Below are positions 1 to 31,478 of a DNA stretch of 31,478 nucleotides, piece by piece. The notes under the pieces are model-generated. The model saw only the letters and a list, made by a program, of their open reading frames with translations, was not told where the DNA came from and did no database searches. The DNA comes from a virus. The number at the start of each line of letters is the position of its first letter. Within the stretch, counting starts at the first letter, position 1. Location of the stretch: positions 1 to 31,478 of IMG/VR virus record IMGVR_UViG_3300036985_000856. One strand, 5' to 3'. A program made the translations under genes and the position numbers.

Positions 1-202
1 TGCTAGAAATTTGCAAAACAATGGGTTGGGTATTGTTTCAACGAAATGGCCGTTGGATTATTCAGCGTGCAATATGTAGAAACATCGACACGACAACCAT
101 TTACATTCACGATTGGAATACTTACGCAGTTAAAGAAAGTTACGAAAATAGCGCAATTGGCTCGGCTACCGACTGGTATTCAAAAACAATAAACGCAAAT
201 CC
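1..202. repeat. Terminal direct repeat, copy 1 (contig end overlap)
   Basis: Identical to 31277-31478 except base 76 (G here, C at 31352). The repeat shows that the sequence closes on itself. The difference changes a codon from TCT (Ser) to TGT (Cys) in the tail-tip gene. It is more likely an assembly overlap of a circular or circularly permuted genome than a true physical terminal repeat. Confidence 0.95.
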
Positions 203-2570
203 ATATAGCGGAATTGCTTACGGAAACGGGAAATTTGTTGCGGTTTCAAATGGTTCGTTTAGCATTATGCATTCAAATGATGGCGTAAACTGGACAAGCG
301 TAACCGTTGGGTCTTTTGGTTTATCGGACGTCGTTTATGCAAATGGCAAATTTGTAGCGGTTGGCGCTGAGTTTTCCGGAATTGACTTAATTACAAACGT
401 TCAAATTTCAACGGACGGCGTTAACTGGACGCGTTACACTCCATTTACTAACGGGCCAGCATTAAAGGCAATTACTTACGGTAATGGTTTGTTTGTTGCG
501 GTTGCAAATGGCGGAGGTAATCGAGTTGTTACCTCGCCAGATGGCATTTCGTGGACATTACGCAGCGCATCAAATAATGGCAATTCTTGGCAATCCGTAG
601 CCTTTGGAAATAATACCTTTGTGGCTATTGCAAATACTGGCACTAACCGCACAATGTATTCCAGCGACGGTATAAACTGGACTGGTTTAAATTTAAATAT
701 TGGAACAAACAAAATAATTTTTGCAAACGGCAAGTTTACAACAGGCCAAAATTATTCGACAAACGGAATTTCTTGGACAAATGCCGGAGTTATAAATTTC
801 CCTCCGTATGGAATTGCTTACGGTAATGGTATTTTTGTAGCAATTGGACAGGCTGGCACAAGTAGAATTGCAATAAGTACTGACGCTGCGACCTGGCAAT
901 TAGTAACGGCGCCAGCATTAAATTCGTGGTCAACAATAGCATACGGCAATAATAAATTTGTTGGACTATCCTCCGATGGGACTAACCGATTAATGATTAG
1001 TTACTCAAATGAAGGCCAAACGCCAGAGGTTGTTGGAGATCAAGATAATGCACAAACAAAATGGATTCCGGTAAACGCCGACCAGTTATTGCAATACCAA
1101 AGACCAATTAAAAAACTAACTTTAATACAAGGCGATTTAGGCCAGTCAGTAATTACTAACGGCGAATCGTTTAACGAGGACAGTTGGTTTTTGGAGGGCC
1201 CTTATAAGCCTTACGATTGGACAATTACGCCAGACGAAGACTCGCCAATTATTCAAATTTTCCCTAACAATATTCCTCAGCAAACCGGTTACGACGACGA
1301 ACAAGGAGTTAGTTGGGATATTAGATTTATGCCAAACGGCGAGGAAACCGACCAGCCAATTACATCTAAACCAGTTTTCTTGGACTTTGCTGGTTTAAGT
1401 CTAGACCTAGAGGTTGATATTGATTATTTAACTGAGGCTAGCGCAATGGCTATTGCGGTAAAACACGTCGACTCTGGAGGGACTGACCGCTATTTAGGTA
1501 CTACTTTAGTGGGTTCGTTTAACCTTTTGCAATGGTCAGAAACTTACAATACGTTCGTTTTCTATTCGACTAAAGACAACGACAAACGTAAATTTAAACT
1601 TACGTCGTTTGTATTGCCTACGGCTGGCTTTTTGTCTGTTGAGTTAAAGTACTTTGGGCCAACTGGCAGCGCCGTAGTTACTAACGTTAAAATTACTCCA
1701 ATATTTGAAGGGAAAAGGAATCCAAGCGAGGTAAAAAAAGTTTACCAAACGGCTCGAGATTATACCAGTATTCGCGAGGACGATTTGGTTTTTAGTGATC
1801 TATGCATTACCGCATCTAAAAACTGGCTAAAGATTGGCGAATTGCCAGCAATTGTTTTTGTTGAAAAATCCCTTGCATCAACGCCTAACATTATTCAGGT
1901 GCCAAGCGGAGCCGTTACCCAGGTTAATAGATTGACAGATACATTGGGAGCCAATACGTTAAACTTTAGCGGAGGCGTTGTAAATGGTCAATACCAGCGG
2001 CAATTTGTTGCCAGCGCTGGTTTTACTATTGATTCGACCTTTGTTTTAGTTTCTAGTTTGTCCGGAATTCCTCCTGTTGGCTCGGCAATTTTGCCGATTG
2101 TTACGACAATTTCTAGCACGCAAAGAAACCTGACGGTAACCTTTACAAATTACGATTATACAGGCGAGGCAAACGTACAATTGCAAGTCTTTTTAAAGGA
2201 TTCTAACGGCAATAATTACCAGACGTCGACGTTTCTTTTGCAAGTAAACGCCAACGGGACAATTACCTACGCTCAAACTAATATTTCATTTGAAAACCAG
2301 GCGCTTTTGGGCGGTTATTCGCCTACTTTGCGCGATTGTTACGCTCGTAACGTGTTGACTCTTTACAACGCTTTAAGTTATCGTTTAGAGGGATCATTTA
2401 GACGCAAAGGCGATACGATTGGAAACGCTTATTTACCGGTTTCTCTTAATTATTCTGGTTATACTACGGTGAAAATGCAAGTAATTGGCTGGGAGTACGA
2501 TTTTGCAACGCGCGTTGCGCGCATTACCTTTGGACAAGTACCGACCGCATACGTTTACCCAATTTCCTAA
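1..2570 (+). CDS. Tail-tip/distal tail protein with inserted seven-repeat propeller (3' part of gene crossing the contig join)
   Basis: This is the C-terminal part of a gene starting at 30664; the frame is already open at base 3, and the two parts join in frame through the 202-bp end overlap to give about 1060 residues. The Met at 21 is internal. From base 201 to about 1010 there are seven repeats of the type YGNGxFVAV...S.DGxxWT, which suggests a seven-bladed beta-propeller domain. After it comes a long beta-rich region (SWDIRFMPNG, FLDFAGLSLD) and a C-terminus ending TAYVYPIS. It follows the tape measure gene and precedes the fibre, the usual place of the Dit/Tal-type baseplate protein. I infer a role in tail-tip structure and host contact, with the propeller as a possible glycan or receptor binder. 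The fifth repeat is short and degenerate. No peptidase motif was recognised. Confidence 0.75.
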   Translation, partial: LEICKTMGWVLFQRNGRWIIQRAICRNIDTTTIYIHDWNTYAVKESYENSAIGSATDWYSKTINANPYSGIAYGNGKFVAVSNGSFSIMHSNDGVNWTSVTVGSFGLSDVVYANGKFVAVGAEFSGIDLITNVQISTDGVNWTRYTPFTNGPALKAITYGNGLFVAVANGGGNRVVTSPDGISWTLRSASNNGNSWQSVAFGNNTFVAIANTGTNRTMYSSDGINWTGLNLNIGTNKIIFANGKFTTGQNYSTNGISWTNAGVINFPPYGIAYGNGIFVAIGQAGTSRIAISTDAATWQLVTAPALNSWSTIAYGNNKFVGLSSDGTNRLMISYSNEGQTPEVVGDQDNAQTKWIPVNADQLLQYQRPIKKLTLIQGDLGQSVITNGESFNEDSWFLEGPYKPYDWTITPDEDSPIIQIFPNNIPQQTGYDDEQGVSWDIRFMPNGEETDQPITSKPVFLDFAGLSLDLEVDIDYLTEASAMAIAVKHVDSGGTDRYLGTTLVGSFNLLQWSETYNTFVFYSTKDNDKRKFKLTSFVLPTAGFLSVELKYFGPTGSAVVTNVKITPIFEGKRNPSEVKKVYQTARDYTSIREDDLVFSDLCITASKNWLKIGELPAIVFVEKSLASTPNIIQVPSGAVTQVNRLTDTLGANTLNFSGGVVNGQYQRQFVASAGFTIDSTFVLVSSLSGIPPVGSAILPIVTTISSTQRNLTVTFTNYDYTGEANVQLQVFLKDSNGNNYQTSTFLLQVNANGTITYAQTNISFENQALLGGYSPTLRDCYARNVLTLYNALSYRLEGSFRRKGDTIGNAYLPVSLNYSGYTTVKMQVIGWEYDFATRVARITFGQVPTAYVYPIS
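201..1010 (+). repeat. Seven propeller-type repeats within the tail-tip gene
   Basis: Repeat cores (YGNG, YANG or FGNN, then FVAV or FVAI, then S.DG..W) begin at about residues 67, 106, 153, 195, 234, 267 and 308 counted from the Met at base 21, a spacing of 33 to 47 residues. Seven copies fit a closed seven-bladed beta-propeller. The DNA copies are diverged, so this is a protein-level repeat and not a recent tandem duplication. The domain starts right where the terminal repeat ends. Confidence 0.75.
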
Positions 2571-2572
2571 CG

Positions 2573-5500
2573 ATGGCAAATAGACGATTTATAGATTTTC
2601 CGATTGCAACAACTGTTGGCGATTCCGATATTATACTAATTTGGCAAAGCGGCGTAAATAAACAGACGACAAAGGCCACGTTTCTAAGCGGTTTACCTGA
2701 GAATCTAGACGAATTAAACGACGTTGCAATTAGCGGTTTGACCAATGGGCAAATTTTGCGTTATGACTCGGTAACTGGCAAATGGGAAAACACCGACCAG
2801 GGCAATTTGGACCTAAACGATTTAAACGACGTTTCGATTGTTTCGCCAAGTAATGGCCAGGTTTTAGTTTATAATTCGTCTACCAGCAAATGGGAGAATT
2901 CCAGCGGCGGTTTTGTGCCTTATACTGGCGCCGTAACAACTGTTAATTTAGGAGCGCAAACAATCCAAGCGGGGTCTTTTGTAAAGGCTGGCGGTACATC
3001 GGCGCAATTTTTAAAAGCTAACGGCTCGGTCGATTCCACGGCCTACGGTACTGGTAGCGTCACCTCGGTTGCGTTAACTATGCCGACCGCGTTTACTGTT
3101 GGTGGCAGTCCAATTACAAGCGCTGGAACGCTTGCGGTTACTGGCGCGGGAACTGTTGGACAATACATTCGAGGCGACGGCAGTTTAGCAGATTTTCCAG
3201 AGTCTAGCGGCGGCGGTTCGTCTGTTAGTTACTATTTAAACGGCTCGGTTAACCAAGGTACAATTGGAGGCGTTGCTTATAAGGAATTAAATAAAGTTCC
3301 AATTTTAGGAGCTGGAACAGATTTTACAATTAATGCAAACGGCTATATCGCCTCATTTTTAACGGATGCTGGCGACCCAAATTTACTAGAGATTCCCGGA
3401 GGTAACTGGAATTTTGAAACTTACTTTAGCGCGTCAAGTGGTGGCGGTTCGCCAACCTTTTACGTTGAATTATATAAGTACAACGGAACAACATTTACCT
3501 TACTTGCATCAAATAGCACGTTTCCAGAATTAATTGCGTTTGGAACAAATGTAACGGCTTATTTTAGCACGCTTGCCGTTCCAACAACAACGCTGGCTTT
3601 AACGGACAGGCTTGCTATTCGTTATTACGTTACTCATTCTGGCCGTACAATTACGATGCATACTGAGGATAACCATTTATGCCAGATTATAACCACGTTT
3701 ACGACTGGTTTAACGGCTTTGAATGGGTTGACCGCTCAAGTTCAAAACTTTGCGGTTGGGACTAGCGGAACGGACTTTAACATTGCTAGCGCAACGGCAA
3801 CTCATACGTTTAACTTGCCGACTGCAAGCGCTACAAATCGAGGCGCTTTGAGTTCAGCGGACTGGACGACATTTAACGCAAAACAGAATGCTTTAACGCT
3901 TACAACTACTGGCTCAAGTGGCGCGGCTACTTTGGTAGGTAGTACCTTAAACATTCCAATTTACTCGCCAGATTTAAGCGGCTACGTTCCAACAAGTAGA
4001 ACAATAACAATTAACGGCACGACTCAAGACTTGAGCGCCAACCGCACGTTTAACGTGGGAACTGTTACCTCTGTAGGCTTATCCTCAGCAACTAGCGGCG
4101 TAACTATTGGCTCAACTCCAGTAACAACGAGCGGAACTATTACGCTGGCAATTGCAACGGCTAGCGGCTCTCAAAACGGCTTGTTATCAAGTACCGATTG
4201 GACAACCTTTAACGGCAAACAAAACGCTTTAACTAACCCAGTAACGGGAACTGGAACGACTAACTACTTGCCAAAGTTTACGGGAGCCAGCACGATTGGG
4301 AATAGTATTGTCCAAGATACTGGTACAAGAATAGACATTGCTGGAGTTTTAAGATTAACTCCATCAAGCCAAGTAGATATACAAGCTTATACTGGTTCGG
4401 CTTATTCAAATTTGTTTTACGATGCTGCAAGCCATAATTGGCAAACTGGCGGAGGAACTGCAAAGATGAACCTAACCAGCGTAGGAAACCTTGGCTTGGG
4501 AGTAACTCCTAGTGCTGGGGGGTTAAGCGGATATGCTTTATTTCAAATTGCAGCACACGGAACCTCTATTTATTCAGGTACAAATCAAACGCTAATAGGT
4601 ACAAATATTTTATGGAGTGGTGGTTCTGCTTCTTATAGTGCTTCAACATTTTCTACTTTATATAATCAGCAAAGCGGACAACACCAATGGTTCAACGCCC
4701 CATCAGGCACGGCTGGAAACGCTATAAGCTTTACGCAAGCGATGACCCTAACCAGCGGAGGCAACCTCCTAGTCGGCACAACTACAGACAACGGGGCAAA
4801 GTTGCAGGTAGATGGGGTTGTTAGAACTACAAATAAATTTGTTAGTACTTTAGGAAATAATCAAATTGTTTTTGAATCATTGAGTGCAACAACTGGATTT
4901 CAGTATTTGCAATTATTAAATAATACTGCTCATACTATTTTTGGAATTGAAGGTACTGCGGCAGGAAGTTTATTAACAGGGGGAACTGCAAATGCTTCAG
5001 TATTTACAACTGTTGGGAATACTAATTTAGAATTTGGGACTAATCAAGTAAAGCGTTTAACCATTGCAGCCTCCACAGGCGCAGCGACCTTTAGCAGTAG
5101 CGTGACGGCTGGCGCTGGAATAAATGCAACTGGATACACAACATCTAGCGGTGCAAACTATTTAGAGATGGGCACATCAAGCACATCTTATTCTATAAAT
5201 GCAATAAATAGAAGTAGTGGCAATTATAATTTCCCTTTATTTATAGATGGTCAAAAAATTATTTTAAATAATGGCAGTACAGGTAACGTTTTAATCGGCA
5301 CAACCACAGACAACGGAGCGAGGTTGCAAGTTAGCGGGGCAATTTACTCAAGTGATGAATTGTATTTGGACAATGGAAAATATTTGCGCTTTAAACGTTC
5401 AAGTAGTGGATTATCAATTCAAACTTTAGGAATTCCAAGCGGAACCGATGACGTTAGATTGTTAACAACTGGAGATTTTAATGTATTAAACGGTTCATTA

Positions 5501-6115
5501 ACTAATTTAATGACTGTTAAGAACGGAGGCAACGTTGGGATTGGGACGACTAGTCCTAGTTCAAAACTAAATGTAGTCGGTGCTGCCACAGAGGGACAAG
5601 GTCTATTAAACATAAGTAATACTCACTCTTCTGGTGGTCTTTATTTTCCAGCTGCAAAATTTAAAAATACAAATGGAAACCATAGTTATGGTATTGTTGC
5701 GGAGTTTTCTAACGGGGTAACAGGTGCCTCAGATAGACCGTCTATTTTATTTTATTCAGACGCAGTTGCTAGTAGCTGGACAGTTGGACAGGTTACCTCT
5801 GCTTGGGGTGTTTCAGATTCTTTTGGTATTGGTTATCGTGCAAGCAATTCACCAAGCAGTTTTACTGGTTGGCCAACTAATTATTTTGGAATTACTACTG
5901 GTGGTAATGTTTTAGTTGGCAGCACCTCCGATAACGGCTCCAAATTGCAAGTAAACGGAGCAATTAGAACGGCGCAACCAGTTGGAACAACCTCCAACGG
6001 ATGGCTATTAGGTCGGGCGTTAGTTAGTGGGACATCAACACCAAACAGATGGATAAGAGTACAAATCGGTTTAGAATATTATGATATTTTAGCCGTATAT
6101 ATGGGAACTTTATAA
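2573..6115 (+). CDS. Long tail fibre protein (1180 aa)
   Basis: The gene starts 2 nt after the tail-tip gene. The N-terminus (MANRRFIDFPIATTVGDSD) is followed by two repeats of the form LNDV.I...SNGQ.L.Y.S.T.KWEN, then Gly/Ser/Thr-rich stretches, two copies of a DWTTFN.KQNAL unit, and from about base 4480 several units of the form GN.L(V/I)GTT.DNG..LQV.G. These low-complexity repeats are typical of trimeric fibre shafts in Bacteroidota phages. The last 40 residues form a separate end (NRWIRVQIGLEYYDILAVYM). No S74 chaperone signature (SD.R.K plus Ser-Lys) is visible. From about 4300 to 5960 the DNA looks more AT-rich and uses different codons than 2573-4300, suggesting mosaic replacement of the distal shaft. 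Likely role: host adsorption. The fibre assignment is firm, the receptor unknown. Confidence 0.8.
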   Translation: MANRRFIDFPIATTVGDSDIILIWQSGVNKQTTKATFLSGLPENLDELNDVAISGLTNGQILRYDSVTGKWENTDQGNLDLNDLNDVSIVSPSNGQVLVYNSSTSKWENSSGGFVPYTGAVTTVNLGAQTIQAGSFVKAGGTSAQFLKANGSVDSTAYGTGSVTSVALTMPTAFTVGGSPITSAGTLAVTGAGTVGQYIRGDGSLADFPESSGGGSSVSYYLNGSVNQGTIGGVAYKELNKVPILGAGTDFTINANGYIASFLTDAGDPNLLEIPGGNWNFETYFSASSGGGSPTFYVELYKYNGTTFTLLASNSTFPELIAFGTNVTAYFSTLAVPTTTLALTDRLAIRYYVTHSGRTITMHTEDNHLCQIITTFTTGLTALNGLTAQVQNFAVGTSGTDFNIASATATHTFNLPTASATNRGALSSADWTTFNAKQNALTLTTTGSSGAATLVGSTLNIPIYSPDLSGYVPTSRTITINGTTQDLSANRTFNVGTVTSVGLSSATSGVTIGSTPVTTSGTITLAIATASGSQNGLLSSTDWTTFNGKQNALTNPVTGTGTTNYLPKFTGASTIGNSIVQDTGTRIDIAGVLRLTPSSQVDIQAYTGSAYSNLFYDAASHNWQTGGGTAKMNLTSVGNLGLGVTPSAGGLSGYALFQIAAHGTSIYSGTNQTLIGTNILWSGGSASYSASTFSTLYNQQSGQHQWFNAPSGTAGNAISFTQAMTLTSGGNLLVGTTTDNGAKLQVDGVVRTTNKFVSTLGNNQIVFESLSATTGFQYLQLLNNTAHTIFGIEGTAAGSLLTGGTANASVFTTVGNTNLEFGTNQVKRLTIAASTGAATFSSSVTAGAGINATGYTTSSGANYLEMGTSSTSYSINAINRSSGNYNFPLFIDGQKIILNNGSTGNVLIGTTTDNGARLQVSGAIYSSDELYLDNGKYLRFKRSSSGLSIQTLGIPSGTDDVRLLTTGDFNVLNGSLTNLMTVKNGGNVGIGTTSPSSKLNVVGAATEGQGLLNISNTHSSGGLYFPAAKFKNTNGNHSYGIVAEFSNGVTGASDRPSILFYSDAVASSWTVGQVTSAWGVSDSFGIGYRASNSPSSFTGWPTNYFGITTGGNVLVGSTSDNGSKLQVNGAIRTAQPVGTTSNGWLLGRALVSGTSTPNRWIRVQIGLEYYDILAVYMGTL

Positions 6116-6132
6116 TTTTAAACAACAAAAAA

Positions 6133-6414
6133 ATGAAACAAATTGAACCAATCGGAATCTGGAAAAACGGCGAAAGTTTTGAGGCCAATTTATTAAACGC
6201 CTACATTATTAACGACAACTTGGAATCGTCTTGTACGTTTTATTACTCTCTTTGCAGTAGCGGCGAAGGTACTGAGGCATTGCCTTTGGTTATCGGTCAA
6301 ACGCTTGCGGACGGAAACGTTACAATGAGCGGCGAGGATTATTTAAACTGGGATAATTCAAATGACCAAGCATATTCCTATATTGCCGAAAAATTAAACC
6401 TCACCATTATATGA
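6133..6414 (+). CDS. Small tail-end protein, unknown (93 aa)
   Basis: The product is acidic and soluble with no membrane segment or motif that I recognise. It contains two Cys close together (SSCTFYYSLCSSGEG) and the phrase DGNVTMSGEDYLNWDNSNDQ. It lies 17 nt after the fibre gene, with an A-rich leader (aacaacaaaaaaATG) typical of Bacteroidota, and overlaps the next start by 4 nt (ATGA). Small proteins at this position in flavobacterial phages are usually conserved hypotheticals co-transcribed with the fibre. A role in fibre assembly is only a guess from position. Confidence 0.7.
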   Translation: MKQIEPIGIWKNGESFEANLLNAYIINDNLESSCTFYYSLCSSGEGTEALPLVIGQTLADGNVTMSGEDYLNWDNSNDQAYSYIAEKLNLTII

Positions 6415-6689
6415 AAGTCAATTTAGCAATTGAGATTAAAGACATCGAAGGCAACTCAATCCAGGGCGAGCCAATGCTATTGTCCAAGTTAGTTGGAAAC
6501 GCTTTATTTACCGCCGAGGAAAAGGACGACCCAATTAGAGTTTACGAGTTGGCAAAGAAAATTTACTATTCTGAGGGAGAAATCGAGATGACCAAAAGCG
6601 ATGCCGATTTGATTAAGGACAAGGTCAAGGCTAAAGGCTTTACTGTGCTTGTTTTAGCGCCTTTATTTGAGGCTTTAGCAGACAAGTAA
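6411..6689 (+). CDS. Conserved hypothetical, end of virion operon (92 aa)
   Basis: The start overlaps the stop of the previous gene (ATGA), which indicates translational coupling. The protein is Lys/Glu-rich, with a short beta-like start (MKVNLAIEIKDIEGN) followed by helices (VYELAKKIYYSEGEIEM and a C-terminal segment ending EALADK). No domain was recognised. It is the last gene before the terminator at 6715-6738 and so closes the late operon that begins at the terminase. Function unknown. Confidence 0.7.
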   Translation: MKVNLAIEIKDIEGNSIQGEPMLLSKLVGNALFTAEEKDDPIRVYELAKKIYYSEGEIEMTKSDADLIKDKVKAKGFTVLVLAPLFEALADK

Positions 6690-6714
6690 TGGTAACCCAT
6701 TATCGAGAATTTAG

Positions 6715-6738
6715 AGGGCTAGAAATAGCCCTTTTTTT
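6715..6738 (+). terminator. Rho-independent terminator of the virion operon
   Basis: The stem AGGGCTA and TAGCCCT closes a GAAA tetraloop and runs into seven T residues (6732-6738). It lies 26 nt after the last late gene and before the lysis genes. Confidence 0.9.
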
Positions 6739-6755
6739 ATTGCTTTAAAATGCCT

Positions 6756-6763
6756 TATTTTTG
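6756..6763 (+). promoter_or_regulatory. Candidate -7 box (TATTTTTG) for the lysis genes
   Basis: TATTTTTG matches the Bacteroidota -7 consensus TAnnTTTG. It lies 24 nt before the start at 6787 and directly after a terminator, where a new promoter is expected. A clear -33 TTTG is not seen at the usual distance, because that position falls in the terminator T-run. Confidence 0.5.
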
Positions 6764-6786
6764 GTAAACGATTAGCAATTAATGAA

Positions 6787-6993
6787 ATGAGCCACATCCC
6801 TCCATTTGAACAAGTATTAGGATTAGGAGTAATTGGAACGCTTGCATCGATTATCGATATGAACGAAAGCCTAAAATTCCTTATTCTACTTTTGACGTTT
6901 CTTGGTTTGATTATCAAATTATGGGAGCAAATTAAAAAAAGTGAGTTTTTTTTGGAGGATATTAAAAAATTGTGGGCAAAGTTTAAGAAATGA
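6787..6993 (+). CDS. Holin-like small membrane protein (68 aa)
   Basis: The product has two hydrophobic stretches, around residues 9-23 (VLGLGVIGTLASIID) and 29-43 (LKFLILLLTFLGLII), and ends in a Lys-rich tail (KKLWAKFKK). Size, membrane segments, charged tail and its place at the head of the group that leads to the endolysin fit a holin. No family signature proves this. It begins a new unit after the terminator at 6715-6738. Its stop overlaps the start of the basic microprotein at 6990 (ATGA). An antiholin or membrane anchor role is an alternative. Confidence 0.6.
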   Translation: MSHIPPFEQVLGLGVIGTLASIIDMNESLKFLILLLTFLGLIIKLWEQIKKSEFFLEDIKKLWAKFKK

Positions 6994-7112
6994 AGAAAGC
7001 GGCTCAAACTTTAAAGCCAACATCGTTTGGCAAGCGTAGAAACGGAGCGGCTAAAAAGTCGTTTAGCAAGTCGCAGCAAAAGCCTAAAAAATATCGTGGA
7101 CAAGGTCGATAA
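6990..7112 (+). CDS. Basic 40-aa microprotein
   Basis: This short frame starts with an ATG overlapping the stop of the holin-like gene. It encodes a strongly basic peptide (MKKAAQTLKPTSFGKRR at the start, KPKKYRGQGR at the end) with many Lys/Arg residues and no acidic residue at all. Such a composition suggests nucleic-acid or membrane-surface binding. It overlaps the next gene in another frame for about 85 nt, which is unusual; either the two are nested genes, or the start of the next one lies further down (GTG at 7096). I know of no named family. Confidence that it is translated comes from the coupled start and biased composition. Confidence 0.55.
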   Translation: MKKAAQTLKPTSFGKRRNGAAKKSFSKSQQKPKKYRGQGR

Positions 7113-7251
7113 ATCTAAAATTATCCGTCTGGGAATCTGGGCGGTTTTTTTAATTGTGGTTGGAGGTGTTGCCGCTTTCCAATTACCGGAGCATTCCGTT
7201 GAGTCTTTTTTTGACTTGCTTAAAACAATAATATCTAACCTACTTATTTAA
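7027..7251 (+). CDS. Small single-pass membrane protein, start uncertain (up to 74 aa)
   Basis: The longest form uses a TTG at 7027; a GTG at 7096 would give a shorter protein that still holds the whole membrane segment. The N-terminal half of the long form is basic (RLKSRLASRSKSLKN) and shadows the overlapping microprotein gene. Then come IIRLGIWAVFLIVVGGVAAF as one membrane helix and a C-terminal amphipathic tail (FFDLLKTIISNLLI). The stop codon abuts the start of the phosphoesterase. Position and topology suggest a lysis accessory (holin partner or antiholin), but this is inference. Confidence 0.55.
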   Translation: MASVETERLKSRLASRSKSLKNIVDKVDKSKIIRLGIWAVFLIVVGGVAAFQLPEHSVESFFDLLKTIISNLLI

Positions 7252-7974
7252 ATGGAGGAATTTAGACCGAGATTAACCAGAGCCGAATTTGAGTTAATAC
7301 GAGGATTGCGCAACGCGCGAAGTAGTGGAGGTGTTTTGGAAATTGGCGACTTACACGAGCCATTTTGCCTGGACGATTATTTAGAGTTTTGTATTGAGCA
7401 AAAGAAAAAATACAAATGCGAAAAAGTCGTTTTCTTAGGCGACATTATCGACAATCATTTTGCCAGTTATCACGAGACTGATCCGGACGGACTTAGCGCT
7501 GTAGACGAATTAAATATTGCAATCGAAAAAATAAGGAAATGGCGCGATGCATTCCCGGAGGCCACGGTTATAATTGGTAATCACGACCGCCTGGTAATGC
7601 GCAAAGCCTACACGGCTGGAATTTCTAAAAAGTGGATTAAGACGTATAAAGAAGTTTTGGAAACTCCTTACTGGGATTTCGTTGAGGAATATATTTTATA
7701 CGATAATCTTTACGTCCACGGCGAGCAAGGCACGGCAATAGCCAGGGCCAAATCGGATTTAATTTCGACAATACAAGGCCATCGACATACTGAGGCTTAT
7801 ACCAATTTTGTTGTTGGCAAAAACTTTAAACTATTTGGCAAACAAGTCGGTTGCGGAATAGATAAGCGGACCTATGCAATGGCTTACGCTAAGGCTGGGA
7901 AAAAGCCAGCAATTGGCGTTGGCATAACGCTAGAATATGGAAAATTACCGTTTAACGTAATGATGGATTTATAA
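7252..7974 (+). CDS. Calcineurin-like metallophosphoesterase (240 aa)
   Basis: The protein carries the five metallophosphoesterase motifs in order: GDLHEP at residues 32-37, GDIID at 63-67, GNHDR at 109-113, HGE at 156-158 and GHRHT at 176-180. The Asp, His and Asn of these motifs bind two metal ions and hydrolyse a phosphomonoester or diester bond. Length is normal for a stand-alone phage enzyme. The substrate cannot be told from the sequence; phage relatives act on nucleotides, cyclic nucleotides or nucleic-acid ends. It starts immediately after the stop of the upstream membrane protein, so it is coupled to the lysis-region genes, an odd place for a nucleotide enzyme. A role in countering nucleotide-based host defence is possible but not shown. 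Confidence 0.85.
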   Translation: MEEFRPRLTRAEFELIRGLRNARSSGGVLEIGDLHEPFCLDDYLEFCIEQKKKYKCEKVVFLGDIIDNHFASYHETDPDGLSAVDELNIAIEKIRKWRDAFPEATVIIGNHDRLVMRKAYTAGISKKWIKTYKEVLETPYWDFVEEYILYDNLYVHGEQGTAIARAKSDLISTIQGHRHTEAYTNFVVGKNFKLFGKQVGCGIDKRTYAMAYAKAGKKPAIGVGITLEYGKLPFNVMMDL

Positions 7975-7987
7975 CTAACTTTCCGTT

Positions 7988-8209
7988 ATGAAAGCAATAC
8001 TAGAATTTGACCTACCTGAAGAAAATAGTGATTTTCAAGCTGCAATAAATGGACATAATTACAAAAGTGCAATTTGGGATTTTGACCAGCTACTTCGCTC
8101 AGAAATGAAGTACAAAGAATTATCGGACGAAACTTACAAGGCTTACAAATATTGCCGTAATGAGTTGAGAAAAATATTAGCAGAGGACAATTTATTTATA
8201 GACCAATGA
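7988..8209 (+). CDS. Conserved small phage protein, unknown (73 aa)
   Basis: The start has the shape MKAILEFDLPEENSDFQAA, followed by NYKSAIWDFDQLLRSEMKY and a Lys-rich helical C-terminus. This pattern (ILEFDLPEE... then a W.FDQ.LR segment) recurs in many phages of several host phyla, but I know no function for it. It lies 13 nt after the phosphoesterase and overlaps the next gene by 4 nt (ATGA). It is likely soluble and mostly helical. Confidence 0.75.
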   Translation: MKAILEFDLPEENSDFQAAINGHNYKSAIWDFDQLLRSEMKYKELSDETYKAYKYCRNELRKILAEDNLFIDQ

Positions 8210-8754
8210 AAGAGTTACTAGACGACGAACGGATTAGGATTGCGATTATTTCGTTTTTAATAGGCGTTGTTTTGGCCTTTGTGGTTTTCCCTAGACCAGA
8301 ATTCGAAACCGTTTACAAAACAAAAACTGAGCGATTAACCGATACTCTATACATCACGTCGACCGACACGATTTACATCCCAAAAACAAAGATAAAAACG
8401 CAAGTTTTGAGGGATACTGTACTAATCGATTTTAAGCCTAAAATTAGCCGTTTTGAGACCTCTTTTCCTTTTGAATATGGGAGTACTAAGGTAAACGGAG
8501 AAGTCCTCGGAGAGGTGCTTAAAATGACCGCTACGAACGATTATAAATTGCCAGTTGTAACCAATACAATTACCGAGACAAAAACGGAAACCATTATAAA
8601 GAAGAGCAAAGGATTTTATTTAGGCGCTGCGGTGAACTCAGATTTAAAACTGGGGGCAAACCTTAGCTATGTGGACAACAAATATTTGTTTAGCTACCAA
8701 TTCCAACCCGTGACAAAAACGCACAGTTTAGGCGTGTCTAAAAAGTTATTCTAA
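8206..8754 (+). CDS. Membrane-anchored periplasmic protein, spanin-like candidate (182 aa)
   Basis: One N-terminal membrane helix (residues about 13-29, IAIISFLIGVVLAFVVF) is preceded by charged residues, which suggests an N-in, C-out topology. The following region is Thr-rich and strand-forming (ERLTDTLYITSTDTIYIP), and the last 45 residues resemble outer-membrane beta-strand segments (GFYLGAAVNSDLKLGANLSY) ending in KKLF. A protein anchored in the inner membrane and reaching towards the outer membrane is what a spanin does, and the gene sits in the lysis region. The family itself is not recognised, so the spanin call is an inference. It overlaps the upstream gene by 4 nt. Confidence 0.65.
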   Translation: MKELLDDERIRIAIISFLIGVVLAFVVFPRPEFETVYKTKTERLTDTLYITSTDTIYIPKTKIKTQVLRDTVLIDFKPKISRFETSFPFEYGSTKVNGEVLGEVLKMTATNDYKLPVVTNTITETKTETIIKKSKGFYLGAAVNSDLKLGANLSYVDNKYLFSYQFQPVTKTHSLGVSKKLF

Positions 8755-8862
8755 AGGTTAACAAAGGTTTTCGATTCGTAAACTCAAAGGTAAAAAATTG
8801 CAAATTTTACCCTCATAATTCGGAAAACTTCCGTAATTGTCTCGATTTTTTTACAGGATTTG
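8755..8862. other. Convergent intergenic region with weak hairpins
   Basis: Rightward and leftward genes end here. Two imperfect stems are visible: GGTAAAA/TTTTACC (8789-8811) and CGGAA/TTCCG (8821-8833), the second followed after 12 nt by seven T residues on the plus strand. They may act as a two-way terminator, but neither is a textbook one. Confidence 0.4.
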
Positions 8863-9513
8863 TCAAGACAGGCTTTTCAACATCTCAATCATTTTTGGAT
8901 GCGGATAGATATCGATTTTATCCTTTCTAACGGAGTTATGGGTATAAACACCAGCTTCACCTTTTAACGCTCTCGGTGTAATATCCCAAATGTCTTCGCA
9001 GTAATCCAAAGGTATGTTATACCTTTTATTCCAAAGTAAAAGCAATTGCCTTACAGATTCAATTTGTGCGTCTGTATAGTCGTGGAAATATTGGAATCCT
9101 TTGAATGGCTTGTCTAGTTTGATAATTCCTTTGTCCATTTCTTTGCCAACGTAGTTGTAAAATTTACCATTAGATTCGCGTAGATTTCCCCAGTTGCATA
9201 TTTCAATACCAATACTAATTTTATCTAGTTGCTGATAAGGAATTTTGCGAGTGCTAAAGGTACTTGTCTGCAATCCTAAATGATAAGCCCAAAACTTTGA
9301 GCTGAAACCTTGCACAATCTGGCCGTCAACACATCCTTTGCCAATTCCAGAGATAGAAACACAGGTTGCGACTCTTTCGGTATTGGATGCCCACCAACCA
9401 AAGGTTCCAACGCCGTTTGGACTGCCAGCCGTGTGGTGTAAATAAATTTGTTTCTTTTGTGTTTCCTCTGCTATATACTGAGTAGCTGGGAAATCTATTT
9501 GGATTATGTTCAT
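8863..9513 (-). CDS. N-acetylmuramoyl-L-alanine amidase, endolysin (216 aa)
   Basis: The protein belongs to the amidase type 2 / PGRP-like fold. It shows the HHTAGS motif (His26-His27), a WAYHLG motif (His78), IGIEICNWG at 101-109 in the region of the active-site core, and a late zinc-ligand region THNSVRKDK (His192). It would cleave the bond between N-acetylmuramic acid and L-alanine in host peptidoglycan during lysis. There is no signal peptide, so release would depend on a holin. There is also no separate cell-wall-binding domain, typical for phages of Gram-negative hosts. It is the last gene of the leftward unit and converges on the spanin-like gene, so the lysis functions are split between the two strands. 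Confidence 0.92.
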   Translation of the reverse strand: MNIIQIDFPATQYIAEETQKKQIYLHHTAGSPNGVGTFGWWASNTERVATCVSISGIGKGCVDGQIVQGFSSKFWAYHLGLQTSTFSTRKIPYQQLDKISIGIEICNWGNLRESNGKFYNYVGKEMDKGIIKLDKPFKGFQYFHDYTDAQIESVRQLLLLWNKRYNIPLDYCEDIWDITPRALKGEAGVYTHNSVRKDKIDIYPHPKMIEMLKSLS

Positions 9514-9583
9514 TGTTTTAAATTGATAAGGTTAAAGATATTTTACAATTTGGCAGCTTATTGTAAATTGTGCCGCAATATAG

Positions 9584-9723
9584 TAGTCAGGACAGGATTC
9601 GAACCTGTACGAAGAGTTACTATCCTTCACTCTTCCATTTAGTTATTATCAGACTTTTAATGAGGTCGTATCTCGTGTTGAACTGTTTTATCTAAATAGC
9701 GTCTACCATTTCACCACCTGACT
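9584..9723 (-). tRNA. Leu-type tRNA-like gene with a 51-nt segment in the anticodon loop
   Basis: Read on the minus strand: acceptor AGTCAGG pairs with CCTGACT (7 bp); the D arm GTG-AAATGGTAGA-CGC is of the Leu type; the T arm is ACAGG-TTCGAAT-CCTGT; the long variable arm has a 7-bp stem GAAGAGT/ACTCTTC, as in class II tRNAs (Leu, Ser). Between D arm and variable arm, ATTTA (9697-9693) can pair with TAAAT (9641-9637), but they enclose 51 nt (9692-9642) where a normal loop has 7. So an intron-like insertion of about 44 nt, or a degenerate anticodon arm, must be present. Right after the stem the segment reads GA-TAA-AA, which could give a UAA (Leu) anticodon but lacks the usual T33. CCA is not encoded. 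It lies between the amidase and the 120-aa gene in the leftward unit. Confidence 0.7.
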
Positions 9724-9750
9724 ATTTTTATTTTGGCGATTTCGCCGTAA

Positions 9751-10113
9751 TTAATACAAATTATCTCTTAAATCTGCTTGCATCATTTTAATTAGCTCTT
9801 GCTTTTGCTTAATATCTCGCCATTTATGGGAGCCGTCTAACTCGTCATAATTACGCTTAGAATTTTCCAATATTTTTAGCAGTACCAGATAGCCAATCAA
9901 GTCATTAATAACGTCTTCGTCGTCCCGGTCAAGTGATCCGTTTTTAATTCGCTTTAATTTATCGTCTATGCGGACAAGTAGTCCGTCCTCAGCGGACAAC
10001 TTACTAAATACGCCAAGCGGCTCGAGAGCTGAGTTGCCGTACTTTAAATTTTTGCTTATTAAGAGGTCTTTAATTTCAATTAAAACCTCAGATACTTGAG
10101 TACTAAATTCCAT
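9751..10113 (-). CDS. DUF1599-like / small phage protein with KYG and RIDDKLKRI motifs (120 aa)
   Basis: The sequence has the pattern ...SKNLKYGNSALEPLGVF...GLLVRIDDKLKRI...DEDVINDLIGYLVLL, which is typical of an all-alpha phage family (DUF1599, sometimes called nucleotide-modification associated, with a MazG-like look). The conserved Asp/Glu residues (RIDDK, DEDV, DL.GY) fit metal-dependent nucleotide binding, but no activity is established. The start ATG overlaps the stop of the 26-aa membrane peptide upstream (TAATG), so translation is probably coupled. It is transcribed leftward towards the tRNA-like gene and the endolysin. Confidence 0.7.
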   Translation of the reverse strand: MEFSTQVSEVLIEIKDLLISKNLKYGNSALEPLGVFSKLSAEDGLLVRIDDKLKRIKNGSLDRDDEDVINDLIGYLVLLKILENSKRNYDELDGSHKWRDIKQKQELIKMMQADLRDNLY

Positions 10114-10193
10114 TATGAGTAAAGCCAGATTACGAAAATAGCAAATACAACCGCTCCCAATACGACAATTAAAAACTCTTTAAAACCTTTCAT
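10113..10193 (-). CDS. 26-aa single-helix membrane peptide
   Basis: The short frame encodes MKGFKEFLIVVLGAVVF followed by AIFVIWLYS: a basic start and one hydrophobic helix of about 19 residues. It sits between two leftward genes, overlapping the end of the 82-aa gene by 14 nt and the start of the 120-aa gene by one base (TAATG). The tight coupling and the clean membrane-helix pattern support translation. Function unknown. Confidence 0.5.
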   Translation of the reverse strand: MKGFKEFLIVVLGAVVFAIFVIWLYS

Positions 10194-10428
10194 AAACATT
10201 TTTAAAACATTTAAATTTTTCTCCTTTTAAATACTGGCTTGTTTGGAATTTAGACCGTCCTTTTTTGACCAGTAGGCCATCGGAAAACAAAACGTAAAAC
10301 TCGTTTTCCTCGATTACCTGGTTAAACTCTAGATATTCCCAATACCATTCCGCTGGCTTTCTGTTTTCGTCAATTACCCGGCTGGCATTTCCGTAGCCAA
10401 ACGGGTTTAATACTTGGCTTTCCTCCAT
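10180..10428 (-). CDS. Hypothetical protein, first gene of leftward unit (82 aa)
   Basis: The product is a soluble, aromatic-rich protein (PAEWYWEYLEFNQVIEENEF) with a basic C-terminal half (KKGRSKFQTSQYLKGEKFKC). I do not recognise a family. It starts the leftward group, 143 bp from the divergent early operon. No convincing TAnnTTTG box lies before it on the minus strand; the best candidate is a TATAACTTG at 10448-10440 with a TTTTG at 10475-10471, at a wider spacing than usual. Confidence 0.65.
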   Translation of the reverse strand: MEESQVLNPFGYGNASRVIDENRKPAEWYWEYLEFNQVIEENEFYVLFSDGLLVKKGRSKFQTSQYLKGEKFKCFKNVYERF

Positions 10429-10510
10429 CGTTTTATTTGCAAGTTATAAACAATAAAAATTTCCGGTTGACAAAACGCGTCGAAGTGTTGAAAAAAAAGT
10501 AATTAATATT

Positions 10511-10540
10511 TTTGTTTTTAATCTAAACCTTATAATTTTG
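10511..10540 (+). promoter_or_regulatory. Early rightward promoter (TTTG-N18-TAATTTTG)
   Basis: TTTG at 10511-10514 and TAATTTTG at 10533-10540 match the Bacteroidota -33/-7 consensus with a good spacing of 18. The first gene of the early operon begins 31 nt later. No other promoter of this quality is seen before 13864, so it may drive the whole recombination block. Confidence 0.75.
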
Positions 10541-10571
10541 GTCTAATTATTCACCTAAACCCAACCAATTT

Positions 10572-10826
10572 ATGAGTTACGAAGAGGAATTTTATTACGA
10601 CCAGGAGGTAATGTTTGATTACGAGGGCAAAACCTACACCTGGCAAGGCGACTACTCGGTTACCAACTGGGGCGAAGACGAAAGCGAATACGCTCCAGCG
10701 TACGGCGAGATTGAGGTAAAGATTGACAACACTTATTCCTTGTCTTGTTTTCAAGACGAAACGGAGGTAACTCCAACGCCGTCTTTGTTAATGCAACTAG
10801 AATTACAGATTGAACGAAACTATTAA
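10572..10826 (+). CDS. Acidic early protein, unknown (84 aa)
   Basis: First gene after the early promoter. The protein is very acidic and Tyr-rich (MSYEEEFYYDQEVMFDYEG), with predicted beta strands (KTYTWQGDYSVTN, YGEIEVKID). Small acidic first-expressed phage proteins often bind host enzymes or mimic DNA, but no such function can be assigned here. It ends 13 nt before the start of the ERF gene. Confidence 0.75.
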   Translation: MSYEEEFYYDQEVMFDYEGKTYTWQGDYSVTNWGEDESEYAPAYGEIEVKIDNTYSLSCFQDETEVTPTPSLLMQLELQIERNY

Positions 10827-10839
10827 CCAAAAAAATCCT

Positions 10840-11382
10840 ATGAAAGAATTAGTAAAAATTCAGGCAGAATTGAAAGCGCCTAAGAATCAATTTAACTCCT
10901 TTGGAAAGTATAAATATAGGTCTTGCGAAGACATTTTGGAGGCGGTTAAACCATTGCTTGCAAAATACGAATGTACGTTAACCTTGCACGACGAAGTTAA
11001 AGAGGTCGGAGGCTTAGTATTTATTGAGGCGACCGCAAGCATACAAAAAGACCTAGAGGGCCGGACGGTTACCGCTCAGGCTGGTATTGACATAAATCGT
11101 AAAGGTATGGACGTGGGCCAGTCCTTTGGAGCGTCTAGCAGTTACGCAAGAAAGTACGCTTTAAATGGTTTGTTTCTAATCGACGATTCAGCGCTTGACC
11201 CAGACGCAAGCAACGACCATACGCCAAAGGCTCCGGTTAAGGTCGCGCCAACAGACGAACAATTTGCCTATATAGTACGGTATTTAAACGGAACTGACGC
11301 GCAACGCAAGCAAGCAATTGAGGCGATGGCCAAGTACAATTTTAACAGAGATCAACAGGACATTTTAGACGGCTTAATATAA
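10840..11382 (+). CDS. erf: ERF-family single-strand annealing protein (180 aa)
   Basis: The N-terminal part has the ERF pattern: KIQAELKAPKNQFNSFGKYKYRS..DILEAVKPLL, then LEGRTVTAQAGID and the FGASSSYARKYALNGLF.IDD segment. ERF proteins anneal single-stranded DNA for phage recombination and genome circularisation. The ATG at 10840 is preferred because the family begins at this point and an A-rich leader precedes it; a TTG at 10810 would overlap the previous gene. The stop overlaps the start of the Gp157-like gene by one base (TAATG). The C-terminal 45 residues are a short helical tail. Confidence 0.9.
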   Translation: MKELVKIQAELKAPKNQFNSFGKYKYRSCEDILEAVKPLLAKYECTLTLHDEVKEVGGLVFIEATASIQKDLEGRTVTAQAGIDINRKGMDVGQSFGASSSYARKYALNGLFLIDDSALDPDASNDHTPKAPVKVAPTDEQFAYIVRYLNGTDAQRKQAIEAMAKYNFNRDQQDILDGLI

Positions 11383-11867
11383 TGGCAAATTTATATGAAA
11401 TAACAAGGGACGCGCTCGAATTAGCGTCCCTATTGGAAACCGAGGAACTAACGCCAGAATTAGAGGCTGCGCTAGTAATTAACCAGGAACAATTGCAAGT
11501 AAAGGCTGGCAATTATGCCAAGGTAATTGCAAACATCCAGAGCGATGCGGATGCAATCGATAACGAAATAAAGCGTTTAAAAGCAATGAAAGAAAGCAAG
11601 GAGCGAGCGATTGACCGGTTAAAAAGCGCGGTTAAAAATGCAATGCTAGTAAGCAATATCGAAAAAATAGAGTCGCCTTTATTTAAGTTAAGCATTCGCA
11701 AAAGTGAAGCGGTCGAGGTCGATATTATTGAGGCTTTGCCAAATGCATTCCAGAACGTTAAAAACGTCGTGACCGCTGACAAGGTAGCAATTAAAGAAGC
11801 CATTAAACGCGGCGAAAATGTAACCGGAGCAAGGCTAATCGAAAACTTTAACCTCCAGATAAAATGA
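11382..11867 (+). CDS. Siphovirus Gp157-like coiled-coil protein (161 aa)
   Basis: The sequence follows the Gp157 pattern from end to end: MANLYEIT start, a long helical region (about residues 35-95) with KAGNYAKVI and EIKRLK..KE, then LFKLSIRKSEAVEV and the C-terminal DKVAIKEAIKRGENVTGARL. Members are common next to recombination genes of siphoviruses; the name derives from a streptococcal phage protein linked to phage resistance, and the biochemical role is unclear. It is coupled to erf upstream (TAATG) and overlaps the next gene by 4 nt, which supports a role in recombination or replication. Confidence 0.88.
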   Translation: MANLYEITRDALELASLLETEELTPELEAALVINQEQLQVKAGNYAKVIANIQSDADAIDNEIKRLKAMKESKERAIDRLKSAVKNAMLVSNIEKIESPLFKLSIRKSEAVEVDIIEALPNAFQNVKNVVTADKVAIKEAIKRGENVTGARLIENFNLQIK

Positions 11868-12085
11868 AACAAACCGCAGTAGACTGGATATTTGAGCAAC
11901 TATGCGAAACGCCTAAAGACAAATTCGCTTGGTATTATCTTTTTGAGAAGGCCAAGGCAATGGAAAAAAACCAAATAATTGAGGCCCACGGAAAGCAATT
12001 AAAAAAAACGCAAACGGCTGGCAATTACGAATATTATTTAACTGGAGAAAAATACTACCAAGAAACATTTGAAAAAGATGCCTGA
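11864..12085 (+). CDS. Small conserved phage protein (73 aa)
   Basis: The pattern AVDWIFEQL...LFEKAKAMEKNQIIEAHGKQL...KYYQETFEK is widespread among small proteins of Bacteroidota phages and prophages. No function is known to me. It is helical and soluble. It overlaps the Gp157-like gene by 4 nt and the following Cys-rich gene by 17 nt, so it belongs to the tightly packed early operon. Confidence 0.8.
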   Translation: MKQTAVDWIFEQLCETPKDKFAWYYLFEKAKAMEKNQIIEAHGKQLKKTQTAGNYEYYLTGEKYYQETFEKDA

Positions 12086-12269
12086 TATAACAATGTGCCA
12101 AGGGACAAATTGTCCCCAGAAAGAAACTTGTTACCGTTATACGGCAACGCCTAACGAATACCGGCAAGCATATTTTACCGAGGCTCCAATTAAAAAGGGT
12201 AAATGTGAAATGTACTGGGGAGAGAATCAAATTAATATTTGGAATCAACTTAAAGAAATAATGCAATGA
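12069..12269 (+). CDS. Cys-rich zinc-binding-like microprotein, copy A (66 aa)
   Basis: Four Cys are arranged as C-x4-C-x5-C, then RYT.TP...(15-17)..KCEM, so a single zinc site is likely. The same pattern occurs in the 51-aa protein at 27321-27476, making the two diverged paralogues. Copy A has an additional C-terminal helix (INIWNQLKEIMQ). The start could also be the internal Met at residue 4. It overlaps the upstream gene by 17 nt and the downstream start by 4 nt. I know no named family; a nucleic-acid or protein-binding zinc knuckle is plausible. Confidence 0.75.
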   Translation: MKKMPDITMCQGTNCPQKETCYRYTATPNEYRQAYFTEAPIKKGKCEMYWGENQINIWNQLKEIMQ

Positions 12270-12403
12270 AATACTTAGGAAACGAAATACAAAGACCTGG
12301 AGACCTTACGCCGAAGGGGATTAGATCAACTTACCAAACTGAAAAATTACCTTTTAACGAAACATTCCAACGTTTATGGCTGCTAACAAATTCGAAAAAA
12401 TAA
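12266..12403 (+). CDS. 45-aa hypothetical protein overlapping two genes
   Basis: The start is coupled to the stop of the Cys-rich gene (ATGA), and the frame runs 28 nt into the next gene in another frame. The peptide (MKYLGNEIQRPGDLTPKG at its start) shows no motif. It fills what would otherwise be a 106-nt gap in a compact operon, which supports translation. Function unknown. Confidence 0.5.
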   Translation: MKYLGNEIQRPGDLTPKGIRSTYQTEKLPFNETFQRLWLLTNSKK

Positions 12404-12717
12404 GCGAAATGGTTCGCGACTTGTATCTTGATGGATACACTAAAACTAGCATAAGCAAAGCGCTCGGTTTAACTGTCAATCAAGTAGGGTATATACTTTA
12501 CACGTTGCTAAAACTGCACGTTAAAGCACCTCGGAAAATGAGCAGCACAAACCTAGTCGAGTCGATGCCTAAATACCTGGTTAACCGGGTAATTACTTTG
12601 GCGTCCTGGGGTTACAACAACAAGGAAATTGCCGAGGATACCCGACTACCTTATAACCGAGTTTACGTTTTGGTTAAAGAAGCAACGCATAAGAATTTAA
12701 TAAAAAAATTAGTTTAA
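12376..12717 (+). CDS. Protein with two helix-turn-helix motifs (113 aa)
   Basis: Two similar HTH units are visible: residues about 15-45 (LDGYTKTSISKALGLTVNQV) and about 76-105 (SWGYNNKEIAEDTRLPYNRV). Both have the form GY..K.I......L....V..., as in resolvase or sigma-region-4 type HTHs. A DNA-binding regulator with two recognition helices is likely. The linker is basic (HVKAPRKMSS). It sits in the middle of the early block and could regulate the early to middle switch. No enzyme domain is attached. Confidence 0.75.
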   Translation: MAANKFEKISEMVRDLYLDGYTKTSISKALGLTVNQVGYILYTLLKLHVKAPRKMSSTNLVESMPKYLVNRVITLASWGYNNKEIAEDTRLPYNRVYVLVKEATHKNLIKKLV

Positions 12718-12771
12718 CCTTGCTTTTATTATTTATTGTTTAGATATTTCGAAAACTTAAAAAAAACAATT

Positions 12772-12873
12772 ATGAAAAAAGCCATTAAAATCACCGGAAA
12801 AATCCTTTACGCAATCCTAGCCTTTGCGCCAATCTTTGCGCTTGGCTATATGCTTGGAATGAAATTAGTTTAA
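12772..12873 (+). CDS. 33-aa single-helix membrane peptide
   Basis: A Lys-rich start (MKKAIKITGK) is followed by one hydrophobic helix (ILYAILAFAPIFALGYMLGM). An A-rich leader (aaaaaaacaattATG) precedes it. The gap before it (12718-12771) is AT-rich and might hold a weak promoter, but no clean TAnnTTTG box is present. Function unknown; translation is supported by the leader and the membrane-helix pattern. Confidence 0.5.
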   Translation: MKKAIKITGKILYAILAFAPIFALGYMLGMKLV

Positions 12874-12894
12874 ACACCTAACCAAATAACACCT

Positions 12895-13182
12895 ATGGAA
12901 AATTTTAAGATTACGACTAAACAGGTAATCAACTCAGAAATTGAGTTGCCGCAATTCTTTAGAGTTGGCGACCTACATTTTGTTAAGCTTTTAAACGACA
13001 ATATTCACCTCCACGTTAGTAAAGGAGAATTGAGGTTGGAGCTTTACCCGGACATAAAAATTAAACCTAACCGAGTCCTTTACTGGTTTGAAAATCACAA
13101 CTGGAATGAAGTTACAGAGGAGGAATTTTGGGCAGTTTATTTCGAAACTAAATATTTAATCGAAAAACTTGCAGAAATATGA
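12895..13182 (+). CDS. Hypothetical protein (95 aa)
   Basis: The sequence alternates beta-like segments (FFRVGDLHFVKLLNDNIHLH, LRLELYPDIKI) with an acidic C-terminal helix (EEEFWAVYFETKYLIEKLAE). It resembles a small single-domain protein, but no family is recognised. It overlaps the HTH gene downstream by 4 nt, indicating co-translation. Confidence 0.75.
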   Translation: MENFKITTKQVINSEIELPQFFRVGDLHFVKLLNDNIHLHVSKGELRLELYPDIKIKPNRVLYWFENHNWNEVTEEEFWAVYFETKYLIEKLAEI

Positions 13183-13382
13183 AACCAGAATCTCAAAATG
13201 CATTGATAAAAGGCTGGCTCTTAAACGGATATTCAATTACGCCAATGGAGGCGCTTAATATGTTTGGATGCTTTAGGCTATCCGCTCGAATTGCAAACCT
13301 TAGAGGCGAAGGTTTTGCGGTTGTTACCGATATGGTAACGATTAACGACAAACGAGTTGCACGTTATTATTTACAGAAATGA
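13179..13382 (+). CDS. Small winged helix-turn-helix protein (67 aa)
   Basis: The pattern SITPMEALNMFGCFRLSARI.NLRGEGF.V.T...T.NDKRVARYYL is that of the small phage HTH family (Pfam HTH_39 type): helix, recognition helix (FRLSARIANLRGEG) and a beta wing. It probably binds DNA. Its starts and stops overlap the neighbours by 4 nt on both sides. Similar genes are common beside replication modules of Bacteroidota phages, where the target is unknown. Confidence 0.8.
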   Translation: MKPESQNALIKGWLLNGYSITPMEALNMFGCFRLSARIANLRGEGFAVVTDMVTINDKRVARYYLQK

Positions 13383-13744
13383 CAAAAGAGGAAATTGTAA
13401 AAGAGTTGCAACATCGGGCAACCCAGAAATATTTAGTTTACCTGGCGCTCCAGGAAATTATGCTAGACAATTACGAAGACTGCACGTTTTTAAAGCATTA
13501 TGACCACGATCTAACTGTTAAGCATAAAAACATTATTAATTCCTTAAAGCGTAACGCAACAAAGGCGTTTAGGTTTCTAGAGGGTTACGACGAAGGCGAG
13601 GCAACAATTAAACAGTTTCACGACTTTGTTAAACTATTTGAACGCATCCACGAATCTATTGACTGGGGAGGGCCAGTATATACCGATTGCCTGGCAGCCG
13701 TTGAACAAATAATAAACGATTATGCGGAGAAAAATTCTAACTGA
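13379..13744 (+). CDS. Helical hypothetical protein (121 aa)
   Basis: The protein is predicted to be mostly helical, with His and Lys-rich stretches (HYDHDLTVKHKNIINSLKRN) and an acidic middle (LEGYDEGEATIKQF). No motif allows a call. It overlaps the upstream HTH gene by 4 nt and the downstream 49-aa HTH gene by 23 nt. Confidence 0.75.
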   Translation: MTKEEIVKELQHRATQKYLVYLALQEIMLDNYEDCTFLKHYDHDLTVKHKNIINSLKRNATKAFRFLEGYDEGEATIKQFHDFVKLFERIHESIDWGGPVYTDCLAAVEQIINDYAEKNSN

Positions 13745-13871
13745 AGACGAAAAACAATTGATCTTTGAAATGTGGCAAGACCGAAAACCAACAAAGGCAA
13801 TTGCAATTAAATTAAACCGGTCTTATGCTTGCATTTATTTTCAACTAAAGAAAAGGTATTTAGTTGGATAA
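13722..13871 (+). CDS. 49-aa helix-turn-helix peptide
   Basis: The frame encodes a basic peptide (MRRKILTEDEKQLIF) with a probable HTH: MWQDRKPTKAIAIKLNRSYA followed by CIYFQLKKRYLVG. The I..KL.RSYA.I...LKK part resembles the recognition-helix region of small Myb/SANT-type or homeodomain-like phage proteins. Its 3' end contains the TTGGATAA box of the promoter for the downstream RNA. The 23-nt overlap with the preceding gene and the conserved-looking HTH support it. Confidence 0.6.
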   Translation: MRRKILTEDEKQLIFEMWQDRKPTKAIAIKLNRSYACIYFQLKKRYLVG

Positions 13872-13891
13872 TTTCAAAAGCGTTATATTTG
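13864..13891 (+). promoter_or_regulatory. Promoter of the small RNA (TTGGATAATT-N8-GTTATATTTG)
   Basis: TATATTTG at 13884-13891 matches TAnnTTTG. The whole 28-nt unit has the same outer decamers and spacing as the promoter at 16151-16178, so it is a repeated design. It predicts transcription starting at about 13896-13900, exactly at the base of the first RNA hairpin. Confidence 0.75.
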
Positions 13892-13895
13892 ATAA

Positions 13896-13984
13896 ATGAA
13901 ACATCCAAGAGGTCGGAGCCTTGAATGTTTCATAGGTGAAAACCAACCAGGCCCATCGACTCCGACACGATAGGGCCTTTTTTT
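13896..13984 (+). ncRNA. Two-hairpin small RNA with perfectly complementary (kissing) loops
   Basis: Hairpin 1 pairs 13896-13909 with 13920-13933 (13 of 14 pairs, one C-A mismatch) and has a 10-nt loop, AGGTCGGAGC. Hairpin 2 pairs AGGCCC-ATCG (13949-13958) with CGAT-a-GGGCCT (13968-13978) and has a 9-nt loop, ACTCCGACA, followed by seven T residues (13978-13984), so it is also a terminator. Seven loop bases, GTCGGAG (13912-13918), are perfectly complementary to CTCCGAC (13960-13966). A 15-nt A/C-rich linker joins the hairpins. A dedicated promoter lies at 13864-13891. The RNA could be a stable regulator, or a leader that controls the initiator-like gene 8 nt downstream of the T-run by switching the terminator. 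I do not recognise a named RNA family. Confidence 0.8.
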
Positions 13985-13991
13985 ATTTCTT

Positions 13992-14720
13992 ATGCAAGGC
14001 AAAAAATCATTTGTTCTATATACCGACCAAAGAGAGGTATTTGAGGAACTAACCGACGAAGACGCTGGAAAGTTGATTAAGCATATTTTTGCATACGTCA
14101 ACGACGAAAGTCCAGAAACAAACGACAAACTTTTAAAGATTGCTTTTTTACCAATTAAGACCCAGTTAAAAAGGGATTTGGTAGTTTGGGACGAAAAAAA
14201 ACAACAACGCTCTGAGGCTGGACGAAAAGGAGGTTTAGCAAAGGCTAGCAATGCTAGCGAAGTTCTAGCAAAACCTAGCAACGCTAAGCAAAGCCTAGCA
14301 AACGTGGCTGTTAATGTAAATGGTAATGTTAATGTAAATGATAATGTTAATGTAAATGGTAATGTAATTAATAAAGAAAGCGCTAACGCACTTTTTTCTT
14401 TGGATGATATCTTTAATGATTTTAATAAAGAAAAGCCTTTAAAGCGTCCCTACTTTGAGCGAATGAGCGCAGTACATTCAACAGATACAGAAACAATTAA
14501 AAGCCATTTTAAAAAATGGGCCATAATTAAAGAAGGCGAATCAATGACAATTGCAAAAGCAGAAAACTCCTTTAACCTTTATTTGTCAAATAATTTAAAA
14601 GGTAATTTTAAGGCTGCAAAAAAAAAAGAAACTTACAACGTATTCGAGGAAATCTGGCAAGACATTCAAAAAGAAAAAGAACAATTTAAAAACAAAAACA
14701 ATGACGGAGACAATTATTAA
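13992..14720 (+). CDS. Replication-initiator-like protein (DUF6291-type N-terminus, 242 aa)
   Basis: The N-terminus (KKSFVLYTDQREVFEELTDE, then GKLIKHIFAYVND and LLKIAFLPIKTQLKRDL) is the pattern of the DUF6291-like family at the start of phage replication proteins in Bacteroidota, and is followed by a basic hinge (RSEAGRKGG). The middle holds a low-complexity VNVNGN/VNVNDN repeat. The C-terminal 100 residues (FNLYLSNNLKGNF) resemble the conserved end of such proteins. The gene contains phased CTAGCA boxes and an AT-rich repeat, as an initiator gene carrying its own origin would, like lambda O. It begins just after the terminator of the small RNA and so may be controlled by it. It overlaps the next gene by 20 nt. 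Confidence 0.75.
   Translation: MQGKKSFVLYTDQREVFEELTDEDAGKLIKHIFAYVNDESPETNDKLLKIAFLPIKTQLKRDLVVWDEKKQQRSEAGRKGGLAKASNASEVLAKPSNAKQSLANVAVNVNGNVNVNDNVNVNGNVINKESANALFSLDDIFNDFNKEKPLKRPYFERMSAVHSTDTETIKSHFKKWAIIKEGESMTIAKAENSFNLYLSNNLKGNFKAAKKKETYNVFEEIWQDIQKEKEQFKNKNNDGDNY
14231..14300. repeat. Seven CTAGCA-like boxes at 10-bp spacing (candidate iterons)
   Basis: AGCA or a near match ends at 14240, 14250, 14259 (TAGCG), 14270, 14280, 14290 (TAAGCA) and 14300, that is once per DNA helical turn. Consensus is roughly CTAGCAA. Ten is not a multiple of three, so the copies fall in different reading frames, which shows that the repetition is at the DNA level rather than a protein repeat. Confidence 0.65.
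14310..14363. repeat. Three 18-bp AT-rich tandem repeats (candidate unwinding element)
   Basis: Three units of GTTAATGTAAATGGTAAT at 14310, 14328 and 14346 (the middle one with GAT for GGT) code for VNVN(G/D)N. They lie directly after the phased boxes and are very AT-rich, the order expected of iterons followed by a DNA unwinding element. Confidence 0.75.
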
Positions 14721-15330
14721 ACATTTAAGAAAAATGGAATTTGTATGCGGACTTAAACAGTTCAAAGAATACAAAAAAGACGAAGCGACTGAATTAATTA
14801 ATTGCCTAAATGATCTATTTAAAAAATTTGGCTGGATGACAGACGAACGTGTTGATTACATTTTGCACGCCGGAATGCGGGGCCAATACGGCGATTTTTA
14901 CCACGTTAACGAAAAGACTGTAAACGGCTGGATTAACCAGTATTACCAGCATCACCAAAGCCAAATCGTTATGGAAATACAAAACCTCCATAACAAAGAC
15001 CGCGAACAATCCCCAGAGCAAATTGCGCATTGGAATGAAATTGGAAAACAGACGTTTCGAGACAACTACCAACACGCTAAGGAAACCGGAACGTGTAGAC
15101 ACATAGCGGAATGGGGAGTTTACTGGTTTAATCGATTCCAGGAAAAAGGAATTTTAAAACCTTGGTTGTTTAACGTCGAGGAAATTGAGCAAGACGTTCG
15201 AAAAGAATTAAGGATAACCCAGAAATGGGTCGAAGAGTCAACAGTTGCCGCAAAATCAAAAAACAGGATTTGGAAAATGTTTATTTTGGAGTCGATTAAA
15301 GAGAATAAAAATTTAGATCAATTAATTTAA
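14701..15330 (+). CDS. Replication-associated hypothetical protein (209 aa)
   Basis: The protein is mostly helical; it contains MRGQYGDFYHVNEKTVNGWI followed by NQYYQHHQSQ, a block that recurs in Bacteroidota phage proteins placed after the initiator gene. No Walker motif is visible, so it is not itself an ATPase. Position next to the initiator suggests a helicase loader or primosome role, as an inference only. It overlaps the initiator-like gene by 20 nt. Confidence 0.7.
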   Translation: MTETIIKHLRKMEFVCGLKQFKEYKKDEATELINCLNDLFKKFGWMTDERVDYILHAGMRGQYGDFYHVNEKTVNGWINQYYQHHQSQIVMEIQNLHNKDREQSPEQIAHWNEIGKQTFRDNYQHAKETGTCRHIAEWGVYWFNRFQEKGILKPWLFNVEEIEQDVRKELRITQKWVEESTVAAKSKNRIWKMFILESIKENKNLDQLI

Positions 15331-15342
15331 AAGCAAAAAAAA

Positions 15343-15642
15343 ATGGAAAAGATTTACGCCGGAACGGCCAGAATGCTCGCAACACAATTTGGAACTTTGC
15401 CAAAGGTTACATTTACCAGAAAAGATTTAAATACTCTTTTGGATTACCTAAACCAAAACGACACTGAATTTGTAAGCCTAAACGTAAAGGAAAAACCGCA
15501 AAAGGTCGAAGGCAAGCCAACTCATTATTTACAAGTAGACGACTGGAAACCTGGTCAGGGTAAAGAGAAAAAAGAGTTTACGCTAGTAGTTGCAAAACGT
15601 GAAATAATCGAAAAAAATGAAAAAGACGTTTTACCTTTTTAG
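15343..15642 (+). CDS. Small protein with SSB-like C-terminal tip (99 aa)
   Basis: The N-terminal 70 residues form a small beta/alpha domain (KVTFTRKDLNTLLDYL, FVSLNVKEKPQ, THYLQVDDW). The end, KNEKDVLPF, resembles the acidic DDDxPF tip by which SSB proteins recruit partners. Located between replication and RusA genes, it may be a single-stranded DNA binding or SSB-mimicking protein, but an OB-fold is not obvious by eye. Its 3' end overlaps the next small gene by 26 nt. Confidence 0.65.
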   Translation: MEKIYAGTARMLATQFGTLPKVTFTRKDLNTLLDYLNQNDTEFVSLNVKEKPQKVEGKPTHYLQVDDWKPGQGKEKKEFTLVVAKREIIEKNEKDVLPF

Positions 15643-15793
15643 CATTAAAAAAGCGGATTTATTTAGCGCGGTTAATACCGTGCTAAGTATTTTCGCCTTA
15701 ACGCATTTTAAGATGCCTTTTGGCTTTCTTTTTATGGTCGTTGTTGCTTTGTATACGATTGCAATGGACTTTGTTTATAAGGCTTGTAAATGA
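15617..15793 (+). CDS. 58-aa membrane protein
   Basis: The frame starts inside the end of the previous gene and ends in an ATGA overlap with rusA. It encodes a peptide with a basic start (MKKTFYLFSIKKADLF) and two likely membrane segments (SAVNTVLSIFALTHF and GFLFMVVVALYTIAM). Double coupling on both sides makes translation likely. Function unknown. Confidence 0.65.
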   Translation: MKKTFYLFSIKKADLFSAVNTVLSIFALTHFKMPFGFLFMVVVALYTIAMDFVYKACK

Positions 15794-16131
15794 TACAATT
15801 TAAACTAAACGAAAAGCCTTTGAGCGTAAACGAAGCCTGGCAAGGAAAGCGTTTTAAAACGCCTATTTACAAAACTTACGAGCAAACTATTTTGCTTACT
15901 ATGCCAAAGGCAAAAATTGACGTTGAACAAATGCTAAGGATTGAGTTTTTTTTTGGATTTAGCAACAAATCGAGTGATCTGGACAATCCGGTTAAATTGC
16001 TCCTAGATATTGCGCAAAAAAAGTACGGTTTTAACGATAAAAATGTTTACGAGTTGAACGTTCGCAAATGCATCGTAAAAAAAGGCGAGGAATTTATACA
16101 AATGGGCATTTACCCACTTTTGCCATTTTAA
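15790..16131 (+). CDS. rusA: RusA-like Holliday junction resolvase (113 aa)
   Basis: The protein matches RusA in length and motif: a basic start (PLSVNEAWQGKRFKTPIYK), then SNKSSDLDNPVKLLLDI with Asp63, Asp65 and Asp72, and FNDKNVYEL with Asp83, the acidic residues that bind metal in RusA. It would cut four-way junctions arising in recombination or replication, so that concatemers can be packaged. It follows the 58-aa membrane gene with an ATGA overlap. The following 63 bp carry the xre promoter. Confidence 0.9.
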   Translation: MIQFKLNEKPLSVNEAWQGKRFKTPIYKTYEQTILLTMPKAKIDVEQMLRIEFFFGFSNKSSDLDNPVKLLLDIAQKKYGFNDKNVYELNVRKCIVKKGEEFIQMGIYPLLPF

Positions 16132-16150
16132 ACAAATTGTCTGTTTTTAA

Positions 16151-16178
16151 TTGGATAATTATTTAAAAGTTATATTTG
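16151..16178 (+). promoter_or_regulatory. Promoter of xre (TTGGATAATT-N8-GTTATATTTG)
   Basis: TATATTTG at 16171-16178 fits the -7 consensus, with the start codon 17 nt later. The outer decamers and the 8-nt spacing are the same as at 13864-13891. Confidence 0.75.
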
Positions 16179-16194
16179 TGGAAACAAAACGAAA

Positions 16195-16392
16195 ATGAGT
16201 CTAGAGGAAGGACGTCTAATACGAAAAACACGAAAGAGGCTTGGTATTAACCAGATAGATTTGGCGCAACAAATTGGTTTAAGCCATCAACCTATTAACC
16301 AAGTTGAAAATGGCTTTGAATCAATAAGCCTGTTTAACTTGCGCAAGATTTGCGACGCAATCGGATTAGAGGTTTTAATTAGGGAAAAATAA
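16195..16392 (+). CDS. Xre-type helix-turn-helix regulator (65 aa)
   Basis: A compact HTH_3/Xre domain: GRLIRKTRKRLGINQIDLAQ, QIGLSHQPINQVENGF, then LFNLRKICDAIGLEVLI. It is nearly only the DNA-binding domain and would act as a dimer on a short operator. It has its own promoter and precedes three small genes in one unit. No lysogeny partner (integrase or divergent cro) is present, so I see it as a regulator of phage transcription rather than a CI repressor, although that is not settled. The stop overlaps the next start by one base. Confidence 0.85.
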   Translation: MSLEEGRLIRKTRKRLGINQIDLAQQIGLSHQPINQVENGFESISLFNLRKICDAIGLEVLIREK

Positions 16393-16643
16393 TGGCTAAA
16401 CAATTGCCGAAAAGTAAACTAGACTATTCGCTGGAAATCCGTTACCGGTTAAGAGATGGGAGTTGGAGCGATTGGAATAATAAAGGCAAAGGTTGCTTTA
16501 CAAATATTGAACTTGTCCAGCGTCAAATTAGATTAATTGCCGCGTCTTATCACGGCCGAGAAAAAGAGGTAAAGTTTGAATGGAATGGTAAACTTTGCGA
16601 TTTTTCTGGAAACGTTACAAATCAAGTAATTACCCTACTTTAA
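16392..16643 (+). CDS. Hypothetical protein (83 aa)
   Basis: Lysine-rich start (MAKQLPKSKLDYSLEIRYRL) and a WSDWNNKGKG loop suggest a small beta-rich domain, followed by a helix (LVQRQIRLIAASYHGREKEV) and two strands. No family is recognised. It is coupled to xre (TAATG) and comes just before a GTG-initiated gene. Confidence 0.7.
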   Translation: MAKQLPKSKLDYSLEIRYRLRDGSWSDWNNKGKGCFTNIELVQRQIRLIAASYHGREKEVKFEWNGKLCDFSGNVTNQVITLL

Positions 16644-16645
16644 TT

Positions 16646-16942
16646 GTGATAATTGATAAAACGGAGTATTTAACCAATTTAAAAGAAAGCGATTTATTTG
16701 ACCTTTTAAAAAAAGTAATTTCAGATTTACAAAAAACTGACCAATTCAATTCTATAGATGCATTTAGTTTAAATAGGAAAAAGGTTTACGAATTAAAATG
16801 CAGACGTACCGATTACGTTGATCTATTAATTGAAAAAATTAAATGGGATAATTTTAAAACAAAAGGAAAAGTTTATTACATTAATTCAACACCTAGAGGC
16901 ATATACTCGTTTAATATTTCTAAAATTAGAGAGCCAATTTGA
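16646..16942 (+). CDS. Hypothetical protein, GTG start (98 aa)
   Basis: The frame can also start at an ATG at 16595, but that would overlap the upstream gene by 49 nt and add residues that look like an out-of-frame tail; a GTG at 16646, just past the stop, is more likely. The protein is Lys/Asp-rich with a helix-strand pattern (LFDLLKKVISDLQ, KVYELKCRRTDYVDLLIEK). No function is assigned. It ends next to the 40-aa gene (TGATG). Confidence 0.6.
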   Translation: MIIDKTEYLTNLKESDLFDLLKKVISDLQKTDQFNSIDAFSLNRKKVYELKCRRTDYVDLLIEKIKWDNFKTKGKVYYINSTPRGIYSFNISKIREPI

Positions 16943-17065
16943 ATGGTTAGATTGATGCCACAAACAACAGATTTTGAGCGCAACAATAAAGTTGATAAAG
17001 TAATTGGTTATTTAAATATTTATCGGGACGGGCAAGAAATTACCGACCTATTGATTAAAAAATAG
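16943..17065 (+). CDS. 40-aa hypothetical peptide
   Basis: The ATG directly follows the upstream stop. The peptide (MVRLMPQTTDFERNNKVDKV, then IGYLNIYRDGQEITDLLIKK) is the last gene before the terminator at 17096-17122. It shows a strand-like second half but no motif. Confidence 0.55.
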   Translation: MVRLMPQTTDFERNNKVDKVIGYLNIYRDGQEITDLLIKK

Positions 17066-17095
17066 TTTTTTTGGGTTTATGTTTTAAAGTAAAAT

Positions 17096-17122
17096 CCCTA
17101 GCCAAGTGGTTAGGGTTTTTTT
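17096..17122 (+). terminator. Terminator ending the early/xre unit
   Basis: CCCTAGCC and GGTTAGGG pair over 8 bp (one G-T) around an AAGT loop, followed by seven T residues. It ends 2 nt before the -7 box of the methyltransferase. Confidence 0.9.
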
Positions 17123-17123
17123 A

Positions 17124-17131
17124 TAACTTTG
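17124..17131 (+). promoter_or_regulatory. Candidate -7 box (TAACTTTG) for the methyltransferase
   Basis: TAACTTTG matches TAnnTTTG and lies 15 nt before the ATG at 17146, which would allow only a short leader. The -33 position falls inside the terminator stem and shows no TTTG. Confidence 0.5.
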
Positions 17132-17145
17132 GAAAAATTAAAAAT

Positions 17146-17706
17146 ATGAAAATAAACGAATTAGGTTACTGGGAAACAACCGACGCAACCGGACACATTC
17201 ACGACCGCAGTCTAGCCAATGCGCTTACCCAATATCTTTTGGACAATGAAATTAAAACAGTTGTTGACTTTGGTTGTGGGATGGGTGATTATGCCAAGGC
17301 GTTTAAGGCTGCTAATTTGGCCGTGGAGGCGTTCGATGGGAATCCAAATACGGAAACACTAACGGATGGAATTGGACGCGTCCTAGACCTCTCAAAACCT
17401 TTCTATTTAAAAAAGAAGTTTGACGCGGTTCTGTCTTTAGAGGTTGGCGAGCATATTCCAGCCGAGTTTGAGGATCAGTTTATTGACAACATTACCAAGC
17501 ACGTTAAAAAGACGCTAATTATTTCGTGGGCAATTGAGGGCCAAGGAGGAAGCGGACACGTTAATTGTAGAAATAACGACTACATTATTAACCAAGTAAC
17601 CGAACGCGGGTTTAAATACAACGAAAAGGCAAGCAATGAACTAAGAAAGGCGGCAACCAATGCGTCCTGGTTTAGTTATACCTTGCTCGTTTTTGATAAG
17701 GTCTAG
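17146..17706 (+). CDS. Class I SAM-dependent methyltransferase (186 aa)
   Basis: Motif I is DFGCGMGDYA (residues 41-50), the acidic strand-2 end is FDGNP (63-67), and SLEVGEHIP follows, as in small-molecule or protein methyltransferases. The DNA N6/N4 catalytic motif (D/N/S)PP(Y/F) is absent, so a DNA adenine or cytosine target is unlikely. A longer frame begins at 17071 but would span the terminator at 17096-17122, so the ATG at 17146 is chosen. It is alone between two terminators, each followed by a promoter box, and so behaves as an independent cassette, perhaps acquired. The substrate is unknown; capping of glycans or modification of a virion protein would fit the nearby glycosyltransferases, as a guess. 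Confidence 0.85.
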   Translation: MKINELGYWETTDATGHIHDRSLANALTQYLLDNEIKTVVDFGCGMGDYAKAFKAANLAVEAFDGNPNTETLTDGIGRVLDLSKPFYLKKKFDAVLSLEVGEHIPAEFEDQFIDNITKHVKKTLIISWAIEGQGGSGHVNCRNNDYIINQVTERGFKYNEKASNELRKAATNASWFSYTLLVFDKV

Positions 17707-17726
17707 CAGTCGCTAGACTTTTTTTT
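17701..17726 (+). terminator. Terminator after the methyltransferase
   Basis: GTCTAGC and GCTAGAC pair over 7 bp around AGTC, with eight T residues after. The stem begins inside the last codons of the methyltransferase gene. Confidence 0.9.
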
Positions 17727-17733
17727 ATCTTTG
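17726..17733 (+). promoter_or_regulatory. Candidate -7 box (TATCTTTG) for the terminase operon
   Basis: TATCTTTG matches TAnnTTTG and is fused to the end of the terminator T-run. The terminase small subunit starts 24 nt downstream. No -33 TTTG is seen. Confidence 0.5.
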
Positions 17734-17756
17734 ACTGAATAAACAGTTTATTTCAG

Positions 17757-18014
17757 ATGGGACAAAATGGAGGCGTAAGGCCCGGAGCGGGTCGAAAGCC
17801 AAAGGCCGACGAAATTAGGATTATTGAGCAAATGGACGCGATTGCCGTCCCAGAGGACGCTTGGCGTGCGCTTTGGAATAAATGCCAAGACGGCGACATT
17901 CAGGCAATAAAGACCTGGTTAAATTACCGCTTTGGTATGCCTAAGCAACAGATTGACGTTACTACGCAAGGCGACAAGGTAACTCCGCCAATAGAATGGC
18001 TTAAAGGCAAGTAA
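17757..18014 (+). CDS. terS: Terminase small subunit (85 aa)
   Basis: The N-terminus (GGVRPGAGRKPKADE) is the Gly/Arg/Lys-rich tail typical of many small terminase subunits, followed by a short helical region (VPEDAWRALWNKCQDGD, then AIKTWLNYRFGMPKQ). It would recognise the phage packaging site and bring the large subunit to it. At 85 aa it is short for the family but the order and overlap fit: its stop overlaps the start of the large subunit by one base (TAATG). It opens the virion block. Confidence 0.85.
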   Translation: MGQNGGVRPGAGRKPKADEIRIIEQMDAIAVPEDAWRALWNKCQDGDIQAIKTWLNYRFGMPKQQIDVTTQGDKVTPPIEWLKGK

Positions 18015-19228
18015 TGGAGGCAATTAAACTGCTTGACAAATACCAACCGCTTTTTTATGAGCAACCGGAAACGCGTTATTATCTAGTAACTGGCGGGCGT
18101 GGCTCCGGCAAGTCCTGGACGTTGTCTATGTTTTTGCTAAACCTTACTTATGAAGAAGGCCACGTTATTTTATTTACCCGATGGACGCTAACGAGTGCGT
18201 TTATTTCCATTATTCCAGAATTCATTGACAAAATCGAGTTAATGAATAAAGAGGGCGACTTTGAAATAACCCAAAGCGAAATAATTAACAAGGTAACCGG
18301 CTCAAAAATCCTATTTCGAGGCATAAAAACCAGCCAAGGCACGGCAACCGCTAACCTAAAATCAATTGCTGGAGTAACTACCTGGTTACTAGACGAAGCA
18401 GAGGAACTGGTTGACGAAGACATTTTCGACCGCATCGACTTATCTGTTAGGGCCGTACACAAACCAAACCGCGTTTTGTTGGTAATGAATCCAGCAACCA
18501 AAGAGCATTGGGTTTATAAACGTTTCTTTGAGGATTACGGCGTTAATTCTGGCTTTATAGGACTCAAAAACGATTGTACTTACATCCATACGACCTATTT
18601 AGACAACATAGACAACCTTAACCCAACGGTTATAAACCGATTTGAGACAATGCGGCAACGCAATCCAACCAAGTACAACCATATTGTTATGGGCGCCTGG
18701 ATGGATAAAGCCGAGGGAGTTATTTTTGAAAACTGGAAAATTGCGAATTTCGATACGTCTTTACCTTTTGGTTTTGGGATGGACTTTGGTTTTAGCATTG
18801 ATCCAACGACTTTGGTAAAGGTAGCCGTCGACGAAGATAATGGATTAATCTATTGCGAGGAATGCTTTGCCGAGGTTGGACTAACAACCAGCGATATTGT
18901 TAAGCGCATTGGCAAACATTGCCAGCCTAACGAAATGATTGTAGCCGATAGCGCTGAGCCAAGACTAATAAACGAGGTTTACAACTTAGGTTTTAATATT
19001 ATCCCTTGCACAAAAGGGCCAGACTCGGTACGTTATGGCATAAAAAAAATGCAAGACTACCAGATTGTCGTAACCGCTGAAAGCAAGACGATTATAAAAG
19101 AGTTGAATAATTACATTTGGAGCGACAAACGAAGTGATACGCCGCGGGACGATTACAACCATACAATCGATGCGATTAGGTACGCGTTTGATAAATTAAC
19201 GAATACCAATGATTTTTGGCACGTTTAG
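18014..19228 (+). CDS. terL: Terminase large subunit (404 aa)
   Basis: The ATPase part has a Walker A, GGRGSGKS at 27-34, and a Walker B, WLLDEAEE at 124-131. The RNase H-like nuclease part has MDFGFSIDPTT (Asp257), IVADSAEP (Asp312) and DDYNHTIDAIRY (Asp386). The protein pumps DNA into the procapsid and cuts it. The sequence type is close to the PBSX/SPP1-like group, which often packages by headful; that fits the circular map, but the mode is not proven by sequence. It overlaps the small subunit gene by one base. Confidence 0.95.
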   Translation: MEAIKLLDKYQPLFYEQPETRYYLVTGGRGSGKSWTLSMFLLNLTYEEGHVILFTRWTLTSAFISIIPEFIDKIELMNKEGDFEITQSEIINKVTGSKILFRGIKTSQGTATANLKSIAGVTTWLLDEAEELVDEDIFDRIDLSVRAVHKPNRVLLVMNPATKEHWVYKRFFEDYGVNSGFIGLKNDCTYIHTTYLDNIDNLNPTVINRFETMRQRNPTKYNHIVMGAWMDKAEGVIFENWKIANFDTSLPFGFGMDFGFSIDPTTLVKVAVDEDNGLIYCEECFAEVGLTTSDIVKRIGKHCQPNEMIVADSAEPRLINEVYNLGFNIIPCTKGPDSVRYGIKKMQDYQIVVTAESKTIIKELNNYIWSDKRSDTPRDDYNHTIDAIRYAFDKLTNTNDFWHV

Positions 19229-19259
19229 GTTATCCAATGATTTTTTTATATTAATATCC

Positions 19260-19281
19260 TATTTTTACAAAAAAAGACGCA
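19260..19281 (+). promoter_or_regulatory. Late element before the portal gene (TATTTTTAC...GACGCA)
   Basis: Twenty-two bases here are identical to 22038-22059 before the prohead protease: TATTTTTAC, seven A residues, GACGCA. The TATTTTTA part resembles the -7 box. A TTTG is not seen at -33. Confidence 0.6.
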
Positions 19282-19285
19282 CGGA

Positions 19286-20665
19286 ATGAATTACATCGAC
19301 CGCATCAAATCCCTAGTTGGACTTAATAAAAAGGACGCAACATATTTAAACGCCGTTTTCCCTTACTTGGGCAACAACGTAATCTGGACCGCGCCAACAA
19401 CGCAAAACTTTGTCGAAAAAGGTCTTTACCTTAACTCCGACCTTTACTCGATTATTAACCTAATCGTTAACAAGTTGTCAGCGGCGCCGCTTATTACCTA
19501 CGAAATCAAAGACGAAAAGGCATTTAAATATTACAAGTCAATGAGTGGAACAATGCCAAATTCTGGCGCCAAATGGTCCGCTGAAAAGTTGCGCACTAAG
19601 GCAATGGAAGAGGTTAATATTCCTGAATTAGACCGATTGCTAAAGAAGCCAAACGAATTCCAAACGTGGGACCTCTGGTTAAAGGAAATTGCAGCCTTTA
19701 GATTGATTACCGGAAATGCTTATATGTACGGCGCAAGACGTGGGGACCAACCAAACGCGCCAATTATTGCGCTTTATTCTTTGCCGTCTCAGTATATGGA
19801 AATCATTTCTGGCGGTTTAAACCAGCCGATTAAGGAGTACCGTTTAACGTATAACGGTTACGAGCGCATCGATGCCAGAAACGTTGGACACTTAAAGAAT
19901 TTTAATATTAGTTACCAGGCTGGTACGGCTAACCATCTTTATGGCGCCTCACCTTTACGCTCAGCGGTTCGTGATCTAACCACGTCAAACGATGGCAAGC
20001 AAGCGCTTTTAAGTATGCTCCAAAATATGGGAGCGCGTGGTATACTAACGGGAGACGGAAGCGTTAACATTACACGAGAGCAAGCGCAAGGCTTAAAGGA
20101 GGATTACGCGCACAATTACCAGGGAGCAAACAGAGCCGGCGACGTAATTATTACGCCAGCCAAATTGTCTTGGGTTCAAATGGGAATGAACGCGGTCGAT
20201 ATGTCTATTATCGACACGCAAAAAGTAATTTTACGCTCACTTTGCCGAGTTTACGGCGTTGACGCTAAACTATTGGGCGACACAGAGGCAAGCACGTTTA
20301 ACAACACCGAGACGGCTTACAAGGCCCTAATTAATAACGTTGTTCGTCCGTTGCACGTTGAAATTCGCGACGTATTAAACAACTGGCTTTTGCCAAGTTA
20401 CGGCAAAAACAACTACTTTGTCGATTTCGATTATATGGCTTATCCGGAAATGCAAGACGATATGGACAAATTAGTTGCGCAATTGTCAGCGGCTTACTGG
20501 TTAACGCCTAACGAAAAACGTACGGCAATGAATTACGGAGTTTACGAAAACGAGTTAATGGATAAGCCATTTATTCCCCAGGGTTTAATGACCTTGGACG
20601 AATACGGCGCGCAACCAATCGAAAACATCGATAACGCTGGGGACTATGCCGAAACCAACGCGTAA
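19286..20665 (+). CDS. Portal protein (459 aa)
   Basis: It has the HK97-type portal pattern: early DLYSIINLIVNKLSAAPL, a central NEFQTWDLWLKEIAAFRLIT followed by GNAYMYG, then YGASPLRSAVRDL and a conserved VYGVDAKLLGDTEASTFNNT block. Twelve copies would form the ring through which DNA enters the capsid. Its length is normal for the family. It overlaps the MuF-like gene by 20 nt, and the late element at 19260-19281 lies directly upstream. Confidence 0.9.
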   Translation: MNYIDRIKSLVGLNKKDATYLNAVFPYLGNNVIWTAPTTQNFVEKGLYLNSDLYSIINLIVNKLSAAPLITYEIKDEKAFKYYKSMSGTMPNSGAKWSAEKLRTKAMEEVNIPELDRLLKKPNEFQTWDLWLKEIAAFRLITGNAYMYGARRGDQPNAPIIALYSLPSQYMEIISGGLNQPIKEYRLTYNGYERIDARNVGHLKNFNISYQAGTANHLYGASPLRSAVRDLTTSNDGKQALLSMLQNMGARGILTGDGSVNITREQAQGLKEDYAHNYQGANRAGDVIITPAKLSWVQMGMNAVDMSIIDTQKVILRSLCRVYGVDAKLLGDTEASTFNNTETAYKALINNVVRPLHVEIRDVLNNWLLPSYGKNNYFVDFDYMAYPEMQDDMDKLVAQLSAAYWLTPNEKRTAMNYGVYENELMDKPFIPQGLMTLDEYGAQPIENIDNAGDYAETNA

Positions 20666-21431
20666 GGAAATTGCTTTAGCCAATCAATTAGATGCTTTGC
20701 AAAGGCGTTACGAAAGGCGATACGAAAAACAGATTTACACGGCTTTAAAAAAGCAATTAAAGCCATATTTGGACGCGATTAAAGAGGCGCCAGGTAATAT
20801 AAATCAATTCGACCTAATTAGTCCAGCGCCATTGGCCGACGTATTGGAGGACCTTTACGTTACCGCTGGCGTTGCCTATGCGGACGCAATGTATAATGCA
20901 ATACAACCGCCGAGCAAAGCAACAAAAGAAGCGTTACGCGCTGGATGGCGTGACTTTATGAGACGGTTTGCAGTTACTAATTTGAGTGGCTTATTAATTG
21001 ACATTAATAGAACGTCGGTTGCATTAATTGAGCGATTGGTTGCGTCCGGATTAAAAGAAGGGTTAGGCATTTCAGACATTGCGCGAAGTATTGAGCAAAG
21101 CGTTGCGGCAATATTTACCAACCGCTCCAAATTGATTGCGCGCACCGAAATGGTTAAAGCAACTAACACCGCGGCAATGCAATCGTCCGCAACCTCGGAT
21201 TTTATGTACGAAAAGAAATGGTTACCAGCGAGCGACCAGCGTACGCGTCCGGATCATTTAGCAATGCTAAATTCAGATTGGATTCCTTTTAATTCAAAGT
21301 TTAGCGTTGGCGGTGTTGAAATGGACCGACCAGGCGACCCAAGCGCGCCAGCGTCGCAAGTATGCAATTGCCGATGCAAGGTTGTTTTTAGATTAATGAG
21401 AGACGTTGACGGGTTACCAATTCGTAAATGA
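20646..21431 (+). CDS. Minor head protein, Mu gpF-like (261 aa)
   Basis: The C-terminal part (about residues 160-250) has the gpF-like pattern KLIARTEM.KATN..A, KKWLPASDQRTRPDHLAML and ASQVCNCRCKVVF. The N-terminal half is Lys/Arg-rich and helical. Such proteins enter the procapsid with the portal and help morphogenesis or DNA ejection. It overlaps the portal gene by 20 nt and the glycosyltransferase start by 4 nt (ATGA). Confidence 0.88.
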   Translation: MPKPTRKEIALANQLDALQRRYERRYEKQIYTALKKQLKPYLDAIKEAPGNINQFDLISPAPLADVLEDLYVTAGVAYADAMYNAIQPPSKATKEALRAGWRDFMRRFAVTNLSGLLIDINRTSVALIERLVASGLKEGLGISDIARSIEQSVAAIFTNRSKLIARTEMVKATNTAAMQSSATSDFMYEKKWLPASDQRTRPDHLAMLNSDWIPFNSKFSVGGVEMDRPGDPSAPASQVCNCRCKVVFRLMRDVDGLPIRK

Positions 21432-22006
21432 TTGCAAAGGTTATTAATTTGGATTCACGCCGTGATAAATGGCGCATTTGCGAAATGGAGTTGGGGCCGC
21501 ATTTTGAACTTGAGCGCGTTTCCGCAATACGCCACGAATGGGGATGGGTTGGATTAGCCAAAACATTTAATAAAATATTTGCAGAGGCCGAGGGCGACGT
21601 TTTAATTTTCGAAGACGACGCAACTTATCGAGGCTGGGTAACTAATCTTTTAAATGCAATTAAGGATTTACCGAAAGGCTGGGAAATGTTAATGCTTGGC
21701 GCAAATATTAAAGATCAAAGGATTGACCGGATAAACAACACGTTGGCCCGTACTTATGGCGCCTGGACAACTCACGGCATTTACTATTCGCATAGCCTAT
21801 GCAAAGAGTTGGAAAGCCTAGAGTTTAGCGTTCCAATAGACGAATATTTTAGGACTGTCGTACATCCACGAGGCAACAGTTACGTTGTTTACCCGTTCCT
21901 AAGTTACCAGCGTCCAAGCGACTCAGATATTGAGGGAGGCTTTAAAGATTACACTAATTTATTTTATGAATCCGAGGAAAGGGTTGGCTATTTTGTAAAC
22001 CAGTAA
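21428..22006 (+). CDS. GT25-like glycosyltransferase inside the head module (192 aa)
   Basis: The start (IAKVINLDSRRDKW) followed by a DVLIFEDDA motif (Glu62-Asp63-Asp64) and a middle portion of the GT25/LOS-type fold suggest a sugar transferase, metal-dependent through the EDD. It is coupled to the MuF-like gene (ATGA) and is followed by a strong terminator, so it is co-expressed with head assembly proteins. A role in glycosylating the virion, or surface sugars of the host, is possible. The family call is good; donor and acceptor are unknown. Confidence 0.78.
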   Translation: MIAKVINLDSRRDKWRICEMELGPHFELERVSAIRHEWGWVGLAKTFNKIFAEAEGDVLIFEDDATYRGWVTNLLNAIKDLPKGWEMLMLGANIKDQRIDRINNTLARTYGAWTTHGIYYSHSLCKELESLEFSVPIDEYFRTVVHPRGNSYVVYPFLSYQRPSDSDIEGGFKDYTNLFYESEERVGYFVNQ

Positions 22007-22029
22007 TTTATTGGTTTGCTTTTTTTTTT
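21997..22029 (+). terminator. Terminator after the GT25-like gene
   Basis: A 9-bp stem (AAACCAGTA with TATTGGTTT, one G-T pair; 21997-22017) with a 3-nt loop precedes ten T residues. The stem overlaps the stop codon of the gene upstream and contains the -33 TTTG of the next promoter. Confidence 0.85.
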
Positions 22030-22059
22030 AACCCTTTTATTTTTACAAAAAAAGACGCA
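22015..22059 (+). promoter_or_regulatory. Late promoter before the prohead protease (TTTG-N19-TATTTTTA)
   Basis: TTTG at 22015-22018 and TATTTTTA at 22038-22045, spacing 19, fit the Bacteroidota promoter. Bases 22038-22059 are identical to 19260-19281 and a similar sequence is at 27485-27515. Confidence 0.7.
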
Positions 22060-22773
22060 ATGATTTACAAAAATATAAGCCAAGGAATTATCGAAGACGT
22101 TGACGACGTTAAAGGAATCGTTACTGGTTATTTTTCCGCGTTTAACAACATAGATTCGGACGGCGACGTTATCGTTTCCGGTGCATATAAGAAGACTGTT
22201 GGCGAAAATGGCCCAATGGGACGCAATCGAATTATGCACTTACTCCAGCATAACCCATTGATGCCATTGGCTAAACCAATGGAATTAAGCGAGGACGGCA
22301 AAGGCTTACGTTTTGTTTCTAAGATTACCGAAACCAGTTACGGAAAAGACGTAATTAAACTTTATGCTGAGGGCGTATTTAACGAGCATTCTGTTGGCTT
22401 TGAAATTGTAAAGAGTGATAATAAAGCGGGTTACCGCGAGATTCGAGAAATTAAACTTTGGGAGGGTTCGACAGTTACCTGGGGAGCCAATCCAAATACA
22501 CCAATCGAATCGATGAAGTCTTGGGATAAGCCTAAGACCGAGGAAATGATTTCCAAGTTTTGTGGAATATTGAGAAACGGTAACCTTACCGACGAATCAA
22601 TGATTACTTTGGAAATCGGACTAAAGCAAATTCAAGAGCATTTAAAGGCATTGCATACTAACTCAGTTTTGGCCGTAGAATCCGACGAAAGTCAATTCAT
22701 CACCGTACAAGACCCGACTTTGGCAATGGCTTTGGAGTTCGAATATTTACCTAAACTTAAAAAATTTATTTAA
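22060..22773 (+). CDS. HK97-family prohead protease (237 aa)
   Basis: The serine protease pattern is clear: GIVTGYFSAFNNIDSDGDVI, then RNRIMHLLQHNP with candidate catalytic His60/His64, FNEHSVGFEI with Ser111, and WGANPNTPIES. It would mature the capsid by cleaving the delta domain of the capsid protein or the scaffold. Length is in the family range, and the capsid gene follows by 6 nt, the usual order protease then capsid. Confidence 0.92.
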   Translation: MIYKNISQGIIEDVDDVKGIVTGYFSAFNNIDSDGDVIVSGAYKKTVGENGPMGRNRIMHLLQHNPLMPLAKPMELSEDGKGLRFVSKITETSYGKDVIKLYAEGVFNEHSVGFEIVKSDNKAGYREIREIKLWEGSTVTWGANPNTPIESMKSWDKPKTEEMISKFCGILRNGNLTDESMITLEIGLKQIQEHLKALHTNSVLAVESDESQFITVQDPTLAMALEFEYLPKLKKFI

Positions 22774-22779
22774 AACAAA

Positions 22780-23982
22780 ATGGAAGCAATTAAATCACAA
22801 TTGGACTCTGTATTGGCTAAATTGGAAGGCAACGAAGCGTTGATTTCCGACGTAAAGTCAATGAAAGAAGCGGGTGAGGAATTCAGAAAGAATCTTTCTC
22901 AAGAAACCGCAAAACTAAACGAAAAAGCAACTGCGCTACAGGCTCAACTTGACCAGGTAGACGCAAGAACGCAAGCGGGTTTCGCAAGCGCACAAAAAGG
23001 TTATTCTTTTTCTAGCGAACTAGAGAAAGCATTTGCCTCTGACGCTTTCGGAAACTACAAGAGCGGAAACGCTAACAAGGTAAAACTTGATCTTGAATTG
23101 AAAGGTGGCGATATGACAATCGGCAACTCTTATACTGGCGAAGTTATTCCAGCCGAAAGAGTACCAGATTTGAAGTTTACTCCAAACAGAAAAGTAAACG
23201 TACGTCAGTTGTTGCCAGTTGGACAGACCTCTAGCAACCTTATCCGTTTCGTTCGCGAATCTGCTTACGATAACGCTGCGGCTCCAACTGCGCAAGGTTC
23301 TGCAAAGCCTCAGTCTGATTTCGACCTAACTGCGGTTGACCGTTCTATTAGAACAATCCCTACTTTTATGAGATTGACTAAGGAAATGTTGGACGATACT
23401 CCAGGCTTGATTGCTTACCTTTCTAGCCGTGCGCCAAGCAAACTTTTGAACGTTGAAGATACCCAAATTCTTTACGGGTCTGGTTCTGGTCAAAACTTGC
23501 ACGGTTTCGCAACAGATGGCTCCGCTTATACAAACGTTTCTTTTGGTTCTACAATCAACAGATTCGACGTTTTGGCTGCCGCTGTAGTTCAAACTACTAA
23601 GAACGAATATAGCCCTAACGCTATTATGATTAACCCAACTGATTATTTGAAATTAGTTTCTACTAAAGAAACCTACGGAGAATATGTGTTGCCGTCTTAT
23701 GTGTCAATGACTGGCGGTCAAATGTTTATTATGGGCGTTCCAGTTTACGCAATTAATGGCGTTGTTGCTGGCGATTTCTTCGTTGGAGATTTGGCGCTTG
23801 GTTCTCAGTTGTTCGTTCGTCAGGGCATCACGCTTGAATTCTTTGAGCAAGACGCTGACAACGTAACCAAAAACTTTGTAACCGTACGCGTTGAGGAAAG
23901 AATTGCACTTGCAGTTTACACTTCTCAGTCTATTGTTTACGGATCATTTGCTGCGGCACTTGCATCTGGCTCTGGTAACTAA
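22780..23982 (+). CDS. Major capsid protein, HK97 fold (400 aa)
   Basis: The first 75 residues form a coiled-coil delta/scaffold region (LAKLEGNEALISDVKS followed by EEFRKNLSQETAKLNEKATA), followed by the HK97-fold part: GNSYTGEVIPAERVPDLKF, NLIRFVRES, LYGSGSGQNLHGFA and the C-terminal VRVEERIALAVYTSQSIVYG. The delta region is presumably removed by the upstream protease. It is followed by a strong terminator at 24011-24037, which separates it from the second glycosyltransferase. Codon use is richer in C-ended codons than many neighbours, as expected for a highly expressed protein. Confidence 0.95.
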   Translation: MEAIKSQLDSVLAKLEGNEALISDVKSMKEAGEEFRKNLSQETAKLNEKATALQAQLDQVDARTQAGFASAQKGYSFSSELEKAFASDAFGNYKSGNANKVKLDLELKGGDMTIGNSYTGEVIPAERVPDLKFTPNRKVNVRQLLPVGQTSSNLIRFVRESAYDNAAAPTAQGSAKPQSDFDLTAVDRSIRTIPTFMRLTKEMLDDTPGLIAYLSSRAPSKLLNVEDTQILYGSGSGQNLHGFATDGSAYTNVSFGSTINRFDVLAAAVVQTTKNEYSPNAIMINPTDYLKLVSTKETYGEYVLPSYVSMTGGQMFIMGVPVYAINGVVAGDFFVGDLALGSQLFVRQGITLEFFEQDADNVTKNFVTVRVEERIALAVYTSQSIVYGSFAAALASGSGN

Positions 23983-24010
23983 TTTCATAGGTTAGTTTTA
24001 GTTGAAAATT

Positions 24011-24037
24011 CCCGCACAATTTTGTGCGGGTTTTTTT
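24011..24037 (+). terminator. Terminator after the capsid gene
   Basis: CCCGCACAA and TTGTGCGGG form a 9-bp perfect stem around TT, followed by seven T residues. Confidence 0.95.
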
Positions 24038-24084
24038 ATTTATTTAAAAATCAATAGGTTTACTAAAACCAAAGCAAAAAATTT

Positions 24085-25071
24085 ATGAATATAGTTTTTT
24101 TTGTACACGCGTGGGCGGGAACGCATAACTCGGGCGCCGAGTGGACAGTTCAGCATTACGCTAAATTTTTGCATCAAAAAGGGTGCAGCATTGAAGTAAT
24201 TTTACCCGAAAACCAGATTTACCCGGACGGCGAAAAGTTTGCTTTTATAAAATTTATAACCGGCTATTATTCCAACGAGTTTTTTTTAGCATTAAGTAAT
24301 GCCGACGTTGTCTTTACCCATTTAGATAATACAGGCGTTGCAATTAATTGGGCAAGGCATTTTAAAAAGCATTTGATTTTTCTTAGCCACAACGACCACG
24401 ATTACAGAATTGTGCGCGCTAGACAGTTAAATATTTCGGTAGTTTACAACAACAAAGCAAACGAAAAAAACGTAGGCGGTGGAGCATATCCTAACCCGTC
24501 AATCGTTTGCAAACCTCCAATTTTTGCAGACGACGTAAAATATAACCGCAAGCACGGGCAGAACGTTACGCTTATTAATTGCAACGAAAACAAAGGAGGC
24601 AAAATACTTATTGAACTTGCCAAGCGATTGCCTAAGATTAAATTTCTAGGCGTGCTTGGTAGTTATGGCGAGCAAATAATTGACGACACTTACAAAAATT
24701 TAAAGTACGTTCCGCAAACGCCAGACATCCATTTGATTTATGGCAAATCAAACATCGTTTTAATGCCAAGTGATTACGAGAGTTACGGACGTGTAGCGTT
24801 AGAGGCTGCTATTAATCGGTTGCCAGTTATTTGCACGCCAACAGATGGCTTAAAAGAATGTCTTGGGTCCGCTGGTCTTTACTTTGAACGCGAAGACATT
24901 GATGGAATGGCTAAAAAAATCGAGGAATTAATGACCGACGAAATTCTTTACGATTTCCATCAAAATATTATGCGCAACCTAGCAGAGGAACGGCTAAAAT
25001 ACCAAGACCAAGAATTGGATGCATTTTATACCTTTATTGTTGACAAAGCAAAACGAGATTATAATGAGTGA
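24085..25071 (+). CDS. Glycosyltransferase, GT4/GT1-like GT-B fold (328 aa)
   Basis: The N-terminus (MNIVFFVHAWAGTHNSGAEW) is the glycine-containing first loop of a GT-B fold, and the C-terminal domain has the typical nucleotide-sugar signature SDYESYGRVALEAAINRLPV, where the E-x7-E is formed by the two Glu. The enzyme would transfer a sugar from a nucleotide donor. It follows the capsid terminator and overlaps the connector gene at its 3' end (25064), so it is translated with the head-tail genes. Together with the GT25-like gene it suggests virion or host-surface glycosylation. No clear promoter box precedes it; TAGGTTTA at 24055 is weak. Confidence 0.85.
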   Translation: MNIVFFVHAWAGTHNSGAEWTVQHYAKFLHQKGCSIEVILPENQIYPDGEKFAFIKFITGYYSNEFFLALSNADVVFTHLDNTGVAINWARHFKKHLIFLSHNDHDYRIVRARQLNISVVYNNKANEKNVGGGAYPNPSIVCKPPIFADDVKYNRKHGQNVTLINCNENKGGKILIELAKRLPKIKFLGVLGSYGEQIIDDTYKNLKYVPQTPDIHLIYGKSNIVLMPSDYESYGRVALEAAINRLPVICTPTDGLKECLGSAGLYFEREDIDGMAKKIEELMTDEILYDFHQNIMRNLAEERLKYQDQELDAFYTFIVDKAKRDYNE

Positions 25072-25654
25072 TTTACTTTATACACCTACCAACGGATCAT
25101 TTACGGGTTATTCAATCCAATTTGCAGACGTTGCGCCAGTTACCGAACCAGTTACATTGGCCGAGGCAAAAGAATACGCCAGAATTGATGGCAGCGCCGA
25201 GGACACTTTAATAACTAGCCTTATAAAAATGGCTCGAATACATTGTGAAGCCTATATGGGAAAAGCAATTATTCGCAAGACTGTTACAATAGAATCGTTT
25301 TCGTTCCCTTATCAATGGCAAATCCCTTATGGGCCTTTGGTTGCAGCTAACGACGTTACTAAGGTTGTAACCGTTGACCAAAATAATGTTGAGACGGCTT
25401 TAAATTACCAACTAAACATTGGAGTTTTTCCAAAGATTAACATTATAAGCGGCTCCCAATCCTATAAATTTAGAATGGTTTATATTGCTGGATTTACAAC
25501 CGTTCCCGAAGATATTAAATTAGCGATTAAGATGCTGGTTAATACGCTTTACGAACGCCGAGAGGACTTTAGCGACTTACAAGCTATTGAATCGCCTTTA
25601 GGCGTTAAAGCCTTGTTAATGCCTTATAAAACTTATAACTGGTTTGGAGCGTGA
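25064..25654 (+). CDS. Head-tail connector, gp6-like (196 aa)
   Basis: The pattern PVTLAEAKEYARIDGSAEDT, then LIKMARIHCEAYMGKAI and a C-terminal DIKLAIKMLVNTLYERRE is that of the phage gp6-like connector family. The protein joins the portal to the tail. I chose the ATG at 25064; a longer frame from 25019 would overlap the glycosyltransferase by 53 nt. The stop overlaps the GTG start of the next gene. Confidence 0.85.
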   Translation: MSDLLYTPTNGSFTGYSIQFADVAPVTEPVTLAEAKEYARIDGSAEDTLITSLIKMARIHCEAYMGKAIIRKTVTIESFSFPYQWQIPYGPLVAANDVTKVVTVDQNNVETALNYQLNIGVFPKINIISGSQSYKFRMVYIAGFTTVPEDIKLAIKMLVNTLYERREDFSDLQAIESPLGVKALLMPYKTYNWFGA

Positions 25655-25992
25655 GAACAAATAAAGAAATTAAAGCCGGCGATTTACGCGAGAGGATTTC
25701 GTTTTTTAACTCAAATCTTAGCGCAGACGGATACGGCGGTTTTTATAGTTCGGCTGGGTTATCTTATACTTGTTGGGCCAAGGTAACCAACTTGTCCGGA
25801 CGTCGTCAAAATTCCGAGGATCAAATGGTTATTAAAAACCAATGGGAAATAATTATTAGAGACAACCCGCTGGTTACAATTACCAAGGCAAATTTTATAA
25901 TTTACGCTGGCCAAACTTTAATTATTGACTCGGTTATTGACGCGCTGGAATACGACCGAATGATTAGAATTATAGCAATCGAACGAGAATAA
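25651..25992 (+). CDS. Head-tail joining protein (113 aa, GTG start)
   Basis: The pattern KAGDLRERISFFNSNLSADGYGG (shown in part), SYTCWAKVTNLSGRR and a C-terminal YDRMIRIIAIERE is that of head-tail adaptor/joining proteins. It begins with GTG in an overlap with the stop of the connector (GTGA). It would form the stopper ring between connector and tail. Its stop directly precedes the next start. Confidence 0.85.
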   Translation: MRTNKEIKAGDLRERISFFNSNLSADGYGGFYSSAGLSYTCWAKVTNLSGRRQNSEDQMVIKNQWEIIIRDNPLVTITKANFIIYAGQTLIIDSVIDALEYDRMIRIIAIERE

Positions 25993-26436
25993 ATGTTAAG
26001 CATCGAATTTAATAAGCAAAGTTTAAACGCTTTTTACAAGTACTTAAAAGACTTGGAGGGAGACGTTGCCGATTACGTTCGAGCGGAAATAGAGGACTCA
26101 ATTCTGGCTATTGAAACAGACGCGGCAAACGACGTTCCTGTTGATACCGGAACGCTAAAAAATAGCATTCAATCAACGCCAATTAAAATAAGTAAAAACG
26201 AAATTACTGGAGGCGTTGAGGTTGGCGCTGAATATTCGCCTTACGTTGAGTTTGGAACTGGCACGCGAGTAAAAGTACCTAGCGAATTAAGCGCGTTCGC
26301 GTCTCAATACAAAGGCGACGGAATTAAAGAAGTTAACTTGCCAGCAAGACCTTTCTTTTATCCAGCGGTTTATAAACAACGCCAGGAATTGCCTAAAAAT
26401 ATCGAGCGCACTTTGATTAAATTATTTAATAAATAA
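25993..26436 (+). CDS. HK97 gp10-like tail completion protein (147 aa)
   Basis: The pattern DVPVDTGTLKNSI, VGAEYSPYVEFGTG and LPARPFFYPAV is the signature of HK97 gp10-like proteins, found between head-tail joining and tail terminator genes. It starts immediately after the upstream stop codon (TAAATG). Part of the head-tail interface. Confidence 0.88.
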   Translation: MLSIEFNKQSLNAFYKYLKDLEGDVADYVRAEIEDSILAIETDAANDVPVDTGTLKNSIQSTPIKISKNEITGGVEVGAEYSPYVEFGTGTRVKVPSELSAFASQYKGDGIKEVNLPARPFFYPAVYKQRQELPKNIERTLIKLFNK

Positions 26437-26438
26437 AA

Positions 26439-26870
26439 ATGAGAAATATTAAACCATTTGTTCGCAAGGCTTATTGGACGGCGCTTAATAATACGATTAC
26501 TTATAAGGGTGCGGTTGTTCCTTGTTACGATACTTTTGCGCCGGATAATGCTACGTTTCCATATATTTTAATTGGCAACCAGACGCAAGCCGACGACAAA
26601 GACAACCAGGAGTTTAATTACGTTACTACAATCGTTTTGGACGTTGTTACGGCTGCAATTGCTCCTTATGGTAGGTTAGACGCTGACAGTATTGCAGACG
26701 CTATTTTGCAAATCGTTTGCCGTTATCCAGAAAATTATTTGTTACTAAATGTAGGTAAAATTGTAACGGCTAAACTTATTCAACAAACTAGCCTTTCAAG
26801 TATTACCGATACTAACGTAGTACATCGAGAAATTTTAACGATTGAAAATTGGATTGATGGGCAAGGTTAA
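26439..26870 (+). CDS. Tail terminator/completion protein, DUF3168-like (143 aa)
   Basis: Synteny and a DUF3168-type layout (PCYDTFAPDNATFPYILIGN, then a long region with beta strands) suggest the tail terminator that caps the tail tube. The sequence match is weak by eye, so the call rests on position between gp10-like and tube genes and on size. It overlaps the next gene's start by 14 nt. Confidence 0.65.
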   Translation: MRNIKPFVRKAYWTALNNTITYKGAVVPCYDTFAPDNATFPYILIGNQTQADDKDNQEFNYVTTIVLDVVTAAIAPYGRLDADSIADAILQIVCRYPENYLLLNVGKIVTAKLIQQTSLSSITDTNVVHREILTIENWIDGQG

Positions 26871-27321
26871 CGGGTCAACGCTTTTCGTAATTGTTGGCGA
26901 GCAAATAATTGGCAAATCCAAGGCTTACCAATTGAGCGTTGAAATGCAAAAATTGGATTCTGTTTCGAACGCTAACGGAATGTTTACGGATCACATAAGC
27001 AAAATCGGGTCCTGGTCTTTATCGTCCGATGCGCTTACTATTTACGACGGTTATTCATACGGAGACCTTTACGACGTTTTTAAAAACAGACAACGAGTTT
27101 GGTTGTCAATTGGCGCCGAGACGGATTATACTTTACTAGGTTTGGCAATGGTCGAATCGTTGACTAATTCCGCAGCAATGGAAAACGTTGCGAGTTACTC
27201 CGTAAATTTTAAAGGCGTTGGCGAATTATACCAATCGACTTTGCCAGCCGAGCGTTTTATTATTGACGAATTATTTGAAAAAATAATAGATCAAGACTCA
27301 AATTATTTAATTTATACTTGA
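26857..27321 (+). CDS. Tail-tube-like protein, paralogue A (154 aa)
   Basis: The sequence (MGKVNGSTLFVIVGEQIIG, SDALTIYDGYSYGDLYDVF, VASYSVNFKGVGELYQ) aligns with the protein at 27545 over its whole length: NG..L.V..G...IG start, D.....DHI......WS...D.L..FD/YD..., GDLY...., and the SYSV.F.G.G.L end. Both are of the TP901-1-type tail tube family. The ATG at 26857 is chosen; TTG codons at 26842 or 26854 would lengthen it by up to five residues. It is followed by the Cys-rich gene with a one-base overlap. It could be a second tube component or a specialised tube-end subunit. Confidence 0.75.
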   Translation: MGKVNGSTLFVIVGEQIIGKSKAYQLSVEMQKLDSVSNANGMFTDHISKIGSWSLSSDALTIYDGYSYGDLYDVFKNRQRVWLSIGAETDYTLLGLAMVESLTNSAAMENVASYSVNFKGVGELYQSTLPAERFIIDELFEKIIDQDSNYLIYT

Positions 27322-27476
27322 TGGCAGATTTTACCAAATGCAAACCGCAGCGCTGCAAATTAAAAAGCCTTTGTTTGCGTTACACAACACCGCCAGGCGA
27401 CTGGCAAAGTTATTTCAGTAAAGAGCCAAGCGCTCCTTGCGGAACGAAATGCGAAATGTTTAAGCCTAACAATTGA
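27321..27476 (+). CDS. Cys-rich microprotein, copy B (51 aa)
   Basis: It has the same Cys spacing as the 66-aa protein at 12069-12269 (C-x4-C-x5-C, RYT..P...(W or Y)..(S or A)YF, then CGTKCEM at the end), with an extra Cys. The two are clearly related but diverged. It starts in the stop of the tube-like gene (TGATG) and is followed by a late promoter. A zinc-binding role is likely; why a virion block holds one is unclear. Confidence 0.75.
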   Translation: MADFTKCKPQRCKLKSLCLRYTTPPGDWQSYFSKEPSAPCGTKCEMFKPNN

Positions 27477-27484
27477 TTTATACG

Positions 27485-27515
27485 TTTGCATTTATTTAAA
27501 GACCTTTTATTTTTA
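27485..27515 (+). promoter_or_regulatory. Late promoter before the tail-tube gene (TTTG-N19-TATTTTTA)
   Basis: TTTG at 27485-27488 and TATTTTTA at 27508-27515, spacing 19. The core CCTTTTATTTTTA and an A-run follow as at 22034-22053, so this is the third member of the late promoter group. Confidence 0.7.
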
Positions 27516-27544
27516 AAAAAAAATCGAATTAAACTCTTAAAAAT

Positions 27545-27967
27545 ATGGCTACTACTGGCAAATTTAACGGAACGCTCCTAAACGTTTACCTTGGTAATAC
27601 AATGATTGGATGCGCAACCTCCTCTGAACTATCCGTAAACGTTGACCTTGCGGACGCAACTTGTAAAGACGATGGCGGTTGGTCCGACCACATTGCCGGT
27701 CTTCGCGATTGGTCAGTTTCAACAGACGGATTGGTTGCATTTGACGACGTTAACAACGTTGGCGACCTTTATACTCTATTAAGCGGTCGTTCTGTTGTTG
27801 CTTTGAAATTTACCACAAACGTAACTGGAGACTTGGTATTTTACGGAAACGCAAGCGTTGCATCTATTAGCGTCAGCGCTGAAATGGAAGCCGCAGTAAC
27901 TTACTCCGTAGAATTTACCGGAAAAGGTCCTTTACTTAAGGCAACCGTAGTTCCAGCATCTACCTAA
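27545..27967 (+). CDS. Major tail tube protein, TP901-1-like (paralogue B, 140 aa)
   Basis: The pattern GKFNGTLLNVYLGNTMIG, SVSTDGLVAFDDVNNVGDLY and a C-terminal VTYSVEFTGKGPLLK matches tail tube proteins of the TP901-1/phi13 group. It is under its own late promoter and uses many optimal-looking codons, so it is most likely the abundant tube subunit. It lies just before the chaperone genes and tape measure, the normal order. The paralogue at 26857 has the same fold. Confidence 0.88.
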   Translation: MATTGKFNGTLLNVYLGNTMIGCATSSELSVNVDLADATCKDDGGWSDHIAGLRDWSVSTDGLVAFDDVNNVGDLYTLLSGRSVVALKFTTNVTGDLVFYGNASVASISVSAEMEAAVTYSVEFTGKGPLLKATVVPAST

Positions 27968-27986
27968 TTTTTGCTAACTTGCCCGT

Positions 27987-28352
27987 ATGAACTACACAGG
28001 CAGAACAACAGTAGAAATAAATGGGCGCGCCTATCCTCTTAAATTTGGGATGGGCGCGTTAATCCATTTTAGCGAAACGCTAGGTTATGACGTCCAGGAG
28101 ACGATTGAGCAACTTACAACGCCAGGCGTTGGTCAAATTAAATCCATTGCTAAATTTGTTTACTCGGCTTTATATGTTGAGGCAATTTATAAAGACAAAG
28201 AGTTGGATTTAACTTACGAGGATATTTTGGACTGGGTCGATATGACACATCCAACAGAATTGGGCAAGGTAATGCAAACCATTATGTTTGGCTTGTCGGC
28301 AATTACCCAGGTCGAAGTCCCAGAGCAAGAAGGCGGCTCAAAAAAAAAATAA
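27987..28352 (+). CDS. Tail assembly chaperone, gpG-like (121 aa)
   Basis: The sequence is acidic at the end and ends SKKK at an A9-TAA. The order (tube, chaperone pair, tape measure) and length fit the lambda gpG role. The stop lies right behind the slippery run at 28340-28349 (ten A residues), where a -1 shift gives the longer product continuing in the 28711 frame. Confidence 0.82.
   Translation: MNYTGRTTVEINGRAYPLKFGMGALIHFSETLGYDVQETIEQLTTPGVGQIKSIAKFVYSALYVEAIYKDKELDLTYEDILDWVDMTHPTELGKVMQTIMFGLSAITQVEVPEQEGGSKKK
28340..28349 (+). promoter_or_regulatory. Probable -1 ribosomal frameshift site (ten A residues)
   Basis: TCA AAA AAA AAA TAA in the chaperone frame; slipping -1 anywhere in the A-run avoids the stop and enters a frame that is open for 78 nt before the first ATG at 28418. 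Confidence 0.75.
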
Positions 28353-28711
28353 CTTTTAACGATATTTGGCATTATGCCATTGGGGAGTTAGGTCTAGCGC
28401 CTGACTCCTTTTATTTTATGTCCTTTGCCGAGTATCAATCAATTGCTTACGGCCATCAAATGCGAGAAAGCAAACAGGAAAATTTGTTTAGATCACTTTG
28501 GGTGCAGTTAAACAACGTTAACGTTACCAAGAAAAGTGATTTAATTCGTAAGCCAGAAAAGTATTGGAAAATCCCGTTATTGGATGCTAAGCCGGTTAAA
28601 ATTCCAAATGAAGCGGAAAAGCAAAAGGCATACGAAATTGGGTTACAATGGCAAAACCTTAAATTTGAGGAAGAGGCCAATTTTGACACGATAACAAAAA
28701 CGATAAAATGA
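28340..28711 (+). CDS. Chaperone extension, gpT-like part reached by -1 frameshift
   Basis: The frame starting in the A-run reads KKKITFNDIWHYAIGELGL followed by APDSFYFMSFAEYQ, the classic ELGL.P..F..M...E pattern of gpT-like chaperone domains. Since this motif starts before the first ATG (28418), translation from that ATG would lose it, which argues for frameshifting. The end overlaps the tape measure start (ATGA). The fused gpG-gpT-like product of about 244 residues would guide tape measure and tube assembly. Confidence 0.8.
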   Translation, partial: KKKITFNDIWHYAIGELGLAPDSFYFMSFAEYQSIAYGHQMRESKQENLFRSLWVQLNNVNVTKKSDLIRKPEKYWKIPLLDAKPVKIPNEAEKQKAYEIGLQWQNLKFEEEANFDTITKTIK

Positions 28712-30660
28712 GCGCAAAATTAAACGTTGACATAGTCGCGCAACTAAAGGAATTTAACAAGGCAATGACCGAGTTAAAATCGGAGGTTGACAATGTAAGC
28801 AAAAGCGTAACCAAAAGTAACGAGGAATCGGTTAAGTCGACAAATAAAATGTCTAGCGCTTTTTCGGACGTTGGCAAAACATTGGCGGCGGTTTTTACTG
28901 TTGATTTATTAATCAATTTTGGCAAGCAAATCCTTGCGACTACCGTAGAATTTCAGAAAATGGAGGCGGTTTTAACTACCGCTTTAGGTAGTAATTCAGC
29001 GGCCAAGGCTGCAATGGACCAAATTGTTAATTTTGCAAGTTCGACTCCTTTTCAAGTTAATGAGTTAACGGATTCATTTGTTAAGTTAGCCAACCGCGGT
29101 TTTGTGCCTACTATGGAGCAAATGCGGCAAATGGGCGACGTTGCCAGTTCCGTTGGTAAATCATTTGACCAATTAACAGAAGCGATTTTGGACGCGCAAA
29201 CTGGCGAATTTGAGCGTTTAAAGGAGTTCGGTATTAAAGCATCGGCGCAAGGTGACGTCGTGCAATTTACTTTTAAAGGAATTACGACAGAGGTCGCAAA
29301 ATCTGATAAAGCGATTCAAGAATATATTTTAAGTCTTGGAAATTTAGAAGGTGTTGCGGGGTCAATGGAGGCTATTTCTAAGACTACAGGCGGCGCCATT
29401 TCCAACCTAGAGGATAACATTACCCAGTTATTTAAAAACATTGGAGACAGTTCTAGCGGCTTTATAAACTGGTTTGTTAAGGACCTTAACAATGTTATTT
29501 CGTCCCTTAGAAATATGGGCGAAATAATGGAGTTAATGAATCCATTTAAAACGCTTGCTGAATCCTCAGACGAAGCGCGGACCTATCTTTTAAAAGTTAA
29601 CGATTCGACAGACGATACGGTTAGAACGGTTAAGGATGTCGCTAGTGAATTTGATAATTTGAGCCTTTCTACTTTAGAGGCTGGAACGTCTCAAACTAAA
29701 TTTCTAAATGAAATGATTCGTTTAGGGCATACGGTTGAAGACTCAAAAGCGCTATTTCAAACCTATGTTAAATTAAGAAAAGAACAAGGAGCCTCAGAGC
29801 AATTACTAGCAAGCACCACGGCTACAAATACAACGCAAACAAAGGCAAACACCGCCGAAGTTGAAAAGCAAGCGGCGGCACGTCAAAAGGCGCACGAACA
29901 AAGAATTAAGCAATTAAGACAAGAAGCAAGCGAATTTCTTAAAAACCAGGACGCAACTTTAAAAAATGTAGGTCAAAGAAACGCTTTTGGTGGACAGACT
30001 GACGTTACTAAACAAATGACTCCGGAGCGTTTGGCAATGGTTCAAACGGCAACGTCTACAATTCTGGCAATGAATAAGCAAATTGCAGCAACAATGCCAG
30101 GCATTACAATTCCAGAGGATGCAATTGAGCGGCTTAATTTAGCGGCGGCGGCTCAAAAGCAAATGGCTTACGAAACTCAATTGGTTGCTCAAAATATGAA
30201 CGCGGCTTTATTTGTTGGGGATATGTTTGGCCAAGCGCTTGGGCAACTTGCAGAGACTGGAAAAATAAGTTTTCAGGGCATTTTTGATGCGTTAAAACAA
30301 ATGGTTTTAAGGTTTGCGGCTGCAATTGCTGCGGCGGTAACGCTAAACATTTTAACCGGTGGCGCGGTAATGGCTGCGGGTAAAGCCGCTGGCGCCAAAA
30401 GTGGTTTTGGAGCGCTTTTAAAAGGCGGTTCTAGTTTGGGAATCGGAGGTTTAAAACCTTTTGCCAACGGTGGTATTGTAAGCGGGCCAACTCCAGCATT
30501 GGTTGGTGAATATACCGGAGCAAGGACTAACCCGGAAGTAATTGCGCCATTGTCTAAATTGCAAAATATGATGGGCGGAAACGTTACCTTTACAATTAGC
30601 GGCGACAACCTAGTTGGAACGCTTAACAGAGCAAACAAAACAAGAGCGAGAAAATTCTAA
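28708..30660 (+). CDS. Tape measure protein (650 aa)
   Basis: A long helical protein with the TMP core pattern (MEAVLTTALGSNSAAKAAMD, ASSTPFQVNELTDSFVKLAN, ALDAQ-like AILDAQTGEFERLKEFGIKA), a coiled stretch near residue 390-410, a hydrophobic segment (FAAAIAAAVTLNILTGGAVM) and a Gly-rich end (FANGGIVSGPTPALVGEYTG). With 650 residues at about 0.15 nm each it predicts a tail near 100 nm, consistent with a siphovirus. It overlaps the chaperone stop by 4 nt; the tail-tip gene starts 3 nt after. Confidence 0.92.
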   Translation: MSAKLNVDIVAQLKEFNKAMTELKSEVDNVSKSVTKSNEESVKSTNKMSSAFSDVGKTLAAVFTVDLLINFGKQILATTVEFQKMEAVLTTALGSNSAAKAAMDQIVNFASSTPFQVNELTDSFVKLANRGFVPTMEQMRQMGDVASSVGKSFDQLTEAILDAQTGEFERLKEFGIKASAQGDVVQFTFKGITTEVAKSDKAIQEYILSLGNLEGVAGSMEAISKTTGGAISNLEDNITQLFKNIGDSSSGFINWFVKDLNNVISSLRNMGEIMELMNPFKTLAESSDEARTYLLKVNDSTDDTVRTVKDVASEFDNLSLSTLEAGTSQTKFLNEMIRLGHTVEDSKALFQTYVKLRKEQGASEQLLASTTATNTTQTKANTAEVEKQAAARQKAHEQRIKQLRQEASEFLKNQDATLKNVGQRNAFGGQTDVTKQMTPERLAMVQTATSTILAMNKQIAATMPGITIPEDAIERLNLAAAAQKQMAYETQLVAQNMNAALFVGDMFGQALGQLAETGKISFQGIFDALKQMVLRFAAAIAAAVTLNILTGGAVMAAGKAAGAKSGFGALLKGGSSLGIGGLKPFANGGIVSGPTPALVGEYTGARTNPEVIAPLSKLQNMMGGNVTFTISGDNLVGTLNRANKTRARKF

Positions 30661-30663
30661 ACA

Positions 30664-31478
30664 ATGGCATACGGTCTAAAATATACAATACCTTTTAAAG
30701 ATATTGACGACTATTCGAACGTCGTAGAAATTTACCAGGACGGGTTTGTTGGAACGTCAACTGAATTAATTGCAACCGAGGCTCCAGCCGTTCACAAATA
30801 CGAGCGCGAAGACAACGAGGACATTACGTCCAGCATTATGTCGGCAACGCTTACCGTATCGTTTTATTCTACGGACGTAACCGATTTTAGAAATTTCTTT
30901 AGTTACTCGGACCGAGAGTTTTTGGTAATTCATAAATTTCAAGGCGACGTTGTATTTAAAGGCTACTTGTTAAACGACATTACCGGCGAGCCATTTCAGG
31001 ACCCGCCTTATCCGGTTGTAATTACCGCAACAGATGGATTGGCTCAGTTAAAAGAAATTACTTTAACAGGCCCGAGCGTTGATACGGATTTAGGAACGTT
31101 AATTTTTGACCAATTAAAATCGTTAGACCTCGAATTAGATTACGAGGTTTGTAATGATCTATATGAGGGTTTAGTTATGGACAATACTAAGTCCATTTTT
31201 GCGCAAACAATTGGCGAAAATTTGTTAGTCCAAGAATTTACCTTTGACGAATTAGGTATTAATGCTTTCGATTTCTTGCTAGAAATTTGCAAAACAATGG
31301 GTTGGGTATTGTTTCAACGAAATGGCCGTTGGATTATTCAGCGTGCAATATCTAGAAACATCGACACGACAACCATTTACATTCACGATTGGAATACTTA
31401 CGCAGTTAAAGAAAGTTACGAAAATAGCGCAATTGGCTCGGCTACCGACTGGTATTCAAAAACAATAAACGCAAATCC
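30664..31478 (+). CDS. Tail-tip/distal tail protein, 5' part (continues at base 1)
   Basis: The gene begins at ATG 30664, 3 nt after the tape measure stop, and is open to the end of the window. Its first part (YTIPFKDIDDYSNVVEIYQD, TLTVSFYSTDVTDFRNFFS, VVFKGYLLNDITG) resembles the Dit/Tal N-terminal region that sits under the tube. It joins in frame to 1-2570 through the terminal repeat, giving about 1060 residues. In the repeat, the codon at 31351-31353 is Ser here and Cys in the other copy. Confidence 0.8.
   Translation, partial: MAYGLKYTIPFKDIDDYSNVVEIYQDGFVGTSTELIATEAPAVHKYEREDNEDITSSIMSATLTVSFYSTDVTDFRNFFSYSDREFLVIHKFQGDVVFKGYLLNDITGEPFQDPPYPVVITATDGLAQLKEITLTGPSVDTDLGTLIFDQLKSLDLELDYEVCNDLYEGLVMDNTKSIFAQTIGENLLVQEFTFDELGINAFDFLLEICKTMGWVLFQRNGRWIIQRAISRNIDTTTIYIHDWNTYAVKESYENSAIGSATDWYSKTINAN
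31277..31478. repeat. Terminal direct repeat, copy 2
   Basis: Matches 1-202 except base 31352 (C versus G at 76). See the entry for copy 1. Confidence 0.95.

Follow-up and report, generated by a model that had tools for sequence, protein, structure and literature searches.

The loop of a predicted terminator is complementary to the loop of the first hairpin of the same leader RNA in an element that precedes a putative replication gene in IMG/VR virus record IMGVR_UViG_3300036985_000856. Comparative sequence analysis established the two hairpins and the loop–loop helix and placed the element between promoter and start codon; it also showed that the kissing helix is kept while its sequence varies freely. 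By the same kind of comparison, the design turns up in numerous Bacteroidota phages, with no fewer than two dozen different matched loop pairs. The element is probably an attenuator in a 5′ leader, with a kissing contact between the loop of its terminator and that of its 5′ hairpin. If this is true, the leader RNAs of phages include a widespread and so far unlisted class that is marked by pairing between the terminator loop and the leader's first hairpin. This class would connect two types of phage genes for which control of dose is plausibly needed, namely replication initiators and homing endonucleases.

The element in the window

Positions refer to the window, the whole stretch of 31,478 nucleotides that was analyzed. 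The element and the gene behind it consist of the following parts.

13864–13891, + strand: promoter of the Bacteroidota type, read from the sequence (TTG at 13864–13866; –7 element TATATTTG at 13884–13891)
13896–13933, + strand: hairpin H1 with the 10-nt loop AGGUCGGAGC, from the fold and from stem covariation in 38 relatives
13912–13918, + strand: 5′ half of the kissing helix, GUCGGAG (GTCGGAG in DNA)
13935–13944, + strand: small middle hairpin, GGU-GAAA-ACC, read from the sequence
about 13950–13977, + strand: hairpin H3, the predicted terminator stem, with the 9-nt loop ACUCCGACA, from the fold and from covariation in relatives
13960–13966, + strand: 3′ half of the kissing helix, CUCCGAC, the complement of 13912–13918
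13978–13984, + strand: U-tract (U7) of the terminator, read from the sequence
13992–14720, + strand: DUF6291 (PF19808) gene behind the leader (Pfam, 1.7e-26)

The consensus of Bacteroidota promoters is TTTG-N19-TAnnTTTG, and TATATTTG or a near variant is kept at the same promoter position in relatives. The stem of H1 is formed by AUGAAACAU/AUGUUUCAU plus CAAG/CUUG and that of H3 by GGCCCAUCG/CGAU-A-GGGCC, while the middle hairpin is longer in relatives (e.g., AGGUUAA-CU-UUAACCU). The ATG at 13992 lies 8 nt past the U-tract; in the window and in its relatives, the start codon is outside the H3 hairpin and 3′ of the U-tract. Relatives of the DUF6291 gene carry the annotation "replication protein." The folding energy of the leader was –30.9 kcal/mol compared to –19.75 ± 3.13 for shuffled sequences, of which 1 in 200 was as good. 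A simple scanner, covering sigma-70 promoters and loops of up to 8 nt, called neither a promoter nor a terminator at this element.

A preliminary description of this DNA had reported a seven-base match between the loops (GTCGGAG/CTCCGAC), a promoter ending at 13891 and a second hairpin that doubles as a terminator, and all three agree with the features listed above. Its claim that the loop match is very unlikely by chance was also upheld, as a 7-nt match arose in 159 of 200,000 trials in which each loop's own letters were shuffled, and the loops covary among relatives. The RNA had been described as two hairpins, which holds for H1 and H3 but overlooks the small third hairpin. That the RNA could be the leader of an initiator-like gene is consistent with its location between the promoter and the start codon of replication-initiator genes.

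Covariation in close relatives

Seventy viral loci were gathered by their downstream protein, blind to the RNA. The RNA was present in every locus that had a close query-like gene start and included the upstream DNA, and was absent from the distant loci L265–L272 of this set. The 38 close relatives with distinct sequences have six loop pairs between them, all perfectly matched: GTCGGAG/CTCCGAC, GTCGCAG/CTGCGAC, GTAGGAG/CTCCTAC, GTGGTAG/CTACCAC, GTGAGAG/CTCTCAC and GTGGAAG/CTTCCAC. All 266 of 266 loop cells over these sequences were paired, and none of 10,000 shuffles was as good. The stem pairs of H1 and H3 likewise showed changes on both sides. Thus, the compensatory changes that the preliminary description had proposed to look for were found in loops and stems alike, with the loop pair itself conserved. 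Spacing is tight, the halves of the kissing helix lying 39–58 nt apart in 24 diverse members.

A search with the loop left free

The pattern AGTAGAG-N8-CTCGAAAG fixes the terminator only and leaves its loop free. It was found at 118 places, 105 of them with a U-tract, and a 6–7-nt complement of the free loop lay 33–47 nt upstream in 103 of these 105 terminators, compared to 1 and 9 in the controls; one of the two non-matching terminators was cut by the end of its contig. When only distinct contexts were counted, 77 of 78 matched, while permuted loops gave a mean of 6.7 and a maximum of 14, and 23 loop pairs were represented. In an alignment (A7) of 47 members that had been pre-filtered for a full loop match, all seven kissing pairs changed on both sides with no one-sided change, and the covariation score of the whole structure was 0.563, against 0.185 for shuffled alignments and at most 0.139 when the partner was slid. 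Because these 47 members were filtered, the unfiltered count of 103 of 105 is the fair, selection-free figure. Another pattern, ACACTAC-N7-GTAGTTATTT, gained only CTGGTCC/CTCGTCC as new types.

An AGUA/GAA internal loop of H3 is near-invariant in one large group, an invariance that in the pattern-found group is due to the pattern itself, which required AGUA/GAA. The same loop in phages FCL-2, 11b and P2559S was found by other routes and is independent of the pattern. In the terminators of loci L425–L539, this internal loop is asymmetric and sarcin-ricin-like and lies beneath a 3-bp GAG/CUC stem. Loci L129 and L276 have an H3 without AGUA/GAA, with tandem UGAU/UGAU or other internal loops, and short hypothetical genes lie behind them.

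Occurrence in cultured phages

The preliminary description did not extend to the recurrence of the leader design elsewhere. The element was found in Flavobacterium phages 11b, FCL-2, FL-1 and tooticki6-1, in Cellulophaga phages phi13:2, phi18:3 and phi46:3, in Polaribacter phage P12002L and in Croceibacter phage P2559S. Model R2, for which group 2 was the training set, matched P12002L (5.6e-11) and tooticki6-1 (6.3e-9) and also phi10:1, 11b and P2559S; model R3 matched P2559S (2.1e-9), P12002L (2.3e-7) and tooticki6-1 (4.0e-6). When 24 records were scanned with the promoter as anchor and without regard to loop sequence, 15 matches had a gene behind them, compared to 3 matches in each of two control searches, and 4 of these 6 control matches fell in real elements.

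New loop pairs included CATCCAC/GTGGATG in FCL-2, GTCGTCG/CGACGAC in tooticki6-1, CGGGCAGG/CCTGCCCG in 11b, GTGAGATG/CATCTCAC in elemoA, and both GGGCTGAA/TTCAGCCC and CGTCTCAC/GTGAGACG in FL-1. The pair CCTTCAC/GTGAAGG is common to phi13:2, phi18:3 and phi46:3; phi18:3 also has CTTCTGAC/GTCAGAAG, and in copy a of phi13:2 the 5′ partner is without a clear hairpin. No convincing member was seen in Cellulophaga phi38:1 and phi13:1, crAss001, B124-14, 6H or RAP44. As the element occurs in cultured phages (11b, FCL-2, FL-1 and those of Cellulophaga and Polaribacter), it is directly testable.

Several candidate matches were rejected as chance: the weak second matches of model R2, most first-pass pattern matches of one search, and those outside the family in another. 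On the minus strand of L005, a pattern match around 202–219 has no relation to the RNA; the coding sequence there is repeat-like, with GGTCGGAGCCTTGAA repeats. An origin in hosts or prophages was also considered. In 396 Bacteroidota genomes, R2 gave one weak match (L334, E 0.002) that proved to be an ordinary terminator accompanied by a complementary arm, and a loop pattern in 297 genomes gave a single GC-rich match that was attributed to chance; this absence from host genomes is weak evidence because large-genome searches score few candidates.

Genes behind the leader

The genes behind the element differ widely and include DUF6291, DnaD-like loader, Lin1244-type, O-like initiator, NUMOD4-HNH, HNH and GIY-YIG genes. 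Relatives of the window RNA precede DUF6291 genes, a DnaD-like loader (L002) and a Lin1244-type initiator (L060). A second group, found by the loop pattern, precedes GIY-YIG and HNH homing endonucleases, with recombinase, NrdB-like or DNA polymerase genes as neighbors (the DNA polymerase was named by eye from the sequence). In Cellulophaga phages, RNAs about 96% identical stand before DUF6291-like replication genes (phi13:2 and phi19:3) and before an HNH endonuclease (phi46:3). Judged by their sequences, the genes behind the element are thus unrelated replication initiators or HNH/GIY-YIG homing endonucleases; the gene swaps and the RNA stays.

In GIY-YIG relatives that lack the RNA, about 8 nt separate a ATATTTAT-like element from the ATG. 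At GIY-YIG loci with the RNA, it is placed between the ATATTTAT-like element and the ATG, as a 5′ leader. Upstream of GIY-YIG in L284–L297, presumably from T4-like phages of Bacteroidota, the ATATTTAT-like element is a possible phage-specific promoter of a nearly leaderless mRNA. In L426, L433, L465, L493 and L503, a small protein (MERIKTIFCSSEKS...) is found behind the RNA in place of an initiator, and small proteins follow the RNA in phi10:1, phi18:3 and lillamy as well.

Diversification of the loops

Between pairs of elements whose stems differ by no more than 3%, the 5′ kissing segment differed by 32% and the unpaired linker by 24%, figures that rest on non-independent pairs. In these sequences, the loops change far faster than the stems, and in compensated pairs. 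Since two mutations are needed for each loop change, this speed suggests selection for new specificities.

Several genomes carry more than one element. Contig G413, of 102 kb, has five elements with five different loop pairs; G001 has three, and G414, G430 and G423 have two each. Two near-identical copies in G001, 1.5 kb apart, have nine differences; a compensated loop pair accounts for two of them. Distinct loops among co-resident copies are partly expected from a diverse pool.

Proposed mechanism and alternative explanations

In the attenuator that we propose, RNA polymerase would start just upstream of H1, make H1 and then the terminator hairpin H3, and mostly stop at the U-tract, releasing an RNA of roughly 90 nt. 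The remaining rounds would read through into the gene that starts 5–15 nt downstream. The loop of H3 pairs with that of H1 over 7–8 bp, and we infer that this contact sets the frequency of read-through, just as the start site and termination are inferred. No consistent upstream pairing of the 5′ arm of H3 was found in 24 members, and this lack of a shared anti-terminator helix counts against the attenuator reading. So does a geometric estimate for group 1 with a long middle hairpin, by which the linker seems not to be long enough for a straight intramolecular kissing stack.

Contact between molecules is proposed on two grounds: the loop pairs have diversified at the pace of the linker, and copies within a single genome carry different pairs. 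In that case, the terminated RNA would bind nascent RNAs made from the same element, giving dose-dependent, element-specific feedback on initiators and homing endonucleases. Such feedback in trans is a tentative extension, and we would give it rather less than an even chance. As in plasmid antisense RNAs, the diversity of the loops hints that each RNA may pair specifically with its own kind in trans. Interior loops beneath kissing loops have been named as an element of design in contacts between molecules (PMC4878617). It is conceivable, although we do not hold it to be the likelier case, that the whole forms a one-gene feedback circuit, in which the terminated leader recognizes its own nascent leaders via hypervariable loops and tunes termination by dose, and in which selection to keep co-resident elements insulated from one another makes their loops diverge. 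Such insulation would resemble that of plasmid incompatibility groups, in a circuit without any antisense gene. A contact in cis only, helping or slowing the terminator, is a simpler alternative to intermolecular pairing.

A stand-alone small RNA, with trans targets among other RNAs of the phage or its host, would suit the compact RNA with a promoter and terminator of its own and the AGUA/GAA internal loop that hardly varies in one large group. The downstream gene would then be a mere neighbor, and the kiss would stabilize the RNA or hide its loops until use. However, the element stays right before the start codon and tracks initiators and endonucleases, and its loops vary so quickly that a fixed external target is not expected. 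A stand-alone RNA is therefore unlikely.

The functional product could instead be a self-assembled RNA, in which H1 kisses H3 of the next molecule to give closed dimers or rings like those of phi29 pRNA. Each molecule does have two mutually complementary loops of 7–8 nt that would be almost wholly paired, and homotypic specificity would be expected, but no packaging genes are nearby, the second loop is part of a terminator, and the location before endonucleases and initiators does not fit; we regard self-assembly as quite improbable. A sensor or antitermination site, at which a host or phage protein or a ligand bound to H1 or to the internal loop of H3 switches termination and the kiss is scaffolding only, draws on the likeness of the invariant AGUA/GAA loop in the largest group to a G-bulged motif, which is often protein-binding or docking. 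That loop is missing from other groups, including the window and L129, and there is no shared aptamer-like core, which makes such a site very improbable. Chance, an ordinary terminator or a coding leader peptide can hardly be credited: chance is excluded by the loop covariation, and although H1 of the window begins with an ATG that opens a 25-codon frame, this frame is broken by linker indels (an insertion in L002) and the ATG is missing in relatives, which rules out the peptide.

Comparison with known systems

The covariance models of Rfam 15 at the gathering cut-off gave no match in the window (best chance match E 0.3) and none across 13 loci with members, the ROOL and GOLLD models being unmatched too, and no description of a kissing-terminator leader was found in the open-access literature that was searched. 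The suggestion in the preliminary description of a regulatory RNA of new type is therefore supported by the absence of such a family from Rfam, and the loop pair is kept through many compensatory changes.

Compared to known RNAs, the leader has several distinguishing features. First, phi29-type pRNA is a small phage RNA with two mutually complementary loops that covary between phages; it occurs once per genome near the packaging genes and works in the motor. The leader resembles it only in the mutually complementary, covarying loop pair. The pRNA is longer and lies near packaging genes, whereas the leader is framed by a predicted promoter and terminator, occurs up to five times per genome and lies by initiators and endonucleases. 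Second, pT181-type attenuators have kissing hairpin loops whose specificity defines orthogonal variants (PMC4878617, PMC3753616). The plasmid repC leader of pT181 and the leader described here would share a terminator before a replication-initiator gene and kissing hairpin loops. In pT181, however, an antisense RNA transcribed from the opposite strand is the partner, and the terminator has a competing anti-terminator. In the leader described here, the conserved partner is the loop of the same RNA's own terminator, although an additional antisense transcript may exist, and no shared anti-terminator was found in 24 members. Third, homing endonucleases of the T4 type (I-TevI, mobE and segB) are held down by structured RNA or terminators (PMC2988022), but there a single hairpin hides the ribosome site or the structure lies inside the gene, in contrast to a two-hairpin kissing terminator before the start codon. 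Fourth, ROOL and GOLLD are phage-linked RNAs that form large homo-oligomers, with covarying kissing loops acting between molecules (PMC12286853); they have hundreds of nucleotides and a different fold and lack a role as terminator leaders. Attenuators and kissing loops are thus known as parts, while their combination with fast loop diversification matches no family tested here. The natural set of at least two dozen matched loop pairs therefore lends itself to testing what tertiary contacts do in intrinsic termination, and orthogonal parts could be drawn from it.

Other observations in the window

At the ends of the window (3–2570 and 30664–31476), the last reading frame enters a near-copy of the first (LEICKTMGWVLFQRNGRW...) with one Cys/Ser difference, and the record looks terminally redundant with polymorphism. 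Within the DUF6291 gene, positions 14300–14370 hold a repeated stretch encoding NVNGNVNVNDNVNVNGNV, which is common to several relatives.
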